In this document: positions 1 through 64,000 of the stretch, one piece after another
How the letters are laid out: every line of letters begins with the position of its first letter
Position numbering within the stretch: position 1 is the stretch's first letter
Assembly: GCF_000009905.1 (NCBI RefSeq)
Contig: NC_006177.1
Location: 1,364,001 to 1,428,000, forward strand
Reading direction: 5' to 3'
From: Symbiobacterium thermophilum IAM 14863
GTDB lineage: Bacteria; Bacillota; Sulfobacillia; Symbiobacteriales; Symbiobacteriaceae
Length of the DNA: 64,000 nucleotides
Notes under the pieces: model-generated
What the model saw: only the letters and a program-made list of their open reading frames with translations
The model's database searches: none
What the model was told of the DNA's origin: nothing
Translations under genes and position numbers: made by a program

Positions 1-1
1 C

Positions 2-331
2 GCCCTGGTGCAGGTCAACGTGTCCGGCGAGGCGTCGAAGCATGGGCTACCCCCGGGCGACCTGGAGCCGTTTCTGCGCCAGGTGGCGCAGCAGCGCTGG
101 GTGCGGGTACGCGGGCTGATGACCATGGCTCCGCTCTCCGACAACCCCGAGGACGCCCGGCCGCACTTCCGCCGCCTGCGGCAGCTGCGGGACCAGATGC
201 AGGCCCTCGGGATCGAGGGGGTCAGCCTCGAACACCTGTCGATGGGGATGTCGGGCGACTATGAGGTCGCCGTCGAAGAGGGCGCCACCTTGGTTCGCGT
301 CGGCACGGCCATCTTTGGACCGCGAGATTGA
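2..331 (+). CDS. yggS: YggS family PLP homeostasis protein, C-terminal part
   Basis: The reading frame enters from the left edge, so only about the last 109 residues are present. They match the C-terminal half of the YggS/PROSC family, a single-domain PLP-binding protein with an alanine-racemase-like barrel that buffers pyridoxal phosphate in the cytoplasm. Family signatures are VRGLMTMAP, then LSMGMSGDYEVAVEEGATLVRVGTAIFG near the end, which forms the phosphate-binding site. It precedes sepF, yggT and divIVA, the same order as ylmE-sepF-ylmG in Bacillus, which supports the call. The stop codon is 24 bases upstream of the sepF start, so the genes are probably cotranscribed. Confidence 0.93.
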   Translation, partial: ALVQVNVSGEASKHGLPPGDLEPFLRQVAQQRWVRVRGLMTMAPLSDNPEDARPHFRRLRQLRDQMQALGIEGVSLEHLSMGMSGDYEVAVEEGATLVRVGTAIFGPRD

Positions 332-354
332 CCACCCGGGGAGGTAACCGATCA

Positions 355-966
355 ATGCCGAACAAGCCTGGCCTCTGGAGTCGACTGGTGGACTACCTGG
401 GGTTCGGTCCGGAAGAGGACGAGTTCGAGGACGGGGAGTTGGAGCAGGTCCAGCCCGCTTACCAGGAGGAGCCGCCGCGCCGCAGTGCGCCCGAGCGGCG
501 GGGGCAGGTGGTGCCGATCAGCGCCGTGCCCAGCAAGCAGGGGACCGTGAAGGTGGTTGTCGTCGAGCCGCGCTCCTTCGAAGAGGTGCAGACGATCGTG
601 GACCAGATGAAGGCGCGGCGCCCGGTGATCCTCAACCTGGAGTCGCTGGACAAGGACCTGGCCCAGAAGATCCTCAACTTCCTCAACGGGGCGATTTACG
701 CGCTCAACGGCGAAACCCAGCGGGTCTCTGCCGGGATCTTCTTCTACGCTCCGCCTGGCATTGACGTCTCCACGATGGGGCGGGGCCTGACCGGCACGGC
801 CATCGGCGGCGGCGCCGTCGACCTTCCCCCCGGCGTCCTGGAGAAGCTGATGGGCACCGCCTCCGGCAGCCAGGAGGGCGACCTGCTCGCCCGGACCGCC
901 CGGCGGTCGGAGGAGGGCGATCGCACGGGCGCGGACCGGTCCAAGTTCGACTGGCGCAACCAGTAA
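355..966 (+). CDS. sepF: Cell division protein SepF
   Basis: SepF is a membrane-tethering FtsZ partner that polymerises into rings and aligns FtsZ filaments at the septum. This 203-residue protein has a short N-terminal amphipathic stretch (MPNKPGLWSRLVDYLG) that would bind the membrane, a low-complexity acidic and proline-rich linker, and the SepF core from about residue 60 (VKVVVVEPRSFEEVQTIVDQ to FFYAPPGIDVS). An unusual tail of about 45 residues rich in Gly, Arg and Glu follows. I chose ATG 355 over TTG 328 because a GGGGAGG ribosome-binding site lies directly upstream and the amphipathic helix starts there. Confidence 0.93.
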   Translation: MPNKPGLWSRLVDYLGFGPEEDEFEDGELEQVQPAYQEEPPRRSAPERRGQVVPISAVPSKQGTVKVVVVEPRSFEEVQTIVDQMKARRPVILNLESLDKDLAQKILNFLNGAIYALNGETQRVSAGIFFYAPPGIDVSTMGRGLTGTAIGGGAVDLPPGVLEKLMGTASGSQEGDLLARTARRSEEGDRTGADRSKFDWRNQ

Positions 967-1005
967 GCGGGTGCCGACCGCGGACCGAGAGGAGACCGGA
1001 GCTGG

Positions 1006-1296
1006 ATGCAATTTCTCATCTACCAGACGGTCAGCATCTTCCTGTCCATCCTGGAGGTGCTGATCTGGGCTCGTGTTCTCATGTCCTGGTTTCGACCGCG
1101 CTACAGAACCAGCAGCAACAGCTGGTTCTTTACGATTGAGGACTACGTATGGCGGGCCACGGAGCCCATGCTCGCTCCGATCCGAAACATCCTGCCCGAC
1201 ATGGGCATGATCGACTTCTCCCCGTTCGTGCTGATGATCCTGCTCGCCCTCGTGCGCCGGCTCGTGGGAATGCTGATCTTTGGGCCGCTCCTGTGA
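1006..1296 (+). CDS. yggT: YggT family membrane protein (YlmG)
   Basis: This 96-residue protein has two hydrophobic membrane segments (about residues 5-25 and 70-93) separated by a basic loop that contains SWFRPRYRTSSNSWFFTIEDYVWRATEP, the YggT family signature. The family is linked to septum placement and membrane organisation, but its biochemical role is not settled. AGAGGAG precedes the ATG. It sits between sepF and divIVA as in Bacillus and cyanobacteria. In Bacillus an S4-domain gene (ylmH) follows, but here divIVA begins 21 bases after the stop. Confidence 0.9.
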   Translation: MQFLIYQTVSIFLSILEVLIWARVLMSWFRPRYRTSSNSWFFTIEDYVWRATEPMLAPIRNILPDMGMIDFSPFVLMILLALVRRLVGMLIFGPLL

Positions 1297-1317
1297 CAGG
1301 AGCAGGAGGAGTGGAAC

Positions 1318-1872
1318 ATGGGCATCACCCCGGTCGACATCGCCAACAAGGAGTTTCCGGTGCGGATGCGGGGCTACGACCGCGACGCCGTCGATGACTT
1401 CCTGGACCAGGTCGTCCAGGAGTTCGAGGCGCTCATCCGCGAAAACGCCAGCCTGCGGGAGCAGGTGGAGCACCTGAACCAGCGGCTGGAGCAGTACCGC
1501 AGCCTGGAGCAGACGATCAACCGCACGCTGGTGCTCGCCGAGGAGTCGGCGGAGGAGATCCGGGAGAACGCCCGGCGCGAGGCGGAACTGCTCATGAACG
1601 AGACCCGGGCCCAGGTGGAGCGCATGCTGGAGGCCGGTCAGGAGAAGGCGCGCCAGATCCTCGCGGATAACGCCGACCTCATCCGGGTGCTGGACACCCT
1701 GCGCACCCAGGTCAGGGCCCTGTTGAAATCGCAGCTCGAAGCCCTGGACGGGCTGCCCGATCCCCTGGCCCACGTGGCGGCGGCCCGGCTGTCCGACGCG
1801 GCGCCGGACCGGCCGGCCCGGGGGATCGAGCCCCGGAACGGTCTGTCCGCCCAGGCCGAGCGTAACCGCTAG
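1318..1872 (+). CDS. divIVA: DivIVA domain cell-division/polarity protein
   Basis: The 184-residue product begins with the DivIVA membrane-curvature-sensing domain (MGITPVDIANKEFPVRMRGYDRDAVDDFLDQV), in which the short N-terminal turn inserts into negatively curved membrane. A long coiled coil rich in Glu, Arg and Leu covers about residues 30-130. DivIVA marks septa and poles and recruits division or sporulation proteins. The last 50 residues are Pro/Ala/Arg rich and poorly conserved. The start has GGAGGAG six to seven bases upstream. It is the last gene of the cluster before the ileS promoter. Confidence 0.94.
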   Translation: MGITPVDIANKEFPVRMRGYDRDAVDDFLDQVVQEFEALIRENASLREQVEHLNQRLEQYRSLEQTINRTLVLAEESAEEIRENARREAELLMNETRAQVERMLEAGQEKARQILADNADLIRVLDTLRTQVRALLKSQLEALDGLPDPLAHVAAARLSDAAPDRPARGIEPRNGLSAQAERNR

Positions 1873-1889
1873 CGCGCGGCCGCTTTCGC

Positions 1890-1918
1890 TTGACAGCCCC
1901 ATGGGCCCGTGGTAACCT
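1890..1918 (+). promoter_or_regulatory. Vegetative promoter for the ileS T-box transcript
   Basis: A perfect TTGACA (1890-1895) is separated by 17 bases from TAACCT (1913-1918). Transcription would begin near 1925, just ahead of the T-box stem I. Confidence 0.8.
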
Positions 1919-1924
1919 AATCCA

Positions 1925-2193
1925 ATAACGTCCCGGCGATGATGAGGACGAGTAGCAGGCGGGCGCGGGTCAGAGAGCCGGTCGTACGGGTGCGAGACCG
2001 GTCCCGAAGGCGGCCTGTGAAGATCACCTCTGAGCTCCTGCCCGAGGCCCGTGCCGGTTCCCGGCGAGGGCGGTAGGCGCAGGCGGCCTCGCCCCCGTTA
2101 GAGCGGCGGAGAGTTGGCGGCAGCCCTTCGGGCGGCCGCTGAACGAGGGTGGTACCGCGAGCGCAGCCTCGCCCCTTACGGGGCGGGGTTTTT
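1925..2193 (+). promoter_or_regulatory. T-box riboswitch, isoleucine specifier
   Basis: This leader senses uncharged tRNA-Ile and lets transcription continue into ileS. The T-box consensus AGGGTGGTACCGCG lies at 2146-2159. Upstream is a large stem I with AGAGAGCC-type internal elements and an ATC (Ile) specifier triplet at 2023-2025, in the usual GAAGATCACC-like context. Downstream is an intrinsic terminator: stem 2167-2175 pairs with 2180-2188 around a TTAC loop, followed by five T residues (2189-2193). The T-box bulge sequence can pair with the 5' arm of that terminator to form the antiterminator, as the class requires. Confidence 0.95.
2167..2193 (+). terminator. Conditional terminator of the ileS T-box
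   Basis: A nine-base GC-rich stem (CCTCGCCCC with GGGGCGGGG) with a TTAC loop and a TTTTT tail, 27 bases before the ileS start. It is the off-state structure of the T-box. Confidence 0.9.
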
Positions 2194-2219
2194 CACTTCT
2201 TCCGGAAGGAGCGGCACAG

Positions 2220-5036
2220 ATGGCTGAGAAGACCGATTACAAAGCGACGCTGAACATGCCCCGCACGGACTTCCCCATGCGGGCCAATCTGCCCACGCGG
2301 GAGCCCGAGCAGCTGAAGAAGTGGGAGGAGATGGACCTCTACAACCTGGTCCAGCGGGCGACGGCAGGCCGGCCGAAGTTCGTGCTGCACGACGGCCCGC
2401 CCTACGCCAACGGCGACATCCATCTGGGCACGGCCCTCAACAAGATTTTGAAGGACATCATCGTCAAGCACGCCACGATGGCGGGCTACGACGCGCCCTA
2501 CGTGCCGGGCTGGGACATGCACGGCCTGCCCATCGAGCTGCGGGCCCTGAAGGACATGAACATCGACCGCCGCAAGATCGATCCCCTGGAGCTGCGGGCG
2601 AAGTGTTATGAGTACGCCCACCACTGGCTGAACGTCCAGCGGGAGCAGTTCAAGCGGCTGGGCGTCCGGGGCGACTGGGAGAACCCCTACCGGACCGTCG
2701 CCCCCGAGTTCGAGGCCAAGGAGGTCGAGGTCTTCGGCGCGATGGCCGCCAAGGGGTACATCTACCGGGGCCTGAAGCCGGTCTACTGGTGCCCGTACTG
2801 TGAGACCGCCCTGGCCGAGGCGGAGATCGAGTACAACGAGAAGACCTCGTACTCCATCTACGTGCGGTTCCCGGTGGTGGATCCCCGCGGGAAGCTCCCC
2901 GAGGGCAGCTACCTGGTGATCTGGACGACCACCCCGTGGACCATCCCGGCCAACCTGGCGGTGGCGGTCCATCCTGAGGTGGAGTACGGCGTCTACGCCA
3001 CCGAGAAGGGCAATCTGGTCGTCGCCACGGCCCTGGCGGAGAAGTTCTTCCAGGCCGTGAACCTCCCGGCCGCGGAGCCCGTGGCCACGCTGAAGGGCGC
3101 CGACCTGGAGGGGATCACCTACCGGCACCTGCTCTATGACCGGGTCTCGCCCGTGATCCTGGGCGACCACGTCACCACCGAGGACGGCACCGGCCTGGTG
3201 CACACCGCCCCCGGCCACGGCCACGAGGACTTCGAGGTGGGCCAGAAGTACGGGCTGCCCGTGCTCAACCCGGTGAACGATCAGGGCGTCTTCACCGCCG
3301 AGGCCGGGCCGTTTGCCGGCATGTTCATCGAAAAGGCCAACCCGGAGATCATCAAGGCCCTGGACGAGGCCGGCATGCTGCTGGGCCAGGGCAAGATCCG
3401 CCACCAGTACGCCCACTGCTGGCGGTGCAAGAACCCGGTCATCTACCGGGCCACGGTGCAGTGGTTCGTCAAGGTGGAGGGCTTCATGGACATCGCCAAG
3501 GAGGCGATGAACCACGTCCGCTGGATTCCCGACTGGGGCTACAACCGCATGTACGCCATGATCGACGGCCTGGCGGACTGGTGCATCAGCCGGCAGCGCG
3601 CCTGGGGGCTGCCGATCCCCATCCTGACCTGCTCCGCCTGCGACGAGCCTTCCTTCGAGCCGAAGATGTTTGAGAAGATCGCCGAGATCTTCCGCGCCGA
3701 GGGATCCGACGCCTGGTGGCGGCGGCCGGCGGAGGACTTCATGCCGGAGGGCGGCCTGACCTGCAAGAAGTGCGGGGGCCGGACGTTCCACAAGGAGAAG
3801 GACATCCTCGACGTCTGGTTCGATTCCGGCTCCAGCCATGTCGGCGTGCTGGAGACCCGGCCCGAGCTCACCTGGCCGGCCGACCTGTACCTGGAGGGGT
3901 CCGACCAGCACCGGGGCTGGTTCAAGTCCTCCCTGCTGACCGCCGTGGTGGCCCGGGACGGAAAGCCGCCTTACAAGGCCGTGCTGACCCACGGGTTCAC
4001 CGTCGACGAGCAGGGGCGGAAGATGTCCAAGTCGCTGGGCAACGTGGTGGACCCCGCCGACGTGATCAAGCGGTACGGCGCGGACATCCTGCGGCTCTGG
4101 GTGGCGTCCACCGACTACCGGCATGACATGGCCCTCTCCGAGAACATCCTGAAGCAGGTGGCCGACGCCTACCGGAAGATCCGCAACACGCTGCGGTACC
4201 TGCTCGGCAACCTCTACGACTTCAACCCCGACACCGACATGGTGGAGCGGGACGACCTGCTGGAGATCGACCGCTGGCAGATGCACCGGCTGCAGGAGGT
4301 CATCCGGAAGGTCACCGAGGCGTATCGGGAGTACGAGTACCACATCGTCTACCACACCCTGAACAACTACTGCGCGGTGGACCTCTCGGCGGTGTACCTG
4401 GACATCCTGAAGGACCGGCTGTACACCAGCGCCCCGGCGTCCCGGGAGCGGCGGTCCGCGCAGACCGTGCTCTATCACGTGGCTGATGCCCTGATCCGCA
4501 TGCTGACGCCCATCCTGACGTTCACCGCCGAGGAGGCGTACAGCCACCTGCCCAAGCCGGCGGGATCGCCGCCCACCTCGCAGCTGCTCATGATGCCCCA
4601 GCCCGATCCCGCCTACCTGGACGAGAACCTGGCGGCGGAGTGGGACCGGCTGATGGAGCTGCGGGACGCGGTGCAGGTGGTGCTGGAGCGGGCCCGGGTC
4701 GACAAGCTCATCGGCTCCAGCCAGGAGGCCGCCGTGAACCTGTATGCCAGCGGCGGCGAAGGCTCGTGGGCCGAGCTGCTGGACAGGCACCTGCCCGACC
4801 TGCCTTCGATCTTCATCGTGTCGGACGTGAAGCTCTTCGTGGGCGGCCAGTCGGCGCCCAGCGGCACGTACTTCGGCGAGGGCCCCGGCGACCTCTCGGT
4901 GGAGGTGGTGCGGGCTGAGGGCGAGAAGTGCGAGCGCTGCTGGAACTACCGGAAGGTCGGCGCCATCGAGCAGCACCCGACGCTCTGCGAGCGCTGCGCG
5001 GGCGTGGTGCTGTCGCTCAATCTCGACAACGCCTAA
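2220..5036 (+). CDS. ileS: Isoleucyl-tRNA synthetase
   Basis: A 938-residue class I aminoacyl-tRNA synthetase that charges tRNA-Ile. The HIGH-type motif is HLGT at about residues 68-71, inside [15 protein letters not shown]. The editing domain spans roughly residues 200-390, with [13 protein letters not shown] near its start. KMSKS is at about 601-605, followed by the anticodon-binding domain. The C-terminal zinc knuckle has CERCWNYRK and CERC near residues 903-926, the bacterial type found with this class of IleRS. AAGGAGCGG precedes the ATG. Expression is controlled by the T-box upstream. Confidence 0.98.
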
Positions 5037-5042
5037 GCAGGT

Positions 5043-5074
5043 CGGCGGCGGGGGGATATGTCCCCCCGCCGCCG
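5043..5074 (+). terminator. Hairpin downstream of ileS
   Basis: A 14-base perfect stem (5043-5056 with 5061-5074) around a TATG loop begins six bases after the ileS stop. There is no clear T-run, so it may be a pause or mRNA 3'-end stabiliser rather than a full intrinsic terminator. Confidence 0.55.
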
Positions 5075-5135
5075 CGCGGAGCCGCCGGTCGGTCTTCCCC
5101 CCGAGACCAGCGGGGAGGAGGCCCCCACCAAGCGC

Positions 5136-5168
5136 CCGAGGGCTGCGGCACGACGCCGCAGCCCTCGG
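5136..5168. terminator. Perfect 14-bp inverted repeat between converging ileS and tatA
   Basis: Arms 5136-5149 and 5155-5168 (CCGAGGGCTGCGGC and its complement) flank an ACGAC loop. It lies between two convergent genes and could end transcription from both sides, although neither side has a strong U-tract. Confidence 0.6.
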
Positions 5169-5186
5169 ACTTCATGTACCAACGGC

Positions 5187-5390
5187 CTACTTGGTCACGC
5201 TGTCCTTGACTTCCTGAAGCTCCTTCTTCACCTCGGCGATGTCCTCGCCCAGGCCGCCCTTCATGGCGTCCTTGAAGCCGCGGATCGATTCGCCCACAGA
5301 CCTGGCGAGCTCAGGGAGCTTCTTCGGGCCGAAGATCAGCAAGGCCACCACCAGGATCAGGATGATCTCCGTGGTTCCGAGCCTGCCCAT
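5187..5390 (-). CDS. tatA: Twin-arginine translocase protein TatA
   Basis: A 67-residue protein with the TatA/E plan. It has one N-terminal membrane helix (IILILVVALLIF), the FGPKKLPELARSVG hinge and amphipathic helix, and a charged C-terminal tail (EVKKELQEVKDSVTK). TatA oligomerises to form the folded-protein translocation pore. No tatC is adjacent, so the partner must lie elsewhere. The gene stands alone on the minus strand between ileS and the nucleoside importer genes. Confidence 0.93.
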   Translation of the reverse strand: MGRLGTTEIILILVVALLIFGPKKLPELARSVGESIRGFKDAMKGGLGEDIAEVKKELQEVKDSVTK

Positions 5391-5481
5391 GGTCGCACCC
5401 CCCCAGGAGCGGCAGTACCCGTTCCTGACGTTAGTCTACAGCGAGATTGCCGACTTGACCATTCACCCTTCGGCTCAATCC

Positions 5482-6375
5482 TCAGGTGGTCTTCTTATAG
5501 GGTACGCCATCGGCGGCGGGGGCCACGGACTTGCCCACGAACCCGGCCAGGATGAGCATGGTCAGCACGTACGGCAACATGTTGAAGAACTGCGTCGGAA
5601 TGCCCGAGATGCCCATGAGCTGGAAGATGGTGCTGAGGGACTGGGACGCGCCGAAGAGGAGCGTCGCGCCCACCGCGCCGATGGGATGCCACTTGCCGAA
5701 GATCATGGCCGCCAGCGCGATGAACCCCTTGCCGGCCGACATGCCGTCGACGAAGCGGGACAGGAGGCCGATGGACAGCGCCGCACCGGCCATGCCGCCG
5801 AGGGCGCCGGAGAGGAGCACGCCCGCGTAGCGCATCTGGTACACGTTGATGCCGAGCGTGTCCGCCGCCAGCGGGTGCTCGCCCACCGAGCGCAGCCGGA
5901 GGCCCCAGGGGGTCCGGTACAGCGCCACCCAGGAGACGAACGCCAGGATGAAGGCGAGGTAGATCATCAGGCTCAGGCCGCCGAAGCTGGGCAGGGTCGC
6001 CACCTCGGGCGAGCTGCCGGCCTGGCCCCAGATCCGGTTCAGCATGAACTCGGTGAAGCCCACGGCCAGGATGTTGATCGCGGTGCCGCTGACCACCTGG
6101 TCGGCGTGGTACTTGATGGAGATGACGCCGTGAATGCCGGCCATCAGCATGCCGACCACGATGGCCCCCAGCAGCCCGAGCCAGGCGCTGCCGGTGAGGA
6201 AGGAGAAGTAGGCGGCCGCCCAGGCCCCGGTCAGCATGATGCCTTCCAGGGCGATGTTGACGACGCCGGACCGCTCGGAGAAGACACCGCCCAGGGCCGC
6301 CAGCAGAAGCGGCGTGGTGGACCGCAAGGTGGCCAGGATGAAGGTGATGAGGATCATGCCGAACCCGACGCTCAT
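5482..6375 (-). CDS. ABC transporter permease, nucleoside/BMP type (NupQ-like)
   Basis: A 297-residue polytopic membrane protein of the branched-chain-amino-acid/BPD_transp_2 permease superfamily. It resembles the NupQ/YufQ partner of basic membrane lipoprotein importers. The motif LLAALGGVFSERSGVVNIALEGIMLTGA near the N terminus is diagnostic of this subgroup, and GEHPLAADTLGINV is the cytoplasmic coupling loop. It overlaps the upstream permease gene by four bases (ATGA at 6372-6375) and ends the operon. The complex probably imports purine nucleosides; the exact substrate cannot be read from sequence. Confidence 0.9.
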   Translation of the reverse strand: MSVGFGMILITFILATLRSTTPLLLAALGGVFSERSGVVNIALEGIMLTGAWAAAYFSFLTGSAWLGLLGAIVVGMLMAGIHGVISIKYHADQVVSGTAINILAVGFTEFMLNRIWGQAGSSPEVATLPSFGGLSLMIYLAFILAFVSWVALYRTPWGLRLRSVGEHPLAADTLGINVYQMRYAGVLLSGALGGMAGAALSIGLLSRFVDGMSAGKGFIALAAMIFGKWHPIGAVGATLLFGASQSLSTIFQLMGISGIPTQFFNMLPYVLTMLILAGFVGKSVAPAADGVPYKKTT

Positions 6376-7445
6376 GCGGTCTTCACCCCTTTCTTGGCCT
6401 TCCGCTTCTGCAGGAAGTTCCAGACGCCTTCCGCGGCGACGAACAGGATCACGACGGCCTGCACGATGGAGACGACCGACTTGGGCACGCCGGCCATGGC
6501 CTGCATCAGGCCGCTGCTGGCCTGCAGGGCGCCGAACAGCAGCGCCGCCAGCACCACGCCCGCGGGGTGGAGCCGGCCCACCAGCGCGACGGCGATGCCG
6601 TCAAATCCGTACCCGGGCAGGGCCGAGGTCTCGTTGAACCGGTGGTTGAGGCCCATGGTCTGCACGGAACCGGCCATGCCGGCGATGGCGCCGGAGATGG
6701 CCATGGTGATGATGAGCGCCCTCGCGACCGAGATGCCGCCGTACTCCGCCGCCCCCGGCGAGTAGCCCACCGCGCGGATCTCGTACCCCAGCGGCGTCTT
6801 GTAGAGGATGATCCAAACCACGAGAGCGGTGGCCAGGGCGATCCAGATGCCGGTGTGCAGCCGGGAGCCTTCGATCAGCCCCTGCTTCAACCATGCGGTC
6901 TGCTGCAGGTCGTAGGACGCCGCCCGGCTGTTGTCCGGACGCAGGTAGTACTTCAACAGCCAGTCGGCGGTGAAGAGGGCGATCCAGTTCATCATGATGG
7001 AGTTGATGACCTCGTGGACGCCCTTCCAGGCCTTCAGCAGGCCCACGATGCCGCCCCAGATGGCGCCGGCCACCGCGCCCGCGCCCAGCGCGAGGATCGG
7101 GTGCAGCCACTCCAGCCCCTTGGGCGGGGTCCACCAGACGCCGACGACCACCGTGGCGATCTGGGCCATCAGGTACTGGCCCTCCACGCCGATGTTGAAG
7201 AGGCCGGCCCTGTACGCGAACGCCACCGCGAGGCCCGTGAAGATGAGGGGGATGGTGGAGACCAGGACGTTGCCGAACATGCGGGGCTCACCGGCGACCG
7301 CCCGGACGAAGGCCTTGGCGGCCAGCACCGGATCCTTGCCCGCAAGGACGATGCACACGATGCCGACGAACAGGCCTACGATCGTTGCGAGTACGGGAAT
7401 GCCCACCGCCCGCAGCCCGGCCTTCCATTTGGACTGATCAGGCAC
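6372..7445 (-). CDS. ABC transporter permease, nucleoside/BMP type (NupP-like)
   Basis: A 357-residue permease with about eight to ten membrane segments that forms a heterodimer with its downstream neighbour. The NupP-type marker ALAVAFAYRAGLFNIGVEGQY appears as TGLAVAFAYRAGLFNIGVEGQ in the first third. The coupling-loop signature RAVGYSPGAAEYGGISV is in the second half. Its start overlaps the end of the ATPase gene by eight bases, consistent with translational coupling. The basic C-terminal tail (LQKRKAKKGVKTA) is cytoplasmic. Confidence 0.9.
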   Translation of the reverse strand: MPDQSKWKAGLRAVGIPVLATIVGLFVGIVCIVLAGKDPVLAAKAFVRAVAGEPRMFGNVLVSTIPLIFTGLAVAFAYRAGLFNIGVEGQYLMAQIATVVVGVWWTPPKGLEWLHPILALGAGAVAGAIWGGIVGLLKAWKGVHEVINSIMMNWIALFTADWLLKYYLRPDNSRAASYDLQQTAWLKQGLIEGSRLHTGIWIALATALVVWIILYKTPLGYEIRAVGYSPGAAEYGGISVARALIITMAISGAIAGMAGSVQTMGLNHRFNETSALPGYGFDGIAVALVGRLHPAGVVLAALLFGALQASSGLMQAMAGVPKSVVSIVQAVVILFVAAEGVWNFLQKRKAKKGVKTA

Positions 7446-8973
7446 TGGCGCTACCTCCCATCATCAGCAGACCGAGGCCTTCTTCGGTCGCCTCGTGGCC
7501 CGGCACTTCGGCTACGATCTGGCCCTTGTACATCACCAGGATCCGGTCTGCCAGGTTCATGATCTCGTCCAGTTCCAGCGAAACCAGGAGGACTGCCCGG
7601 CCTGCGTCGCGCTCGGCCACCAGGTGCTTGTGGATGAACTCGATCGCGCCGACGTCGAGGCCGCGGGTGGGCTGTACGGCCACCAGCAGGTCGGGGTTGC
7701 GCAGGATCTCGCGGCCGACGATCACCTTCTGCTGGTTGCCGCCGGAGAGCGCCCGGGCCAGGTAGTCATGGCGGGGCGGGCGCACGTCGAACCCGCTGAT
7801 GATCTCCTGCGCCTTCTGGACCATCTGCTGCTGGCTTATGAACCCCCGCCGGGCGAAGGCCCTGTGGTCGCCGAGCGCCGCGTTCTCCGCCACGGTGAAG
7901 TTCAGCACCAGCCCCCGCTTCTGCCGGTCTTCAGGGATGTGGCCCACGCCCGCGTCCCGGATGCGGCGCGGGCTCTGGCCGGTCACGTCCTGCCCGTTGA
8001 CCCGGATGGTGCCCGCGGTGGGCTTGCGCAGACCGGTGATGCAGGAAATCAGCTCGGACTGTCCGTTGCCGTCGACGCCGGCGATGCCCACGATCTCCCC
8101 GGCCCGCACGGTGAAGGAGACGCCCCGGACCGCGTCCACCCCCCGGTCGTTCTTGGCGTGAAGGTCGTTCACCTCCAGCACCACCTTCCCGGGGTTGGCC
8201 GGCTGCTTGTCCACCCGCAGGATGACGTCGCGGCCGACCATGAGCCGGGCCAGCTCGTCCTCGGTCTGGCCGGCGGCGTCCAGCGTCGCGATCTTCTTGC
8301 CGCGGCGGATGACGGTCACCCGGTCCGCCAGGTGAAGCACCTCTTTGAGCTTGTGGGTGATGATGATGATCGTGTGCCCCTCGGCGACCAGCCGCTTCAT
8401 GATCTTGCCCAGCTCCTCGACCTCCTGCGGCGTGAGCACCGCCGTGGGCTCGTCGAGGATCAGCAGCTCCGCGCCCCGGTACAGCGCCTTCAGGATCTCC
8501 ACGCGCTGCTGCAGGCCGACGGAGATGGACTCGATCCGGTCGTCGGGGTTGACCTCGAGGCCGAACCGCCTGGACAGCTCCGCCACCTGCCGCCGGGCTT
8601 CGTTCATGTCCAGGAAGCGGTTGCGCACCACTTCCTTGCCCAGGGTGATGTTCTCAGCAACGGTGAACACCGGGACGAGCATGAAGTGCTGGTGCACCAT
8701 GCCGATCCCCAGGTCGATGGCGTGCCTGGGGTTTCGGATCTGCACTTCCTTGCCTTTCCAGAAGATCCGCCCCTCGTCGGGCGTGTAGAGGCCATAGAGG
8801 ATGTTCATCAGCGTCGACTTGCCGGCCCCGTTCTCGCCCAGCAGGGCGTGGATCTCCCCCTGCCGGATCTCCAGGTCGATGTGGTCGTTGGCTACCAGCG
8901 ACCCGAATCGTTTGGTGATGCCTTCGAGTCTCAGCAGCATGGCGATAGGCAAAGGGTGGGACCGGAGTCCCAC
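7438..8973 (-). CDS. ABC transporter ATPase with two nucleotide-binding domains (NupO-like)
   Basis: This protein carries two ABC domains in one chain, as usual for sugar and nucleoside importers of the RbsA/NupO group. Domain 1 has Walker A GENGAGKST and Walker B LLILDEPTAVLTP. Domain 2 has the degenerate P-loop GVDGNGQSE, signature LSGGNQQK and LLVAVQPTRGLDVGA. Two starts are possible. GTG 8973 has AAGGGGG upstream but lies inside an intercistronic hairpin. ATG 8940 (MLLRLEGITKRFG) fits the family N terminus better but has no clear ribosome-binding site. Confidence 0.92.
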   Translation of the reverse strand: MGLRSHPLPIAMLLRLEGITKRFGSLVANDHIDLEIRQGEIHALLGENGAGKSTLMNILYGLYTPDEGRIFWKGKEVQIRNPRHAIDLGIGMVHQHFMLVPVFTVAENITLGKEVVRNRFLDMNEARRQVAELSRRFGLEVNPDDRIESISVGLQQRVEILKALYRGAELLILDEPTAVLTPQEVEELGKIMKRLVAEGHTIIIITHKLKEVLHLADRVTVIRRGKKIATLDAAGQTEDELARLMVGRDVILRVDKQPANPGKVVLEVNDLHAKNDRGVDAVRGVSFTVRAGEIVGIAGVDGNGQSELISCITGLRKPTAGTIRVNGQDVTGQSPRRIRDAGVGHIPEDRQKRGLVLNFTVAENAALGDHRAFARRGFISQQQMVQKAQEIISGFDVRPPRHDYLARALSGGNQQKVIVGREILRNPDLLVAVQPTRGLDVGAIEFIHKHLVAERDAGRAVLLVSLELDEIMNLADRILVMYKGQIVAEVPGHEATEEGLGLLMMGGSASA

Positions 8974-8978
8974 CCTTT
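8951..8978 (-). terminator. Intercistronic hairpin between binding-protein and ATPase genes
   Basis: A 12-base perfect stem (8951-8962 with 8967-8978) with a four-base loop follows the binding-lipoprotein stop. On the minus strand it is trailed only by TTTGCC, so it should attenuate rather than stop transcription. That would allow more lipoprotein than membrane components to be made. On the plus strand it has a TTTTT tail, but no plus-strand gene uses it. Confidence 0.65.
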
Positions 8979-9015
8979 TTCCCCCTTTCTCTTCCAGGTA
9001 CTCCTGTCAGCAGGG

Positions 9016-10116
9016 TTACAGGGTCGGGGGCGTCCAGGTGTCGGCCTCCTGCGGCGTCTCGGGGACGACCACCTTGCCCTCCTTGATGGCCTCGGCCCAC
9101 TTGTCGACCTCGGCCTTGGTCCCCTCGGGCATCTTATCCCACAGGGTGGTGTCCGAATAGCCGACGCCGTTCTCCGCGAGGCCGAGCCGCACCACCTGGC
9201 CACCCGGGAAGTTGCCCTCGAGGGCCATCTTGATCACGTCGTAGACGGCCACGTCGACCCGCTTGATCATGGAGCTGAGGACGTTGTTCGGGGCCAGGTA
9301 GTTCTGGTCCGAGTCAACACCGATGGCGAACAGGTTCTTCTCCTTGGCGGCCTCGATCACGCCCTGGCCGGTGCCGCCGGCGGCGTGGAAGATGACGTCG
9401 GCGCCGGTGTTGAACATCGTGAGGGCGATGTCCTTGCCCCTGGCGGGATCGTCGAAGGCGGCCGCGTAGACGACGTCAACCACGGCGTCAGGATTGGCAG
9501 CCATCACGCCGGCCCGGAAACCCGCCTCGAAGCGGCCGATGACGGGGCTCTCGACGCCGCCGACGAAGCCGACCCGGTTGGTCTTGGTGGCCTTACCGGC
9601 GAGGTAGCCGACCAGGAAGGAACCCTCCTGCTCCTTGAACAGCACCGAGGCGACGTTGGGCTGGTTGACCTGCTCGTCGATCAGGCCGAACCACTGGTCG
9701 GGGTTGGCCTGCGCCATCTCGTCGATGGACGCCTGCATCATGAAGCCGACGCCCCAGACGATGTCCGCGCCGCCGTCGATCAGGGTCTGCAGGTTGGTGA
9801 TGTAGTCCTCCTGGCGCTGGGACTCAATCACGATGTGCTTGACGCCCAGGTCCTTTTCGGCCTGCAGGATACCACGGTAGGCGGCGGCGTTGAAGGAGTC
9901 GTCGTTCAGGCCGCCGACGTCCGTGGCCATACCGACGGTGAAGTCGACCTGCTTCGAGGGCTCCTGAGTCTGCTGCTGCGGCGGCTGCTGCTCCTGGCCT
10001 GCCGGGGGCTGCGTGCTGGGCGTCTGATTCTGCGGCTGCTGCGAACCACCGCAGCCGGCCAGCAGGGACAGGGTGAGGGCCACAACGGCAACCTTGGCGA
10101 ACCATTTGTGAGCCAT
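9016..10116 (-). CDS. BMP family nucleoside-binding lipoprotein
   Basis: A 366-residue lipoprotein and the first gene of the importer operon. It has a signal peptide with lipobox LLAGC (Cys about residue 22), then a Gln/Pro-rich spacer, then the BMP/PnrA fold beginning FTVGMATDVGGLNDDSFN. Family motifs include WGVGFMM, VGFVGG near residue 190 and FHAAGGTGQGVIEAA. The protein would sit on the outside of the membrane and deliver nucleosides to the NupOPQ-like complex. A purine nucleoside ligand is likely by family but not proven. Confidence 0.93.
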   Translation of the reverse strand: MAHKWFAKVAVVALTLSLLAGCGGSQQPQNQTPSTQPPAGQEQQPPQQQTQEPSKQVDFTVGMATDVGGLNDDSFNAAAYRGILQAEKDLGVKHIVIESQRQEDYITNLQTLIDGGADIVWGVGFMMQASIDEMAQANPDQWFGLIDEQVNQPNVASVLFKEQEGSFLVGYLAGKATKTNRVGFVGGVESPVIGRFEAGFRAGVMAANPDAVVDVVYAAAFDDPARGKDIALTMFNTGADVIFHAAGGTGQGVIEAAKEKNLFAIGVDSDQNYLAPNNVLSSMIKRVDVAVYDVIKMALEGNFPGGQVVRLGLAENGVGYSDTTLWDKMPEGTKAEVDKWAEAIKEGKVVVPETPQEADTWTPPTL

Positions 10117-10169
10117 GTCGATACCTCCTAGGATTGGTGTCGAGCTTGAAGACTCCAGGCCCGCTCCAA

Positions 10170-10178
10170 ATCATACCA
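10170..10178 (-). promoter_or_regulatory. Extended -10 promoter of the nucleoside importer operon
   Basis: Read on the minus strand this is TGG followed by TATGAT, an extended -10 element about 55 bases upstream of the lipoprotein start. No convincing -35 lies at 17 bases, which is common with TGn promoters. Confidence 0.5.
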
Positions 10179-10272
10179 TGGTGAATCAGTCAATGCCAGC
10201 ACCCAAAAGGGGCAACTGCTGGGTGATCTGGGTAACCTCTGACAGGAAGCCGGCCAGAATCCCCCGTATCTC

Positions 10273-10285
10273 TGTTCAGTGAACA
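10273..10285. promoter_or_regulatory. Palindromic operator candidate TGTTCAGTGAACA
   Basis: Perfect six-base arms around a single G lie 28 bases upstream of the amidohydrolase start, in the divergent region shared with the nucleoside importer. The shape suits a small dimeric repressor. No cognate regulator is visible in the window. Confidence 0.35.
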
Positions 10286-10312
10286 ATTTCGCCATCAGGG
10301 AGCGATTCTCCT

Positions 10313-11923
10313 ATGTCTGCGTCCACAATCTTCATTGGTGGGAAAGTCTATACAGGGGATCCGGGGAAGCCGGCCGTGAGCTGCCTCGCCGTGCGGGACG
10401 GCCGGGTCGCTGCGGTCGGTGATGAGGGGGAGGTCCGGGCCCTGCAGGGGCCGGGCACGCGGGTGGTCCGCCTGGAGGGCCGGGCCGTGGTGCCGGGCCT
10501 TGCCGACGCGCACCTGCACATCCTGGGCTACGCGCTGTCGCTGGACCGGCTGGCCCTGCAGGCGGCGCGGTCCCTGGCCGAGATCCGCCAGGCCTTGGCG
10601 ACGGCTGCGGCCCGGCTGGCGCCCGGGGAGTGGATCGTCGGCCGCGGGTGGGACCAGGATCAGCTGGCCGAGCGCCGGCTGCCGGCGCGACAGGACCTGG
10701 ATGAAGTATGTCCGCACCACCCGGTGTTTCTGCAACGTACCTGCAACCACATTGCGGTGGTCAACAGCGCCGCGCTGCGCGCAGCCGGCATCGACCGACA
10801 CAGCCCCGATCCCCCCGGCGGCCGCATCGACCGCGATCCCGTCACCGGGGAGCCGACCGGCATCCTCCGGGAGAACGCCGTCGATCTGGTCGCCCGGCTC
10901 ATCCCACCGGTGACCCCGGCCCGCCGGAAGGAGCTGCTGGCCCGGGCCCTGCGGGAAGCGGTGCGCTACGGGCTGACGCAACTTCACACCGACGACTGCC
11001 TGTACGCCGGCGGGTTGGACGTCGCCGAGGCGCTCTTCCGGGAGCTGATCGGACCGGAGGCGATCCCCATCCGCATCACGCAGGCCATCCCGGCCGAATG
11101 GCTGGCCGAGGCCGCGGCGGCCGGCATCCGTACGGGGGCCGGCGACGAGTGGTACCGGTGGGGCCACGTCAAGCTGTACGCGGACGGCTCTCTGGGCGGC
11201 CGCACCGCGGCGCTGCTGGAGCCCTACGCTGACGATCCCTCCACCCGGGGCATCTACATCCACGAACGGGAGGCGTTCATCGACCTGGTGGCCGAGGCGC
11301 ACCGGCTGGGCAACCAGGTGGGCTGCCACGCGATCGGCGACGGGGCGGCGGCCCTCTTCCTGGACGCCGTGGCGGAGAGCCAGCGGCTCCATCCCCGGGC
11401 AGACGCCCGCCACCGGATGATCCATTGCCAGATCCTCTCGGAGCCGCTGATGGCCCGGATGGCGGCCCTGGGGGTGGTGGGGGACATCCAGCCGGTCTTC
11501 CTCAACACCGACGGCCACTGGTACGTCGACCGGGTGGGCCCGGAGCGGGCCGCCACCTCGTACGCCTGGCGGTCGATGATGCGCCACGGGATCGCCCTGT
11601 GCGGCGGGTCGGACTGCCCCATCGAGCCGCTCAACCCGTGGTACGGCGTGCACGTCGCCGTTCACCGCCAGGATCTGACCGGCGTCCCGGAGGGCGGCTG
11701 GTACCCCGAGCAGCGGCTGACGCCGGAGGAGGCGCTTGGCCTCTACACCGCCGGCCCGGCCTACGCCGGATTCCAGGAGTCCTTCCGCGGCCGGCTCCTG
11801 CCCGGCATGGCCGCCGACCTGGCCGTGCTGGACCGGGATCCCTTCGCCTGCGACCCGGCCGAGTTGAAGGACGTCCGGTCGACGCTGACCATGGTCGGCG
11901 GGGTCATCGCGCACGAGTCGTGA
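10313..11923 (+). CDS. YtcJ-like metal-dependent amidohydrolase
   Basis: A 536-residue protein of the Amidohydrolase_3 (YtcJ) family, TIM-barrel hydrolases acting on amide or formamide substrates. Visible metal-site motifs are DAHLHILGY near residue 65, the GCHAIGDGA histidine motif near 340 and [13 protein letters not shown] near 435. The N terminus [11 protein letters not shown] and the C-terminal [16 protein letters not shown] strand form the small beta-sandwich domain. No signal peptide is present, so it acts in the cytoplasm. The substrate is unknown. Its divergence from a nucleoside importer makes a nucleobase or related amide conceivable, but that is only context. Confidence 0.88.
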
Positions 11924-11940
11924 CGAAAAAGGCGGCGCCC

Positions 11941-13320
11941 CTACTTCATGCCCTCGGCCAGGTAGTGCCAGAACCGGGACAGGGCCCGCATGCCCAGGTC
12001 GAAGTTCTCCAGGTGGAAGTGCTCGTCCGGGGCGTGGAAGTTCTCCTCTTCCAGGCTGAAGCCCATCAGCACGCACGGCGTGCCCAGGACGGCCCCGAAG
12101 GTGCCCACCACCGGGATCGACCCGCCGGTGCGGATGAACCGGGCCTCGGCGCCGTAGGCGTCGGAGAGCGCCTGCATCGCGGCGCGGATGGCCGGGTGGT
12201 CGATGGGCGTGATCGCCGCCGGGGTGCCGCCCATGCGCCGGATCTCGAGCCTGACGCCGGCGGGGCAGTGGGCCTTCAGGTGCGCCTCGATGGCGTCCAG
12301 CACCCGTTCCGGGTCCTGGTCGGGCACCAGGCGGCAGGTGATCTTGGCGCCGGCCCGGGCGGGAATGACGGTCTTCGTGCCCTCGCCCTGGAACCCGCCG
12401 AAAATCCCGTTGATCTCCAGGGTCGGCCGGGCCCAGAGCCGCTCCAGAGCCGTGTACCCCGGCTCGCCGGGCAGGGCGTCGACGCCCAGGTCGGCCTTCA
12501 GCTTCTCCTCGTCGAAGCCCAGGGCGGCGAACCCCTCCCGCTCCTCCGGGGTCAGTGGCCGGACCTGGTCGTAGAAGCCCGCCACCGCGACGCCGCCCTC
12601 CGGCCTGTGCAGGGTGGCCAGGAGCTGAACCAGGGCCTGGGCCGCGTTGGGCGCGGCGCCGCCGAAGGCGCCGGAGTGCAGGTCGCCCTTCGCGCCGATG
12701 ACGTGGACCTCCAGCGCCGCCAGGCCGCGCAGCGCGTAGGTGAGGGACGGGACGCCCCGGGCGTACAGCGCCGTGTCGGAGATGACGACCACATCCGCCT
12801 TCAGCAGGTCCCGGTGGGCCGCGATGAACCGCTCCAGGTTTTCGGAGCCGACTTCCTCCTCGCCCTCGATCAGGAGCTTCACGTTGACGGGCAGCCGGCC
12901 CTCCGCAGCCAGCAGGGCCTCGATCACCTTCAGGTGCATGAACACCTGACCCTTGTCGTCGCTGGCGCCCCGGGCGTACAGCTTGCCGTCCCGGATGTCG
13001 GGCTCGAACGGCGGGGTGGTCCAGAGCTCAATGGGGTCGACGGGCTGCACGTCGTAGTGGCCGTAGATCAGGGCCGTCGGGCCGCCGGGGTTGTCCAGCC
13101 GCTCGGCGTAGACGACCGGATGGCCGCCGGTTTCCATCACCTCGACCCTGTTGAGGCCGATCCGGCGCAGCTCGGCGGCCAGCCACTCGGCCGCCCGGCG
13201 CACATCCGACCGGTGCTCCGAGAGGGCGGAGACCGACGGGATCCGCAGGAAGTCCATCAACTGCCGCAGGTGCTCATCACGGCGCTCTCTCAGGTACGCT
13301 TCGACCTGCTGCACACGCAT
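11941..13320 (-). CDS. M20 family dipeptidase
   Basis: A 459-residue zinc peptidase of the M20 (PepV/CNDP-like) family. The first metal histidine is in ALIYGHYDVQPVDP and the bridging Asp is in YARGASDDKGQ. The catalytic Glu pair is in EGEEEVGSENL, and the lid/dimerisation domain follows. I took ATG 13320 because CAGGAG sits seven bases upstream; the frame stays open for 52 more codons but these look non-coding. It probably hydrolyses dipeptides or related amides in the cytoplasm. A second, distinct M20 gene lies at 42733. Confidence 0.92.
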   Translation of the reverse strand: MRVQQVEAYLRERRDEHLRQLMDFLRIPSVSALSEHRSDVRRAAEWLAAELRRIGLNRVEVMETGGHPVVYAERLDNPGGPTALIYGHYDVQPVDPIELWTTPPFEPDIRDGKLYARGASDDKGQVFMHLKVIEALLAAEGRLPVNVKLLIEGEEEVGSENLERFIAAHRDLLKADVVVISDTALYARGVPSLTYALRGLAALEVHVIGAKGDLHSGAFGGAAPNAAQALVQLLATLHRPEGGVAVAGFYDQVRPLTPEEREGFAALGFDEEKLKADLGVDALPGEPGYTALERLWARPTLEINGIFGGFQGEGTKTVIPARAGAKITCRLVPDQDPERVLDAIEAHLKAHCPAGVRLEIRRMGGTPAAITPIDHPAIRAAMQALSDAYGAEARFIRTGGSIPVVGTFGAVLGTPCVLMGFSLEEENFHAPDEHFHLENFDLGMRALSRFWHYLAEGMK

Positions 13321-13391
13321 CACGCTCCTGTCTGCACATCCTGACCGGAGATTCTTCCACGGCCTGTACCTGTCATTCCTCTTTCCTCCCC

Positions 13392-13419
13392 TTGCCAACA
13401 CGCGATGTGCGAGAATACT
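13392..13419 (+). promoter_or_regulatory. Possible promoter for the peptide-binding lipoprotein
   Basis: TTGCCA (13392-13397) and AATACT (13414-13419) are spaced by 16 bases. The match is modest, but the position about 40 bases ahead of the leader hairpin fits an attenuated transcript. Confidence 0.35.
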
Positions 13420-13459
13420 GAACACCTTTGAGTATCTCGGCGTCGAATTCAAAGGAGGC

Positions 13460-13511
13460 GCGCACCGGCGCTGCACAAGAGAGCGACAGAGAGAGGCGCC
13501 GGTGCGCTTTT
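13460..13511 (+). terminator. Leader hairpin with T-run ahead of the peptide-binding lipoprotein
   Basis: Twelve-base perfect arms (13460-13471 and 13496-13507) enclose a 24-base purine-rich loop and are followed by TTTTAT. It lies only 22 bases before the lipoprotein start codon, with no gene on its upstream side on the same strand. It therefore looks like an attenuator or a 5' regulatory structure rather than the end of another gene. Confidence 0.6.
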
Positions 13512-13533
13512 ATCCACAGAGGGGTGACTCGAC

Positions 13534-15264
13534 ATGCAGGCAAAGGGCACCATTCGCAGTCCGATAGCCGCCTTACTGGTCGCGGGGCTGTTCCTGTTCG
13601 GCTGTGCGGGCACGGCGCCGCCGGCGTCCGACGGGACGCCCCGGGCGCTCTCGGTGCTTACCTACACGACGCCCGGCGATGCAACCGTCCTCCTGCCCAC
13701 GCTCACGGTGGACACCGCCTCCAGCTTTGTCACCGACTTCATCTACGACGGGCTGGCGGTGTACGACGACCAGCTGAATCCCCACCCTGCCCTGGCGGAG
13801 TCCTGGGAGGTGGAGGACGACCGCATCTATACGTTCAAGATCCGCAGAGGCGTCACCTTCCATGACGGCGCGCCCCTGACGGCGCACGACGTGCGCTTCA
13901 CCTTTCTGACCATCGCCCACCCCGACTACCAGGGCGCGCGGTTCGGCGACTTCACCGCCATCCGCGGCTGGGCGGAGCTGGCTGAGGCCTATGCCGCGGC
14001 CGATGCGGCGGTGGCGGCCGGGCAGCTGACGGAGGAGGAGGGCCGCAGGCGGAAGCTGGAGGCCTACGCGCACTTCGTGGAAACCGGCGGTCTTCAGGTT
14101 CCCGACGACTATACCTTCCGGGTCGAGGCCGCCTACCCGTTCGCGCCCCTGTTCACCCGCCTGACCGGCTACGGCATCATGCCCCGGCATCTGCTGGAGC
14201 CCTACATGTCGGACCTGCTCCACTCGCCCTACGCCACCGCGCCCGTGGGCACGGGGGCCATGCGGCTGGTCAGCTGGACCAAGAACGAGCGGATCGTGCT
14301 GGAGCGGAACCCGGACTGGCGCTGGTCCCTGACGGGTCAGCCCGCCCAGATCGACCGGGTGATCATCCAGATCGTGCCCGACCAGGAGGCGGCGGTCACC
14401 GCGCTGGCCCGGGGCGAGACCGACGTGGCGGACGTGCCGCCGGAGATGGCCGACCGCTTCCGGGCGGAGGTGCCCGAGGTCAACCTGTACCATTACACGA
14501 CGTTCGCGTATACCTTCCTGGGGTACAACCTGAATCGCCCCACCTACGGCGACCTCCGGGTGCGGCGGGCCATCACCCACGCCCTGGACCGGGAGGCGAT
14601 GGTGGCCGAACTGCTGGGCGGGTACGGCCAGGTGGCGCACAGCCACGCCTCGCCCGCCCGGTGGGACTACAATCCGGACGTCCCCGCCCTGGCCTACGAC
14701 CCGGACCAGGCCGCCCGACTCCTGGAGGAGGCCGGGTGGCTGCCGGGCCCCGACGGGCTTCGGTATAAGGACGGCCAGCCCTTCGTCATGCGGCTGGCGG
14801 TCAACGAGGAAAGCCTGCTCAGGCGGCAGGCGGCGCGGTTCATCCAGGAAGCCCTGGAGCCGCTGGGCATCCGCGTGGAGATCCAGCGGATGGCGTGGGA
14901 CGACTTCCTCGCGCACATCAGGAGCGACGCCAAGGAGACCTACCTGCTGGGGTGGAGCCTGGGTTTTGACCCCGATCCCCACTCCATCTTCCATTCCCAG
15001 GGCGGGTTCCACGCCATCACCGGCTGCGCGGATCCGGAGATCGACCGGCTGATCGAAGCGGGGCGGTCCACCACCGACCGGGCGCGGCGCAAGCAGATCT
15101 ACGGCGAGCTCCAGGCGGCCCTGGCCGAGCGGCAGGTCTATACCTGGCTCTTCGCCCAGGACACGGTGGTGGGTGTGAACCAGCGGGTCAAGGGCGTCCG
15201 CCACGGCTCGCCCCGGGGGCTCTTCTGGAACTGGGAGGAGTGGACCGTCGACCCCGTTCGTTAA
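13534..15264 (+). CDS. Oligopeptide/dipeptide ABC transporter substrate-binding lipoprotein
   Basis: A 576-residue extracellular solute-binding protein of family 5 (DppA/OppA type). A lipoprotein signal peptide ends in LFLFGCAG (Cys about residue 24). Family motifs follow: ALAESWEVEDDRIYTFKIRRGVTFHDG near residue 90 and the pattern GYNLNRPTYGDLRVRRAITHALDRE near 330. GAGGGGTG precedes the ATG. No permease or ATPase genes are adjacent, so it must work with a distant complex or have a sensing role. An insert around residues 145-180 (AEAYAAADAAVAAGQ) is Ala-rich. Confidence 0.92.
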   Translation: MQAKGTIRSPIAALLVAGLFLFGCAGTAPPASDGTPRALSVLTYTTPGDATVLLPTLTVDTASSFVTDFIYDGLAVYDDQLNPHPALAESWEVEDDRIYTFKIRRGVTFHDGAPLTAHDVRFTFLTIAHPDYQGARFGDFTAIRGWAELAEAYAAADAAVAAGQLTEEEGRRRKLEAYAHFVETGGLQVPDDYTFRVEAAYPFAPLFTRLTGYGIMPRHLLEPYMSDLLHSPYATAPVGTGAMRLVSWTKNERIVLERNPDWRWSLTGQPAQIDRVIIQIVPDQEAAVTALARGETDVADVPPEMADRFRAEVPEVNLYHYTTFAYTFLGYNLNRPTYGDLRVRRAITHALDREAMVAELLGGYGQVAHSHASPARWDYNPDVPALAYDPDQAARLLEEAGWLPGPDGLRYKDGQPFVMRLAVNEESLLRRQAARFIQEALEPLGIRVEIQRMAWDDFLAHIRSDAKETYLLGWSLGFDPDPHSIFHSQGGFHAITGCADPEIDRLIEAGRSTTDRARRKQIYGELQAALAERQVYTWLFAQDTVVGVNQRVKGVRHGSPRGLFWNWEEWTVDPVR

Positions 15265-15324
15265 TCCGGCCGGCGCGGGCAAAGACTAGGAGGGCGGGAT
15301 CAACCCAGGCCGGGAGGATGGTGC

Positions 15325-15669
15325 ATGCCGCGGCGTTGGCGGGTGAAACGGAGGGCGGAGAAAGGCGCGGCGGGTCCGGCGCACACGGCCGCCGGGGAGT
15401 CGCTCGCGCAGATGGTGGAGCGGCTCTCCATCGCCCTGGAGCGGTCGAACGTCCTCGATTACACGGTGCTCCTGCAGCACCCGTGGCGCATGCTGTGGAT
15501 CAACTTCGTGGGCGGGATGGCCCGCGGGCTGGGCATCGGCATCGGCTTCACGGTGCTGTCGGCGATTCTGCTCTATATTCTCCGCGGCCTCATGATGGCC
15601 AACCTGCCGTTCATTGGCGATCTGATCGCCACCATCGTTCGGCTGGTCGAGCAGCAGTTGCGCCCCTAG
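15325..15669 (+). CDS. DUF5665-like small membrane protein
   Basis: A 114-residue protein with a basic N terminus and a soluble helix that includes SLAQMVERLSIALERSNVLDY. A single strong membrane segment follows at about residues 65-88 (GMARGLGIGIGFTVLSAILL), with a short amphipathic tail. The pattern VLDYTVLLQHPWRMLWINFVGGMARGLGIGIGFT resembles the DUF5665 family. Function is unknown. GGGAGG is placed correctly before the ATG. It lies between the peptide-binding lipoprotein and the DksA-like gene on the same strand. Confidence 0.75.
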   Translation: MPRRWRVKRRAEKGAAGPAHTAAGESLAQMVERLSIALERSNVLDYTVLLQHPWRMLWINFVGGMARGLGIGIGFTVLSAILLYILRGLMMANLPFIGDLIATIVRLVEQQLRP

Positions 15670-15685
15670 GATCGACATAATCCGG

Positions 15686-15717
15686 GCAGACTAACCCCGA
15701 GAGGGGGCTTAGTCTGC
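15686..15717 (+). promoter_or_regulatory. Hairpin that pairs the ribosome-binding site of the DksA-like gene
   Basis: Arms 15686-15694 and 15709-15717 (GCAGACTAA with TTAGTCTGC) pair perfectly. An inner CCCC (15695-15698) pairs with GGGG (15704-15707), with one bulged C. The only Shine-Dalgarno candidate, AGGGGG at 15702-15707, is inside the inner stem, and the ATG begins at the very next base after the hairpin. This arrangement suggests control of translation initiation. Confidence 0.6.
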
Positions 15718-16527
15718 ATGCAGATCGAGGAACTGAGGCAGATGCTCCTGCAGGAGCGGGAGGCGTACCAGCGCCAGGTGGCGATGATCGAGGAGACCGG
15801 CCTCGGCACCTCCCAGGGCGACCAGCTCCAGGAGGACAGCACCGTCGACAACCACCCGGCCGACCTGGGCACCGAGACCTTCGAGCGCTCCAAGGACCTG
15901 GGGCTGCGCAGCCACATGCTGCGCCGCATTCAGGAGATCGAAAGCGCCCTGCAGCGGATGGACCAGGGCACGTACGGCATCTGCGAGGAGTGCGGCCGGC
16001 CGATCGACCCGGAGCGGCTGAAGGCCTTCCCCAGCGCCACCACGTGCATCACCTGCCAGCAGCGGCGGGAGGCCCGGCCGGACCGGTTCGTCCGGCCCAT
16101 CGAGGAGCTGGTGACCGGCCCGCCGTTCTCCCGCAGCTTCCGCGACCGCTCGGGGGACCCCGGTTACGACGGCGAGGACGCCTGGCAGGAGGTCGGCCAG
16201 TACGGCACGTCCGAAACGCCGCAGGACGTCCCCGGCGCGGTCAGCTACGAGGACATGTACAACTCCGACGAGGACGTCTACACCATCGTCGACCCGATGG
16301 ACGCGCTGGTGGACGAGGACGGCGAGCCCCTGCAGCGGGACGACCGGGACTGGGACGGCGGCACCGTCCAGTGGACCGAGGGCGAGGAAGGCACCCTCTA
16401 TGGTCCGGAGGACATGGGCGGCGAGTACCGCTGGGATCCGGGGCCCTACTTCGAGCGCGTGATGCCCGAGCGGCAGTTCCGCCGCGGGAAGTTCCCCCGC
16501 CGGCGCATGGGCCGTCCGCGCGGATGA
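15718..16527 (+). CDS. yteA: TraR/DksA-type zinc-finger protein, YteA-like
   Basis: A 269-residue protein with a coiled-coil N terminus (EELRQMLLQEREAYQRQVAM) and the DksA-type NHPADLGTETFERSKD motif. The zinc finger is YGICEECGRPIDPERLKAFPSATTCITC at about residues 86-113, with Cys spaced x2, x17 and x2. The C-terminal half is very acidic and low complexity, typical of YteA proteins of Firmicutes. YteA-like proteins are reported near lspA and in sporulation contexts; binding to RNA polymerase is inferred from family. The gene lies upstream of lspA here as well. Confidence 0.85.
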   Translation: MQIEELRQMLLQEREAYQRQVAMIEETGLGTSQGDQLQEDSTVDNHPADLGTETFERSKDLGLRSHMLRRIQEIESALQRMDQGTYGICEECGRPIDPERLKAFPSATTCITCQQRREARPDRFVRPIEELVTGPPFSRSFRDRSGDPGYDGEDAWQEVGQYGTSETPQDVPGAVSYEDMYNSDEDVYTIVDPMDALVDEDGEPLQRDDRDWDGGTVQWTEGEEGTLYGPEDMGGEYRWDPGPYFERVMPERQFRRGKFPRRRMGRPRG

Positions 16528-16592
16528 CGGTCGGCCAGGGATGCGCGCCCTACCGGGCGCGGCCCTGGCCGCAGTCGCGTTCGAGCCTCTCC

Positions 16593-16622
16593 TTGGCACT
16601 GCCATACAGCCTGTGGTAGACT
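16593..16622 (+). promoter_or_regulatory. Promoter for lspA-rluD-pyrF
   Basis: TTGGCA (16593-16598) and TAGACT (16617-16622) are separated by 18 bases, about 30 bases before the lspA start. Confidence 0.6.
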
Positions 16623-16653
16623 GTGACAGGTAAACGGGGGAGGCTGTTCGACG

Positions 16654-17112
16654 TTGTTAAGCATCGTGCTGGCGATCGTCGCCGTGGTGGTCGACCAGGT
16701 GACCAAGTGGCTGGTGGCGACCCGTATGGCCCTTCACAGCGAGATCGAGATCATTCCCGGCTTCTTCTCCCTGCAGTACGTGCACAACACCGGCGCTGCG
16801 TTCGGCATGCTCCGGAACGGGCGCTGGTTCTTCGTGGCCGTGGCTGCGCTGGCCGTGGCGGGCATCCTCTACTACCTCCGGCAGCCGGAATCGCGCCATC
16901 CGCTGCTGCGGGTCGCCCTGGGGCTCGTGATGGGCGGCGCCGTGGGCAACATGATCGACCGGATCGCCACGGGCCGCGTGGTCGACTTCCTGCTCTTCTA
17001 TTGGCGTGACTACTACTTCCCGAACTTCAACGTGGCGGATATCTGCGTCACCGTGGGGGTGGGGCTGCTGTTCCTGCACCTGGTGCTGGTGGAGAGGAAG
17101 GGGACGGCGTGA
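16654..17112 (+). CDS. lspA: Signal peptidase II (prolipoprotein signal peptidase)
   Basis: A 152-residue four-helix membrane aspartic protease that cleaves prolipoprotein signal peptides. The conserved blocks are VVDQVTKWLV near the N terminus, HNTGAAFGML, GGAVGNMIDRIATGRVVDF carrying the first catalytic Asp, and FNVADICVTVG carrying the second. Translation begins at TTG 16654, preceded by GGGGGAGG. The stop overlaps the GTG of the next gene. Its many client lipoproteins in this window include the BMP, peptide-binding and iron-binding proteins. Confidence 0.96.
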   Translation: MLSIVLAIVAVVVDQVTKWLVATRMALHSEIEIIPGFFSLQYVHNTGAAFGMLRNGRWFFVAVAALAVAGILYYLRQPESRHPLLRVALGLVMGGAVGNMIDRIATGRVVDFLLFYWRDYYFPNFNVADICVTVGVGLLFLHLVLVERKGTA

Positions 17113-18023
17113 GGGAGTATCGCATCACCGCGGAAGAGGGTCACCCGCGCATCGATGTCTTCCTGGCCGGGCGGCCGGAGATCGGGCTCTCCCGGTCCCG
17201 CATCCAGGCCTTGATCGACGAAGGACAGGTCACGCTGAACGGCGCCATGCCCAAAGCCAGGCAGGCGGTGAACCCCGGGGACGTGATCGTCGTCCGGGTG
17301 CCGGACCCCGAGCCGATGGAGCTGGTGCCCGAGGACATCCCGTTGGATATCGTCTACGAGGACGAGGACATCCTGGTGGTCAACAAGCAGCGCGGGCTGG
17401 TGGTCCACCCGGCGGCGGGCCACTGGACGGGCACGCTGGTGCACGCCCTGCTGGACAAGGTGGATGATCTGGAAGGTATCGGCGGCGAGCTGCGGCCCGG
17501 CATCGTCCACCGGCTGGACAAGGACACCACCGGGCTCCTGGTCGTGGCCAAGAGCGAGCGGGCCATGGCCAGCCTGCAGGAGCAGATCCGGGATCACATG
17601 GTCCAGCGGGTGTACTGGGCCCTGGTGCACGGCAACAGCATGCCGGACACGGGGCGGATCGAGGCGCCCATCGGCCGCCACCCGCGGGACCGCAAGCGCA
17701 TGGCCGTCAACCCCAAGACCGGCCGCGACGCCGTCACCTACTTCCGCGTGCTGGAGCGCTATCGCGGCTACGCCCTGCTGGAGTGCCGGCTGGAGACGGG
17801 GCGCACCCACCAGATCCGGGTGCACCTGTCGTTCATCGGCCACCCGGTGGTGGGGGACCCGCTCTACGGCCCCCGCAAGCCGCACCTGGGCATGCCGCCG
17901 CAGGCCCTGCACGCGCGGCAGCTCAGCTTCCGGCACCCGGCCAGCGGCGAGTGGATGGAGTTCACCGTCGACCCGCCGGCGGACATGATGGCCGTGGTCC
18001 AACGACTGCGGGAGGAGGCGTGA
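17109..18023 (+). CDS. rluD: RluA/RluD family 23S rRNA pseudouridine synthase
   Basis: A 304-residue enzyme that isomerises uridines, most likely in helix 69 of 23S rRNA. An N-terminal S4 RNA-binding domain (RIDVFLAGRPEIGLSRSRIQALIDEGQVTLNG) covers residues 8-60. The catalytic domain has the HRLDKDTTGLLVVAK motif, whose Asp is the nucleophile, near residue 137. RTHQIRVHLSFIGHPVVGDPLYG follows. The GTG start overlaps the lspA stop by four bases, so translation is probably coupled. The lspA-rluD pairing is common in Firmicutes. Confidence 0.95.
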   Translation: MREYRITAEEGHPRIDVFLAGRPEIGLSRSRIQALIDEGQVTLNGAMPKARQAVNPGDVIVVRVPDPEPMELVPEDIPLDIVYEDEDILVVNKQRGLVVHPAAGHWTGTLVHALLDKVDDLEGIGGELRPGIVHRLDKDTTGLLVVAKSERAMASLQEQIRDHMVQRVYWALVHGNSMPDTGRIEAPIGRHPRDRKRMAVNPKTGRDAVTYFRVLERYRGYALLECRLETGRTHQIRVHLSFIGHPVVGDPLYGPRKPHLGMPPQALHARQLSFRHPASGEWMEFTVDPPADMMAVVQRLREEA

Positions 18024-18027
18024 GGCC

Positions 18028-18981
18028 GTGGACCAGCACTTCGGCGACCGGCTCTGCGCCGCCGTCACCCGGCGCCGCTCGCACGCCGTGGTCGGCATCG
18101 ATCCGGTCCTCTCCCGGCTCCCCGAGTTCATCCGGCGGGATGCCGCGGCGCGGTACGGCAAGACGGCGCGGGGCGCGGCCGCGGCCCTGCTTGCCTTCAG
18201 CCGGCTGGTGATCGACGCGGTCGCCGACCAGGTGGCCCTGGTGAAGCCCCAGTCGGCCTTTTATGAGATGTACGGCCAGTGGGGCATCGCCGCCTTCTGG
18301 GAGACGATCCGCTACGCCCGCAGCAGGGGGCTGCTCACCATCGCCGACGCCAAGCGGGGCGACATCGGCTCCACCGCGGAGGCGTACGCCGCTGCCTTCT
18401 TCGGCCACCCGAGCCCGCTGGAGACCTGGGAGGACCCCGACCAGTGGGCGGACGCCCTCACCGTGAACCCGTACCTGGGAAGCGACGGCCTGGTGCCCTT
18501 CGTGCGCAGGGCCGGGGCCCGGGGCACCGGCGTCTTCCTCCTGGTGAAGACCTCGAACCCCTCGTCGGGCGAGCTGCAGGACCAGCCGCTGTTCTCCGGC
18601 GAGAGCCTGGCCCAGCAGGTGGCCAAGCTGGCGGACTCGCTGGGTGAGCCTCTGGTGGGCCGGTCCGGCTACTCCTCCGTGGGCGCGGTGGTCGGGGCGA
18701 CCTACCCGGAAGACCTGAAGCTGTACCGAGCCGAGATGCCCCGGGCGATCCTCCTGGTGCCGGGCTATGGCGCCCAGGGGGGCACCGCGGCGGACGTGGT
18801 GGGGGCTTTCAACGCCGACGGGCTGGGCGCGGTGGTGAGCGCCTCCCGGTCCGTGATCTACGCCTATCGGGCGACCGATCCTTCCCCGGCCGAGGCGGTG
18901 GCGGCGATCGCCGGCGCCGCCGAGGCGATGAACCGCGACATCAACGCGGCCCTCCGGGCGGCGGGCAAGCTGGCCTGGTAG
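18028..18981 (+). CDS. pyrF: Orotidine-5'-phosphate decarboxylase, type 2
   Basis: A 317-residue enzyme that catalyses the last step of UMP synthesis. Its length and the motif TIADAKRGDIGSTAEAYA (catalytic Asp-x-Lys-x-x-Asp) identify the long type-2 PyrF also found in mycobacteria and myxobacteria, not the 240-residue Bacillus type. FLLVKTSNPSSGELQD and VPGYGAQGGTAADV form the rest of the phosphate site. It follows rluD by four bases and is separated by 11 kb from the other pyrimidine genes, so PyrR attenuation at the pyr operon does not reach it. Confidence 0.95.
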   Translation: MDQHFGDRLCAAVTRRRSHAVVGIDPVLSRLPEFIRRDAAARYGKTARGAAAALLAFSRLVIDAVADQVALVKPQSAFYEMYGQWGIAAFWETIRYARSRGLLTIADAKRGDIGSTAEAYAAAFFGHPSPLETWEDPDQWADALTVNPYLGSDGLVPFVRRAGARGTGVFLLVKTSNPSSGELQDQPLFSGESLAQQVAKLADSLGEPLVGRSGYSSVGAVVGATYPEDLKLYRAEMPRAILLVPGYGAQGGTAADVVGAFNADGLGAVVSASRSVIYAYRATDPSPAEAVAAIAGAAEAMNRDINAALRAAGKLAW

Positions 18982-19045
18982 GGCCTCGAACCGTGCATCG
19001 GCCACCGCATCCGGGCTCATGCTCAATCTGAGGAGGATGATCGAC

Positions 19046-19900
19046 ATGGCTCTGGTTACGCTGAAGGAAGCCCTGGCCCAGGCCGAGGCCGGGGGCTACG
19101 CGGTCCCGGCAATCAACGTGCACTCGCTGGAAGTCCTGCCCGCTGTGCTCCAGGTGGCTGCGGAGGAGCGGTCGCCCGTCATCCTGCAGTTTACCGAAGG
19201 TACCTTGAAGTTCTGCGGCTATGACAACGTCCGGGTCCTCGCCGGCCACCTGGCCCGGGTGACGCCGGTGCCGGTCGTGCTTCACCAGGACCACGGCGCC
19301 TCATACGAGGTGGCGGTGCGGGCCATCCAGGCCGGGTTCTCGTCCGTGATGATCGACGCCTCCCACCTGCCGCTGGAGGAGAACATCGCCGCCACCCGCA
19401 AGGTGGTGGAGCTGGCCCACGCCTGCGGCGTGTCCGTGGAGGCCGAGCTCGGGCGGGTGCCGGGGCAGGAGGAGGAGGTCGTCGTCTCCGAGGCCGAGGC
19501 CACCTACACCGACCCGGCGGAGGCGGCCCGGTTCGTCGCCGAGACGGGGGTCGACGCCCTGGCCGTGGCCGTCGGCACCGTACATGGCTTCTACAAGTGG
19601 GAGCCCAAACTGGCCCACGACCGCATCGCCGCCATCCGGGAGGCGGTGCGCATCCCCCTGGTGCTGCACGGCGGTTCCGGCGTGCCTGACGCGGAGGTGC
19701 AGCGCGCGATCCAACTGGGCATCCGCAAGGTGAACGTCTCCACCGAGGGCAAGTACGCCTGGGCGCAGGCGCTGCGCCAGTCCCTGGCCGACCAGCCCGG
19801 CGAGTTCGATCCCAGGCCCCTCCTGACCCCGGCCCTGAAGGCGGTGCAGGAAGTGGTGCGGGCCAAGATCCGCATGGTCGGCTCCCATGGGAAGGCGTGA
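19046..19900 (+). CDS. Class II fructose/tagatose-bisphosphate aldolase
   Basis: A 284-residue zinc aldolase of the FbaA/GatY/KbaY group that splits a ketohexose 1,6-bisphosphate into DHAP and glyceraldehyde-3-phosphate. Motifs are PAINVHSLEVLPAVLQ, the zinc/catalytic HQDHG at residues 80-84, EAELGRVPGQEEEV, and the phosphate-binding HGGSGVPD and IRKVNVSTE near the C terminus. AGGAGG lies nine bases before ATG 19046. Pairing with a PfkB kinase and, in convergent orientation, an AgaS/PTS cluster points to tagatose-1,6-bisphosphate as a substrate, though fructose-1,6-bisphosphate is not excluded. Confidence 0.92.
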   Translation: MALVTLKEALAQAEAGGYAVPAINVHSLEVLPAVLQVAAEERSPVILQFTEGTLKFCGYDNVRVLAGHLARVTPVPVVLHQDHGASYEVAVRAIQAGFSSVMIDASHLPLEENIAATRKVVELAHACGVSVEAELGRVPGQEEEVVVSEAEATYTDPAEAARFVAETGVDALAVAVGTVHGFYKWEPKLAHDRIAAIREAVRIPLVLHGGSGVPDAEVQRAIQLGIRKVNVSTEGKYAWAQALRQSLADQPGEFDPRPLLTPALKAVQEVVRAKIRMVGSHGKA

Positions 19901-19910
19901 GCGGCCGGCC

Positions 19911-20858
19911 ATGGAGCGGTACATCCTGACGGTGACCCTGAACGCCTCGGTCGATGTGGCCTGCACCGTCCCCGGCTTCGCCGCGGGGAAGATCAACGTG
20001 GCCCGGGCGGTGGAGCGCGTGGCCGGCGGCAAGGGCAACAACGTCGCCCGGGTGCTCCGCCGCCTGGGCGCCCGGGTCGTCGCGACGGGCTTTGCCGGGG
20101 GCAGCGCGGGCCAGTTCATCGTGCGGGATCTGGAGCGCCGGGGCGTGGTCCCGGCCTACGTGGAGGTGGCAGGCGAGAGCCGGAGCTGCTTCGCCATCAC
20201 GGACCCGGAGAGCGGCACCGTCACGGAGCTGCGGGAGCCCGGCGCTGAAGTGTCGGCTGAGGACGTGGCCCGTTTCACGGCGCACTTCACCCGGCTGCTG
20301 GACGGCGCGGACCTGGTAGCCATCTCCGGTTCGGCGCCGCCCGGCGCGGATGCGGGCATCTACCGGGACCTGGTGGAAGCCGCCCGCTCCCGCGGGGTGC
20401 GGGTCGTGCTGGACAGCAGCGGCGCGCCCCTGCGGGCCGCCCTGGGGGCCCGGCCGTTCCTGGTGAAGCCCAACCAGGCGGAGCTGTCGGAGTGGGCGGG
20501 CGCCCCGGTGCGGACGGAGGCGGAGGCGCTGGACGCCGCCCGCCGCATGCGGGAGACCGGGCCGGAGTGGGTGCTCGTCTCCCTGGGGGCGGACGGCGCG
20601 CTGCTGGTGGGACCGGACGCGCACGGCTGGCGCGCCGTGCCGCCTGCGATCCGGGCGGTCAACACCGTCGGGTCCGGCGATTCGGCCGTGGCCGGCTTGA
20701 CGTACGGGCTGGCGGAGGGGCTGCCGCCGGAGGAGCTGCTGCGGCTGGCGGTGGCCTGCGGCACCGCCAACGCGCTCACCAGCGGTGTGGCCGATCCGGA
20801 CCCGGCCGAGGTCGAGCGGCTGAAGCGGGAGATCCGGGTGGAGCGGATCGGGGCGTAA
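19911..20858 (+). CDS. PfkB family hexose-phosphate kinase (tagatose-6-phosphate or 1-phosphofructokinase)
   Basis: A PfkB-type kinase of about 315 residues. Markers are TVTLNASVDVACTVPGF at the start, VAGGKGNNVARVLRRLGA (family signature 1) near residue 40, LVKPNQAELSEWAG, and the anion-hole/catalytic NTVGSGDSAVAGLTYGL (signature 2) near 255. It phosphorylates a hexose monophosphate to the bisphosphate used by the aldolase encoded just upstream. ATG 19911 fits family N termini; ATG 19887 would overlap the aldolase by 14 bases. In this context tagatose-6-phosphate kinase is favoured, with 1-phosphofructokinase the main alternative. Confidence 0.88.
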   Translation: MERYILTVTLNASVDVACTVPGFAAGKINVARAVERVAGGKGNNVARVLRRLGARVVATGFAGGSAGQFIVRDLERRGVVPAYVEVAGESRSCFAITDPESGTVTELREPGAEVSAEDVARFTAHFTRLLDGADLVAISGSAPPGADAGIYRDLVEAARSRGVRVVLDSSGAPLRAALGARPFLVKPNQAELSEWAGAPVRTEAEALDAARRMRETGPEWVLVSLGADGALLVGPDAHGWRAVPPAIRAVNTVGSGDSAVAGLTYGLAEGLPPEELLRLAVACGTANALTSGVADPDPAEVERLKREIRVERIGA

Positions 20859-20878
20859 CCAGGGGCATAACGGAAGGA

Positions 20879-20907
20879 AAGCGCCGGGCGCGGATCGCCC
20901 GGCGCTT
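20879..20907. terminator. Bidirectional terminator between converging kinase and PTS genes
   Basis: Twelve-base perfect arms (20879-20890 and 20896-20907) with a CGGAT loop. The 3' end overlaps the stop codon of the minus-strand IID gene, so it can serve both transcripts. Confidence 0.7.
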
Positions 20908-21943
20908 ACCATATGGACGGCCAGATGCCGAACCCCGAGCCGATGAGGCCCAGGACCAGCAGGAAGCCGATGGCCGTGAGCGGCGTCCAGTTGCGCTTGG
21001 TGAACAGGAAGTAGAGCAGGAGCGTCAGGCCCAGGGGGATCAGTTTCGGCAGGATGCCGTTCAGGATCTCCTGGACGTCGATGGTGACCGGCACCTCGTC
21101 GTACTCGTTGTACGTGATCAGGAAGTCGCCGCTCGCCAGCGGCCGGATGCTCGCGCCCTCCGCCAGCTGCGGCTGACCGTCCGCGCCGCGGATCAGGTTG
21201 CCGTTCTGGTCCGTCTGGTAGAGCAGGTCCCGGTACCGGTCCAGCTGGTCGGCGCTGACGACGGCGGTGATCGGCACGGCCTCGAAGGTGGTGCCGTTGG
21301 GGATCTGGACGTTGACCGCGGTCCCGCCGTAGAGGCACGTCAGGGCGCCGACGACGAACACGCCCAGGATGGAGGCCGCCCGGGTGAACTGGCGGGCATT
21401 GGCCGTCAGGATCCCGATCGCGTCGGTGCCCAGCCGGTAGGACCAGTGCATCAGCCAGTAGCGGATGGCGAACTGCGCGACGTTGAAGACCAGGAGGAAG
21501 ACGAAGGGGGCGGCGATGTTGCCGGTGAGGGCCATGTTCGAGGTGATGCCGGCGGTGATCGGCACCAGCGTGAACCAGAACAGGGCGTCGCCGATACCGC
21601 CCAGCGGGCCCATCGCGGAGACCCGCACCGCCCGGATCGTGGCGATGTCCGCCTTGTTCTGCTCCAGCGACAGCACGATGCCCATCACGAAGGTGACCAG
21701 GAACGGGTGCGTGTTGAAGAACTCCAGGTTGTGGGACATCGCGGCCGCCAGGTCGTCCTTGTTCCGGTGGATCTTCTGCAGGCCGGGGAGGATGGCGTAC
21801 AGCCAGCCCGCGGCCTGCATTCTTTCATAGTTGAACGAAGCCTGCAGGAAGACCGAGCGCCACGCCATCTGGTTGAGCGTCGCCCGGTCCAGGGGCGGCG
21901 CCGGGGTCCGGTCGCGGTACTGGTCGGGAATGCTATATGCCAT
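20906..21943 (-). CDS. PTS mannose/fructose/sorbose family IID component
   Basis: A 345-residue membrane component of a mannose-class phosphotransferase permease. It begins with the soluble helical part typical of IID (MAWRSVFLQASFNYERMQAAGWLYAILPGLQKIH), then VRVSAMGPLGGIGDALFWFTLVP, the IID signature. The C-terminal membrane helices follow ITYNEYDEVPVTIDVQEILNGILPK. A long extracytoplasmic insert lies between about residues 215 and 290. Its start overlaps the IIC gene by 11 bases. It is the last gene of the minus-strand operon that begins with agaS. Confidence 0.92.
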   Translation of the reverse strand: MAYSIPDQYRDRTPAPPLDRATLNQMAWRSVFLQASFNYERMQAAGWLYAILPGLQKIHRNKDDLAAAMSHNLEFFNTHPFLVTFVMGIVLSLEQNKADIATIRAVRVSAMGPLGGIGDALFWFTLVPITAGITSNMALTGNIAAPFVFLLVFNVAQFAIRYWLMHWSYRLGTDAIGILTANARQFTRAASILGVFVVGALTCLYGGTAVNVQIPNGTTFEAVPITAVVSADQLDRYRDLLYQTDQNGNLIRGADGQPQLAEGASIRPLASGDFLITYNEYDEVPVTIDVQEILNGILPKLIPLGLTLLLYFLFTKRNWTPLTAIGFLLVLGLIGSGFGIWPSIW

Positions 21944-22736
21944 CGTCGTCGCCTCCTGCGCTCACGGCCGCGGCCTTCAGCGCGGTCTGGTGCTGGAAGT
22001 CCCAGAAGGCCAGGGCGAAGCCGATCAGGGCCAGGAGCAGCAGGGCCGAGCTGCTCAGCTGCGGGATGCCCGCCACGATGTTGGCCAGGGCGAAGCCCAT
22101 GAAGTAGAACCCCCACATGTCCCGGGAGGCCATGACCTTGAGCAGGATCGCAAAGCCGACGAAGCGCATCATGCCGCCGGCGGCGCTGAGGCCGCTCATG
22201 AGCCACTGCGGGATGGCGCTGACCACCCGGTTGCCGAAGGCGGCGCCGCCCACGAAGAAGAGGGTGACGATGACGCCGAAGAGCAGGCCCAGGACCGCCA
22301 TGGCGAAGTAGTTGATGGCCACGATCTTGCCCGGGCTGGCCTCCTGCGCCGCCCGGTCGGCGTAGGACATCACGGGCGACATGGCGGTGAACAGCAGCGT
22401 CACCGCGTACTGCCCCAGCAGCGAAAACGGGATGGCGGTGGCCACGGCCACGGTCGGCTGCAGCCCCAGCGTGATGGCCAGGATCGCGGCCATGATGCCG
22501 CCGATCACCGCGTTGGGGGGCTGCGCTCCGCCGATCGGCATGTTGCCGATGGTCATCAGCTGGTAGGTGCCGCCGACGATCAGCCCGGTCCTCACATCCC
22601 CCAGGATGGCGCCGATCACCGCGCCGGTCACGATGGGCTGATACAGCGACTCCAGGAAGTTGAACTGGTCGATCGCGGCGATGAAGGTGACGATGAAGAC
22701 CAGGATGATCTGCAGGGCCGTGATCTCAAAGCTCAT
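21933..22736 (-). CDS. PTS mannose/fructose/sorbose family IIC component
   Basis: A 267-residue polytopic protein forming the sugar channel with IID. The family pattern is visible in QFNFLESLYQPIVTGAVIGAILGDVRTGLIVGGTYQLMTIG and in the later GGAQPPNAVIGGIMAAILAI loop. About seven hydrophobic segments are present. It lies between IIB and IID in the standard order. The sugar is unknown from this gene alone; AgaS, encoded first in the operon, and the aldolase/kinase pair converging from the other side argue for an amino sugar such as GalNAc or galactosamine. Confidence 0.92.
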   Translation of the reverse strand: MSFEITALQIILVFIVTFIAAIDQFNFLESLYQPIVTGAVIGAILGDVRTGLIVGGTYQLMTIGNMPIGGAQPPNAVIGGIMAAILAITLGLQPTVAVATAIPFSLLGQYAVTLLFTAMSPVMSYADRAAQEASPGKIVAINYFAMAVLGLLFGVIVTLFFVGGAAFGNRVVSAIPQWLMSGLSAAGGMMRFVGFAILLKVMASRDMWGFYFMGFALANIVAGIPQLSSSALLLLALIGFALAFWDFQHQTALKAAAVSAGGDDDGI

Positions 22737-22766
22737 CCTGCTACCTTGCCTCCTCCTGCGGTACCC

Positions 22767-23243
22767 CTACTTGAACAGCTTGGCGATGTCCTCGGGCGGG
22801 GTGGACGGCACCCGCTGGATCTCCAGTTCGACGCCCAGCTCCTGCAGCCGCCGGAAGGCGGCGACGTCGGCGTCGTCCACGGCCACGGAGGTCGCCACCT
22901 GCCGCTTGCCCTCTGCCATGTGCATGTTTCCGATGTTGACCTTCTTGATGGGCACGCCGCCCTCCACCAGCCGCAGGACATCCTGCGGGGTCTCGCAGAT
23001 GATGAAGATCTTCTGCCGCGGCGACGCCTTGTGGATCACGTTGATGGTCTTCTCGATGGTGAAGTAACGGGTCTCGACGCCGGCCGGGGCCGCCATGTCC
23101 ATGAGCCCCTGGCGCATCTTGTCGTGGGCGACCTGGTCGTTGGCCACCAGGATCAGGTTGGCGCCGATGGACGAGCACCACTGGGTCGCCACCTGGCCGT
23201 GGATCAGCCGGTTGTCAATGCGCGTCAGCAAGATGTTGGGCAT
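22767..23243 (-). CDS. PTS mannose/fructose/sorbose family IIB component
   Basis: A 158-residue cytoplasmic phosphocarrier. The phosphorylated histidine is His15 in RIDNRLIHGQVATQW, the mannose-class IIB signature, and VNIGNMHMAEGKRQ is the second conserved block. It accepts phosphate from the IIA protein encoded two genes upstream and passes it to the sugar bound by IIC-IID. The start lies inside the preceding YajC-like gene with a 29-base overlap. Confidence 0.93.
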   Translation of the reverse strand: MPNILLTRIDNRLIHGQVATQWCSSIGANLILVANDQVAHDKMRQGLMDMAAPAGVETRYFTIEKTINVIHKASPRQKIFIICETPQDVLRLVEGGVPIKKVNIGNMHMAEGKRQVATSVAVDDADVAAFRRLQELGVELEIQRVPSTPPEDIAKLFK

Positions 23244-23529
23244 GCTGCTTCTCCTTCCTGACGATGGCCGAGATCGCGTAGCGGGAGACCGTCAGCACGG
23301 CGCCGGACTTGACCTGGATGTCCGCCGTGTCTTCGTACACCGCCACCGTGGTGCCGTAGATGCCGTTGCCGAAGGTCACCACCTGCCCCGGCGCCAGTTC
23401 CGCGTGCAGCCGGGCGAATTGCTCCCGTTGCCGCCGCAGCCCCCGGATGGCGAGGGCGTACCAGATCGCCAGCGTGACCAGCACGAAGGCAAGCATCACG
23501 ATGGATGCCGCCAGAATGCTCTCCCACAT
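23215..23529 (-). CDS. YajC-like protein in a PTS operon
   Basis: A 104-residue protein with one N-terminal membrane helix (ILAASIVMLAFVLVTLAIWYAL), a basic turn, and a small beta domain. That domain contains LAPGQVVTFGNGIYGTTVAVYEDTADIQVKSGAVLTVSRYAIS, the pattern of YajC, the SecDF accessory subunit. YajC-type genes recur inside mannose-class PTS operons of Firmicutes, where their role is not established; help with membrane insertion of IIC/IID is a guess. It lies two bases downstream of IIA and overlaps IIB by 29 bases. Confidence 0.78.
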   Translation of the reverse strand: MWESILAASIVMLAFVLVTLAIWYALAIRGLRRQREQFARLHAELAPGQVVTFGNGIYGTTVAVYEDTADIQVKSGAVLTVSRYAISAIVRKEKQHAQHLADAH

Positions 23530-23531
23530 CC

Positions 23532-23987
23532 TCAGATCCCCTCGCTGTCGTCGTCGCTCCCCGCGCCGCTGGGCGGGGCCGATCCTCCCGGCTCCAGCCG
23601 GGCCGCCTGTATCCCGGCCCGGCCCGCCTCCTCGGCCGTCCGGGCCAGCGCCTGCACGTCCGACTGCGCAGACCGCATGAGGCCGATCTCGATCAGCATG
23701 GGCAGGTTGGTCCCGGTCAGCACCGCGACGTTCTCGTGCCCGGCCGCCGCCAGCATGGCCGTCCGGAAGGGGGTGCCGCCCAGGAGATCCGTGAAGATGA
23801 GTACCCCGTCGGTCTGCCCGAGCAGCCGCTGCAGGGCCGCCTTCATCCGCTCGGCGAACCCGTCCAGGGGCTCCGTCTCCCGGAAGGGCACCAGCTCGAA
23901 GTGCTCCTGCTCCCCGGCGATCATCGTCAGCGCCTGGGCCAGTCCCCCGGCGAACTCGCCGTGGCCGGTAACGATGCATCCGATCAT
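23532..23987 (-). CDS. PTS mannose/fructose family IIA component
   Basis: A 151-residue IIA(Man)-type phosphocarrier. The active histidine is His9 in GCIVTGHGEFAGGL, followed by the conserved LIFTDLLGGTPFRTAM block near residue 62 and LTGTNLPMLIE near 90. The last 25 residues (Pro/Gly/Ser/Asp rich) extend beyond the folded domain and may be a flexible tail. It receives phosphate from HPr. It follows agaS by 24 bases in the same operon. Confidence 0.92.
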   Translation of the reverse strand: MIGCIVTGHGEFAGGLAQALTMIAGEQEHFELVPFRETEPLDGFAERMKAALQRLLGQTDGVLIFTDLLGGTPFRTAMLAAAGHENVAVLTGTNLPMLIEIGLMRSAQSDVQALARTAEEAGRAGIQAARLEPGGSAPPSGAGSDDDSEGI

Positions 23988-24011
23988 CCGTTCAACCCCA
24001 TCCCTTCCCGC

Positions 24012-25217
24012 TCACCCATCCCCCGCCACGGGGAAGGCGTGGATCGTGACGCCCCTGACCACCCGGTTCACCGTGCCGGTGGGGCTCGGGGTGTCGGGCC
24101 GGTTGCCCAGTCTCACCGCGGCGTGCAGAGCCAGGATCTGGCCGAAAACGGTGTAGGGCAGGGCCAGGTACCCGTCAGGCACGCCGGCGTGGGCGGCAGG
24201 GAAGCGGAACGAGGGCTGCGGCGCCCCTGCGCCCGCGTCCTCGTCCCCGCCGTGTTTGACCGCCACGGCGCAGACCGCCCGGGCGATGCCGTCCGCCCGC
24301 AGCTCCCGCAGCATGTCCAGGTCGTACTTCCGGGTGTAGGGGTCGTTGGCCACCAGGACGAAGACCGCCGAGTGCTCGTCCACGAAGGACTTGGGCCCGT
24401 GCCGGAAGCCCAGGGGCGTGTCGAAGGCGGTGGCGATCTTGCCGGCCGTGAGCTCCAGGATCTTCAGTTGCGCCTCCCGGGCGATGCCCGCCAGGGGTCC
24501 CGATCCCAGGTAGACGATGCGCCGGAAGCCGAGGTTCGCCAGCGCCCCGATCTCGGGCTCCCGGGCGATGACCTCCTGCCCCATCGCGCAGATCTGGTCC
24601 ACCAGCCGGGCCTTCTCGTCCAGCGGGCGACGGTCGAAGATCAGCAGGCCGGCCAGCGTCATGCACGTGAAGCTGCCGGTCATCGCGAAGCCCTGGTCGT
24701 TGGACCGCTCCGGCATGAGCCAGAGCAGGTTGCGGGGGTCGCCCCCGGCCTGCCGGGCCAGCTGCCCTTCCGGTGCGCAGGTGAGGGTGATCTGATACAG
24801 GTCCTGTACCAGATCCCGGGCCAGGGCCACGGCGGCGGTGCTCTCCGGGCTGTTGCCGCTGCGGGCGAAGCTGACCAGGAGGGTGGGGAGGTCCCGTCTC
24901 AGGTACGAAGCGGGGTTGCTGACGATGCTCGTGGTGGGGGTGGCCTGGAACTCGAAGGCCCCCTCATCGCCCGACAGCTTCACGAACGGCAGCAGGACGT
25001 CGCCGACGTAGGCGGAGCTGCCTGCCCCGGCGAAGAGCACCCGCAACCGCCCGTGCCGGCGGGTGACGTCGTGCAGGAAACGCTCGATCCGCTCCTGTTG
25101 CTCCCGGTAGGCGGCGAAGGTCTCCGCCCAGAGCTCCGGCTGCTGGGCGATCTCCCGCGCCGTCAGTTCCGCCCCCAACGCCCGCAGCTCTTCCGTCGAT
25201 GCGGCGAGAATGTGCAT
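24012..25217 (-). CDS. agaS: AgaS-like sugar-phosphate isomerase/deaminase (SIS domains)
   Basis: A 401-residue double-SIS protein. SIS 1 has FAGAGSSAYVGD and SFARSGNSPESTAA. SIS 2 has YLGSGPLAGIAREAQLKILELTAG followed by GFRHGPKSFVDE, the AgaS hallmark. AgaS converts galactosamine-6-phosphate to tagatose-6-phosphate plus ammonia, which would feed the nearby PfkB kinase and aldolase. The minus-strand operon therefore imports and deaminates the sugar, while the converging plus-strand pair cleaves it. GAAGGGGG precedes the ATG. An N-acetyl-sugar deacetylase is absent here; the nagA at 55309 could supply it. Confidence 0.88.
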   Translation of the reverse strand: MHILAASTEELRALGAELTAREIAQQPELWAETFAAYREQQERIERFLHDVTRRHGRLRVLFAGAGSSAYVGDVLLPFVKLSGDEGAFEFQATPTTSIVSNPASYLRRDLPTLLVSFARSGNSPESTAAVALARDLVQDLYQITLTCAPEGQLARQAGGDPRNLLWLMPERSNDQGFAMTGSFTCMTLAGLLIFDRRPLDEKARLVDQICAMGQEVIAREPEIGALANLGFRRIVYLGSGPLAGIAREAQLKILELTAGKIATAFDTPLGFRHGPKSFVDEHSAVFVLVANDPYTRKYDLDMLRELRADGIARAVCAVAVKHGGDEDAGAGAPQPSFRFPAAHAGVPDGYLALPYTVFGQILALHAAVRLGNRPDTPSPTGTVNRVVRGVTIHAFPVAGDG

Positions 25218-25260
25218 CGCCCCCTTCCTTTTCCTGCACTAGCATGTGTCGGCGGGTGGG

Positions 25261-25272
25261 GCTGCATGCAGC
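25261..25272. promoter_or_regulatory. 12-bp palindrome between agaS and the acyl-CoA dehydrogenase gene
   Basis: GCTGCATGCAGC is a perfect palindrome about 45 bases upstream of the agaS start. It could be an operator for the sugar operon, but a 12-base GC-rich palindrome alone is weak evidence. Confidence 0.25.
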
Positions 25273-25419
25273 GGCCGGCGGATCCGAAGCGGCGCCGGGA
25301 GCAGGGGCTGGCGGATTTGGCGTCTAAACCTTTTGAGAGTTTCATACGTCTCAGAAGGACAGACCTTGCCCGGCCCCGGCGCCGGGGAGGAGCGAGCAGG
25401 AGCGGGGAGGGAGCATTCC

Positions 25420-26583
25420 GTGCAGTTCGAGCTGAGCCCGGAGCAGCAGGAGTTGGTGCGCCTGGCGCGGCAGGTCGGCCGGGACGTGATTGCCCCCCGG
25501 GCCGCCCAGGTGGACGCGGAAGGGGTGTACCCGGAGGACTACTTCCAGGCCTTCAAGGAGACCGGGCTCCTGGGCGTGGCGATCCCGGAGGAGTACGGGG
25601 GCGCGGGCCTGGGATGCCTGGGCCTGGTGCTGGCGGTGGAGGAGGTGGCCAAGCACTGCTGCACGGCAGGGCTGATGCTGCTGCTCACCCGCCTCAGCAC
25701 CATGGCGATCTCGCTGGCCGGCACTGAGGCGCAGAAGCGGGAGTACCTGGAGGGCACCGCGACGGGCCGGCGCCGGGGCGCGTTCTGCCTGTCGGAGCCC
25801 GACGCGGGGTCCGACGCGCAGGCGATCCGCACCCGGGCCGTGCGCAAGGGCGACCGGTACGTGATCCAGGGCACCAAGAGCTGGATCAGCGGCGCAGGTG
25901 CCGCGGACTTCTTCGTGGTCGCGGCGAAGACCCGGACCGACGTGCCGGGGGCCCGGGGTTTCTCCGTGTTCGTGGTGGATCGGGACACCCCCGGCGTCAC
26001 GGTGGGCAGGAAGGAGCACAAGATGGGCGTGCGGGGGCTGCCGGTGCACCAGGTGATTTTCGAGGACGTGGAGGTGCCGGTGAGCAGCCTCGTGGGGCAG
26101 GAGAACGAGGGCTTCAAACTGATCATGCAGAACCTGAACGCCGTCCGCCCGGTGGTGGCGGCCCGGGGGCTCGGGCTGGCCGAGGGCGCCCTCATGTACT
26201 GGCTGGAGTACGCCCGGACCCGGCAGACCTTTGGCAGGCCGCTCATCGAGCACCAGGGGCTGCAGTGGATGGCGGCCGAGCTGGCCGCGGAGATCGAGGC
26301 GTGCCGGCTGCTCACCTACCGGGCGGCCTCCCTGGTCGACCAGGGGCGGGTAGGCCGGGAGGCGGCCCACTTCCTCTCCATGGCGAAGCTGAAGGCGACG
26401 GAGCTGGCGGTGAAGGCGGCCAACGACTGCCTGCAGATGATGGGCGCCGTGGGCTACATGGAGGACTACCCGATGGCCCGCTTCGTCCGGGACGCCCGGC
26501 AGCTCACGATCGTCGAGGGGACCAGCCAGATCCAGAAGGGCATCATCGGGAGGGCCCTGGCCGATGGGCTTCTTGCCTGGTAA
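25420..26583 (+). CDS. Acyl-CoA dehydrogenase
   Basis: A 387-residue FAD enzyme of the acyl-CoA dehydrogenase family. It starts FELSPEQQELVRLARQVGRDVIAPRA. The two signatures are CLSEPDAGSDAQAIRTRA (FAD/substrate loop) near residue 125 and QMMGAVGYMEDYPMARFVRDARQLTIVEGTSQIQKGIIGR at the C terminus. There the Glu in VEGTSQIQ is the position of the catalytic base in short- and medium-chain members. GTG 25420 has GGGGAGGG upstream. The next gene, a CoA transferase, overlaps its end by 20 bases, suggesting one acid-activation/oxidation pathway with an unidentified substrate. Confidence 0.92.
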   Translation: MQFELSPEQQELVRLARQVGRDVIAPRAAQVDAEGVYPEDYFQAFKETGLLGVAIPEEYGGAGLGCLGLVLAVEEVAKHCCTAGLMLLLTRLSTMAISLAGTEAQKREYLEGTATGRRRGAFCLSEPDAGSDAQAIRTRAVRKGDRYVIQGTKSWISGAGAADFFVVAAKTRTDVPGARGFSVFVVDRDTPGVTVGRKEHKMGVRGLPVHQVIFEDVEVPVSSLVGQENEGFKLIMQNLNAVRPVVAARGLGLAEGALMYWLEYARTRQTFGRPLIEHQGLQWMAAELAAEIEACRLLTYRAASLVDQGRVGREAAHFLSMAKLKATELAVKAANDCLQMMGAVGYMEDYPMARFVRDARQLTIVEGTSQIQKGIIGRALADGLLAW

Positions 26584-27883
26584 TCCGGGAGCGCTGGTGG
26601 ATGCTCGGCCTTCCGGACGCCCCGTCTCTGCGGGTTCGGAACCTCTGGCGACCGCCGGTGCAGGCTCCTCTGCTTCCGGTGCTGCGGGGCCCCTCGCGGG
26701 CATCCGGGTGCTGGACCTCTCCCGGGTGTTGGCGGGCCCCTACTGCGCCCAGATGCTGGGCGACGCCGGGGCGGACGTGATCAAGGTGGAGTCACCGGCC
26801 GGGGACGACACCCGGGCCTGGGGACCGCCCTTTCTGGCTGGCTGCGAACCGCAGCCCGGCCGTCCGGGCGACAGCGCCTATTATGTGTCGTGCAACCGGA
26901 ACAAGCGGGGGATCGTGCTGGACCTGACCACCCCGCACGGGCAGGAGGCGCTCTGCCGGCTGGTCGCCCGGGCGGACGTGCTCATCGAGAACTTCAAGCC
27001 CGGCACCATGGAGCGCTGGGGCCTGGGGTACGAAGACGTGCTGCGCCCGCTGAATCCCCGGCTGGTCTACGCGAGCATTTCAGGTTACGGCCGGACGGGG
27101 CCGGACGCCGACCTGCCGGGCTACGACTTCGTGGCACAGGCCGTCGGCGGGATCATGTCCATCACCGGCGAGCCGGAGGGCGACCCGATGAAGGTGGGCG
27201 TGGCCGTCACCGACCTGACCACCGGGATGATGGCCGCCTTCGCCATCTGCGCCGCCCTGATCGCCCGGCAGGCGACCGGCCGGGGGCAGCGGGTGGACCT
27301 CTCGCTGCTGGAGACCCAGGTGGCCTGGCTGGCCAACGTGGGCCAGTCCTACCTGGTGAGCGGCCAGCCGCCCCGGCGCTGGGGCAACGCCCACGCGTCG
27401 ATCGTCCCGTACGAACTCTTCCACGCCGCCGACCGGCCCATCGTCGTCGGCGTGGGCAACGATGCGCAGTTTGCGCGCTTTTGCGCTGTGTTGGGCCGGC
27501 CGGAGTGGGCGGCGGACGAGCGGTTCGCCACCAACCCGGCAAGGCTGCGGCACCGGCGGGAACTGGTGGGGCTCATCGCCCGGGAGCTGCGCACCCGTCC
27601 GGCGGCCGAATGGCTTGCGGCCATGCGGGCAGCCGGCGTCCCCTCCGGGCCCGTGCGCACCATCCCCGAGGTCTTCGCCGACCCGCAGGTGCTGGCCCGG
27701 GGGATGAAGGTGGAATGCAACCATCCGGTGGCCGGGTTGATCTCCCTCATCGGCATCCCGTTCAAGTTCAGCGACACGCCGGCGACTGTCCGCCGCCCTC
27801 CGCCCCGGTGGGGGGAGCACACGGCGGAGGTGCTGGCCGAGATCGGGTACAGCGCGGAGGAGATCAAGCAGTTCCTCATGTAG
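26564..27883 (+). CDS. CaiB/BaiF family (class III) CoA transferase
   Basis: Residues from about 42 onward match class III CoA transferases. GIRVLDLSRVLAGPYCAQMLGDAGADVIKVE is the N-terminal signature, the nucleophile Asp lies in GYDFVAQAVGGIMSITG-type context near residue 188, and the C terminus HTAEVLAEIGYSAEEIKQFL is typical. Such enzymes move CoA between carboxylic acids by an interlaced-dimer ping-pong mechanism. The first 40 residues (Pro/Gly/Ser/Ala rich) are unlike the family, so the true start may be a later GTG or the extension may be real. The overlap with the dehydrogenase gene argues for cotranslation. Confidence 0.9.
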   Translation: MGFLPGNPGALVDARPSGRPVSAGSEPLATAGAGSSASGAAGPLAGIRVLDLSRVLAGPYCAQMLGDAGADVIKVESPAGDDTRAWGPPFLAGCEPQPGRPGDSAYYVSCNRNKRGIVLDLTTPHGQEALCRLVARADVLIENFKPGTMERWGLGYEDVLRPLNPRLVYASISGYGRTGPDADLPGYDFVAQAVGGIMSITGEPEGDPMKVGVAVTDLTTGMMAAFAICAALIARQATGRGQRVDLSLLETQVAWLANVGQSYLVSGQPPRRWGNAHASIVPYELFHAADRPIVVGVGNDAQFARFCAVLGRPEWAADERFATNPARLRHRRELVGLIARELRTRPAAEWLAAMRAAGVPSGPVRTIPEVFADPQVLARGMKVECNHPVAGLISLIGIPFKFSDTPATVRRPPPRWGEHTAEVLAEIGYSAEEIKQFLM

Positions 27884-27885
27884 AG

Positions 27886-27914
27886 GGCGCGGCCCCCGTG
27901 GTGGGGGCCGCGCC
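27886..27914. terminator. Hairpin between converging CoA-transferase and lipoprotein genes
   Basis: Twelve-base perfect arms (27886-27897 and 27903-27914) with a GTGGT loop, two bases after the CoA-transferase stop. It has no U-tract but is ideally placed to separate convergent transcripts. Confidence 0.6.
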
Positions 27915-27934
27915 GTACATACGACCCGGGGTCG

Positions 27935-29551
27935 TCAGTCCAGCGCCCAGCGCAGTGGGGTGCCCTCCAGCGAGATCTCCCCGATCTGTCCGTCCTCCGT
28001 CCGCACCCAGAGGCGCCAGGCGTCCGCGTACCAGCCCAGGGCCGGCACGTCCGACCGGGGGCGGTACGGGACGAGCCGGGTCCCGTTGGGGAGGCAGGCC
28101 TCACCCGTGCCGAACTCGCGGGGGATGAGGGGGAGGCAACCCTCCACCCCGGCGACGACCAGCGGGAATTCGGGGATGGGGCCCGCCTGCACCTGGACGG
28201 CCGTCTCCATCGGCGGCCGCTCCTCGCACATTCCGCCGCCGGGCTTGGGCGGCAGGACGAACCGCAGCACCGCGCTGTCCCGGCCCCACGGGTTCACGTG
28301 CCCGTACGGTGTGACGAACCCCTCCAGCGTGATGCCCATCTGGTCCGTGCCCGCCCCGTCGGAGACGGCGATGCGCCCCAGGGCGAACAGGTCCGGGTCA
28401 TCCGGCGCAGGCTGCGGTTCACCCTTCCAGTCCTGACCGGAAAACGCCGGGAGGGCCCGCAGTTCACCGGCCGGCGTGAGGAGGCGGTATCCATCCGACG
28501 AATGCACCACCAGCCCGGAGCCGTCGCTCAGCCAGCGGGCGCCCCCGCTGCCCACCGCGGGGAAGCACGTGGTGACGCCGAACGCCCGGAGCCCGGGCTC
28601 CAGCGTCCAGGCGTCCGCCACCACCGTCACGGGGGCCAGCCGGTCCACCGGCCACTCCACCCAGGTCATCCACCGCCCGTCGGGCGAGAAGGTGAGGGGA
28701 TAACCCGGCGCCCTCAGGTCGGCGATCACCGTACCGTCCCAGTCCAGCCGGACCAGCCGGTGCGGCTGCGCGGCGGGCGGCGCCTGATCGTCCGGGATCT
28801 CCACAGCGACCTGCAGCAGGTCGTCGAAGGGCGCCATCGCCGGCCAGGCGTCGGGGCCGAGCTGCAGGTCGGCCAGCGTCACGGCGGCGCCGCTCTCCAG
28901 GTCAAGCGCGATGACCTCGCCCCGGGACAGGAGGATGGCCGCCCGGCGGCCGTCGGGCGCCAGGACGGCGGAGCGCACGGGATCCGCCAGGACGAAGGTG
29001 TGCCGCACCCGCAGGTCCGGCCCGGTCCAGATCAGGCGGCCGGTCTCGTCCCGGAAGCCGTCCGGCTCCTCCGCCAGCTCCGCGAACAGGAACCCCTGCT
29101 CGGCGGCCAGCAGGAGTCGGTAGCGGGACGCGTCCCACCGCCACATGGCGCCGGTCTGCCGGTCGACGATGTACCCGTCGTCCTCCTGATACGCCGTGCC
29201 GATGAGGAACCGGTTGTCGTCGGTGACCTGCCCGAAGAAGTAGGTCCAGTCATCCTCCGGCGGCGGCAGCCAGCCCTCACCCTGGCCGGTGGCGGTGTCG
29301 AGCAGGTAGATCCCCGGCCGGTCGATGGTGTCGCCGGCGGCGAACGCGATGCGGACCAGCCCGTCCGTCACCTGCTCCGCCAGGACGGCGGGTAAAGCGC
29401 CCGGCGCGGTGTCTCCGGCCGGTGCCCCCGAACCGGCGGGGGCGCTGCCCGCGTCCGTCTCCCCGGCAGGCGAGCCGGCTCCCGCGCTGCAGGCGGAAAG
29501 CAGCGCAGCCAGCACCAGCGCTGCGATGGGCCACTTCCGTACCCTCAGCAT
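27935..29551 (-). CDS. Lipoprotein with WD40/TolB-like repeats
   Basis: A 538-residue protein with a lipoprotein signal peptide (KWPIAALVLAALLSAC, Cys about residue 21). An Ala/Gly/Ser/Pro linker of about 40 residues follows, then repeated beta-rich blades such as YPLTFSPDGRWMTWVEWP, PVRSAVLAPDGRRAAILLSRGE and GARWLSDGSGLVVHSSDGYRLL. The phrase xFSPDGRWxxW is typical of beta-propeller proteins. It would be anchored outside the membrane; ligand and role are unknown. I chose ATG 29551 because GGGGGAGG precedes it and the signal peptide starts there. It diverges from the pyr operon. Confidence 0.78.
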   Translation of the reverse strand: MLRVRKWPIAALVLAALLSACSAGAGSPAGETDAGSAPAGSGAPAGDTAPGALPAVLAEQVTDGLVRIAFAAGDTIDRPGIYLLDTATGQGEGWLPPPEDDWTYFFGQVTDDNRFLIGTAYQEDDGYIVDRQTGAMWRWDASRYRLLLAAEQGFLFAELAEEPDGFRDETGRLIWTGPDLRVRHTFVLADPVRSAVLAPDGRRAAILLSRGEVIALDLESGAAVTLADLQLGPDAWPAMAPFDDLLQVAVEIPDDQAPPAAQPHRLVRLDWDGTVIADLRAPGYPLTFSPDGRWMTWVEWPVDRLAPVTVVADAWTLEPGLRAFGVTTCFPAVGSGGARWLSDGSGLVVHSSDGYRLLTPAGELRALPAFSGQDWKGEPQPAPDDPDLFALGRIAVSDGAGTDQMGITLEGFVTPYGHVNPWGRDSAVLRFVLPPKPGGGMCEERPPMETAVQVQAGPIPEFPLVVAGVEGCLPLIPREFGTGEACLPNGTRLVPYRPRSDVPALGWYADAWRLWVRTEDGQIGEISLEGTPLRWALD

Positions 29552-29683
29552 GATTCCAACCTCCCCCGCCCCCGCCGGTGCGGCCCATCCGCATCGGGCC
29601 TGCGCTTCCAGGCGCGGGGGCGTTCCTCTACCGGGATAAACGCCGCCGACGCCGGAAGGTAACGCGCCTCTGCTCCAGCCCCC

Positions 29684-29712
29684 TTGATTTCGCGGGCCCC
29701 CGGTGGTATGTT
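29684..29712 (+). promoter_or_regulatory. Promoter of the pyr operon
   Basis: TTGATT (29684-29689) and TATGTT (29707-29712) are separated by 17 bases, placing the transcript start near 29719, just upstream of the PyrR-binding loop. Confidence 0.65.
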
Positions 29713-29718
29713 CAACGA

Positions 29719-29864
29719 AGGACATGCTGCTTTAACCCAGTCCCGTGAGGCTGGTAAGGAGCACCATACTGGACCGCAGGCCCTGACGCGCGCGGCCCTT
29801 GCCGCGCCTGGGCGCAGTGTGAGACAGTAGACCTCCTTGCCGGTGACGGGCGAGGAGGTTTTTT
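29719..29864 (+). promoter_or_regulatory. PyrR-dependent attenuator of the pyr operon
   Basis: CCAGTCCCGTGAGGCTGG at 29737-29754 matches the conserved PyrR-binding RNA loop. The leader ends in an intrinsic terminator: arms 29831-29841 and 29849-29859 (ACCTCCTTGCC pairing with GGCGAGGAGGT, one G-U) followed by six T residues (29859-29864). UMP-bound PyrR holds the anti-antiterminator and favours this terminator. The leader lies wholly before pyrR, so all six genes are regulated together. Between 29552 and 29683, the rest of this gene-free stretch, I see only the 5' region of the divergent lipoprotein gene. Confidence 0.92.
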
Positions 29865-29875
29865 CATGCCCATGA

Positions 29876-30439
<564 letters not shown>

Positions 30440-30448
30440 GGTTGCGGC

Positions 30449-31377
30449 ATGGCCAGGCTGAAGCGGAAGGACATCCTGGGGCTCCGGGACATGACGGTCG
30501 AGGAGATCGACCTGATCCTGGATACGGCAGAGGCCCTGAAGGATCTGGCCACCCGGCCGATCAAGAAGGTGCCGACCCTGCGGGGCAAGGCGCTCGCGAC
30601 CCTGTTCTACGAGCCCTCCACCCGCACCGCCAAGTCGTTCGAGCTGGCGGGCAAGTACCTGGGGGCAGATGTCATCACCATCTCCGCGTCCACCAGCTCG
30701 GTCCAGAAGGGCGAGACCCTGAAGGACACGGCCCGCAACCTGGAGGCCATGGGCATCGACGCCGTGGTGCTGCGCCACAGCATGGGCGGCGCGCCCCACC
30801 TGCTCGCCCGGGCGCTGCGGGCCTCGGTCATCAACGCCGGCGACGGCCTGCACGAGCACCCGACGCAGGGGCTATTGGACATGCTCACCATCCGGCAGCG
30901 GAAGGGCCGCTTCAAGGGACTCAAGGTCGCCATCATCGGCGACTCGTACCACAGCCGGGTCGCCCGGTCCGACATCTTCGCCCTGACCAAGTACGGCGCC
31001 GAGGTCTGGCTGGCCGGCCCCTCCACGCTCCTGGCACGCGGCTTCGAGGAGTGGGGCGTCCGCACCACCACCCGGGTGGAGGAGGCGCTGGAGGGGGCGG
31101 ACGTGGTGATCGTCCTCCGCCTGCAGCTGGAGCGGCAGCAGAAGGGGCTCTTCCCCACCGTGGCCGAGTACCACCGGTTCTGGGGCGTCACGCCGGAGCG
31201 GCTGCGGCTGGCCAGGCCCGATGCGCTGCTCATGCATCCCGGCCCGCTCAACCGGGGGGTCGAGATCAGCACGGCGGTGGCGGACGGCCCGCAGTCGGCG
31301 ATCCTGGAGCAGGTGACCAACGGCGTGGCGGTGCGCATGGCCCTTCTCTACCTGCTGCTGGGAGGGGGGGAGGCGGC

Positions 31378-31381
<4 letters not shown>
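30449..31381 (+). CDS. pyrB: Aspartate carbamoyltransferase catalytic subunit
   Basis: A 310-residue enzyme that joins carbamoyl phosphate and aspartate in pyrimidine synthesis. The carbamoyl-phosphate site is [20 protein letters not shown] near residue 52, and [17 protein letters not shown] and [12 protein letters not shown] are the other conserved blocks. No pyrI regulatory subunit is present, as in Bacillus-type operons. It starts nine bases after pyrR and its stop overlaps the GTG of pyrC. Confidence 0.97.
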
Positions 31382-32678
<1,297 letters not shown>

Positions 32679-32682
<4 letters not shown>

Positions 32683-33569
32683 AGCCGCCCGACAAGGCCC
32701 ATCGGCGCGCACAGGTCCAGGCCGCGTGGGTCAGGGAGGCCGGGCGGGTGCTGGCCCACGAGGGCGACGGCGAGATCTGCCGGCTGACGCTCCACGCCCC
32801 GGAGATCGCCCGCCGGGCGGCCCCCGGGCAGTTCGTGCAGGTCCATCCCGTGCCCGTGGCACTGCGGCCGTCGGCCCCTGCAATCGATCCGCTGCTGCGG
32901 CGGCCGTTCTCGCTCTGCGAGATCCGGCCCGAGGAGGGGGAGATCACCCTGATCTACCGGGTGGTGGGGCGGGGGACCCGGGTGCTGTCGTCGGTCCCGG
33001 CCGGCGCGGAACTGGATCTGCTGGGCCCCCTGGGCCGCTCCTTCCCCGACCCGCGGGCCGGACGGGGGCTCCTGGTGCTGGTCGGCGGCGGCCTGGGCAT
33101 CCCGCCCATGGCGGCCGCGGCCCGCTGGGCGGCCCAGGCCCGGCGCGACGCCGTGGCGATCCTGGGTGCCCGGACCGCCCGCTACCTGGCCGGCGCCCGG
33201 GAGGTGGCGGCCAGCGGGATGCCCGTGGTCACGGTGACCGACGACGGGTCGGCGGGGCAGCAGGGCATCGTCACGGAGCCCCTGGACCGGATGCTTCGCC
33301 ATGGCGCGGCCGCAGCAGCAGGCCGGCCGGGCGCGGCCAACCCGGTCGGCGAGGTCTGGGCGTGCGGCCCCGAGCCGATGCTGGCGGCGGTGAAGGAGCT
33401 GTGCACCGCAGCCGGCGTCCCGTGCTTCGTCTCGGTGGAGCGGTTCATGGGGTGCGGCTTCGGCGCCTGCCTCGGCTGCACGGTGCCCCGGGCCGGCGGG
33501 GGCTACCTGAAGACGTGTCAGGACGGGCCCGTCTTCCCCGCGGAGGAGGTGGTCCTCGGTGGCTTCTGA
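32679..33569 (+). CDS. pyrK: Dihydroorotate dehydrogenase electron-transfer subunit PyrK
   Basis: A 296-residue FAD and [2Fe-2S] protein that passes electrons from dihydroorotate oxidation to NAD. The FAD domain contains RRPFSLCEI and the NAD-binding GGGLGIPPM motif. The cluster ligands are in VERFMGCGFGACLGCTVPRAGGGYLKTCQDGPVF at the C terminus. The ATG at 32679 overlaps the pyrC stop (ATGA). The gene overlaps pyrD by 11 bases, consistent with a 1:1 PyrK-PyrD complex. Confidence 0.95.
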
Positions 33570-34479
33570 TCAGCCTGACCTGGCCGTCCAACTGTTCGGC
33601 CGGACCTTCCGTACCCCCGTCTGGGCCGCATCCGGCTGCTTCGGTTACGGTCGGGAGTTCGCCGGCGTGTTGGACCTCTCCCGGGTCGGTGCGATCTGCG
33701 TCAAGGGCACGTCCATCGAGCCCTGGACGGGCAACCCGGGGATCCGGGTGGTGGAGACGCCCGGCGGCATGCTAAACGCCATCGGCCTGCAGAATCCCGG
33801 GGTCGACCACTTCCTGACGGTGGACTGGCCGTGGCTGCAGGAGCAGGGGGCGACGGTGATCGTCAACATCGTCGGCCGGACGGTGGAGGAGTACGTCGCC
33901 GTGGCCAGGCGGCTCGAGGGGACAGGTGTGGCCGCGGTGGAGCTGAACATCTCCTGCCCCAACGTGAAGGAGGGGGGGATGGCCTTCGGGACCACCCCTG
34001 GGAGCGCGGCCGCGGTCACGGCCGCCGTGCGGAAGGCCACCACCCTGCCGCTCATCGTGAAGCTCTCCCCCAACGTCGCCGACGTCGTGGCGATCGCCCG
34101 GGCGGTGGAGGACGCCGGCGCCGACGGGCTGTCGGTGATCAACACCCTCCAGGGCATGTCCATCGACATCCGGCGCGGCAGGCCGCACCTGGGCAACGTC
34201 TTCGGCGGCCTGTCCGGCCCCGCGATCAAGCCCGTCGCCCTGCGGATGGTCTGGCAGGTGGCCGGGGCGGTGAAGGTGCCGGTGATCGGCGTCGGCGGCA
34301 TCATGTCCGGCGAGGACGCCGCCGAGTTCCTGATGGCCGGGGCATCGGCCGTCCAGGTGGGCACCGCCTGCTTCATCGACCCGCGGGCGCCCCTCACGAT
34401 CGCGGAGGAACTGGCCCGATTTATGGGAGAGCACGGGTTTCGGAACGTACGCGCGCTGGTGGGCGCCGCGCGGGGCTGA
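33559..34479 (+). CDS. pyrD: Dihydroorotate dehydrogenase, class 1B catalytic subunit
   Basis: A 306-residue FMN barrel enzyme that oxidises dihydroorotate to orotate. Motifs are GIRVVETPGGMLNAIGLQNPGV, the catalytic ELNISCPNVKEGG with the base Cys near residue 133, VINTLQGMSIDI and VPVIGVGGIMSGEDAAEFLMAGASAVQVGT. The catalytic cysteine and the adjacent pyrK assign it to class 1B (NAD-dependent). GTG start inside the end of pyrK. Confidence 0.97.
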   Translation: MASDQPDLAVQLFGRTFRTPVWAASGCFGYGREFAGVLDLSRVGAICVKGTSIEPWTGNPGIRVVETPGGMLNAIGLQNPGVDHFLTVDWPWLQEQGATVIVNIVGRTVEEYVAVARRLEGTGVAAVELNISCPNVKEGGMAFGTTPGSAAAVTAAVRKATTLPLIVKLSPNVADVVAIARAVEDAGADGLSVINTLQGMSIDIRRGRPHLGNVFGGLSGPAIKPVALRMVWQVAGAVKVPVIGVGGIMSGEDAAEFLMAGASAVQVGTACFIDPRAPLTIAEELARFMGEHGFRNVRALVGAARG

Positions 34480-34561
34480 CCCGCCGTACCCACCGAGCGG
34501 GGGATCCGAAGGTCTTGTGGCTGGTGACGGCAACGACGAAGGCCATGGAGGAGGACGGCCC

Positions 34562-35158
34562 ATGACGCTTGGCTTGACCCCTGAGGAGGTGCTGGACATC
34601 CTGCGCGCCACCGGGGCCCTGCTGGAGGGCCACTTTCAGCTGACTTCGGGGCGCCACTCGGACCGCTTCTTCCTCATGCCGCACACGCTCCAGCACCCTC
34701 TGCAGACCGAGCGGCTGTGCCGCGCCCTGGCGGCACGGTTTCAGGAGGACGAAGTGGAAACCGTCGTGGGACCGGCGACGGGCGGCATCATTCTGGCTTA
34801 CGAGGTGGCCCGCCAGCTGGAGCGGCTGACCGGTCGGCCCGTCCGGGCCATCTTCACGGAGAAGACGGAGGACGGCGGCATGGCGCTGAAGCGTCAGTGG
34901 CGGCTGCGGTCCGGCGAACGGGTGTTGGTGGTGGAGGACGCGATCACCACCGGCGGGTCGGTTGTCAAGGCCATCGCAGCCCTTCAGGCGTATCAGCCGG
35001 CGCTGGTCGGCGTCGGCTGCATCGTGGACCGCTCACGGGGCGCCGTTGATTTCGGCGTGCCCCTGCGCCCGCTGATCCGGGTGGACGTGGAGTCCTGGCC
35101 GCCGGATCGGTGTCCGCTCTGCCTGGCCGGGGTGCCTGTGGTGAAGCCGAAGGCGTAG
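34562..35158 (+). CDS. pyrE: Orotate phosphoribosyltransferase
   Basis: A 198-residue enzyme joining orotate and PRPP to make OMP. The PRPP loop is VLVVEDAITTGGSVVKAI near residue 120, and FTEKTEDGGMALKRQW is the flexible loop region. GHFQLTSGRHSDRFFLMP near residue 20 is the family N-terminal block. It is the last gene of pyrRBCKDE; the PyrF needed for the next step is encoded at 18028. GGAGGAGG precedes ATG 34562, which I prefer over an upstream in-frame GTG. Confidence 0.96.
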   Translation: MTLGLTPEEVLDILRATGALLEGHFQLTSGRHSDRFFLMPHTLQHPLQTERLCRALAARFQEDEVETVVGPATGGIILAYEVARQLERLTGRPVRAIFTEKTEDGGMALKRQWRLRSGERVLVVEDAITTGGSVVKAIAALQAYQPALVGVGCIVDRSRGAVDFGVPLRPLIRVDVESWPPDRCPLCLAGVPVVKPKA

Positions 35159-35185
35159 TTAGCACTCATCGTCTCCGAGTGCTAA
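35159..35185. promoter_or_regulatory. CIRCE element (HrcA operator)
   Basis: TTAGCACTC (35159-35167), nine bases, then GAGTGCTAA (35177-35185): a perfect nine-base inverted repeat with the canonical nine-base spacer. It starts right at the end of pyrE, lies eight bases upstream of a -35 box and 71 bases before the fmdB-type start. HrcA would bind it as a repressor. Confidence 0.93.
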
Positions 35186-35192
35186 CTGCCCC

Positions 35193-35221
35193 TTGAATCT
35201 GTATTCCCACCCAGGTAAAAT
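35193..35221 (+). promoter_or_regulatory. Promoter of the FmdB-type zinc ribbon gene
   Basis: TTGAAT (35193-35198) and TAAAAT (35216-35221) are separated by exactly 17 bases, the strongest-looking sigma-A promoter in this part of the window and immediately downstream of CIRCE. Confidence 0.8.
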
Positions 35222-35256
35222 TACGTCATGATTCCTCAGCAAGGGGGGAGACAGGC

Positions 35257-35532
35257 ATGCCGATCTACGAGTTCAGGTGCAACGCATGCAATCACCTCTT
35301 CGAAGAACTGGTCCCGCTGAATACCACGGGTGAGAATCAGAAGTGCCCTGAGTGCGGGCACGTTGGCGCAAGGCGGCTGGTCTCCGCCTTCGCTGCGCAC
35401 GGTCTGGAGAACGGGCATATTGCGGTGGGGCAGAAGCTGACGAGCCTGGACAAGGCCCGGGCGTCCGGCAAGTCCGAGAGCAAGTCCGGCGAGAGCAAGT
35501 CCTCGGGCGAGAGCGCCAGCAAGTCGGCGTAA
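35257..35532 (+). CDS. FmdB family zinc ribbon protein
   Basis: A 91-residue protein with an N-terminal FmdB-type zinc ribbon: YEFRCNACNHLFEELVPL and QKCPECGHVGARRLVSAF give a CxxC...CxxC site. The rest is a low-complexity tail of Ser, Lys and Glu (GKSESKSGESKSSGESASKS). AAGGGGGGAG precedes the ATG. FmdB proteins are annotated as putative regulators but their role is not known. The CIRCE element and strong promoter upstream imply heat-shock-type control by HrcA. Confidence 0.88.
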   Translation: MPIYEFRCNACNHLFEELVPLNTTGENQKCPECGHVGARRLVSAFAAHGLENGHIAVGQKLTSLDKARASGKSESKSGESKSSGESASKSA

Positions 35533-35547
35533 GCGGAGTCCACTGGG

Positions 35548-35573
35548 GAGAGACCGGCTGCGGCCGGTCTCTC
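35548..35573 (+). terminator. Hairpin after the FmdB-type gene
   Basis: Eleven-base perfect arms (35548-35558 and 35563-35573) with a TGCG loop, 15 bases after the stop. Only TTGCTGTT follows, so termination may be partial. Confidence 0.6.
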
Positions 35574-35626
35574 TTGCTGTTGGATTTCGTCAAGTGGTAT
35601 CATGCTGGGGAGGGAGGGGACACGGA

Positions 35627-35887
35627 ATGCGGCGAATCAAGTACAGAGACGAAGAGTACCTGGTTCACACCCGTTCTGGCATGCGGCTGATCGACGCTCT
35701 GGTGGAGCAGGGCGTCCCCGTCACCTGTGACTGCGACGGCAGGGCGCACACCACCGAGCAGTGCCTGGTGCAGTGGCCGAAGGATACGGCCTTCCTTCTT
35801 ACTGAGCCCACCGAGTTCGAGCGCCGGCAGCTGGGCGACCGCTTGGAGAAGGGGCACCGGCTCGCCTGCCAGGCGCTGTTCAAGTGA
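35627..35887 (+). CDS. Small ferredoxin-like protein with atypical cysteine spacing
   Basis: An 86-residue protein whose C-terminal half resembles plant-type [2Fe-2S] ferredoxins (FERRQLGDRLEKGHRLACQA), while the N-terminal half is a short beta-grasp-like stretch (YLVHTRSGMRLIDALVEQGVPVTC). Cysteines are at residues 34, 36, 46 and 81. The usual first three ligands follow C-x5-C-x2-C, here replaced by C-x-C-x9-C, so cluster binding is uncertain. GGAGGGAGGGG precedes ATG 35627. I cannot assign a partner or pathway. Confidence 0.7.
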   Translation: MRRIKYRDEEYLVHTRSGMRLIDALVEQGVPVTCDCDGRAHTTEQCLVQWPKDTAFLLTEPTEFERRQLGDRLEKGHRLACQALFK

Positions 35888-35897
35888 TCCGCACGTG

Positions 35898-35932
35898 AAG
35901 GGAGCACCGACCCGCGTCGGTGCTCCCTTTTT
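35898..35932 (+). terminator. Intrinsic terminator
   Basis: Fourteen-base perfect arms (35898-35911 and 35916-35929) with a CCGC loop and a TTTTT tail, 10 bases after the stop of the ferredoxin-like gene. Confidence 0.93.
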
Positions 35933-36033
35933 CCGCGCCCATCCCTCCGGTCCGAACGTTGCGGGGCGGGCGGGTGGAGAAGGACCGGCCGCGGTTCGGG
36001 AGGGGGGCCAGGCACCCGTAGGGTCTCTGGACT

Positions 36034-36059
36034 ATCCGTTCTGTTCGCACCGACTGTTG
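36034..36059 (+). repeat. Left copy of a 26-bp inverted repeat (CTGTTCGCA family)
   Basis: The 16-base core ATCCGTTCTGTTCGCA is followed after three bases by ACTGTTG. The copy at 37572-37597 is on the opposite strand and matches at 24 of 26 positions, so the pair brackets the IS1595-like gene and the heptamer array. Confidence 0.8.
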
Positions 36060-36107
36060 GTGTCGCCCGCCATCCTGCCGGCCCGCCCGGATGCCGCCGG
36101 TTCGTCG

Positions 36108-36129
36108 AGATCACCCGCACGGGTGATCT
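36108..36129. promoter_or_regulatory. 22-bp perfect palindrome upstream of the IS1595-like gene
   Basis: Arms AGATCACCCG and CGGGTGATCT flank CA. It sits nine bases upstream of the -35 box, the position of an activator or repressor operator. Confidence 0.6.
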
Positions 36130-36138
36130 GTCCCGGTC

Positions 36139-36166
36139 TGGACAACGAACTCGTGTTCGCTACAAT
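36139..36166 (+). promoter_or_regulatory. Promoter of the IS1595-like gene
   Basis: TGGACA (36139-36144) and TACAAT (36161-36166) each match five of six consensus bases and are spaced by 16. The start codon is 35 bases downstream. Confidence 0.7.
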
Positions 36167-36201
36167 GGAACTCGGATCCCGAAACGGGAGGTGCCTCCAC
36201 G

Positions 36202-37251
36202 ATGTCTGCCCGGTTGCCCGGCCTGAGGCCGTCCCCTGCACCGTCCCTTGCACCGTCCCCGCCGGTTGGGCAGGAAGGATGGACGCCGAAGGCGTGTCCC
36301 TGGTGTGGGGCAACAGGGCAGGTGACCCGATGCGGCGGGTTCCGGACGGCGTCTGGTCGGCGTGTGCAGCGCTACCGCTGCGGGGCCTGCTGCCGAACGT
36401 TCAGCCGGAACACCGGTACCCCGAGCTACCGGCTCCACAAACCCTCGGCTTGGCAGGCCATGATCGAACTCCTCGCGGAGAGCCTGCCGCTGCGGCGGGT
36501 CGCGTCCCGCCTGAACATCAGCGTGTCGACGGCGTTCCGCTGGCGCCACCGCGCCCTGACGGTGCTGAGCGCCCGCGACCGGAAGCCGCTGTCCGGCGAC
36601 GTCAGGGTGGAGACCTTTCTTGTGAAGTACTCAGAAAAGGGCAGCAGAGTCTGCCACGGCCCGGGTAGCTGGGGGTACTGGAACGTCGTCCGCAAGGGGG
36701 AGGAGCCCGTCGGCCGGGTGCGATCGGGCCAGTCAGCCGGCCGGCGCCGCTTCCGGCTCTTGATCGATGGCAGGCCGCTGCACGTGATGGTGGCTGAGAC
36801 CGACACCGGGTATGAGTTCGACATCCTGGGGCAGGGCAGGCGCAACGCGGAGATGGTGGCGGCCGGCCTCGCCAGGTTGATCCGGCCCGGTTCACGCGTG
36901 TTTGCGTTCGGCGGATCCGAGTACCGGCGGGCCTGTGAAACGCTGGGCTGCGAACATCACGATGGGGTTGCCGCCGTGAGCCGCTGGTTCCAGTGCCTTC
37001 GCGGCGCCGAGGAGGGTGGCGCGAGCCGTGGGGCTGAGGAGGTGACCACACCGGAGGTCCGTTTTCCCAACCTCCCGATTTGGTGGCTTCGCCGTTTCCG
37101 CGGTGTAGCCACCAAGTACCTGGGCCATTACCTGGCGTGGTTCCGCGACATCGTGCGGATCGTGGAGTTTCCTGCTGGGGCGAACATGGCATCGGCGGAC
37201 GGGCGCGCCTTGCTGCGCAGACCCGCTGACTGGGGGGTGCCGCCGACCTGA
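36202..37251 (+). CDS. IS1595-family transposase-like protein lacking catalytic residues
   Basis: A 349-residue intact frame. An N-terminal zinc ribbon has CPWCGATG and CGACCRTF. A helix-turn-helix follows (LPLRRVASRLNISVSTAFRWRHRAL, about residues 93-117). The C-terminal block RRFRGVATKYLGHYLAWFR is typical of IS1595-group transposases. The expected catalytic DET motif reads VET in GDVRVETFLVKYSEKG. The expected SD near the second acidic position reads FGGSEYRRA before CEHH, and the N/H/E segment is replaced. GGGAGG precedes the ATG, and the gene has its own promoter and a palindrome. It is either a decaying copy or a protein kept for DNA binding. Confidence 0.8.
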   Translation: MSARLPGLRPSPAPSLAPSPPVGQEGWTPKACPWCGATGQVTRCGGFRTASGRRVQRYRCGACCRTFSRNTGTPSYRLHKPSAWQAMIELLAESLPLRRVASRLNISVSTAFRWRHRALTVLSARDRKPLSGDVRVETFLVKYSEKGSRVCHGPGSWGYWNVVRKGEEPVGRVRSGQSAGRRRFRLLIDGRPLHVMVAETDTGYEFDILGQGRRNAEMVAAGLARLIRPGSRVFAFGGSEYRRACETLGCEHHDGVAAVSRWFQCLRGAEEGGASRGAEEVTTPEVRFPNLPIWWLRRFRGVATKYLGHYLAWFRDIVRIVEFPAGANMASADGRALLRRPADWGVPPT

Positions 37252-37443
37252 TGGACCGTGGACTGCCGTGAGCGCGCGGTGACGGCCTCGGCCTGCCATC
37301 GTTCGGCCCAGTTTCGACGCGCCGCTGGTGCCCTCTGTCCTGGGGTCGCCGGGCCCCTTCGCTACGGGCACTTCCTTCCACAGGCCACACTGGCTCGAGA
37401 GCGAGCAGATGGACCACCTCCCGCCGCCGCCCGGCGCCCCGGC

Positions 37444-37569
37444 GCCCGGCGCCTGGCGCCTGGCGCCTGGCACCTGGCATTTGGCACCTGGCATTTGGCA
37501 CCTGGCATTTGGCACTTGGCACTTGGCACCTGGTACTTGGCACCTGGCACCTGGCGCTTGGCGCCTGGC
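37444..37569 (+). repeat. Heptanucleotide tandem repeat array, about 18 units
   Basis: From 37451 to 37569 there are 17 consecutive 7-base units of the form RYYTGGY, mainly ACCTGGC, ATTTGGC, ACTTGGC and GCCTGGC. One more, GCCCGGC, lies at 37444-37450. The alternation of ACCTGGC and ATTTGGC units (37472-37513) gives a 14-base higher-order period. This is a minisatellite likely to vary in copy number. Confidence 0.95.
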
Positions 37570-37571
37570 GT

Positions 37572-37597
37572 CAACAGTGGCTGCGAACAGAACGGAT
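37572..37597 (-). repeat. Right copy of the 26-bp inverted repeat (CTGTTCGCA family)
   Basis: On the minus strand the core ATCCGTTCTGTTCGCA is followed after three bases by ACTGTTG. It begins two bases after the heptamer array and points back at the IS1595-like gene. Confidence 0.8.
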
Positions 37598-37726
37598 GGG
37601 CTGCGTCCCCACCTCTCAGCCCCCGTCCGGGGGCAGGGTCTGGCTGTGAACCTTTCCCGCGCCGCACGCGCTCCTAACAGGCAGATGAGACCGGAATCGG
37701 ATGCGCACAGGGGGAGGAATGCAGGG

Positions 37727-38041
37727 ATGATCGTGACGACGACCCCTTCCGTTGAGGGGCGCCAGATCGCCGAGTACCTCGGGATTGTAAGCGCCGAGGC
37801 CATCATGGGCGCCAACTTTTTCCGTGACCTCGCCGCCTCGATCACGGACCTGATCGGCGGCCGGGCAGGTTCTTATGAGTCCAAGCTGCGTGAGGGCCGG
37901 GAAGAATGTCTCCGGGAGCTGGTGGCCGAGGCGGCGCGGCTGGGCGCGGACGCCGTGGTCGGGGTCGATATCGACTACGAGGTCGTCGGAGAATCCATGC
38001 TGATGGTTACCGCCAGCGGCACGGCCGTTCGGTTGCGCTGA
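37727..38041 (+). CDS. YbjQ/UPF0145 family protein
   Basis: A 104-residue protein of the YbjQ (DUF74, heavy-metal-binding-like) family. It has the typical opening [39 protein letters not shown] and the C-terminal [32 protein letters not shown]. The family forms a pentameric beta ring; the function is not known and metal binding is only suggested by name. GGGGAGG lies nine bases before the ATG. No operon partner is evident; the cupin gene follows after about 60 bases. Confidence 0.9.
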
Positions 38042-38104
38042 GCCAGTCTCTCCCGGGAGTCTGGCCCGCGTCGGGCACATGGTCGGGTGTTCCGCGGGGA
38101 TGCT

Positions 38105-38470
38105 ATGGCGGGGGTGATCGCGACGGAGCAGACCAACCTGGCAGCCGTTTCCCTGCTCTCTGAAGCCCGTTTCACCAAGCGCATCTGCTTCAGCAACCCG
38201 CAGGTCCTGGTGTTCGTGCTCACCTTTGCGCCGGGCCAGGAGCTGCCGAAGCACAGGCACCCCGGTTCCACGCTCGTGGTTCACGTCACGGGGGGATCCG
38301 GGGTCGTGGTCGCAGACGGCCGTGAGACGCCGGTTGCGGCCGGCGACATCCTGCTGGTGGAGGGCGAAGAGGAGTTCGCCGTGCGCAATACGGGCAGCGA
38401 GGCCCTGGTGCTTCTGGCCAGCCTGAGCCCGAACCCTTCGGACCCGCGCTACGCGCAGCCCGTGGGGTGA
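38105..38470 (+). CDS. Cupin domain protein
   Basis: A protein of about 121 residues with a single cupin barrel. Motif 1 is represented by PGQELPKHRHPGSTLVVHVTGGSG and motif 2 by GDILLVEGEEEFAVRNTGSE. HRH plus a downstream acidic position would form the usual metal site. Single-cupin proteins of this type often sense or bind small metabolites; no enzyme activity can be named. I prefer ATG 38105, with CGGGGA upstream, over GTG 38087. It ends about 80 bases before the glycerol dehydrogenase gene. Confidence 0.82.
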   Translation: MAGVIATEQTNLAAVSLLSEARFTKRICFSNPQVLVFVLTFAPGQELPKHRHPGSTLVVHVTGGSGVVVADGRETPVAAGDILLVEGEEEFAVRNTGSEALVLLASLSPNPSDPRYAQPVG

Positions 38471-38553
38471 TCTCGCTCCTGGGCCGACAGCGGGGAGCGC
38501 CGAGTCTTCGCACCAAGAAACCAGGTGAGTAGCAGCAGGGGAGGAATCTGCAC

Positions 38554-39654
38554 TTGAGCAAGGTGATCGTTGCACCCGGCAAGTACATCCAAGGCCCGGG
38601 GGAGTTGGACCGGCTGGCCGAACACACCGGCCAGCTCGGGGCGCACGCCTTCGTCATCGCCGACGAGTTTGTCATGAATCTGACCGGTGACCGCGTGACC
38701 GCCAGCTATGCCAAGGCAGGGGCCGCGGTGACGATGGAACGCTTCCAGGGGGAGATCACCCAGGCCGAGATCGAGCGGCTGACGGCGCGCTGCAAGGAGT
38801 CTCAGGCCGACGTGGTGGTGGGCATCGGCGGCGGGAAAACGTTGGATTCCGCCAAGGCAGTCGCCTACTACTGCGGCAATCTGCCCGCAGTCGTCGTGCC
38901 GACCGTGGCCTCCACGGACGCGCCGTGCAGCGCCCTGTCGGTGATCTACAAGGAGGACGGCTCGTTCGAACGGTATCTGTTCCTGCCGTCGAACCCGGCT
39001 GTCGTCGTCGTCGATACGGCGATCATCGCCAACGCGCCCGTCCGACTCCTGGTCGCGGGCATGGGCGACGCGCTCGCCACCTACTTTGAGGCGCGCGCGG
39101 CCCAGCGGGCCCACAAGCTGAACATCGTCGGAGGACACGGCACGCAGGCGGCCATGGCGCTGGCCCGGCTCTGCTACGACACCCTGCTTCAGGAGGGCAT
39201 CAAGGCCAAGGCTGCGGCCGAGGCGCACGTGATCACCGAGGCCCTGGAGCGGATCGTCGAGGCCAACACCTACCTCAGCGGGCTGGGTTTTGAAAGCTGC
39301 GGGCTGGCGGCCGCCCACGCGATCCACAACGGCCTGTCCGCCCTGGAGGAGACCCACGGCGCCTACCACGGCGAGAAGGTGGCCTTCGGCACCCTCGCGC
39401 AGCTCGTCCTCGAGAACGCGCCCCTGGACGAGATCGAGGAGGTCATCGAGTTCTGCCTGAACGTGGGCCTGCCGGTGACGCTCGCAGATCTGGGGGTGCA
39501 CACGGTCCGGGAGGAGCAGATCCGCCGGGTGGCTGAGCTGTCCTGCGCCGAAGGGGAAACCATCTTCAACATGCCGTTCGAGGTGACGCCGGAGAAGGTG
39601 TACGCCGCCATCCTGACGGCTGACCGGCTGGGTCACCTGTACAAGGGCGGTTGA
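38554..39654 (+). CDS. gldA: Glycerol dehydrogenase (iron/zinc-type)
   Basis: A 366-residue NAD-dependent dehydrogenase that oxidises glycerol to dihydroxyacetone. The NAD site is VVVGIGGGKTLDSAKAVA near residue 90. Metal ligands lie in GMGDALATYFEAR (Asp near 171) and in GLAAAHAIHNGLSALEETHGAYHGEKVAFG (two His near 253 and 270). SKVIVAPGKYIQGPGEL is the usual GldA N terminus. It starts at TTG with GGGGAGG upstream. No dihydroxyacetone kinase is adjacent. Confidence 0.95.
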   Translation: MSKVIVAPGKYIQGPGELDRLAEHTGQLGAHAFVIADEFVMNLTGDRVTASYAKAGAAVTMERFQGEITQAEIERLTARCKESQADVVVGIGGGKTLDSAKAVAYYCGNLPAVVVPTVASTDAPCSALSVIYKEDGSFERYLFLPSNPAVVVVDTAIIANAPVRLLVAGMGDALATYFEARAAQRAHKLNIVGGHGTQAAMALARLCYDTLLQEGIKAKAAAEAHVITEALERIVEANTYLSGLGFESCGLAAAHAIHNGLSALEETHGAYHGEKVAFGTLAQLVLENAPLDEIEEVIEFCLNVGLPVTLADLGVHTVREEQIRRVAELSCAEGETIFNMPFEVTPEKVYAAILTADRLGHLYKGG

Positions 39655-39660
39655 TGCGCC

Positions 39661-39687
39661 GAGCCCGGCCCCCAGGGGGCCGGGCTC
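39661..39687 (+). terminator. Hairpin downstream of gldA
   Basis: Twelve-base perfect arms (39661-39672 and 39676-39687) with a three-base loop, seven bases after the gldA stop. No U-tract. Confidence 0.6.
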
Positions 39688-39831
39688 GATGACACTCACG
39701 GCCTGTCCCGCACACCCCCGCCCGCAGCGGGAGGGTTTGGCAGCCGCGTTGTGGAAGGTTGCAAAGGCTGCACCCGGGCGGTCCTCCCGGGGCGCGGCGG
39801 CACAACTTCCAGTAAGGGTGGCGTTCGCCGC

Positions 39832-41343
39832 ATGAGACGCACCAGCCTGACGCGCCGTCTTTCCGCCCTGCTTGCGTGCTTTCTTCTTGCCCTGTCGGTC
39901 CCGCCGGCCCCGGCGGGTGCCGCCGACCCGCCGTCCCCGGCCCCCGTCGCGCCGCTGATTCCCGCGGCCTCGGAGGTGAAGGGCGTCTATCTCACCGCCT
40001 GGAACGCGGGTGACCCTGCCTTCCTGGACGGGATTCTGGACCTGATCGCACGCACCGAACTCTACGCCGTGGTGGTCGACGTCAAGGACGACTCCGGCCG
40101 TGTTGCCATTGCCACCGACGAAGCCACGGCCACCCAAGCCGGGGCGGTAAGGGCCTTCCTGCGGGATCCGAAGGCGTTCACGGCGGACCTGCACCGGCGG
40201 GGTATCTACGCCATCGCCCGGATCGTCGCCTTCAAGGATCCCATCGTCGCCCCGGCCCGCCCCGACTGGGCCGTGCGCCACGCCTCCGGGGGGATCTGGC
40301 GGGACTGGAACGGGGTCGCCTGGCTCAATCCTTACAACCGGGAAGCCTGGGACTACGTGATCCGCATCGCCCGGGCTGCCGCAGAGGCCGGCTTCGACGA
40401 GATCCAGTTCGACTACGTTCGCTTCCCCACCGACGGCGACCTGAGCGCGACCCGGTACCCCGGCAGCGACGGCCGGGACTACGCGGCGGCGGTGGCGGAC
40501 TTCCTGGCCCATGCCCGGGAGGAGCTGGCCCCTTACGGGGTGCTGGTCAGTGCCGACGTGTTCGGCCTGGTCACCTCCGCCCGGGACGACATGGGCATCG
40601 GCCAGCGGCTGGAGGAGATCGCCGGCGCGGTGGACTATGTCTCGCCCATGCTCTACCCTAGCCACTACGAGAGGGGCAACCTGGGCCTGTCCAACCCCAA
40701 CGCCATGCCGTACGAAACCGTCCACCGGGCGCTGTCGGACGCCCGGGACCGCATCCTGGCGGCCGGGCTGGACAGCCGCACGGCGGTGCGGCCGTGGCTG
40801 CAGGACTTCTCGATGGGCTACCCCTACGGGCCGGATGAGGTTCGGGCGCAGATCCGGGCGACCTACGACGCCGGCTACAGCAGCTGGCTGCTCTGGAACG
40901 CGGCCAACCGGTACACCGCGGCGGCCCTGCAGGCCGGCGACACCGCACCGCCCCGGTCCCTCCCGCCGTCGGAAGTGGGGGAAGCGGTGACGGTGGTCCT
41001 GAACGGCCGCACGGTGACGTTCACAGACGTGGCGCCCTTCGTCGCCCGGAGCACGGGCCGGACGCTGGTGCCGCTGCGGGACCTGGCGGCGGCCCTGGGC
41101 GGCCGGGTCGACTGGGACGCCGCCACCGGCACGGCGCGGATCACCCTGGGCAGCCGCACGATCGCCGTCACGCCGGGCAGCGCCGAGGCGCAGGTGGACG
41201 GGCAGCCCGTGGTCCTGTCCCAGCCGGCGGTGCTCTGGCAGGGGCGGACGCTGGTGCCGCTGCGGTTCGTCAGCCAGGCGTTTGGCGCCCAGGTCGACTG
41301 GGACGGCGCGGCCAGGCGGGTGCTGATCCGCACGACGCCCTGA
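39832..41343 (+). CDS. Secreted putative glycoside hydrolase with copper-amine-oxidase-like stalk domain
   Basis: A 503-residue exported protein. The signal peptide is TRRLSALLACFLLALSVPPAPAGA (cleavage near residue 31). A TIM-barrel domain of the DUF4015 glycoside-hydrolase-like type follows (EVKGVYLTAWNAGD to YSSWLLWNAANRY). It contains WLNPYNREAWDYV, FDEIQFDYVRFPTDGD and VDYVSPMLYPSHYE; candidate acidic residues are in the second and third. The C-terminal 120 residues are a stalk-type domain with two copies of RTLVPLRxxxxALG/GAxVDWD, which usually attaches proteins to the cell envelope. Substrate unknown. Confidence 0.88.
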   Translation: MRRTSLTRRLSALLACFLLALSVPPAPAGAADPPSPAPVAPLIPAASEVKGVYLTAWNAGDPAFLDGILDLIARTELYAVVVDVKDDSGRVAIATDEATATQAGAVRAFLRDPKAFTADLHRRGIYAIARIVAFKDPIVAPARPDWAVRHASGGIWRDWNGVAWLNPYNREAWDYVIRIARAAAEAGFDEIQFDYVRFPTDGDLSATRYPGSDGRDYAAAVADFLAHAREELAPYGVLVSADVFGLVTSARDDMGIGQRLEEIAGAVDYVSPMLYPSHYERGNLGLSNPNAMPYETVHRALSDARDRILAAGLDSRTAVRPWLQDFSMGYPYGPDEVRAQIRATYDAGYSSWLLWNAANRYTAAALQAGDTAPPRSLPPSEVGEAVTVVLNGRTVTFTDVAPFVARSTGRTLVPLRDLAAALGGRVDWDAATGTARITLGSRTIAVTPGSAEAQVDGQPVVLSQPAVLWQGRTLVPLRFVSQAFGAQVDWDGAARRVLIRTTP

Positions 41344-41362
41344 TGCGGAAAGGAGAAGTGAG

Positions 41363-42376
41363 GTGCAGGGCATGAAGCTCTCGATTCTGGATCTGTCGCC
41401 CATTCCGTCAGGGTCTACCGCCAGTCAGGCCCTGCAGAACACCCTGGAGCTCGCCCAGCTGGCCGACCGGCTGGGCTACGAGCGTTACTGGCTGGCGGAG
41501 CATCACAACACCGCCGCCATCGCCAGCGTGGCGCCGGAGATCATGATCGGCCAGGTGGCCCGGGTCACCCGTCGCATCCGCGTCGGCGCAGGGGGCATCA
41601 TGCTGCCCAACCATGCCCCCCTGAAGGTGGCCGAGGCCTTCCTCACCCTGGAGGCGCTGTTCCCCGGCCGGATCGACCTGGGCATCGGCCGGGCCCCGGG
41701 TACGGACCCCGTGACCGCCCGCGCCCTGCGGCGGACGGCCTCCCTGGGGGCAGAGGACTTCCCCGAACAGCTGGCCGACCTGTTCCACTTCGCCCGGGGG
41801 GACTTCCCGGAGGGCCACCCCTTCCGCAGCGTGCAGGCCACGCCGCCGGGCGTGCCGCTGCCGCCGGTCTGGCTGCTGGGCTCCAGCGATTACAGCGCCC
41901 GGCTGGCCGCCCGGCTGGGGCTGGCTTTCAGCTTTGCCGCCCACTTCAGCCCCTTCGACCCGGTGCTGCCGATGCGGCTGTACCGGGCGCAGTTCCGTCC
42001 GTCCGAGCACCGGGCGGAGCCCCACGCGATTCTGGCGGTCGCAGCCATCTGCGCCGACACCCGGGCGGAGGCCGAGCGGCTGGCCCGGGCCCTGGACCTC
42101 TTCTGGCTGCAGATCCGCCGCGGGGAACGGCGACCGCTGCCGAGCCCGGAGGAGGCCGAGGCCTACCCGTGGACGGCGGAGGAGCTGGCCGCCGTGCAGG
42201 AGCACCGGCGCTTGCTCTTCCTGGGCGAACCCGACGAGGTCGCCGCCGGGATCCGGTCGCTGGCGCTGGCGACCCAGGCCGACGAGGTCATGGTGGTTTC
42301 CCACATCCACGACCACCGGCAGCGGCTGCGTTCCTACGAACTGTTGGCCGAGGCCTTCGCGCTGGACCGTACCTGA
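41363..42376 (+). CDS. LLM class flavin-dependent oxidoreductase (luciferase-like)
   Basis: A 337-residue bacterial-luciferase-like monooxygenase of the MsnO8-like subgroup. It begins KLSILDLSPIPSGSTASQALQNTLELAQLADRLGYERYWLAEHHN, a strong family signature. RVGAGGIMLPNHAPLKVAEAFLTLEALFPGRIDLGIGRAPGTD follows, and the flavin-contact WLLGSSDYSARLAARLGLAFSFA comes later. It acts in the cytoplasm with FMNH2; the substrate is unknown. GTG 41363 has AAAGGAG seven bases upstream; ATG 41372 is the alternative. Confidence 0.92.
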   Translation: MQGMKLSILDLSPIPSGSTASQALQNTLELAQLADRLGYERYWLAEHHNTAAIASVAPEIMIGQVARVTRRIRVGAGGIMLPNHAPLKVAEAFLTLEALFPGRIDLGIGRAPGTDPVTARALRRTASLGAEDFPEQLADLFHFARGDFPEGHPFRSVQATPPGVPLPPVWLLGSSDYSARLAARLGLAFSFAAHFSPFDPVLPMRLYRAQFRPSEHRAEPHAILAVAAICADTRAEAERLARALDLFWLQIRRGERRPLPSPEEAEAYPWTAEELAAVQEHRRLLFLGEPDEVAAGIRSLALATQADEVMVVSHIHDHRQRLRSYELLAEAFALDRT

Positions 42377-42416
42377 AGAGGCCGGGGAACTCCCAGGCCG
42401 TGTTTTTGCGGCGCAG

Positions 42417-42560
42417 CCCCGCATCGTCGTCTTCACCACACCGACCTGCCCCTGGTGCCGTAGGGTCAAGCAGTACCTCACCGAGAAGGGCTTCCGGTTC
42501 CGGGAGATCGACGTCTCCCGGGACGAGCGGTCGGGGGACCGGGTGCTGTACGCCACGTTC
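42417..42560 (+). pseudogene. Glutaredoxin-like remnant
   Basis: The frame starting at 42417 encodes PRIVVFTTPTCPWCRRVK, then QYLTEKGFRFREIDVSRDE, the first half of a glutaredoxin with its CPWC active site. There is no ATG, GTG or TTG in frame just upstream. The conserved cis-Pro and C-terminal glutathione-site residues (TVP, GG) are missing, and the frame has no stop until well inside the next gene. It is most likely a broken glutaredoxin gene; an unrecognised start and recoding cannot be excluded. Confidence 0.6.
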
Positions 42561-42732
42561 TCCGGCGACGAGATCGAGCTGGAGGGGAGGCGCCACTTGC
42601 TGCTGGCCCGCAACGAGGCCGGAGGCGCCATCGCCCCGCCCTATCTTTTTAAAATTTTTCTTAGATTTTGCGCAGGATACCGCCGGTTCCCGGCCGAAAA
42701 AGACAGGGACAAGGCAGACGGAGGGATGTTGG

Positions 42733-44124
42733 ATGGCGGACTGGATGGGCTACCTGGAGGAGCACCAGTCCCGGTTTCTGAACGAGTTCCTGTCCCTTCT
42801 GCGGATCCCCAGCATCTCCACGGATCCGGCCGCGGCCGGGGCGGTCCGGCAGGCAGCGGAGTGGGTGGCCGAGCGGCTCAGGCAGGCCGGGATGGACGGA
42901 GTGCGGATCCTGGAGACCGGCGGCCACCCGGCCGTCTACGGGCAGTGGTGCGGGGCCCCGGGGAGGCCGACTGTGCTCATCTACGGCCACTTCGACGTTC
43001 AGCCGGTGGACCCCCTGCACCTCTGGACTCACCCGCCCTTCGAGCCGGCGGTGGTCGACGGCCGGGTCTACGCCCGGGGCGCGACGGACATGAAGGGCAA
43101 CCTGCTCCTGCCGATCGTCGCCTGCGAGGCACTGCTGCGGACGGAAGGGCAGTTGCCCGTGAACGTCAAGTTCCTGCTGGAGGGCGAGGAGGAGATCGGC
43201 AGTCCGAACCTGGGCCCGCTGCTGGAGGCGCACCGAGACCTTCTGGCCTGCGACCTGATGGTCAGCGCCGACGGCGGCTGCGGCACGCCCGAGCGGCCCG
43301 AGGTGTGGCTGGGACCCAGGGGGCTGGTGGGGCTGCAGATCAACGTGCGCACCGCAGACCGGGACCTGCACTCCGGCAACGGCGGCCTCGCGCCCAACGC
43401 CATCCACGCCCTCGTGAGGCTGTTGGACTCCATGCGCGACAGCGCCGGGCGCATCACCGTGGAGGGGTTCTACGATTCGGTGCGCCCCCTCTCGGATACG
43501 GACCGGGCGGAGATCGCGGCCGCGGCGTACCCGCCGGCCGAGTACCAGTCGCAGACCGGCGTGCGGGGCTTCTTCGGCGAGCCGGAGTTCACGCCCTTCG
43601 AGCGGGCGTCGGCCCGTCCCACGCTGGAGGTGAACGGCATCTGGGGCGGGTTCACCGGGGAGGGGATCAAGACGGTCATCCCCTGCGAGGCGCACGCCAA
43701 GATCACGTGCCGGCTGGTGCCGGACCAGCGGCCGGCGGAGATCCGGGAGAAACTGCTGGCGCACATCCGCCGGCACGCGCCCGCCTATGCCGAGGTCACG
43801 GTGGATTCCCTGCCCGGCGAGGCGGATCCCTACCTGATCCCCGCCGACCACCCGGCGCAGCAGGCCCTGGTCCGGGTGCTGACCGCGGTGACGGGCCGGC
43901 GGCCGGCCGTGACCCGCGGCTTCGGCACCGTACCGGTGATGGGGATGGTGAAGCGGATCCTGGGGGTGGAGACCATCTCGCTGGGCACCGGCCAGGCGGA
44001 CGAGCGCGCCCACGCGCCGGACGAGTTCTACCGGCTCGACTCGTTCGCGCGAGGGCAGCGGGCCTACGTGCTGCTGCTGCACGAGCTGGGCGAGGCCCTG
44101 CCGCGCACGGACGACATCAAATGA
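42733..44124 (+). CDS. M20 family dipeptidase
   Basis: A 463-residue zinc peptidase related to, but clearly different from, the one at 11941. Metal and catalytic motifs are VLIYGHFDVQPVDP, YARGATDMKGN and LLEGEEEIGSPNL. The lid domain follows from about residue 190 to 310, and the C-terminal ligand region contains AHAPDEFYRLDSF. GGAGGG is seven bases before ATG 42733. An AT-rich patch (42645-42675), unlike the rest of the window, lies just upstream and may hold its promoter. Confidence 0.93.
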   Translation: MADWMGYLEEHQSRFLNEFLSLLRIPSISTDPAAAGAVRQAAEWVAERLRQAGMDGVRILETGGHPAVYGQWCGAPGRPTVLIYGHFDVQPVDPLHLWTHPPFEPAVVDGRVYARGATDMKGNLLLPIVACEALLRTEGQLPVNVKFLLEGEEEIGSPNLGPLLEAHRDLLACDLMVSADGGCGTPERPEVWLGPRGLVGLQINVRTADRDLHSGNGGLAPNAIHALVRLLDSMRDSAGRITVEGFYDSVRPLSDTDRAEIAAAAYPPAEYQSQTGVRGFFGEPEFTPFERASARPTLEVNGIWGGFTGEGIKTVIPCEAHAKITCRLVPDQRPAEIREKLLAHIRRHAPAYAEVTVDSLPGEADPYLIPADHPAQQALVRVLTAVTGRRPAVTRGFGTVPVMGMVKRILGVETISLGTGQADERAHAPDEFYRLDSFARGQRAYVLLLHELGEALPRTDDIK

Positions 44125-44178
44125 CACGCCTTTGTTGCCGTGGAACAGTTGTGTTCTGTCGCCAAACCGAGTAACCTA

Positions 44179-44184
44179 TATAGT
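44179..44184 (+). promoter_or_regulatory. Likely -10 box of the RRM protein gene
   Basis: TATAGT within TATATAGTGG matches five of six consensus bases, with CTGTCG 17 bases upstream as a weak -35. It would give a 5' leader of about 100 bases before the RRM gene. Confidence 0.4.
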
Positions 44185-44289
44185 GGTTGGTCCGGTTGGT
44201 GAGCGGTGCGCGTCCGTGGTTTGTTCCGGGATCGTGTTCCCTCTCCACATCAGGCAACCGACAACTCCTGAAGTGAGGGAGGGAGAAAG

Positions 44290-44547
44290 ATGATCAAGAC
44301 ACTCTACTTCGGCAACCTCCCCTGGGCGGTCACGCCCGAGGATCTGGAGGCTGCAGTCTCCCAGTACGCCGAGGTCAAGGCCGCCCGCGTGGCGACTGAC
44401 CGGGAGACGGGCCGCAGCCGCGGCTTCGGCTTCGTGGAGGTTCCCGCGGAGCAGGCTCAGGCCGTCATCGACGCTCTCGACGGCGCTGAGTGGGCCGGCC
44501 GTGTCCTGACGGTCAACGAGGCTCAGCCGCGTCCTGGCCGCCGGTAA
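44290..44547 (+). CDS. RRM domain RNA-binding protein
   Basis: An 85-residue protein made almost wholly of one RNA recognition motif. RNP2 is LYFGNL (residues 5-10) and RNP1 is RGFGFVEV (about residues 44-51), followed by the EWAGRVLTVNEAQPRPGRR end. Such single-RRM proteins of cyanobacteria and some Firmicutes bind RNA and can respond to cold, though no target is visible here. GGAGGGAG precedes the ATG. The leader of about 100 bases before it could carry regulation. A strong terminator follows, so it is a single-gene unit. Confidence 0.95.
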   Translation: MIKTLYFGNLPWAVTPEDLEAAVSQYAEVKAARVATDRETGRSRGFGFVEVPAEQAQAVIDALDGAEWAGRVLTVNEAQPRPGRR

Positions 44548-44575
44548 GGTTCGACCCAGCAGACGCAGACACACA

Positions 44576-44615
44576 CAACCGCCTGGCAGGTTTCCGCGCC
44601 AGGCGGTTGTCTTTT
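44576..44615 (+). terminator. Intrinsic terminator of the RRM gene
   Basis: Twelve-base perfect arms (44576-44587 and 44598-44609) around a ten-base loop, followed by TCTTTTT. Confidence 0.93.
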
Positions 44616-44646
44616 TCTGCGGCAGCCGGCCGCCCCACATCCATTC

Positions 44647-45189
44647 TCAGGGCAGCCGCCGGAACCGGCCCGGGTACTCCAGCACGAACCCCGACTCGTC
44701 GACGGAGAGGACGGCTGTGTACCCGCCGTCCAGCGCCTCGTACCGGTACCGCCCGCCGCCCAGGTTCGTGTACCGCTGCCGGACGGGACGGAGGACCAGC
44801 CCGGGCACCTGAACGTAGGCCACGCGGATCTCCGCCGATTCCCCCTCGGCCAGCTGCAGCCGGCGGATGGGCAGCGTGTTGGTGAAGGGCGTGACGGAGA
44901 TGTCCACGTCGGCGCACCCCTGCAGTTCAGGCAGGACGGCGCCGCCGGCGTCCCGCCAGGTGCCGCGGGAGTCCCGGGTCAGGTCGACCTCCCGATCACC
45001 CTCCGTGACGGAGAGCCGCAAGACCTGCCACCGGGGATCCAGCTCCAGGTGGTAGGTGACGTCCGTGCCGTCTCCCCCCTGCACGCCGCTTACGACGGCG
45101 TCCGCCACAATCCCGCCGCCTTCCGTCTGCAGCACCAGTTCCTCGGTTTCCGTCGAGTCTACGGCCGCCCAGCGCAGGGTCTGTCTCAT
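44647..45189 (-). CDS. Putative glycolipid-binding domain protein (DUF1089-like)
   Basis: A 180-residue soluble protein that matches the PF06475-type putative glycolipid-binding family in overall pattern. It begins RQTLRWAAVDSTETEELVLQTEGGGIVADAVVSG, then TYHLELDPRWQVLRLSV and DSRGTWRDAGGAVLPELQGCADVDISVTPFTNTLPIRRL, the most conserved part. The C terminus YRYEALDGGYTAVLSVDESGFVLEYPGRFRR closes the beta fold. The name derives from a structure-based guess; real ligands are not known. It follows the FGGY kinase on the same strand after about 40 bases, so it may share an operon with the S1P lyase. Confidence 0.85.
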   Translation of the reverse strand: MRQTLRWAAVDSTETEELVLQTEGGGIVADAVVSGVQGGDGTDVTYHLELDPRWQVLRLSVTEGDREVDLTRDSRGTWRDAGGAVLPELQGCADVDISVTPFTNTLPIRRLQLAEGESAEIRVAYVQVPGLVLRPVRQRYTNLGGGRYRYEALDGGYTAVLSVDESGFVLEYPGRFRRLP

Positions 45190-45231
45190 ACGGATCTCCC
45201 CTTATGCATGTCTTCGGCCCGGTGGTCCTCG

Positions 45232-46851
45232 TCACCGGGCCGTCCGCCTGTTTAGACGGGCGTAGACGCCCCGTTGTCGCCGGTAGAGTTCCCGGAACGC
45301 GGCGGACAGCTCGGCGTAGATCCGGCGGTGGGCGGGGGTGGGTTCGAAGGTGCGGGCGGCGGCGACCAGCTCCGGCACGTCGGCGAAGTTCAGTTCGCCC
45401 AGGCCTACCAGCGCGAGGAGGCCGGCGCCGCGCGCACTCGCCTCCAGGGGCCGTTCCATCTGGTGGACCGCCCGGTCCAGGACGTCGGCGTAGATCTGGC
45501 ACCAGAGCTCCGAACGGGCGCCGCCGCCGATCAGCCGGACGGGCTCCAGCCGCCGGCCGACGAACCGGTCCACCGCCTCGGCCAGCCACCGGGCGTTTAG
45601 GGCGACCCCCTCCAGCACGGCCCGCACCAGGTGGCCGCGGGTGGTGCGCAGCGTGAGGTTGTGGAACCCGCCCCGCACCCAGGGGTCCTCGACGGGCGTC
45701 CGTTCGCCCGCGAGCCAGGGGGTGAAGAGGAGCCCGTCGCTGCCTGCCGGAACCCCGGCAGCGAGGTTGATCAGCCGCGTCATCTCGTCGGGCGCCTCCT
45801 CGTCCGTGGAGGCCCCGCGCCCATCCGAAAGGGTCTGGGTCCGGGGCGTCCGGCCGGAGGGGTCTGCGAGCAGGTCCCGCAGGTGGAGCAGGCACGCGCC
45901 GGCGGTCTCCTGCTCGTTGGCCACCAGGTAGCGGCCGGGGATGGCCGCCGGGATGGAGGCCATGTTGTGCAGCAGGTCGGTCTTCAGGTAGGGCACGTGC
46001 GCCGACAGCCAGGAGGAGGTGCCCACGTACAGGTGGGGATCCAGGTCGCGCGTGCCGCCGGAGCCGATGGCGGCCGCGTGGATGTCCGGCGTGCCGGCGA
46101 TCACGTGGGTCTCCGGCCGCAGCCCCAGCTCCTCCGCCGCGGCGGGGCGCAGCCGGCCGAGGACCGCCGTCGCGGGGAGCAGGTCCGGCAGCTGGGCCCG
46201 CTCCAGGCCCGCGGCGGCCAGCAGGTCGGGGTCGTAGCGGATGTGGTAGGGATCCCGGTTGTCGGTGACCCAGTGCAGCGTGATGGCCTCGTAGGTCGAG
46301 GCGAACTCGCCGGTGAGGCGGAGGTTCAGGTAGTCCTTCGGCTCCAGGAACTTGTGCGCGGCCTCGTACACCCAGGGGTGCGCCCGGCGGATGTAGAGGA
46401 TGTGGGCCAGCGAGTCCTTGCCCGCCTTTCCGGGGATGCCCCCGGTCCGGCGGATCCAGCGCCACAGCTTGTCCACGCCGTAGCCGGCCACCGAGACCGG
46501 CCCGCCGGTCAGCCGGGCGACGTCCGGCGCGCCGCGGGTGTCCATCCAGCTGATGGCGGGCATCAGCGGGCGGCCGGCGCGGTCGACGGCCACGGTGGCG
46601 GACCACTGGGCCGTGCAGCAGACGGCGGCCACCCGGTCCGGCCCCGCGATGCCCCGGGCCATGAGCCTGCGGGTGGCGGTGACCAGGGCGTTCCACCAGT
46701 CTTCGGGGTTCTGCTCGGCCCCGCCGCCGGGCAGCACCGTGAGCGGGACGGGCTCGGTCTCCAGGCCGGCGACGGCGCCGGTGAAGGAGACCAGGGCCGC
46801 CTTCAGGGCCGACGTGCCCAGATCCAGCGCCAGGACGTACTGCTGGGCCAT
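45232..46851 (-). CDS. FGGY family carbohydrate kinase (xylulokinase-like)
   Basis: A 539-residue sugar/polyol kinase. It opens with the phosphate-binding LALDLGTSALKAALV motif and has the first-domain CCTAQWSATVAVDRAGRPLMPAISWMDTRG. The second FGGY domain contains GGGARSELWCQIYADVLDRAV and GAGLLALVGLG. Xylulokinase is the nearest named activity, but an insert of about 30 residues around LLADPSGRTPRTQTLSDGRGASTDEEAPDE and the genomic context leave the substrate open. It starts inside the upstream S1P lyase tail region, with six bases between its ATG and the lyase stop codon, so the two are translationally coupled. Confidence 0.9.
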   Translation of the reverse strand: MAQQYVLALDLGTSALKAALVSFTGAVAGLETEPVPLTVLPGGGAEQNPEDWWNALVTATRRLMARGIAGPDRVAAVCCTAQWSATVAVDRAGRPLMPAISWMDTRGAPDVARLTGGPVSVAGYGVDKLWRWIRRTGGIPGKAGKDSLAHILYIRRAHPWVYEAAHKFLEPKDYLNLRLTGEFASTYEAITLHWVTDNRDPYHIRYDPDLLAAAGLERAQLPDLLPATAVLGRLRPAAAEELGLRPETHVIAGTPDIHAAAIGSGGTRDLDPHLYVGTSSWLSAHVPYLKTDLLHNMASIPAAIPGRYLVANEQETAGACLLHLRDLLADPSGRTPRTQTLSDGRGASTDEEAPDEMTRLINLAAGVPAGSDGLLFTPWLAGERTPVEDPWVRGGFHNLTLRTTRGHLVRAVLEGVALNARWLAEAVDRFVGRRLEPVRLIGGGARSELWCQIYADVLDRAVHQMERPLEASARGAGLLALVGLGELNFADVPELVAAARTFEPTPAHRRIYAELSAAFRELYRRQRGVYARLNRRTAR

Positions 46852-46856
46852 GGCGG

Positions 46857-48242
46857 TCACACCTCGTACAGCAGGTCGATGAAGCCGGTGAGCACCTGCC
46901 GGACCAGCTCCGGCGGCGCGGCGGCGGCCATGCCGTAGACCGGGGCCATCCCGGTCGCCTTTTCGGGGTGGGCCCGGACCTGAGCCACCGCGTCCTGCAG
47001 GTCGGCGAGGAACCGGTCGACCACCCCGGGCTCGGTGTGGCGAAGCGTCAGGGCGACGTGAAACGCCGGCGGCCGGTGCAGTCCGTTCAGCCGCCAGCCC
47101 CGCCCGGCCATCTCCTCCATCACCTGGTAGATGTTGAGCTCGTCCGAGGCCACGGCGATCACCCACAGCGGGTCGCCCAGGATCTTCAGGCTGGGGATCG
47201 CGCGCACGCCCGCCTTAAGCCGGTCGGCGGCTTGCAGGATCCGGCGGGTGGCATCCAGGTAGCCCTCCTCCCCCAGGGAGAGCATGGCGGCCCACGCGGT
47301 CGCGCTGAGCGCGCCGGGCCGGCTGCCGGCGAAGGTGGGGGAGAAGTAGAGGCCTCCGGGCCAGTCGGCCGCGATGAAGTACTGGTAGTGCAGCAGATCA
47401 GGTCTGCGGTAGAGGATCACCGACGTTCCCTTGGCCCCGTAGCCGTACTTGTGGGTGTCGGCCGAGACGGAGGTGACGCCCTCCAGCCGGAAATCGAAGG
47501 GGGGCACCGGGTAGCCCAGCCGCTCCGCCCACGGCAGGATGAACCCGCCCAGGCAGGCGTCCACATGGCAGCCGATGCCGTGTTCCGCGGCCAGGGCGGC
47601 GATCTCGGGAATGGGGTCGACGACGCCGTGGGGGTAGCCCGGCGCGGATCCGGCGACGACCACGGTGTTGGGGGTAATGGCTTCCCGCATGGCCGCGACG
47701 TCTGCCCGGTAATCGGCGTCCAGCGGGGTGCGGACCAGCTTGATGCCGAAGTACTGCGCGGCCTTGTCGAAGGCGGCGTGCGCGCTCACCGGCACCACGG
47801 CCTCCGGGGCGGTGATCCCCTTGGTCGCGCGGGCCCAGTCCCGGTAGGTCTTCATGGCCAGGAGGAGCGACTCCGTGCCGCCGGAGGTCACGGTGCCGCA
47901 GACGGTCCCGCCGGCGGCGTCCCCGCCCAGCATGTGGGCGGTCATGGCGACGACCTCGGCCTCGAACTTGGCCGTGCTCGGCCAGAGGTCCGGGTGGAGC
48001 GGGTTGGACTGGGACTGGAGGGCGTAGACCTCGTTGAGGAACGCGATGTGGTGCTCATCGCCGTGGTAGACGGCGCCGGAGGCATAGCCGTCCCGCCAGG
48101 CCGGGGACTCGGCCGCGCCCATGGCCGCGATCTCGGCGAGGATCTCGGCGCGGGGCAGGCCGGCCCGTGGCAGGCGGGCGTGGGAAGGAAAGCGGTCGCG
48201 GTAAGGCTTGATCTGCGACCGCAGGGAGGCGAGCCAGTCCAT
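46857..48242 (-). CDS. Sphingosine-1-phosphate lyase (group II PLP decarboxylase fold)
   Basis: A PLP-dependent lyase. In eukaryotes it cleaves sphingosine-1-phosphate to a long-chain aldehyde and phosphoethanolamine. [25 protein letters not shown] binds the phosphate of [22 protein letters not shown] holds the ring-stacking Asp/His region, and the Schiff-base lysine is in [13 protein letters not shown]. Counted from GTG 48380 the protein has 507 residues and that lysine is 311, the number I recall for the crystallised S. thermophilum enzyme. The GTG has no ribosome-binding site, whereas ATG 48242 (residue 47) has GAGGAGGG eight bases upstream, so I annotate 461 residues. It has no membrane anchor, unlike the eukaryotic enzyme. 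Confidence 0.93.
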
Positions 48243-48325
48243 GGTGGGGTCCCTCCTCGCAGGCGGTTGCGATTGAATTCCGCGAATTTCGCAATAGTCC
48301 TGCAATGAGGAGGGAAATTCCGGCG

Positions 48326-48526
48326 TTGGGTGGGAACGCGCCGGGTCGCAGGGCAAAGGCGGGGAAAACGCCGAAAGCACACAGACCGGAGGACGAACAG
48401 GGGTGGCTGAGGTGCCGGGTCCTCGCCCACCACACGGGCGAGGACCGGGAATGGGTTCGGGCCCGCTTCCGGCGGGTACACGAGTGCGTGCTGTACGAGC
48501 TGCGTCTCAACCCGGCCGAAGGGTAG
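48326..48526 (+). CDS. Possible small basic protein divergent from S1P lyase
   Basis: A frame of about 66 codons starting at TTG 48326 (or 73 from ATG 48305), with AGGAGGG ahead of the TTG. The product is basic with a plausible amphipathic end ([25 protein letters not shown]). It would overlap the extended form of the lyase gene but not the shorter form chosen here. No family is recognised. The rest of the 48243-48643 interval holds only the levR promoter. Confidence 0.3.
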
Positions 48527-48574
48527 ACGGGCCTTGGATGGGGTGGTTTCCCAGCAATCCCTTTCAACGATCTC

Positions 48575-48603
48575 GTGACTACCTTAAAGTTTCACCCTAT
48601 ACT
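48575..48603 (+). promoter_or_regulatory. Promoter of levR
   Basis: GTGACT (48575-48580), 17 bases, TATACT (48598-48603). It overlaps the earlier in-frame GTG 48575 and so argues that LevR translation starts at 48644. Confidence 0.65.
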
Positions 48604-48643
48604 GGAGGAAAGCTGTCCGCAATCGCGAAGGGGGTGGCCCCGC

Positions 48644-51325
48644 GTGCGCAAGGATCGGGTCCTGGAGGCGCTTCGTCAGCTTGCACCGGCCGGAAGCTCC
48701 AGCGGTGTGACGGCCATGGAGGTGGCCGAACACGTCGGCATCCGGCGGAACAACGCCAGCGCCGATCTCAACGAACTGGTCAACGAAGGGCTCGCGCTGA
48801 AACTGAAGGGGAAGCCCGTTCGGTTCATCGCCGCGGCAGAGCCCGGGTCGCCCGCCGTTCCCGCTCCGGTGGCCAACGATCCCTTCGACGAGCTGGTCGG
48901 GTACGGCGGGAGCCTCGGCGCCGCGGTGGAGCAGGCCAAGGCGGCCATGCTCTATCCCCCGCGCGGGTTGCCGACGCTCATCTCCGGCCCCACCGGGTCG
49001 GGCAAGAGCCGGCTGGCGGAGGCGATGTACCGGTACGCCGTGGCCGCGGGGCGGCTCCCCCCGGGAGCGCCCTTCTGCGTGTTCAACTGCGCGGACTACG
49101 CCGCGAACCCGCAGCTGCTGCAGGCCCAGCTCTTCGGTTACGTGAAGGGCGCCTTCACCGGGGCGGAACGGGACACGCCGGGGCTCGTGGCGCAGGCGGA
49201 CGGGGGCCTGCTGTTCCTGGACGAGATCCACCGCCTGCCCCCCGACGGCCAGGAGATGCTCTTCCTGCTGATGGACCGGGGCGTCTACCGCGCCCTGGGC
49301 GACACGGCCACCCGGCAGGCGTCGGTGATGCTGGTGGGCGCGACGTCCGAGGACCCGAGTTCTTCGCTCCTGAACACCTTTGTCCGCCGGTTCCCGGTGG
49401 TCATCCATCTGCCCGGGCTGGACGTCCGGCCGGTGGAGGAGCGGCTGGCGCTCATCGAGGTCTTCCTGCGGGAGGAGGCTTCCCGCATCGGCAAGGCCAT
49501 CGTCGTAAGCCCGCTGGTCCTGCTGGCGCTCCTGGCCTACCGCACCACCGGGAACGTGGGAGAGCTGCGCAGCGCCATCCTCATGGCGTGCGCCAAGGCG
49601 TTCTTCGCGCACGCGGCGGCCGGGTTGGGCGACGGCGCCCCGATTTCCCTCGACCTCACCCACCTGTCCCCCCAGATCCAGCTGGCCTACCTGCAGGCCC
49701 ATGAATCGTCAGGCGACGCGGAGCGGCTCGTCGGCGTCGAGGACCGGGTCTACCGGCCGTCCACCCTGCGCAGTCAGGTGCGGTACGTCGACGACTACGT
49801 GCCCGCGGACCTCTACGCGCAGCTGCACCGCCGGGTGACGGGGTATCTGCGGGCCGGCCTGCAGGAAAGCGAGCTCCGGCGGGTCATCCGGACCGACCTG
49901 GACTATTACCTGCGCCGGCTGCTGCACCGCGCGGACCGCGCGGGCGTGGTCTCCAACCGGCTCCTGGAGATCGTCACCGGGTTCGTCCGGGAGGTCGGCG
50001 ACGAGCTGAACGAGAACTTCGGTTCCGAGGTGGTGACCGGCCTCGCCCTCCACCTGGCGGCTCGGTCGGACCACGACCTGGACGTCGACCAGGCGCTGGC
50101 GCTGGTCGCCCAGTGCCCGGCCGAGTACGCCGCGGTCAACCGGCTGGCCCCCCGGCTCGAGGCGGAGCTGGGCGTGCGGCTGCTCCCCGGCGAGAAGAGC
50201 TTCCTGGCGCTTTTCCTGGCCGCGCACCGGCCCCGCAACGCCCCCTCGGGGCTGCAGGTGATGGTGATTGCCCACGGCGACAGCACCGCGTCCAGCATGG
50301 CGGCCGTGGCCAACGAACTGCTGGGCACGGACATCGTCACGGCCGTCGACATGCCGCTGGAGCAGAGCGTGCAGGCGACGGTGGAGCTGGCGGCGGCGCG
50401 CGTGCGGGCGTTCGGCCCCGTGCGCGGCGTGGTGCTGCTGGTCGACATGGGCTCGCTGACCGGGCTGGGGCCGGCCCTGGAGCGGGAGACCAGCGTGCCC
50501 TTCGCGGTGGTCCCGCTGGTGACGACGCCAGCCGTGATCGAGGCCGCCCGGGTCGCACAGGAGCCGGGCAGCGACCTTGCGACCGTGGTGCGCGCGGTGC
50601 GCCGCGTCTACACCGGCCAGGAGGAAGAGCCGGTGGTGGCCGCAGGCAAGCGCCTCGTCATCACCACGTGTCTCACGGGGCAGGGGACGGCCCGCAAGCT
50701 GGCGGCCTTCCTGACGGAGGCCCTGCCGCCGGACCTGCGGGAGTCGGTGGCCGTCCAGGCGGTGGACCTGGACAACGGGTCGGTCCTCCCCGGCCTCCTG
50801 GTGGAGGGATGGCGCAAGGGGGTCGTCGCGGTGGTGGGCACCATCGACCCGCGCCTGCCGGGCGTGCCGTTCATTGGCCTGGAGCGGGTCCTGTTCGGCG
50901 ACGGCCTGCAGGCCCTGGCCGACCTCCTGCGGGGGGAGGAGGCGCCGGCCGCCGCCCCGTCGGCCACCCGCGAGGAGGCCATGGAGCTCTCCATGCGCTT
51001 CCTGGTGGACAACATCGCCTCCGTGGACGGGAGGCGGGCCGGGGAGGCGGCCGCGGGCGCGCTGCGCCGCTTCGAGGAGAGCCTGGGGATGCGGCTGAAC
51101 GCCAACCGGGTGGCCCGGTGGATCATCCACCTCGGGTTTGCCATCGAGCGGCTCGCCAGCGACGGGACCACCTACCCCTGCCCGGAAGAGGAGTATCTCA
51201 GGGCCCGGCACGGGTCGCTGCTCTCGGCCATCGCGGACGCCCTGGAGCCCGTCGGACGCAGCTGGGGCTTCTCCTTCCCGTCCGGCGAGGTGGCCTACAT
51301 GGCGCTGATTGTCTTGACGGAGTAG
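48644..51325 (+). CDS. levR: LevR-type sigma-54 activator with PRD, IIA and IIB domains
   Basis: An 893-residue regulator that activates sigma-54 promoters of mannose-class PTS operons. Order: N-terminal winged helix (VRKDRVLEALRQLAPAGSSSGVTAMEVAEHVGI); AAA+ domain with Walker A SGPTGSGKSR near residue 110, the sigma-54 loop GAFTGA near 170 and Walker B LLFLDEIHR; PRD1 (about 385-490); IIA(Man)-like domain with the HGDSTASSMA histidine near 540; IIB-like domain with TTCLTGQGTARKL; and PRD2 at the C terminus. Phosphorylation by HPr or the PTS would tune activity. GAAGGGGG precedes GTG 48644. Its target lies directly downstream. Confidence 0.95.
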   Translation: MRKDRVLEALRQLAPAGSSSGVTAMEVAEHVGIRRNNASADLNELVNEGLALKLKGKPVRFIAAAEPGSPAVPAPVANDPFDELVGYGGSLGAAVEQAKAAMLYPPRGLPTLISGPTGSGKSRLAEAMYRYAVAAGRLPPGAPFCVFNCADYAANPQLLQAQLFGYVKGAFTGAERDTPGLVAQADGGLLFLDEIHRLPPDGQEMLFLLMDRGVYRALGDTATRQASVMLVGATSEDPSSSLLNTFVRRFPVVIHLPGLDVRPVEERLALIEVFLREEASRIGKAIVVSPLVLLALLAYRTTGNVGELRSAILMACAKAFFAHAAAGLGDGAPISLDLTHLSPQIQLAYLQAHESSGDAERLVGVEDRVYRPSTLRSQVRYVDDYVPADLYAQLHRRVTGYLRAGLQESELRRVIRTDLDYYLRRLLHRADRAGVVSNRLLEIVTGFVREVGDELNENFGSEVVTGLALHLAARSDHDLDVDQALALVAQCPAEYAAVNRLAPRLEAELGVRLLPGEKSFLALFLAAHRPRNAPSGLQVMVIAHGDSTASSMAAVANELLGTDIVTAVDMPLEQSVQATVELAAARVRAFGPVRGVVLLVDMGSLTGLGPALERETSVPFAVVPLVTTPAVIEAARVAQEPGSDLATVVRAVRRVYTGQEEEPVVAAGKRLVITTCLTGQGTARKLAAFLTEALPPDLRESVAVQAVDLDNGSVLPGLLVEGWRKGVVAVVGTIDPRLPGVPFIGLERVLFGDGLQALADLLRGEEAPAAAPSATREEAMELSMRFLVDNIASVDGRRAGEAAAGALRRFEESLGMRLNANRVARWIIHLGFAIERLASDGTTYPCPEEEYLRARHGSLLSAIADALEPVGRSWGFSFPSGEVAYMALIVLTE

Positions 51326-51351
51326 CGAACCGTCCGGTCAGAATTGGGATC

Positions 51352-51371
51352 TGTCTCGCATGTGTCTCGCA
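51352..51371 (+). promoter_or_regulatory. Tandem TGTCTCGCA repeats, candidate LevR upstream activating site
   Basis: TGTCTCGCA occurs at 51352-51360 and again at 51363-51371, an 11-base phase, about one helical turn. The repeats end 52 bases before the sigma-54 -24 element, on the upstream side where enhancer-binding proteins act. Confidence 0.55.
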
Positions 51372-51397
51372 ACGGTGGGTCCGCCGGGCCCACCGTT
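51371..51397 (+). terminator. Terminator of levR
   Basis: Eleven-base arms (51371-51381 and 51387-51397, one G-U) with a five-base loop and TTTT overlapping the stem end. It overlaps the second upstream repeat by one base. Confidence 0.7.
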
Positions 51398-51421
51398 TTC
51401 GCGTGTTTGGCCGGATCCGTC

Positions 51422-51439
51422 TTGGCACGGAAGTTGCGT
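51422..51439 (+). promoter_or_regulatory. Sigma-54 (RpoN) promoter of the PTS operon
   Basis: TTGGCACGGAAGTTGCGT carries the invariant GG at 51424-51425 and GC at 51436-51437, 12 bases apart, with the consensus TGGCAC and TTGC contexts. It lies about 60 bases before the IIB start and right after levR. Confidence 0.92.
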
Positions 51440-51494
51440 GTATATGTGCAGTGAACGGAACGGATTCCATTCTCACATCGACGGAGGGATGAAC

Positions 51495-51977
51495 ATGCCC
51501 ATCGTTCTGGTGCGTGTGGACGACCGTTTGATCCATGGGCAGGTGGCTGTCGGGTGGACACGGACGGTGGGGGCGAACCACATCGTCGTCGCCAACGACG
51601 AGGTGGCCCGGGACGCCACGCAGAAGTCGCTCCTGAAGCTGGCCGCCCCGGTGGGCGTCAAGGTCAGCATCCTGAGCGTGGCCGAGGCGGCCGCCCTTCT
51701 GGTCGGGCCCAAGGCGGCCAAGGACCGGGTGATGGTGCTGGTGCGTGATCCGCAGTCGCTTCTGGCGCTGATGGACGGGGGCGTCGAGCTGACGAAGGTC
51801 AATGTCGGCAACGTCCGGGCGGCGGAAGGGCGGGTCCGGCTGACCAAGGAGGTCGCGGCCAGCCCGGAGGAGATCGAGGCGTGGAAGGAACTGGACCGAA
51901 GGGGTGTGATCCTGGAGGCGGTCTGGCTCCCCGGAGGTGCCGTGACGGATTTCAACAGCGTGATCCGGCAGCAGTGA
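51495..51977 (+). CDS. PTS mannose-class IIB component
   Basis: A 160-residue phosphocarrier with His14 in VRVDDRLIHGQVAVGWTRTVGANHIVVANDEVA, the mannose-class IIB active site, and VNVGNVRAAEGRVRLTKEV as the second block. GGAGGG is six bases before ATG 51495; the frame is open further upstream but covers the promoter. First gene of the sigma-54-driven operon. Confidence 0.94.
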   Translation: MPIVLVRVDDRLIHGQVAVGWTRTVGANHIVVANDEVARDATQKSLLKLAAPVGVKVSILSVAEAAALLVGPKAAKDRVMVLVRDPQSLLALMDGGVELTKVNVGNVRAAEGRVRLTKEVAASPEEIEAWKELDRRGVILEAVWLPGGAVTDFNSVIRQQ

Positions 51978-52014
51978 CCAGGACCCCACCGATTACTGGG
52001 GGTGGATAAGGCAG

Positions 52015-52449
52015 ATGATCGGTGTACTCATCGTGACACACGGCCGCTTCGGTGAGGCTCTGCTCGAGTCAGCCGGAATGCTGGTCAGCGATCTGGACCA
52101 GGTGCGTACGGTCAGTTTTCTTCCCGGCCAGGGCGTCGAGGACCTGGAGGCCGCCGTCGGGGACGCCCTCCGGGAGCTTGGTGAGAGCGAGGGAATTCTG
52201 GCGCTGGTCGACATCCCCGGCGGCACGCCGGCGCGGGTCCTCGGCGGGGTCGCCCTCCAGCGTGCGGATCTCGAGCTGGTCTCGGGGGTGAACCTCGCCA
52301 TGCTGGTGGAGGTCCTGTTCGCCCGCCTGTCGGCCACGCTCCCGGAGCTGGTGGGGATGGCCGTGAGAGGCGGATGGGACGGCATCCGGGACCTGGGCGC
52401 GGCCGTCCGCCACGAGGCGACGGTGGGAGGTGATGCACCCGGCAATTAG
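52015..52449 (+). CDS. PTS mannose-class IIA component
   Basis: A 144-residue IIA(Man)-type domain with His9 in VLIVTHGRFGEALLESAG and the DIPGGTPARVLGG block near residue 66 (LxDxxGGTP signature). In this operon IIA follows IIB rather than preceding it. It would receive phosphate from HPr and pass it to IIB, and indirectly to LevR. GGTGGATAAGGC precedes the ATG. Confidence 0.93.
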   Translation: MIGVLIVTHGRFGEALLESAGMLVSDLDQVRTVSFLPGQGVEDLEAAVGDALRELGESEGILALVDIPGGTPARVLGGVALQRADLELVSGVNLAMLVEVLFARLSATLPELVGMAVRGGWDGIRDLGAAVRHEATVGGDAPGN

Positions 52450-52518
52450 GCGGTGAAGGTGGCCCGGACCCTGTCACTCAGTCAACCAACGTGAACGAGG
52501 AATGGGGGAGTATCCAAC

Positions 52519-54096
52519 ATGTCAGTGGGCCTCGCGCTTGTGCTGTCATTGCTTGCGGGTTTTGCGTACTTCTCCCGTCGGTTTATGGGTGACTGGTACC
52601 TTGAAAGGCCCGTTGTCCTGGGACCCCTGGTCGGACTGATCATGGGCGACCTTCACACCGGCCTGGTCGTCGGCGGTACTCTGGAGTTCGTGTTCATGGG
52701 CGCGGTCGACATCGGCGGATCGGTGCCGCCCAACTACGCGATCGGCGCGGTGCTCGGCACGGCCTTTGCGATCGCGACGGGTCAGGGCGTGGAGACCGCC
52801 CTGCTCATCGCCGTGCCGGCCGCCCTGCTCGGCTCCTTCTTCGAGGTGCTCGCCAAGACGTTCAGCAGCTTCTTCGTGAACGCCGCCGAGCGGGCCGCGG
52901 ACCGGGGCGATGACCGCTCCATCGCCATGTTCATGCACCTGGGCAACCTCCTGCACTTCCTGGCCTATGCCCTGCCCACCTTCATCGCCCTCGCGCTGGG
53001 TGCGTCGGCCGTCCAGCGGCTGGCGGCTTCCATCCCGCCGTGGCTCAACAGCGGCATCAGCGTGGCCGGCAAGATGCTGCCCGCCCTGGGCTTTGCTCTG
53101 CTGCTCAACAGCCTTGCCCCGGGGACCATGCTTCCCTTCTTCTTCGTGGGCTTCCTCCTGGCCGCCTACACCAGCTGGGGCGTGCTCGGGATCGCCGTCC
53201 TGGCCATCCTCATCGCGCTGATCATCCAGCACTACCGCCAGGCGAACGACGAGGACGCCGCCGAACTCGATCCCGAGGCTACCGCGGGCCTGGGCGACAC
53301 CATCACCCGCGGCGACCTGCGCACCCTGTTCTTCCGGTCGTTCGCCCTCCAGTCGGCCTTCAGCTTCGACCGCATGCAGGCCCTGGGCTGGACCTGGTCG
53401 CTGATCCCGTTCCTGAAGAAGATCTACCGGGACCAGCCCGAGGAGTACAAGAACGCCCTGAAGCGCCACCTGACCTTCTTCAACACCCACATGTGGGTGC
53501 ACGGCCCGATCCTGGCCCTGACCGCCGACCTGGAGGCCCGGCGGGCGCACGGCGAGGACATCGACGAGCAGGCCATCCAGGGCCTGAAGGGCAGCCTGAT
53601 GGGGCCGCTGGCCGGTCTCGGCGACTCCATGTTCCACGGCACCCTGCGGCCGATCATGGGCGGCATCTGCGCCGGTCTGGCCGTCACCGGCAACCCGCTG
53701 GCGCCGATCATCTTCTTCGTCACCGTGAACGCGGTGCACGTGTTCTGCGCCTGGTACGGCCTGTACAAGACCTACGAGTGGGGCCAGACCGTGATCGCCC
53801 GCCTGGCCTCCGGCGGACTGCGCCAGTTCCTGGAGGGCGCCAGCATCGCCGGCCTCATGGCCGTGGGCGCCCTCACCGGCACGTGGCTCAACGTCACCAC
53901 GCCGCTGGCCTACAAGGTCCAGGAGGCGACGGTGTCGGTCCAGGGCATGCTGGACAGCATCATGCCCCGGATCCTGCCGCTGACCCTGGTGATGATCGTC
54001 TTCTGGTTCGTGCGCAAGCAGAAGAAGACTACCAACATCATGCTCGGGCTGATCGCGGCCGGCCTGGTCCTGGGTTCGCTGGGCGTCCTGGGCTAA
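52519..54096 (+). CDS. Fused PTS mannose-class IIC-IID permease
   Basis: A 525-residue single frame carrying both membrane components. Residues 1-240 are IIC: LERPVVLGPLVGLIMGDLHTGLVVGGTLEFVFMGAVDIGG, GGSVPPNYAIGAVLGTAFAI, and about seven helices. A charged linker follows at about 240-262 (HYRQANDEDAAELDPEATAGLGDT). Residues 265-525 are IID: LRTLFFRSFALQSAFSFDRMQALGWTWSLIPFLKKIY, GLKGSLMGPLAGLGDSMFHGTLRPI and C-terminal helices. These are separate genes in most mannose-class systems, including the one at 20906-22736 here. No stop or frameshift is visible. Confidence 0.93.
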   Translation: MSVGLALVLSLLAGFAYFSRRFMGDWYLERPVVLGPLVGLIMGDLHTGLVVGGTLEFVFMGAVDIGGSVPPNYAIGAVLGTAFAIATGQGVETALLIAVPAALLGSFFEVLAKTFSSFFVNAAERAADRGDDRSIAMFMHLGNLLHFLAYALPTFIALALGASAVQRLAASIPPWLNSGISVAGKMLPALGFALLLNSLAPGTMLPFFFVGFLLAAYTSWGVLGIAVLAILIALIIQHYRQANDEDAAELDPEATAGLGDTITRGDLRTLFFRSFALQSAFSFDRMQALGWTWSLIPFLKKIYRDQPEEYKNALKRHLTFFNTHMWVHGPILALTADLEARRAHGEDIDEQAIQGLKGSLMGPLAGLGDSMFHGTLRPIMGGICAGLAVTGNPLAPIIFFVTVNAVHVFCAWYGLYKTYEWGQTVIARLASGGLRQFLEGASIAGLMAVGALTGTWLNVTTPLAYKVQEATVSVQGMLDSIMPRILPLTLVMIVFWFVRKQKKTTNIMLGLIAAGLVLGSLGVLG

Positions 54097-54157
54097 ACGC
54101 GCTGCGCCGGGCTCCGGGATGCGTCCCGGAGCCCGCAATCTCCCTTCAGGCAGGTGT

Positions 54158-55285
54158 ATGGGCATGACCCAGGCTATCCCCGAGTCCATCCGGCAGGCTT
54201 TCGAACGTACGGAGCATCCGTTCCACATGTGGGAGGGGCTGCAGTCCACCCCCGAGGCCCTGGCGACGATCCTGGAGCCGCCGGTGCAGGCGCAGATCGC
54301 CGCGGCGGCCGAGGCGCTGGCCGGGGTGGACGGCGTCCACCTCCTGGGCTGCGGCACCTCGTACTTCTCCGGCATCGCCGGGACGTACGCGTTCCACGCC
54401 CTGACCGGCATTCCCGGCGCGGCCCACAACGCCTTCGAGTTTGCTGCGTATCCCCCCGGCCGGCTGGAGCGTTCGGCGGTCATCGCCATCTCCCACACGG
54501 GCTCCACGGGGGTGGCGCTGGACGCCGTACGCCTGGCGGCCCAACGGGGGGCGGTCACCATCGGACTCACCGACTACCCGGACTCCGCCCTGGCCGGGGC
54601 CGTGGCGTTTCCCATCCTCGGCGGGGGCGGCCGGGAGAAGTCGCTGCCCAAGACCAAGAGCTACCCGGCGTCGCTCCTGCGCCATTACCTGCTGGCCGCC
54701 CGGGTGGCGGAGAACCGCGGAGGCGCCGGCGGGGAGTGGGCGCACGCGCTTTTCCGGGCGCCGGAACTGGCCCGCACCGTGATGGCCGACAGCCTCCCGC
54801 TCGTCGAGGAGGTGGTCGCCGAGCGGCTGCCCGCCAGCCAGGTTTTCCTCATCGGCAACGGCCCCAACGTCGCCACCGCCCTGGAGGGGGGCCTGAAGCT
54901 CCAGGAGTCCGCGCAGGTGCCCGCACACGCCTGGCAGCTCGAGGAGGCGATGCACGGGCCGTGGAGCATCATCAACCCCGGCGACTGGGTCATCCTTCTG
55001 GCCATGCGGGGGCCGGGCCTTGCGAAGGCGCAGGGACTGGCGGAGGCGCTGCAGCACATCGGCGTCAACCTCTGGGTCATCACCGACGAGCCGGATGCGG
55101 TCCCCGGCGCGCGGCGCGTGACGCGGCTGCCCGCGGGCATCCCGGAGCTCTTCACCCCGCTCTTCGCCATCCTGCCGCTGTACCAGTTCACCTACTTGAC
55201 CGCGCTGGCCCTGGGCAAGCGGCCGGACTGCATGCGCCTGGCGGATGACCGGTATCTGCGGGCGCGCCTGGCCCTGCCCCGCTGA
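54158..55285 (+). CDS. SIS-domain sugar-phosphate isomerase/deaminase
   Basis: A protein of about 375 residues with two SIS domains like the isomerase half of GlmS and of AgaS/FrlB-type deglycases. SIS 1 has HLLGCGTSYFSGIAGTYAF and AISHTGSTGVALDAVR. SIS 2 has VFLIGNGPNVATALEGGLKLQESAQVPAHAWQLEEAMHGPWSII. It lacks the glutaminase domain, so it should work in the catabolic direction. With nagA next in the operon, a glucosamine-6-phosphate-type deaminase/isomerase is likely. The start is ATG 54158 or 54164. Confidence 0.85.
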   Translation: MGMTQAIPESIRQAFERTEHPFHMWEGLQSTPEALATILEPPVQAQIAAAAEALAGVDGVHLLGCGTSYFSGIAGTYAFHALTGIPGAAHNAFEFAAYPPGRLERSAVIAISHTGSTGVALDAVRLAAQRGAVTIGLTDYPDSALAGAVAFPILGGGGREKSLPKTKSYPASLLRHYLLAARVAENRGGAGGEWAHALFRAPELARTVMADSLPLVEEVVAERLPASQVFLIGNGPNVATALEGGLKLQESAQVPAHAWQLEEAMHGPWSIINPGDWVILLAMRGPGLAKAQGLAEALQHIGVNLWVITDEPDAVPGARRVTRLPAGIPELFTPLFAILPLYQFTYLTALALGKRPDCMRLADDRYLRARLALPR

Positions 55286-55308
55286 GGCGGCGCCGGGGAG
55301 GACTGACC

Positions 55309-56505
55309 ATGGGACGACCGATTGCGCTCACCGGCGGGCGGGTCCTGACGCCGGGCCGCGAGCTGGTTCCGGCGACGCTGCTGATCGAGGGGACGGAGGT
55401 CGCCGGCCTGGCGGCGCCGGGGGAGGCGCTCCCGCCGTACGCCCAGACGATCGATGTGTCCGGCTGCCTCGTGGCGCCGGGGTTTATTGACACCCACGTT
55501 CACGGAGGCATGGGCTGCAACTTCATGCTCGGAACTCCGGAGGCCCTGGCCGTCATCTCGGCGCGTCTGGTACAGGGCGGAACGACGGCCTGCCTGGCCA
55601 CCACGACCAGCGCCCCGGCGCGCGATATCGCGGTGGCGCTGGACACCATCGCCCGGGCGAGCCGTGCGCCCCGACCGGGACAGGTGGAGATCCTGGGCGC
55701 CCACCTGGAGGGGCCCTTCATCAACCCGGAGAAAGCGGGGTCGCAGGCGCGGCAGCATCTCCGTCCGCCCGAACCGGCCGCCGTGCAGGCGCTGTGGGAA
55801 GCGGCGGGGGGCGCGCTCCGGGTGGTGACGATCGCCCCCGAACTGCCCGGCGCCGGGGAGGCCATCCGCTACCTGGCGGGGATGGGGGTGCAGGTGTCGC
55901 TGGGCCACAGCGCGGCCACCTACGAGGAGGCGCGTGAGGCGCTGGGGTGGGGCGTGCGCAGGGCCACGCACCTGTACAACGCCATGCCCGCCCTGCAGCA
56001 CCGCCGGCCCGGCGCGGCCGCCGCCCTGCTGGAGGATCCGCGCGTATTCGTGGAGCTCACCGTGGACGGCCACCACGTCCACCCGGCGATGGTGGCCCTG
56101 ACCTACCGCCTGGTGGGACCGGAGCGGCTGGTGCTGGTGACCGACGGCGTGGACGTGGCCGGCCTGGAGGATGGCACCTACACCCGCTGGGAGGGCACGC
56201 CGGTGCGGCTGCAGGGCGGCGAGTGCCGCACGGAGTCCGGCTCGCTGGCCGGCAGCACCCTGCGGCTGGACCAGGCGGTGCGGAACATGGTGCGCTTCGC
56301 CGGCGTCCCGGTGGCGGAGGCGCTGCGCATGGCCTCGGAGACCCCCGCGCAGGCGCTGGGGATCGATCGCAAGGGCCGGCTGGCCCCCGGCAAGGACGCG
56401 GACGTCGTGGTGCTCAGCGAGGACCTGGAAGCGATACTGACCATCGCCCGCGGACACGTGGTGTACGACGGCCGCCCCGGCGGACGTGCCGAAACGATCG
56501 GGTGA
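55309..56505 (+). CDS. nagA: N-acetylglucosamine-6-phosphate deacetylase
   Basis: A 398-residue amidohydrolase that removes the acetyl group from GlcNAc-6-phosphate. The metal/substrate motifs are APGFIDTHVHGGMG near residue 63 and GAHLEGPFINPEKAGSQ with the Glu ligand. GHSAATYEEAREAL and RATHLYNAMPALQHRRPG carry the two His ligands. The catalytic Asp is in LVLVTDGVDVAGLEDGTY, and APGKDADVVVLSED is the C-terminal strand. It completes the operon: uptake, deacetylation, and deamination by the SIS protein. It might also act on GalNAc-6-phosphate for the agaS route at 24012. Confidence 0.95.
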   Translation: MGRPIALTGGRVLTPGRELVPATLLIEGTEVAGLAAPGEALPPYAQTIDVSGCLVAPGFIDTHVHGGMGCNFMLGTPEALAVISARLVQGGTTACLATTTSAPARDIAVALDTIARASRAPRPGQVEILGAHLEGPFINPEKAGSQARQHLRPPEPAAVQALWEAAGGALRVVTIAPELPGAGEAIRYLAGMGVQVSLGHSAATYEEAREALGWGVRRATHLYNAMPALQHRRPGAAAALLEDPRVFVELTVDGHHVHPAMVALTYRLVGPERLVLVTDGVDVAGLEDGTYTRWEGTPVRLQGGECRTESGSLAGSTLRLDQAVRNMVRFAGVPVAEALRMASETPAQALGIDRKGRLAPGKDADVVVLSEDLEAILTIARGHVVYDGRPGGRAETIG

Positions 56506-56527
56506 GGGGTTCGCGGGGACACGGAAC

Positions 56528-56549
56528 AGGCCGGGCGGCAGCCCGGCCT
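56528..56549 (+). terminator. Hairpin downstream of nagA
   Basis: Nine-base perfect arms (56528-56536 and 56541-56549) with a GGCA loop and TTCG after it, 22 bases after the nagA stop. Confidence 0.6.
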
Positions 56550-56613
56550 TCGCCGTCCCCGGGAGCCGTGCGCGCCGTTCGGCGCGGCGGTGGGCGCGGG
56601 GTGTGTGGGTGGG

Positions 56614-56758
56614 GTGTACAATCTGTTCGCACCCAGTGTTGGCCGAGGCGGCGCCGGTCAGCGTGTGGTCTGTTCGCATCGAGTATGGGTCGGAGCGGTG
56701 CCCGGGCAGCGTGCAGTCTCTTCAGAACGAGTTGCTGTTCGGGGTGAACCTGGGCGGC
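56614..56758 (+). repeat. Three imperfect tandem repeats of 48-49 bases
   Basis: Units run 56614-56662, 56663-56710 and 56711-56758. Each starts GTGTR or GTGCA, continues with a TCTGTTCGCA-like segment (degenerate in the third) and ends in GTCAGC, GGCAGC or GGCGGC. Units 1 and 2 are the most alike. Confidence 0.5.
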
Positions 56759-56950
56759 GTGCGCTTTACTCGTACTGAATGATAACAGGGGTGGTCCCAG
56801 GGATCACGCGCCCGGCCCGCGTCGGGCGTGCACGGGGGTGCCCCCGGGACGGATGGTCGCCCGGCGCACCGCACGAGTAGCGTGTTGGGTACCTCAGGCG
56901 AAATCGCCGCAAGGGCGGCGGTGGGGGAGGCGCGTCTCCCCCGGACCGAC

Positions 56951-56970
56951 CGTCGTGGCGAACAGATCGG
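56951..56970 (-). repeat. CTGTTCGCA-family motif, minus strand
   Basis: Read on the minus strand: CCGATCTGTTCGCC. It ends 48 bases before the small membrane protein gene. Confidence 0.45.
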
Positions 56971-57018
56971 ACAGTCCGCGGGGACCTTCACGGCCCTGCC
57001 GTCCTACCAAGGGAGGGG

Positions 57019-57219
57019 ATGAACGTGCTCACCTTCCTGCTGTGGCTCCTGCTTCTTGTGATCGCCCCGCCGGTGGCCCTGGTCGCCTTGCTGCTCTACC
57101 CGCTGGTGTGGCTCATCCTGCTGCCCTTCCGCATCGTGGGCATCGCCGTGGACGGAGTCCTGCGGCTGGTCTGGGCGGTGGTGACGCTGCCGGCACGAAT
57201 CCTCACCCGCCGGTGGTGA
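57019..57219 (+). CDS. Small hydrophobic membrane protein
   Basis: A 66-residue protein with two closely spaced membrane helices (FLLWLLLLVIAPPVALVALLLYPLVWLILLPF) and an amphipathic basic end (DGVLRLVWAVVTLPARILTRRW). AAGGGAGGGG is six bases before the ATG, so it is probably translated. No family is recognised. It stands alone between the repeat-rich spacer and the convergent iron-transport operon. Confidence 0.65.
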   Translation: MNVLTFLLWLLLLVIAPPVALVALLLYPLVWLILLPFRIVGIAVDGVLRLVWAVVTLPARILTRRW

Positions 57220-57232
57220 GGCGCCCACCCGA

Positions 57233-58921
57233 TCAGCCCCCGTCCCGGGCCGCCGCCTGCAGGGGAAGGAGTTGCGGCTCACCGCAGGGCGCCGCAGACC
57301 GGCCCGGCAGGACGAGGGGGCGCCGGGTCAGCGGGTCCGGAATCACCACGCTTTCCACGCCGAACACCTCCCGCACCAGGTGGTAGGACAGTACCTCCTG
57401 GGGAGTGCCCGCCGCGACGGCGCGGCCGTCCTTCATGGCCACCAGGTAGTCGGCGTACTGGCTCGCCTGGGACAGGTCGTGCAGCACCATGATGATCGTC
57501 TTCCTGTCGGTCCGGTTGAGCTCCCGTACCAGATCCAGCACCTCCACCTGGTGGACGACGTCCAGGAAGGTGGTCGGCTCGTCCAGCAGGAGCACCGGGG
57601 TCTCCTGGGCCAGGGCCATCGCCAGCCAGGCCCGCTGCCGCTGGCCGCCGGAGAGGCTCGCCAGCGGCCGCGACCGCAGGTGCGTGAGGCCGGTGGCCTC
57701 CAGGGCGCGCTCCACGGCTTCCTGGTCGGCCCGGCTCCACTGCCGGTACCAGGTCTGGTGGGGGAAGCGGCCCATGGCCACCAGCTCTTCCACCGTGACC
57801 TCCGGCGGCGCCGCGGCGCCCTGGCTCAGGACGGCCAGCCGCCGGGCGAAGGACCGCTGGCTGCCGGCGGTGATGGGCCGCCCGTCCAGGAGGGCGGTTC
57901 CCCCGGCGTGGGGGAGGAGGCGGGCCAGCGCCTTCAGGAGCGTCGACTTCCCGCAGCCGTTCGGCCCGATGATGGCGCTCACCCGGCCCGCCGGGAACGA
58001 GACGGACAGGTCGTTCACGACGATGCGCCCCTCGTAACCCACCCGGAGCCCTTCCGCCTGCAGCGCCGCCCCCCGGGACGGCGAGTCCCCGGGCGGCCGC
58101 TCCGCCGTCGAGACGGGGATGCCCTTCCGCAGCATCTCTGTCCAACGTCCGCAGGGCACGCAGAGGCGCGCACCCGTGCGCGGATGGCAGACCACATAGC
58201 ACGGCACGCCGAAGAGCTGCTCCAGCAGCTCCGGCTGCAGGACGTCCCCGGGGGGACCCTCCGCGACGACCGCACCGTCACGCAGCGCCACCAGGTGGTC
58301 GCTCGCCCGGGCGGCCTCGTTCACGTCGTGCAGCACCATCACCACCGTGCGGCCTTCGGTCCGGCTCAGCTGCTGGACCAGGGAGAGGACCTCCTGCTGC
58401 TGGGCGACGTCCAGGTAGGTGGTGGGCTCATCCAGCAGCAGGATCGGCGTCTCCTGGGCCAGGGCCATGGCGATCCAGGCCCGCTGCCGCTGGCCGCCCG
58501 AGAGCCGGTCGACGGGCCGGTCCCGGAGGTCGGCCAGCCCGACCAGGGCAAGGGCGCGCTCCACCGCCGCCCGGTCCACGGCCGTCGCCGGCTGAAGCGG
58601 GGACTGGTGGGGGTACCGCCCCCGCTCAACCAGCTCCTCCACCGTCAGCGCCTCGGGCACGGCGGCCTCCTGGCTGAGCAGGCCCAGCTGCCGGGCCACC
58701 TGCTTCGTGGGCAGCCGGTGGATGGCCTGCCCGTCCAGCAGCACCGCCCCGCCCCGGGGGCGCAAGAGGCGTGCCAGCGCCCGGAGCAGGGTGGACTTGC
58801 CGCACCCGTTGGGCCCGATGAGGGTGGTCACGGCGCCGTCCGGGATGCACAGGCTCAGGCCGGTGATCACGGGGTGGGATCCGTAGGCGAGGGTCACCTG
58901 TTCGGCGGTCAGACGGCTCAT
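57233..58921 (-). CDS. Double FecE-type ABC ATPase, iron-siderophore importer
   Basis: A 562-residue protein made of two complete ABC domains. Each has Walker [12 protein letters not shown], signature [10 protein letters not shown], and Walker B with [12 protein letters not shown] (first) or [12 protein letters not shown] (second). Single FecE/FhuC proteins are about 260 residues and act as homodimers. Here the two halves are joined by a linker (about residues 255-290) that carries [16 protein letters not shown], with three Cys and one His. They are clearly related but diverged, for example [24 protein letters not shown] against [24 protein letters not shown]. It follows the permease gene by 10 bases and ends the Fur-controlled operon. 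Confidence 0.93.
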
Positions 58922-58931
58922 ATCCGGTCAC

Positions 58932-59963
58932 CTACATCCGTGCGTTGGTGCGATAGAGGAGGAACAGGAAGTACGGGGCGCCCAGCGCGGCGGTGATGAC
59001 GCCCACCGGCAGGCTCACCGGCAGCGCGTGCTGCCCCACCAGGTCCGCGCCCAAGAGCAGCAGGCCGCCCAGGGCGCCGGTGAACAGGAACAGGCCGCCG
59101 CCCGGCGGTCCCGCCAGCATGCGGGCCAGGTGGGGCACCATGAAGGCCACGAAGCCCACCGGCCCCGCCACCGACACGGCGGCGGCGCTCAGGCCGCATC
59201 CCACCGCCATCAGGGCCAGGCGCACCCCCTCCACGGGCAGCCCCAGGCTCCGGGCCGTCAGGTCGCCGTACTGCAGCGCCCGCAGGGGCCACATCAGCAC
59301 GAGCCCCGGGGGAACCAGCACCGCAAGGGCCACGGCCAGGGTGATCACGTCCGACCAGTCGCTGCCGGCCAGGCTGCCGGTCATCCACCGGTAGGCCGAG
59401 GCCGCCTCGTAGACGTCCGCCCGCAGGAAGATCGCCGTGGTGGCCGCCGTCAGCAGGGCGTTGGCGCCGATGCCCACCAGGATCAGCCGGGCCCCCGAGA
59501 TGTGGCCGCGCCAGGTGAGCAGGTAGACGAAGGCCGCGGCGGCCAGCGCCCCAGCGAAGGCGATCAGGGGCAAGAGGGCGGGGGGGCGGTGGGTCACGAT
59601 CCAGTAAACGGCTGCCACCGAGGCTCCTGCGTTGACGCCGATCACGTCCGGCGAGACCAGCGGGTTGCGGAGGAGGCCCTGGAAGATCGCACCGGACATG
59701 GCCAGGGCGGGCCCCACCAGCATGGCGGCCAGTACCCGGGGGAGCCGGAGGGTCATCACGATGAACTGGGTATCGGCGGTTCCGGCGCCCAGCAGCGAAC
59801 GGACCACATCGATCACGGGGAGGCGGTAGCTGCCCAGGGTGAGGCCCCAGGCGCCCAGGGCCAGCAGCGCCAGCCAGGCCCCGGCCACGCGGGCGACCAT
59901 CCCCGGATCGACCCGGAAGGCGAAGGGGCCGGCCTGTACGAGGCGAAGGCGACGGGCGCTCAT
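58932..59963 (-). CDS. FecCD family iron-siderophore ABC permease (second)
   Basis: A 343-residue polytopic permease of the BtuC/FecCD family. Conserved blocks are MTLRLPRVLAAMLVGPALAMSGAIFQGLLRNPLVSPDVIGVNAGAS and AGPVGFVAFMVPHLARMLAG, the latter carrying the coupling helix. ATG 59963 overlaps the preceding permease stop (ATGA), and the open frame further upstream is a shadow of that gene. It forms a heterodimer with its neighbour around the siderophore path. Confidence 0.93.
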   Translation of the reverse strand: MSARRLRLVQAGPFAFRVDPGMVARVAGAWLALLALGAWGLTLGSYRLPVIDVVRSLLGAGTADTQFIVMTLRLPRVLAAMLVGPALAMSGAIFQGLLRNPLVSPDVIGVNAGASVAAVYWIVTHRPPALLPLIAFAGALAAAAFVYLLTWRGHISGARLILVGIGANALLTAATTAIFLRADVYEAASAYRWMTGSLAGSDWSDVITLAVALAVLVPPGLVLMWPLRALQYGDLTARSLGLPVEGVRLALMAVGCGLSAAAVSVAGPVGFVAFMVPHLARMLAGPPGGGLFLFTGALGGLLLLGADLVGQHALPVSLPVGVITAALGAPYFLFLLYRTNARM

Positions 59964-60973
59964 GGCTCCGCCACCTGCCGGCGCCGCGCCAAGTAGATCA
60001 GGAAAGGGGCGCCTACCAAGGCCGTCACGACGCCGACCTGTACCTCCGCCGGACGCATCATCACCCGGCCGAGGATGTCCGCACCCAGGAGCAGTGCCGG
60101 ACCCAGGACCAGGCAGAAGGGGAGGATCCAGCGGTAATCGGCGCCGATCCACGCCCGGACGATGTGGGGCACCGCAAGCCCCACGAAACCGACGGGACCC
60201 GCCAGCGCCACCGCCGATCCGGCCAGCAGCATCACCAGGACGGCGACCAGCGCCCGCATGCGCCCCGTGTGCATCCCCAGCGACCGGGCCGTTTCCTCGC
60301 CGAGGCTGAGGGTGTTCAGCTGCCGTCCTACCAGGAGGACGCCCAGGAGCCCCGCCGCCAGGAAGGGGGCGACCGGCGGGAGCAGGTTCAGGCTGCGGCC
60401 GGCCAGTGAGCCGGCCAGCCAGAAGCGCACCATCTCCAGCGTCTCCTTGTTCAGGATCAGCAGCGCGGTGGTCCACGAGCCCAGGAGGGCGCTGACGATG
60501 ACGCCTGCCAGCGCCAGCTTCACCGGCGATGCCCCGCCCCCGGCCGAGGCGATGGCGTAGACCAGCACCGCGGCGCCCAGGGCGCCGGCGAAGGCGAACC
60601 AGAGATACTGGAGCGGGTGGGTCATGTGGCCGAAGTAGACGGCGGCGACGATCGCGAAGGACGCGCCGGCGTTCACGCCCAGCAGGGAGGGCTCCGCCAG
60701 CGGGTTCCGGGTGGCGGCCTGCATGGCCGCCCCGGCTGCGGCCAGCGCGGCGCCCACCCCCAGGCCGATCACGGTGCGCGGCAGGCGCATGGTGCGCACC
60801 ACGAGCTGGCTGTAATTGTCAGGGTCGTAGCGGGTGAGCGCGGCCACCGCGTCGGCGGTGGAGACCGGGATCGAGCCCACCCGCAGGCTCAACAGCGCCA
60901 CGAGGACAAGGACGCCGGCCAGCAGCAGCAGGGCTGCCGGCCGATGGACCTTCGCCGGGTTACGGGATGACAT
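59960..60973 (-). CDS. FecCD family iron-siderophore ABC permease (first)
   Basis: A 337-residue permease with the same plan. TMRLPRTVIGLGVGAALAAAGAAMQAATRNPLAEPSLLGVNAGAS is near the first third, and AGPVGFVGLAVPHIVRAWIG the coupling loop. About ten membrane helices. Its start lies inside the end of the binding-lipoprotein gene (14-base overlap), so SBP, two permeases and ATPase are one translationally coupled series. Confidence 0.93.
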   Translation of the reverse strand: MSSRNPAKVHRPAALLLLAGVLVLVALLSLRVGSIPVSTADAVAALTRYDPDNYSQLVVRTMRLPRTVIGLGVGAALAAAGAAMQAATRNPLAEPSLLGVNAGASFAIVAAVYFGHMTHPLQYLWFAFAGALGAAVLVYAIASAGGGASPVKLALAGVIVSALLGSWTTALLILNKETLEMVRFWLAGSLAGRSLNLLPPVAPFLAAGLLGVLLVGRQLNTLSLGEETARSLGMHTGRMRALVAVLVMLLAGSAVALAGPVGFVGLAVPHIVRAWIGADYRWILPFCLVLGPALLLGADILGRVMMRPAEVQVGVVTALVGAPFLIYLARRRQVAEP

Positions 60974-62003
60974 GCGGATCCGCCTCGCGCACCGCCGCCG
61001 CCACGTCCTCCAGGATGGTCGCCAGACCGTCCCAGCTGTACGGGGGAACGGCCACCCACGGGTAGACCTGCCCGGCCTTCACCGCGGGGATGTGCGACCA
61101 GGTGGGCACCTGCGCCGCCAGCTCCGGCGGCTGCGTCACCTCAGTGCGGCTGTCGTAGAACAACACGTCGGCCTGATACCGGAGGGCCTGCTCCCAGCTC
61201 AGGGCCTCCCAGTAAGACTCCGGGTTCTCGGGCACGAGGATCTGCATGCCGAGCTCCTGGAAGTAGGAGAGATCGCCGTAGTAGGGCGGGTTGCTGACCC
61301 AGAGCGTCTCCAGGGAACCGGCGCCGAACATGGCCGTCAGGCCGGGCTTCTCCGCCAGGGCCGCCCGCAGCTCCTCGCTGGCCTCCTCGAACCGCTGCCG
61401 GGCCGCCGCCACCTGCGGGGCGTTCAGGTCCGCACCCAGGGCCCCGGCCAGCTCCTCGAACCGCTGCATGGCCTCCTTGATGGAACGCTGGCCCACGGTG
61501 ATGCCCACCGTCGGGGCGATGGCCCGTACCTGCGGCTCCACGTCGGGCAACACGTACCAGAGCTCCGGCGGCGTGTACATGATGCTGACGATGAGGTCGG
61601 GCTTCAGGGCCGCCAGCTTCTCCAGATCGAGCTCGCCCCACGCCTCGCCCAGGGAGGTCACCCGGCTGAGGTCGACGTCGCCGACGGTGGGATCGTTGCT
61701 CCCGTCCGGCAGCCGCTGCGGGCCGAAGACGCCCACCACCTCGACGCCCAGGGACCAGAGCGCGGCCGCGGCCGTGGACTGCGCCACCACGCGGGTCGGG
61801 CGCTCGGGCAGGGTCACCGTGATGCCCCGGTCGTCCACGAAGCTCCAGGACTCGGCAGGCTCGGGGCTGCTTCCGCTGCCGCCGGGCGCAGCGCCCCCGC
61901 CGGAGGCGTTCGTACAGCCGGCCAGGAGGAGAGCGGCGAGCAGGAGCGCGAGAACGGGGAACAGACGGGAGTTGCGGATCGGGATCAGCTTGCGGATCAG
62001 CAC
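60960..62003 (-). CDS. Iron-siderophore binding lipoprotein
   Basis: A 347-residue FecB/FhuD-like (TroA superfamily) solute-binding protein. The signal peptide ends with lipobox LLLAGC (Cys about residue 30), and a Gly/Ser/Pro linker follows. Then come WSFVDDRGITVTLPERPTRVVAQS, which is the typical first strand, LAALKPDLIVSIM, and a C terminus with PWVAVPPYSWDGLATILEDVA. It captures the Fe(III)-siderophore outside the membrane and docks on the two permeases. It lies 30 bases downstream of the FhuF-like gene. Confidence 0.92.
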   Translation of the reverse strand: MLIRKLIPIRNSRLFPVLALLLAALLLAGCTNASGGGAAPGGSGSSPEPAESWSFVDDRGITVTLPERPTRVVAQSTAAAALWSLGVEVVGVFGPQRLPDGSNDPTVGDVDLSRVTSLGEAWGELDLEKLAALKPDLIVSIMYTPPELWYVLPDVEPQVRAIAPTVGITVGQRSIKEAMQRFEELAGALGADLNAPQVAAARQRFEEASEELRAALAEKPGLTAMFGAGSLETLWVSNPPYYGDLSYFQELGMQILVPENPESYWEALSWEQALRYQADVLFYDSRTEVTQPPELAAQVPTWSHIPAVKAGQVYPWVAVPPYSWDGLATILEDVAAAVREADPHVIP

Positions 62004-62033
62004 GGAAGAGGGCCTCCTCTCGGGGGATGGGGA

Positions 62034-62954
62034 TCAGTGTGCGTGTGCACCGGCGGCGCGGCGCCCGAGCAGCCGGGCGATGCGGTTCTCGTCGGACTCC
62101 AGGTAGCACTCGATGCAGTGCCGGTCCTCCCGGTCCTTCATGTGGGGGAGGGCGCAGCGCAGGCAGCAGTGGGCGTGGACCATGATCTCGTCGGTGCGGC
62201 CGTCCGCCGTGAACTGCAGCCGCCGGGGCAGGCGGCGGGCGGGGAAGGTGCGTCCGGCGATGGCCTCTTCCCAGGCCGCCCAGGCGGCATCGAGGCCGGT
62301 GCCGGCCCGGCCTGCGGCCAGGAATCCGGCCGCCAGGAAGTCCAGTAGGATCCCCCAGCCCGTGCCGGGCGGCAGCACACCCAGGTCGTGGAGGCGGCGC
62401 ATGAGCGGCTCCGCCAGGGCGGTGACCTCGGCGAAGAGGGCGTCTGCCAGGGCGGCGCGGTCCGGCGCCGTCTCGATCCCCGGCGCCCCGGCGGCGGGGT
62501 CGTCGGGCAGCACCACGGCCCGGGGCTCCAGCACGCGCAGCCCCGGGGGCCTGCCGCCGTGGGGGTGTCCGCCGTGGGGATGATGGCCGTGGGGATGGCT
62601 GCCCTGGCGGTGGGCGGCATTGCGCAGGACCAGGTTCTCCCGCAGCCGGATGACGCGCCCCTCGGCGGCGAAGAGATAGCCGGCCAGCCGGAGGGGGAGG
62701 AAGTGGGCGACCCGGAAGAGGCGGGTGCCGGAGAACGCGGGCGGACCGGCGAACTCGGCGGCGATCTGGTCCAGGAAGCGACCGATGAAGCCGGGGTCGT
62801 ACAGCGCTTCGTAGCGGTACCCGTCGTCGCTTTCTTCGGGGTGCCCCCAGCGCACATCCGCGCGGGTATGTAGCGCAGCAAACCGCTCCAGGGAAGGGCG
62901 CAGGGGTGAGTCAGACCAGGTACCTCCAGGGATGTGCGCGGTGTCGTCCTGCAT
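62034..62954 (-). CDS. FhuF-like siderophore-iron reductase with His-rich insert
   Basis: A 306-residue protein resembling FhuF-type ferric-siderophore reductases. The C-terminal CCLRCALPHM to RHCIECYLE segment (Cys 263, 264, 267, 280 and 283) would bind a [2Fe-2S] cluster, and FRVAHFLPLRLAGYLFAAEGRVIRLRENLVL fits the FhuF body. A His-rich run at residues 115-132 (eight His) interrupts the domain. AGGAGGAG is seven bases before ATG 62954, which I prefer over an in-frame ATG at 63029 lying in the operator region. First gene of the Fur-box operon, it releases iron by reduction. Confidence 0.85.
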   Translation of the reverse strand: MQDDTAHIPGGTWSDSPLRPSLERFAALHTRADVRWGHPEESDDGYRYEALYDPGFIGRFLDQIAAEFAGPPAFSGTRLFRVAHFLPLRLAGYLFAAEGRVIRLRENLVLRNAAHRQGSHPHGHHPHGGHPHGGRPPGLRVLEPRAVVLPDDPAAGAPGIETAPDRAALADALFAEVTALAEPLMRRLHDLGVLPPGTGWGILLDFLAAGFLAAGRAGTGLDAAWAAWEEAIAGRTFPARRLPRRLQFTADGRTDEIMVHAHCCLRCALPHMKDREDRHCIECYLESDENRIARLLGRRAAGAHAH

Positions 62955-63007
62955 GCAGACTCCTCCTGGGTGGACCGGGCGGTGGTGCTGTGATTTCCCG
63001 TCCGGCA

Positions 63008-63022
63008 TGAGAATGATTATCA
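63008..63022 (-). promoter_or_regulatory. Fur box
   Basis: TGAGAATGATTATCA matches the Firmicute 7-1-7 Fur consensus TGATAATNATTATCA at all but one fixed position. It lies just downstream of the minus-strand promoter and would block the iron operon when iron is plentiful. Confidence 0.9.
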
Positions 63023-63033
63023 GTCGCATTGGA

Positions 63034-63063
63034 AGTCTACCGGTACCCTTGGTTGCGGGTCAA
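63034..63063 (-). promoter_or_regulatory. Promoter of the siderophore-iron operon
   Basis: On the minus strand TTGACC (63058-63063) and TAGACT (63034-63039) are 18 bases apart; the start site would fall next to or inside the Fur box. Confidence 0.7.
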
Positions 63064-63218
63064 TAGGCAAGTTTGGCTCGCGTGCGCAGAGGGAGGCGGG
63101 GGTAGACCCGATCCGCACGGGGAGGGAACGGGAAAGGCCGCCTGGCGGATGGCCAGGCGGCCTGGAACGTAGTCGGGCCGGGCGTCGGGGATGGGATGGC
63201 TCTGCGGCGCCCGTGGCG

Positions 63219-63239
63219 TCTGTTCGCATTTCCTGTGGG
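63219..63239 (+). repeat. CTGTTCGCA-family motif
   Basis: TCTGTTCGCATTTCCTGTGG, a further intergenic copy of the motif that brackets the IS1595-like gene, 96 bases upstream of the -35 of the next gene. Confidence 0.5.
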
Positions 63240-63314
63240 TGGGTATGGTGGGGCCACAGGGCAGGATCGAGGGCAGCTGGTACTGCGCGATCGGCACATT
63301 CGGGATGTTGCGTG

Positions 63315-63343
63315 TTGAAAATTCCGCATAGTGGCCGTAGGAT
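63315..63343 (+). promoter_or_regulatory. Promoter of the gene at 63367
   Basis: TTGAAA (63315-63320) and TAGGAT (63338-63343) separated by 17 bases, 23 bases before the start codon. Confidence 0.65.
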
Positions 63344-63366
63344 GGGTGTCAGGGGAGGGAGAGGAA

Positions 63367-63777
63367 ATGCAGCACATCAGGAACCCGCGCTGTTTCCTGG
63401 TGTATGCGCTGGCCCCGGAGGGGGGCTCGCCGGCGGAGGCGAACCGGCTGCTGAACGCCTACGTGGCCGACGAGCGCCGGGGGTTGGCGGTCTTCCACGA
63501 CCACTTCATCGGACGGCCCGGCGGGGTGGCGATCTTCTTTGCGGAGACGGCCGAGCAGCGGGCAGCGATCGCGGATCTGGGGCCGCTGGAGGGCTGGCAC
63601 GTGGAGATCCGGCCGCTGATCTACTCGCGGAGCCCGGCGGGGTTTGACGAGCAGACGGCCTACACGCTGCGGGCGTATAGAAACGCGGACTGGGAGAAGC
63701 TGCGGGTGGAGCAGCGGCCGCGGTACGGGGATCCGGCGAGGGAGGCGGAGACGGCGGAGGAGGATGTGGGGGAGTAG
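63367..63777 (+). CDS. Conserved hypothetical protein, possible YciI-like alpha-beta barrel
   Basis: A 136-residue soluble protein. The first 90 residues (RCFLVYALAPEGGSPAEANRLLNAYVADERRGLAVFHDHFIGRPGGVAIFFAETAEQRAAI) alternate strand and helix, with an AIFFAET strand, in the manner of YciI/dimeric alpha-beta barrel proteins. It then continues YTLRAYRNADWEKLRVEQRPRYGD and a short acidic tail. I do not recognise a named family. GGGAGGGAGAGG precedes ATG 63367 and a good promoter lies upstream. Confidence 0.75.
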   Translation: MQHIRNPRCFLVYALAPEGGSPAEANRLLNAYVADERRGLAVFHDHFIGRPGGVAIFFAETAEQRAAIADLGPLEGWHVEIRPLIYSRSPAGFDEQTAYTLRAYRNADWEKLRVEQRPRYGDPAREAETAEEDVGE

Positions 63778-63827
63778 CGCCGCACGCGGAGGGCGAAGGG
63801 CCTGCTTAGTGGTGACGTGACTGCGGT

Positions 63828-64000
63828 CTACACCAGAGGTGGACATCCCTGTCCGTAGAAGTGGAGCCGTTCAGCGATGGGCAACCCCGCCACCGGGCAG
63901 GTACAGTGTGCACCGACCTGATCTAGCAACGGAATAAGGTGCTGCCGGTATTCCCGGCCCATATGAAACTCGAACGTTAGCTCCGAGAGGTCTTTCCGTA
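63828..64000 (-). CDS. DUF6884-like protein, C-terminal end only
   Basis: A minus-strand frame that runs off the right edge; 57 codons are visible before the stop at 63828-63830. The segment DLSELTFEFHMGREYRQHLIPLLDQVG followed by CPVAGLPIAERLHFYGQG resembles the end of DUF6884 domains (MGxxYRxxLIPxL, then a Gly-Leu-x-Ile-Gly/Ala-Glu-x-L stretch). Function unknown. The gene converges with the one at 63367. Confidence 0.65.
   Translation of the reverse strand, partial: RKDLSELTFEFHMGREYRQHLIPLLDQVGAHCTCPVAGLPIAERLHFYGQGCPPLV

Follow-up and report, generated by a model that had tools for sequence, protein, structure and literature searches.

In the 64,000-nucleotide window of Symbiobacterium thermophilum DNA analysed here (the whole stretch, to which coordinates without a prefix refer), a perfect CIRCE element precedes an fmdB-family zinc-ribbon gene. 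We propose that this gene is controlled by HrcA and that its product is a Ruc-like redox holdase, a reading to which we give a probability of roughly 0.65. Judged from the sequence, HrcA control of fmdB is very probable, and Ruc-like chaperone activity of the product, which is argued by analogy, falls a little short of an even bet. That HrcA can control a zinc-ribbon protein is already known from Ruc, the one known case of an FmdB-fold protein under this repressor. New here are the Symbiobacteriales branch, its seemingly independent origin and the placement of its operator, none of which we found described in the literature searched (no paper among the matches listed joins HrcA, CIRCE and FmdB, and a search on HrcA and Symbiobacterium gave nothing relevant). 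The features of the locus are as follows.

34562..35158, + strand: pyrE (orotate phosphoribosyltransferase), last gene of the pyr operon (TIGR01367, 1.4e-55)
35159..35185, no strand assigned: predicted CIRCE operator (HrcA site), a perfect 9-9-9 inverted repeat, from its sequence and the conservation of its arms in relatives
35193..35221, + strand: sigma-A-type promoter TTGAAT-17-TAAAAT, with -35 at 35193-35198 and -10 at 35216-35221
35242..35250, + strand: ribosome-binding site AGGGGGGAG, read directly and kept in same-genus relatives
35257..35532, + strand: fmdB-family zinc-ribbon gene, 91 aa, ATG at 35257, from family profiles
35546..35575, + strand: strong stem-loop 3' of fmdB, 13 bp with a loop of 4 and a weak T-tract, from RNA folding (z -4.06)
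35627..35887, + strand: 86-aa NqrF-like 2Fe-2S-ferredoxin-type protein (weak TIGR01941, 3.4e-7)

The pattern that marks the HrcA regulon, TTAGCACTC-N9-GAGTGCTAA at a promoter, is present at 35159-35185, where TTAGCACTC-ATCGTCTCC-GAGTGCTAA matches CIRCE with 0 mismatches, 71 bp from the fmdB start. An earlier note on this DNA had reported a perfect CIRCE (with the span 35159-35257), the TTGAAT-17-TAAAAT promoter and a 91-residue FmdB-type zinc ribbon, and all of these held, the span included. Its statement that the repeat begins at the end of pyrE is right in that the two adjoin, the first base of the CIRCE (35159) directly following the pyrE stop TAG (35156-35158), and wrong in so far as the repeat lies outside pyrE, which stops at 35158. 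The promoter is the sole sigma-70-like site in 34900-36000 (9/12 matches; mean of 0.1 in shuffled sequence), its hexamers and spacing are identical in two same-genus relatives, and its -35 box begins 34 bp past the CIRCE start. The protein scores 65.1 bits against TIGR02605 (FmdB family; cut-off 31.3) and 56.6 bits against Pfam Zn_ribbon_8 (PF09723; cut-off 34.4). Since fmdB is followed by the stem-loop at 35546-35575, a probable terminator, it is probably a one-gene transcript; pyrE is a neighbour, outside the fmdB regulatory unit. The 86-aa ferredoxin-type gene adjoins fmdB in four genomes of the family, and a functional link is possible.

The window holds a single CIRCE at <=3 mismatches, that at 35159-35185, and none was obtained in 100 shuffled sequences. 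Over the whole genome, five sites were found at <=1 mismatch and none in the reversed control. The same genome encodes hrcA (TIGR00331, 1e-106), and the other four sites precede hrcA, grpE, groES and a sugar nucleotidyltransferase gene, so that the genome has the repressor as well as its standard targets, and fmdB and the nucleotidyltransferase gene are the two non-classical CIRCE targets. Within the order, a CIRCE lies 67-108 bp upstream of all six fmdB orthologues found, which come from two families and five genera (the window's own genome, two of the same genus, one further of the same family and two of the second family). Four of these elements are perfect, one has 1 mismatch and one has 2, and the arms are kept while the spacers are unrelated. 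The earlier note had placed fmdB in the HrcA regulon, had proposed a search for CIRCE upstream of fmdB in relatives and had named absence of the repeat from close relatives as a refutation. The repeat proved to be present there, and the placement is supported in silico by hrcA, by the CIRCEs at the standard targets and by this conservation. No orthologue was found in two of the eight genomes of the order, one 77% complete in 820 contigs and the other in 630 contigs; in the latter, where the groES CIRCE is missing too, the absence may reflect assembly loss. The fmdB paralogue of the window's own genome (C1:934191) has no CIRCE before it, nor do about 27 further FmdB genes from the class and phylum; among 398 genomes of the phylum, only the one that holds the window shows the strict joint CIRCE-FmdB pattern. 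On these comparisons, the link between CIRCE and fmdB is not a chance one.

Compared with the classical HrcA/CIRCE regulon (groESL, hrcA-grpE-dnaK-dnaJ), fmdB has the same operator sequence and shares its genome with hrcA, but it is not a classical chaperone gene, and its operator is placed upstream of, or over, the -35 box, unlike the classical sites, which are downstream of -10. At normal growth temperature, HrcA would sit on the CIRCE, about -69 to -43 from the inferred start and beside the -35 box, and hinder RNA polymerase. Heat or protein-damaging stress would inactivate HrcA and, as the known HrcA mechanism suggests, switch on fmdB together with groESL and hrcA-grpE. The product, a four-cysteine N-terminal zinc ribbon with a presumably disordered, highly charged C-terminal tail, may by analogy with Ruc be a small holdase with a redox switch at its zinc site, the zinc being freed on oxidation; the oxidised protein would hold unfolding clients and hand them over to DnaKJ-GrpE. 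We infer HrcA binding, heat induction and chaperone activity alike.

The analogy rests on the layout of the protein. The ribbon is of the form CxxC-18-CxxC, its four cysteines (C8, C11, C30, C33) being invariant in the six orthologues; it is accompanied by an HGLENGH segment and by a cysteine-free C-terminal tail of about 33 aa, 94% of it polar. The AF2 model, a poor one with a mean pLDDT of 56, reaches 66-75 for a block within residues 1-40, shows weak strands in the zinc ribbon only and falls below 50 over residues 48-90, which is consistent with a disordered tail. A search of solved structures with the orthologue profile matched only weak zinc fingers. According to the published account (PMC7448276), Rv0991c/Ruc of M. 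tuberculosis is HrcA-repressed, heat-induced, zinc-binding and SigH-regulated; oxidation turns this zinc-ribbon protein into a chaperone which aids client refolding by the Hsp70 system, and its activity requires the disordered tail. Ruc and the protein described here both carry an FmdB-type N-terminal zinc ribbon, a hydrophilic tail and an HrcA operator (predicted here) at the promoter. They differ in the spacing of the two CxxC pairs, which are 17 residues apart in Ruc (C8, C11, C29, C32) and 18 apart here, and in the promoter, SigH-type for Ruc and sigma-A-type for fmdB. The earlier note had called the role of the protein unknown, a verdict that can be narrowed by way of Ruc as an HrcA-regulated zinc-ribbon chaperone (PMC7448276), and the conserved HrcA/CIRCE arrangement in relatives suggests that the protein is a stress chaperone. 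The genome also carries two Hsp33 genes (C1:1504292-1505125 and C1:2340763-2341578), so the need for another redox holdase is not obvious; they accompany the protein despite the anticorrelation of Hsp33 and Ruc that the same account reports for many lineages (PMC7448276). If the Ruc analogy holds, Hsp33 (HslO) would act in a similar way, through a zinc-cysteine redox switch and a disordered client-binding part (PMC7448276), but the sequences of Hsp33 and the present protein are unrelated and the Hsp33 genes are separate in this genome.

Most FmdB-type zinc ribbons, a widespread group, are annotated as putative regulators, and the protein could instead be a co-factor in transcription or signalling that has no more than heat-shock control in common with the chaperones, its ribbon contacting nucleic acid or protein and not unfolded clients. 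The family is indeed named for a putative regulator. Furthermore, the phylum's FmdBs (TIGR02605/PF09723), which share the domain and are the best relatives by sequence and tree, commonly lack a CIRCE and have short tails (2-20 residues, mostly Cys-rich), and it is with these CIRCE-free proteins that the Symbiobacterium type clusters. Against such a role, the protein has no helix-turn-helix or other DNA-binding part, and the sole studied HrcA-controlled relative is a chaperone (PMC7448276). Moreover, a long polar tail replaces the Cys-rich one in five of the six CIRCE-linked genomes, as in Ruc (23-33 polar residues, no Cys), the exception, G004, retaining a Cys-rich tail behind the weakest CIRCE of the six. 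We regard a co-factor role as unlikely, at somewhat under one chance in three in our judgement, and keep to the HrcA-controlled holdase. The combination of a CIRCE and a polar tail offers a cheap genomic criterion for choosing which FmdBs to assay.

Although the layout is that of Ruc, strict orthology to Ruc was considered and rejected. A tree of 85 proteins, built on 76 columns and hence of limited resolution, splits the Ruc type from the Symbiobacteriales type at 100/99; in it the six orthologues form a clade (100/99), which at 99/92 nests with those FmdBs of the phylum that have no CIRCE. In addition, FKGxG[FW] or a close variant, a criterion of our own derived from the 48 full-length CIRCE-linked proteins of other phyla, is present in 48/48 of these and in 0/6 Symbiobacteriales orthologues. 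Comparison of the Ruc-type and orthologue profiles gave an alignment over the ribbon only (98.4% probability, 43 columns). Since the motif is absent and the orthologues fall on the other side of the 100/99 split, the biochemistry of Ruc may not transfer.

We scanned 84,980 species for a core CIRCE placed 51-111 bp ahead of an FmdB-like start and obtained 51 loci, one of them in the same-genus relative G002 (L095) and the other 50 in Chloroflexota, Armatimonadota/Zipacnadia/WS1, Actinomycetota, Myxococcales (Myxococcota), Riflebacteria and a few unplaced MAGs; many lie on MAG contigs, which makes single taxonomic placements uncertain. The count is a lower bound, since the list lacks M. tuberculosis ruc, whose control by HrcA is experimentally proven, and the strict scan pattern misses two of the six Symbiobacteriales loci. 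By our estimate, random placement of real CIRCEs (about three per genome) would give few such loci. The simplest reading of these sequence comparisons is that the Symbiobacteriales fmdB joined the HrcA regulon on its own and that its product came to resemble Ruc in layout by convergence; a shared origin, with loss of the CIRCE in many lineages, would be less parsimonious. The fullest form of the proposal, in which an ordinary FmdB was recruited separately and converged on the Ruc layout to yield a second heat-inducible redox holdase, with its operator upstream of or over the -35 box, is tentative, and the odds lean against its holding in every part. That HrcA has captured such genes repeatedly (in Symbiobacteriales, Actinomycetota, Chloroflexota, Armatimonadota and Myxococcota) is an argument that many FmdBs serve protein quality control.

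The canonical CIRCEs of these genomes, at groES, hrcA and grpE, number 22; at every one the -35 box starts 39-44 bp ahead of the CIRCE, which thus follows -10. At fmdB, the -35 box starts 34-35 bp past the CIRCE start in four genomes and within the spacer, at +9, in two (G005 and G007; TTGACA/TTGACG), so that, relative to the inferred start, the operator is away from its usual place at or after the start of transcription. A best-promoter scan of the 51 CIRCE-FmdB loci, in which some placements rest on weak hexamers, put the operator upstream in 17/51, mostly in Armatimonadota, and over the -35 box in 21/51. With a CIRCE upstream of -35 and not after -10, strong repression is not guaranteed, and both the contrast with the canonical sites and the recurrence of the upstream placement could be taken to mean that HrcA acts unusually at fmdB, exerting weak, partial or even positive control. 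However, in M. tuberculosis HrcA represses ruc from an operator that overlaps the SigH promoter of that gene (PMC7448276); operator position is thus not strictly regulon-defining. The -35-overlapping sites, for their part, favour plain occlusion. Unusual control is in our view improbable, perhaps a one-in-five matter. In Campylobacter, HrcA footprints span the start site at gro and hrc. Where the -35 box sits in the spacer, ordinary occlusion is the likely means of repression, and we infer the same where the CIRCE abuts it. The shifted fmdB operator offers a clean natural experiment in which two geometries of HrcA repression can be compared within a single cell. Helical phasing of the CIRCE-to-promoter distances (+9, +31 to +35, +42 to +44, +54), hinted at by the best-promoter scan, was considered and dropped; it fails within the order (+9 against +34/35), and the distances are phylogenetically non-independent.

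Two other groups show related arrangements. In Dehalococcoidia and related Chloroflexota (L080, L093, L096, L097, L101, L103, L114, L115), the spacer before ruc contains TTGAC, placing a -35 box inside the operator loop as in G005 and G007. In Myxococcales (L090, L091, L117, L125), the right arm ends in GAGTGCTTGACA, and the last bases of the operator apparently start the -35 box.

The earlier note had also allowed that the repeat might form the 3' hairpin of the pyr operon, and it could be mainly a terminator or RNA stabiliser whose likeness to CIRCE is secondary. Its first base does directly follow the pyrE stop, and the RNA hairpin is a stable one (-16.9 kcal/mol, z -5.7), but there is no T-tract 3' of it, and its arms are exactly those of CIRCE around a 9-nt loop. 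Named by eye from translations, the gene upstream is pyrE in three genomes and a metallo-beta-lactamase-fold-like gene in another, with different genes again in the second family; since these neighbours differ while the CIRCE stays, the operator travels with fmdB. A pyr terminator role for 35159-35185 was dropped on the missing T-tract and the unconserved pyrE neighbour, and we hold it very improbable; with high confidence, on its sequence and conservation, we take the repeat to be a genuine HrcA operator belonging to fmdB. That the palindrome is functionless, a product of chance or recent transposition, is next to inconceivable, given a shuffle expectation of 0 and its retention across two families despite diverged spacers.

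Other CIRCEs in these genomes also precede non-classical genes. The fifth site of the window's genome, C1:1248241-1248267 (L006:2742-2768), has 1 mismatch and precedes a mannose-1-phosphate-guanylyltransferase-like gene in canonical geometry, with TTGCTG-17-TACAAT ahead of the site; in G007, apparently the same kind of gene (L062) is preceded by a degenerate CIRCE (3 mismatches). Finally, in G005 and G006, of the second family, a perfect CIRCE lies between divergent genes (L055:1501-1527 and L050:978-1004) which resemble a glycosyltransferase and an FAD-dependent oxidase, a candidate for a further non-classical HrcA target.

What the first reader, a model, noticed from the sequence alone, without database searches (positions are those of the whole stretch)
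36034..37597. IS1595-derived gene without catalytic residues, with its own promoter, palindrome and inverted flanks
The gene keeps a full-length frame, an intact zinc ribbon and HTH, and the C-terminal RRFRGVATKYLGHYLAWFR block. However, the catalytic DET reads VET, the second Asp region reads FGGSEY, and the N/H/E part is not recognisable. It has TGGACA-16-TACAAT, a perfect 22-bp palindrome at 36108-36129 and a good ribosome-binding site. Intact reading with lost chemistry suggests a domesticated DNA-binding protein, possibly autoregulated through the palindrome.
Basis: partly seen in the sequence, partly recalled or inferred. Interest (0 to 1): 0.66.

Follow-up and report, generated by a model that had tools for sequence, protein, structure and literature searches.

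The report
Triad-less transposase with dispersed end-repeat arrays
A bacterial gene descended from a jumping-gene enzyme has lost its cutting residues but is kept by selection, and copies of the DNA sites at its ends are scattered through related genomes in paired, inward-facing arrays, which suggests an unreported relative of known repeat-and-protein systems.

Summary
The 349-aa gene at 36202-37251 derives from an IS1595 transposase: it keeps the zinc ribbon, the HTH and an integrase-like fold, but lacks the DDNH catalytic residues. It is not an isolated relic. Relatives occur in three other genomes of the family (11 full copies in all). None has the triad, and all pairs compared show purifying selection (dN/dS 0.15-0.40). 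This locus is syntenic in three species. The 26-bp inverted repeats are one unit of a ~30-bp repeat (GCATCCGGTCTGTTCG-N6-TGTTGGT-like), homologous to IS1595 ends. It flanks every copy whose flanks can be read and also forms gene-less arrays elsewhere in the genomes. All 34 two-strand clusters scanned converge. Three gene copies look like insertions in one sister lineage, one with a 9-bp target duplication, although no intact IS1595 gene was found there. Best reading: a REP/RAYT-like system built on a DDE transposase, whose protein binds end-repeat arrays and regulates itself. DNA binding, autoregulation and the mobility mechanism are inferred, not shown.

The parts
36202..37251 (+). IS1595-derived gene, 349 aa plus stop, catalytic DDNH residues absent
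   Evidence: syntenic in G002 (L026) and G001 (L014); dN/dS 0.22-0.26 against those two orthologues
36295..36390 (+). zinc ribbon, C32/C35/C60/C63
   Evidence: invariant in 32 of 32 rows of A3
36433..36573 (+). helix-turn-helix region, residues 78-124
   Evidence: Pfam HTH_23 4.5e-6; helices 81-92, 97-103, 108-124 in the model
36592..37167 (+). integrase-like (RNase H) fold, residues 131-322, remodelled core
   Evidence: VIA-align Z about 9-10 to retroviral integrase cores; segments 130-156 and 288-321 are the most constrained in most comparisons
36032..36061 (+). left end-repeat unit
37570..37599 (-). right end-repeat unit, inverted
36108..36129 (.). palindrome P1, core TCACCC-N4-GGGTGA
   Evidence: 11-12 of 12 core matches in 8 of 11 copies; 0-2 mismatches only here in the genome
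36139..36166 (+). promoter TGGACA-16-TACAAT
   Evidence: the block is conserved among the copies
36146..36159 (.). palindrome P2 CGAAC-N4-GTTCG filling the -35/-10 spacer
   Evidence: at least 9 of 10 in 11 of 11 copies; 0.5% of shuffles reach 9
36187..36194 (+). ribosome-binding site GGGAGGTG
37448..37569 (.). 7-bp minisatellite, 17.4 copies
   Evidence: tandem repeats in or beside 10 of 11 gene elements
56614..56974 (.). gene-less cluster of the same unit: + + -
63211..63240 (+). solo unit
5027..5138 (.). intergenic site without array here; arrays at the same place in G001 (L139) and G002 (L142)

Best explanation
The gene is the long-resident copy of a REP/RAYT-like system built on an IS1595 (DDE/DDNH) transposase. 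Shown here: the protein family has lost the catalytic residues but keeps zinc ribbon, HTH, a remodelled integrase fold and a constrained C-terminal block under purifying selection. Its former transposon-end sequence has become a ~30-bp unit that flanks each gene copy as direct units on the left and inverted units on the right, and also forms gene-less convergent arrays at other sites. Inferred: the protein binds the bipartite unit (TCTGTTCG then TGTTGRT), pairs left and right arrays, and represses its own promoter through P2 and perhaps P1. Arrays grow by tandem duplication. Copies occasionally spread to new sites, by a route that does not use the normal triad of this protein.
For: Triad: 0 of 11 family copies; 15 of 15 rows taken as active read DDNH at the aligned columns (those rows were grouped by reading that motif). 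dN/dS 0.15-0.40 over 36 pairs. Locus shared by three species, 76-81% nt identity in the flanks. Units match active IS1595 ends in box spacing: GGCTCTGTT-N9-TGTTGAT in L102 and similar in L074, L085, L086. 112 units at PWM score 18 or more in 472.6 kb of G001, reversed-sequence control 0; 34 of 34 two-strand clusters are +..+-..-. Genome-specific unit endings: TGTTGAT 85 of 112 in G001, 3 of 70 in G002. P2 in 11 of 11 promoters. Five gene-less array sites occupied in both G001 and G002.
Against: No binding, expression or mobility data. Only 1 of 35 elements has an 8-of-8 target duplication; the null rate is 0.2% per pair. RAYTs are single-copy (PMC3116915), whereas G002 has at least 7 gene copies. 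G002 is an 88%-complete MAG, so a helper transposase could be missing. The window genome has few units (18 at E 0.5 or less) and lacks arrays at several sites, so a strong host need is doubtful. Most G001 units are in tandem arrays, so they are not independent events.
Confidence: 0.55

Rival explanations
1. Trans-mobilised elements plus repressor: an intact IS1595 transposase, now lost or unsampled, moved these elements, and the triad-less protein is kept as a competitor that occupies ends and damps transposition.
For: L025 in G002 has a 9-bp duplication GGTCGCACA and an empty site in G001. Ends resemble active IS1595 ends. The protein is under selection.
Against: No IS1595 match over the cut-off in any of the five Symbiobacterium-family genomes searched, G000-G004. 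The former catalytic strand segment is among the most conserved parts in G002 paralogues, which a pure repressor need not show.
Confidence: 0.17
2. Self-mobile element with altered chemistry: the remodelled core (YSEKGSR-x-x-NGPGSWGYWN, LIDGRP) or a recruited host nuclease does the cutting.
For: Gene copies at three G002 sites without the element in the other species read, all triad-less. dN/dS 0.02 in residues 130-156 among G002 paralogues.
Against: D1 column reads E, G, R or S across copies. D189 is the only acidic residue invariant in all 11 copies. One duplication in 35 elements.
Confidence: 0.13
3. Host-domesticated chromosome or transcription protein: arrays are functional docking sites (for example insulators or domain markers).
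For: Syntenic gene in three species. Five array sites shared by G001 and G002. All G001 census rows shown lie on 4 of about 70 contigs.
Against: The window genome lacks arrays at the two shared sites that could be read there. Array length varies from 1 to 17 units per side. Lineage-specific sites are frequent.
Confidence: 0.1
4. Ordinary decaying insertion sequence with fossil ends.
For: Single copy in the window genome; no target duplication at the window copy.
Against: dN/dS 0.15-0.40, open frames in all 11 full copies, conserved promoter, three-species synteny.
Confidence: 0.05

Closest known systems
IS1595 family insertion sequences (zinc-ribbon DDNH-type members)
   Same: Zinc ribbon, HTH, integrase fold, bipartite TCTGTT..TGTTGAT ends
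   Different: Catalytic residues gone; NCBIfam score 58.3 under the 75 cut-off; ends iterated as arrays; ends start TATCC/GCATCC, not GG; target duplications nearly absent
REP/RAYT and REPINs (PMC3116915, passages read)
   Same: A transposase-derived gene flanked by repeats that are dispersed as inverted pairs between genes
   Different: RAYT is a tyrosine (HUH) enzyme with single-stranded hairpin REPs; here a DDE-type fold without triad, non-palindromic double-stranded units, tandem arrays of up to 17, several gene copies in G002
Foldback-like elements such as Galileo (PMC3688188, abstract and outline read)
   Same: Long ends made of tandem transposase-binding sites in inverted orientation
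   Different: Eukaryotic P-superfamily transposase; no conserved triad-less protein
Merlin copies without a conserved DDE motif in ciliates (PMC8101967, passages read)
   Same: Relatives of IS1595 with preserved frames and changed DDE motif, suggested domesticated
   Different: No recognisable ends or repeat arrays reported in the passages read for those copies

Membership tests
IS1595 insertion sequence | DDE/DDNH catalytic residues | tested here: not met
   0 of 11 copies; L019 may keep D2 by a one-residue shift, and N..H, but not D1
IS1595 insertion sequence | N-terminal zinc ribbon | tested here: met
   C32 C35 C60 C63 in 32 of 32; NF050000 in 29 of 32 members, though not listed for the window protein itself at 1e-5
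IS1595 insertion sequence | family profile over curated cut-off | tested here: not met
   58.3 bits, cut-off 75
IS1595 insertion sequence | terminal inverted repeats of the family type | tested here: met
   24 of 26 bp; same box spacing as active relatives; start bases differ
IS1595 insertion sequence | 8-bp target duplication | tested here: inconclusive
   1 of 35 elements, 9 bp, in L025; none at the window copy
REP/RAYT system | Y1/HUH tyrosine transposase | tested here: not met
   IS1595 profile match and integrase-like fold instead
REP/RAYT system | dispersed repeats shared with the gene's flanks, as inverted pairs | tested here: met
   34 of 34 two-strand clusters convergent; census
REP/RAYT system | palindromic hairpin-forming REP unit | tested here: not met
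   the unit consensus is not a palindrome
Foldback-like transposon | inverted ends made of tandem repeats | tested here: met
   L011 at least 5/4, L018 4/1, L028 2/2, and gene-less arrays; but window, L025, L026, L027 are 1/1
Domesticated transposase | purifying selection after triad loss and fixed position | tested here: met
Domesticated transposase | demonstrated host function | not testable with these tools
   needs deletion and binding experiments

The most novel reading that the evidence does not exclude
A class of bacterial elements has dropped the DDE/DDNH chemistry yet still spreads: the triad-less protein, by a remodelled core or a recruited partner, drives insertion and array growth of its end units, giving a DDE-based counterpart of REP/RAYT with several independent triad-less lineages in Bacillota.
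Probability: 0.22. Interest if true: 0.9.

Novelty: new variant of a known kind. Interest (0 to 1): 0.7.

Why it matters
Triad-less transposases are usually read as dead relics. Here an entire clade without the triad is conserved, has its own conserved operator-like promoter, and comes with dozens of convergent arrays of its ancestral end sequence, some shared between species and some new. If binding is shown, this is a second, unrelated origin of the REP/RAYT way of life, starting from a DDE enzyme. If the G002 insertions were made without an intact helper, it raises a sharp question about how DNA can move without the triad. The orthologous occupied and empty sites make both testable.

Tried and rejected
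Host-genome IS1595 helper: none over cut-off in G000-G004. Target duplications: 35 elements tested, 1 clean; the window copy and the other G002 gene copies have none. Rfam: no match in 34000-38600. Pfam gave only HTH_23 over its gathering score. PDB by sequence returned zinc-finger matches only, not informative. The first structure model (11 rows) was weak, pLDDT 65; the 32-row model was used instead. The PWM scan missed L019, whose unit is a TGGCGTGTTCGCTTT variant. Weak window PWM matches at 9313 and 42327 are taken as chance. L078, L087, L088, L089, L095, L097, L098 and L101 were dropped before the residue table (short, partial, or same-place duplicates; L087 looks active-like), and A_L029 before the tree, so the 'active' and second triad-less sets are samples. 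Tree: active rows group with 86/69 support only; the root is by midpoint, so the number of triad losses is open. G001 was chosen for array extraction because the census pointed there, so its counts are not a random sample. Nine paper searches listed no description of this system; subscription papers are not held, and the founding IS1595 paper (Siguier 2009, seen only in a reference list) was not read.

Full report
WHAT THE WINDOW HOLDS. The window is G000:C1:1364001-1428000 of a 3,566,135-bp genome. The gene 36202-37251 encodes 349 aa. NCBIfam puts it in IS1595 at 58.3 bits, under the 75-bit cut-off. The flanks 36034-36059 and 37572-37597 are inverted repeats, 24 of 26. The palindrome is 10+2+10, not a perfect 22. 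The gene is single-copy in this genome.

RELATIVES. Among 61 genomes (own plus 60 relatives), 4 have a match at 1e-5: own, G001 and G002 (same genus) and G004 (same family). G002 corresponds to MAG JAMNXV01 by matching contig lengths. I used 11 full copies: window, L024-L028, L018, L019 (G002), L011, L014 (G001), L012 (G004); L023 is a fragment at a contig edge. No IS1595 match over cut-off was found in G000-G004, and 3 of 31 genomes had one in all.

TRIAD. Against 15 relatives that read DDNH, all 11 copies lack D1 (E, G, R or S), and MAFFT places no D at D2. L019 keeps N..H, and a one-residue shift would give it D2. E137, not V136, is the D1 position. The fold is kept: the 32-row model has pLDDT 76.8 and pTM 0.72, and VIA-align gives Z 9-10 to retroviral integrase cores, model 131 to integrase 58. 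That list looks only at Foldseek's best 1000 chains.

SELECTION. NG86 over 36 pairs of nine copies gives dN/dS 0.15-0.40. The two orthologues of the window gene, L026 and L014, give 0.26 and 0.22 against it. G002 paralogues give 0.15-0.26 at dS 0.21-0.47, against dS 0.77-0.95 to the window. By region, among G002 paralogues, residues 130-156 have 0.02 and the C-terminal block 0.13; between window and G002 copies the C-terminal block has 0.04 and the HTH 0.60. These are counting-method values with high dS between species. Tree: the family is one clade (99/95), and the window is sister to five G002 copies.

END UNITS. Every copy with both flanks readable has direct units on the left and inverted units on the right: window 1/1, L024 2/1, L025 1/1, L026 1/1, L027 1/1, L028 2/2, L018 4/1, L011 at least 5/4, L012 1/1 plus a second weaker left one, L019 3/1 with a variant unit. 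Active relatives have the same two boxes at the same distance. The unit also occurs away from the gene. Census at E 0.5: 18 in G000, 100 in G001, 71 in G002, 5 in G004, with 150 candidates scored per genome. A PWM gave 112 units in 472.6 kb of G001, none in the reversed sequence. Of clusters with both strands, 34 converge and none does not; 13 clusters are single-strand. Unit endings are genome-specific: TGTTGAT 85 of 112 in G001 and 3 of 70 in G002. The PWM was trained on units from these genomes.

SAME PLACE IN OTHER SPECIES. The window locus is syntenic in G002 (L026, about 80% nt in both flanks) and in G001: the left flank is on C3; minisatellite, inverted unit and the next gene are on C14 across a contig break. 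Five gene-less array sites are shared by G001 and G002 (L141, L142, L143, L144, L176 against G001 arrays). Two of these could be read in G000 and carry no units (window 5027-5138 and G000 1357555-1357724). L024, L025 and L028 hold the gene at sites where the other species read lack it: L024 - G000 empty, G001 a different open frame without units; L028 - G001 empty, G000 a group II intron reverse transcriptase (PF00078 and PF08388); L025 - G001 empty, G000 not examined. An alternative to insertion in G002 is loss in the others. L025 is flanked by GGTCGCACA on both sides. A G001-only array (L137) has no units at the matching places in G000 and G002. At the L018 site G001 keeps one solo unit.

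PROMOTER. TCACCC-N4-GGGTGA (P1) matches 11-12 of 12 in 8 of 11 copies. CGAAC-N4-GTTCG (P2) matches at least 9 of 10 in 11 of 11; in L019 the best-scoring place lies elsewhere, but the aligned promoter reads AGAACGCGGGTTCG. Shuffled upstream regions reach 9 in 0.5%. GTTCG is the core of the end unit, so the protein is a natural candidate to bind P2 (inference).

A WIDER CLASS. The phylum search (398 genomes, 19 with a match at 1e-8) brought another set of 15 triad-less proteins in three further clades, with simple IS1595-like ends near many of them and dN/dS 0.18-0.49 in nine pairs. L076 and L094 lack the catalytic domain altogether.

READING. Ordinary decay is excluded about as well as sequence can. 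I think a REP/RAYT-like state on a DDE chassis is most likely (0.55). The main doubts are an unsampled helper transposase and the scarcity of target duplications. The literature seen: PMC3116915, PMC8101967 and PMC12561309 (passages), PMC3688188 (abstract and outline). Nine searches listed nothing on this system.

Noticed in passing
L133 (G001:C14:17299-18242) against window 57000 and 63068: A G001 array joins the left flank of the window's solo unit (63068) to the right flank of the window's array B (57000): a rearrangement breakpoint at arrays.
   Followed up: partly
G256, G171, G280, G205, G303, G370, G136, G126, G231, G198 (L073-L101): Other triad-less IS1595-like proteins, often several per genome, under purifying selection and with simple inverted ends; two lack the catalytic domain entirely.
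   Followed up: partly
window 37448-37569; L011, L014, L018, L019, L024-L028: Tandem repeats lie in or beside 10 of 11 gene elements; in G002 they lengthen the protein as 15-bp coding repeats.
   Followed up: partly
G000 3176258-3178325 (L129:2115-3734, - strand): A group II intron reverse transcriptase sits at the intergenic site that holds a gene copy in G002.
   Followed up: yes
G001 contigs C3, C8, C11, C14: All G001 units listed in the census lie on these 4 of about 70 contigs: regional clustering, reason unknown.
   Followed up: partly
G002 C54, C73, C86, C92, C202, C42: Several MAG contigs end inside or next to arrays, so array lengths in G002 are probably underestimated.
   Followed up: no
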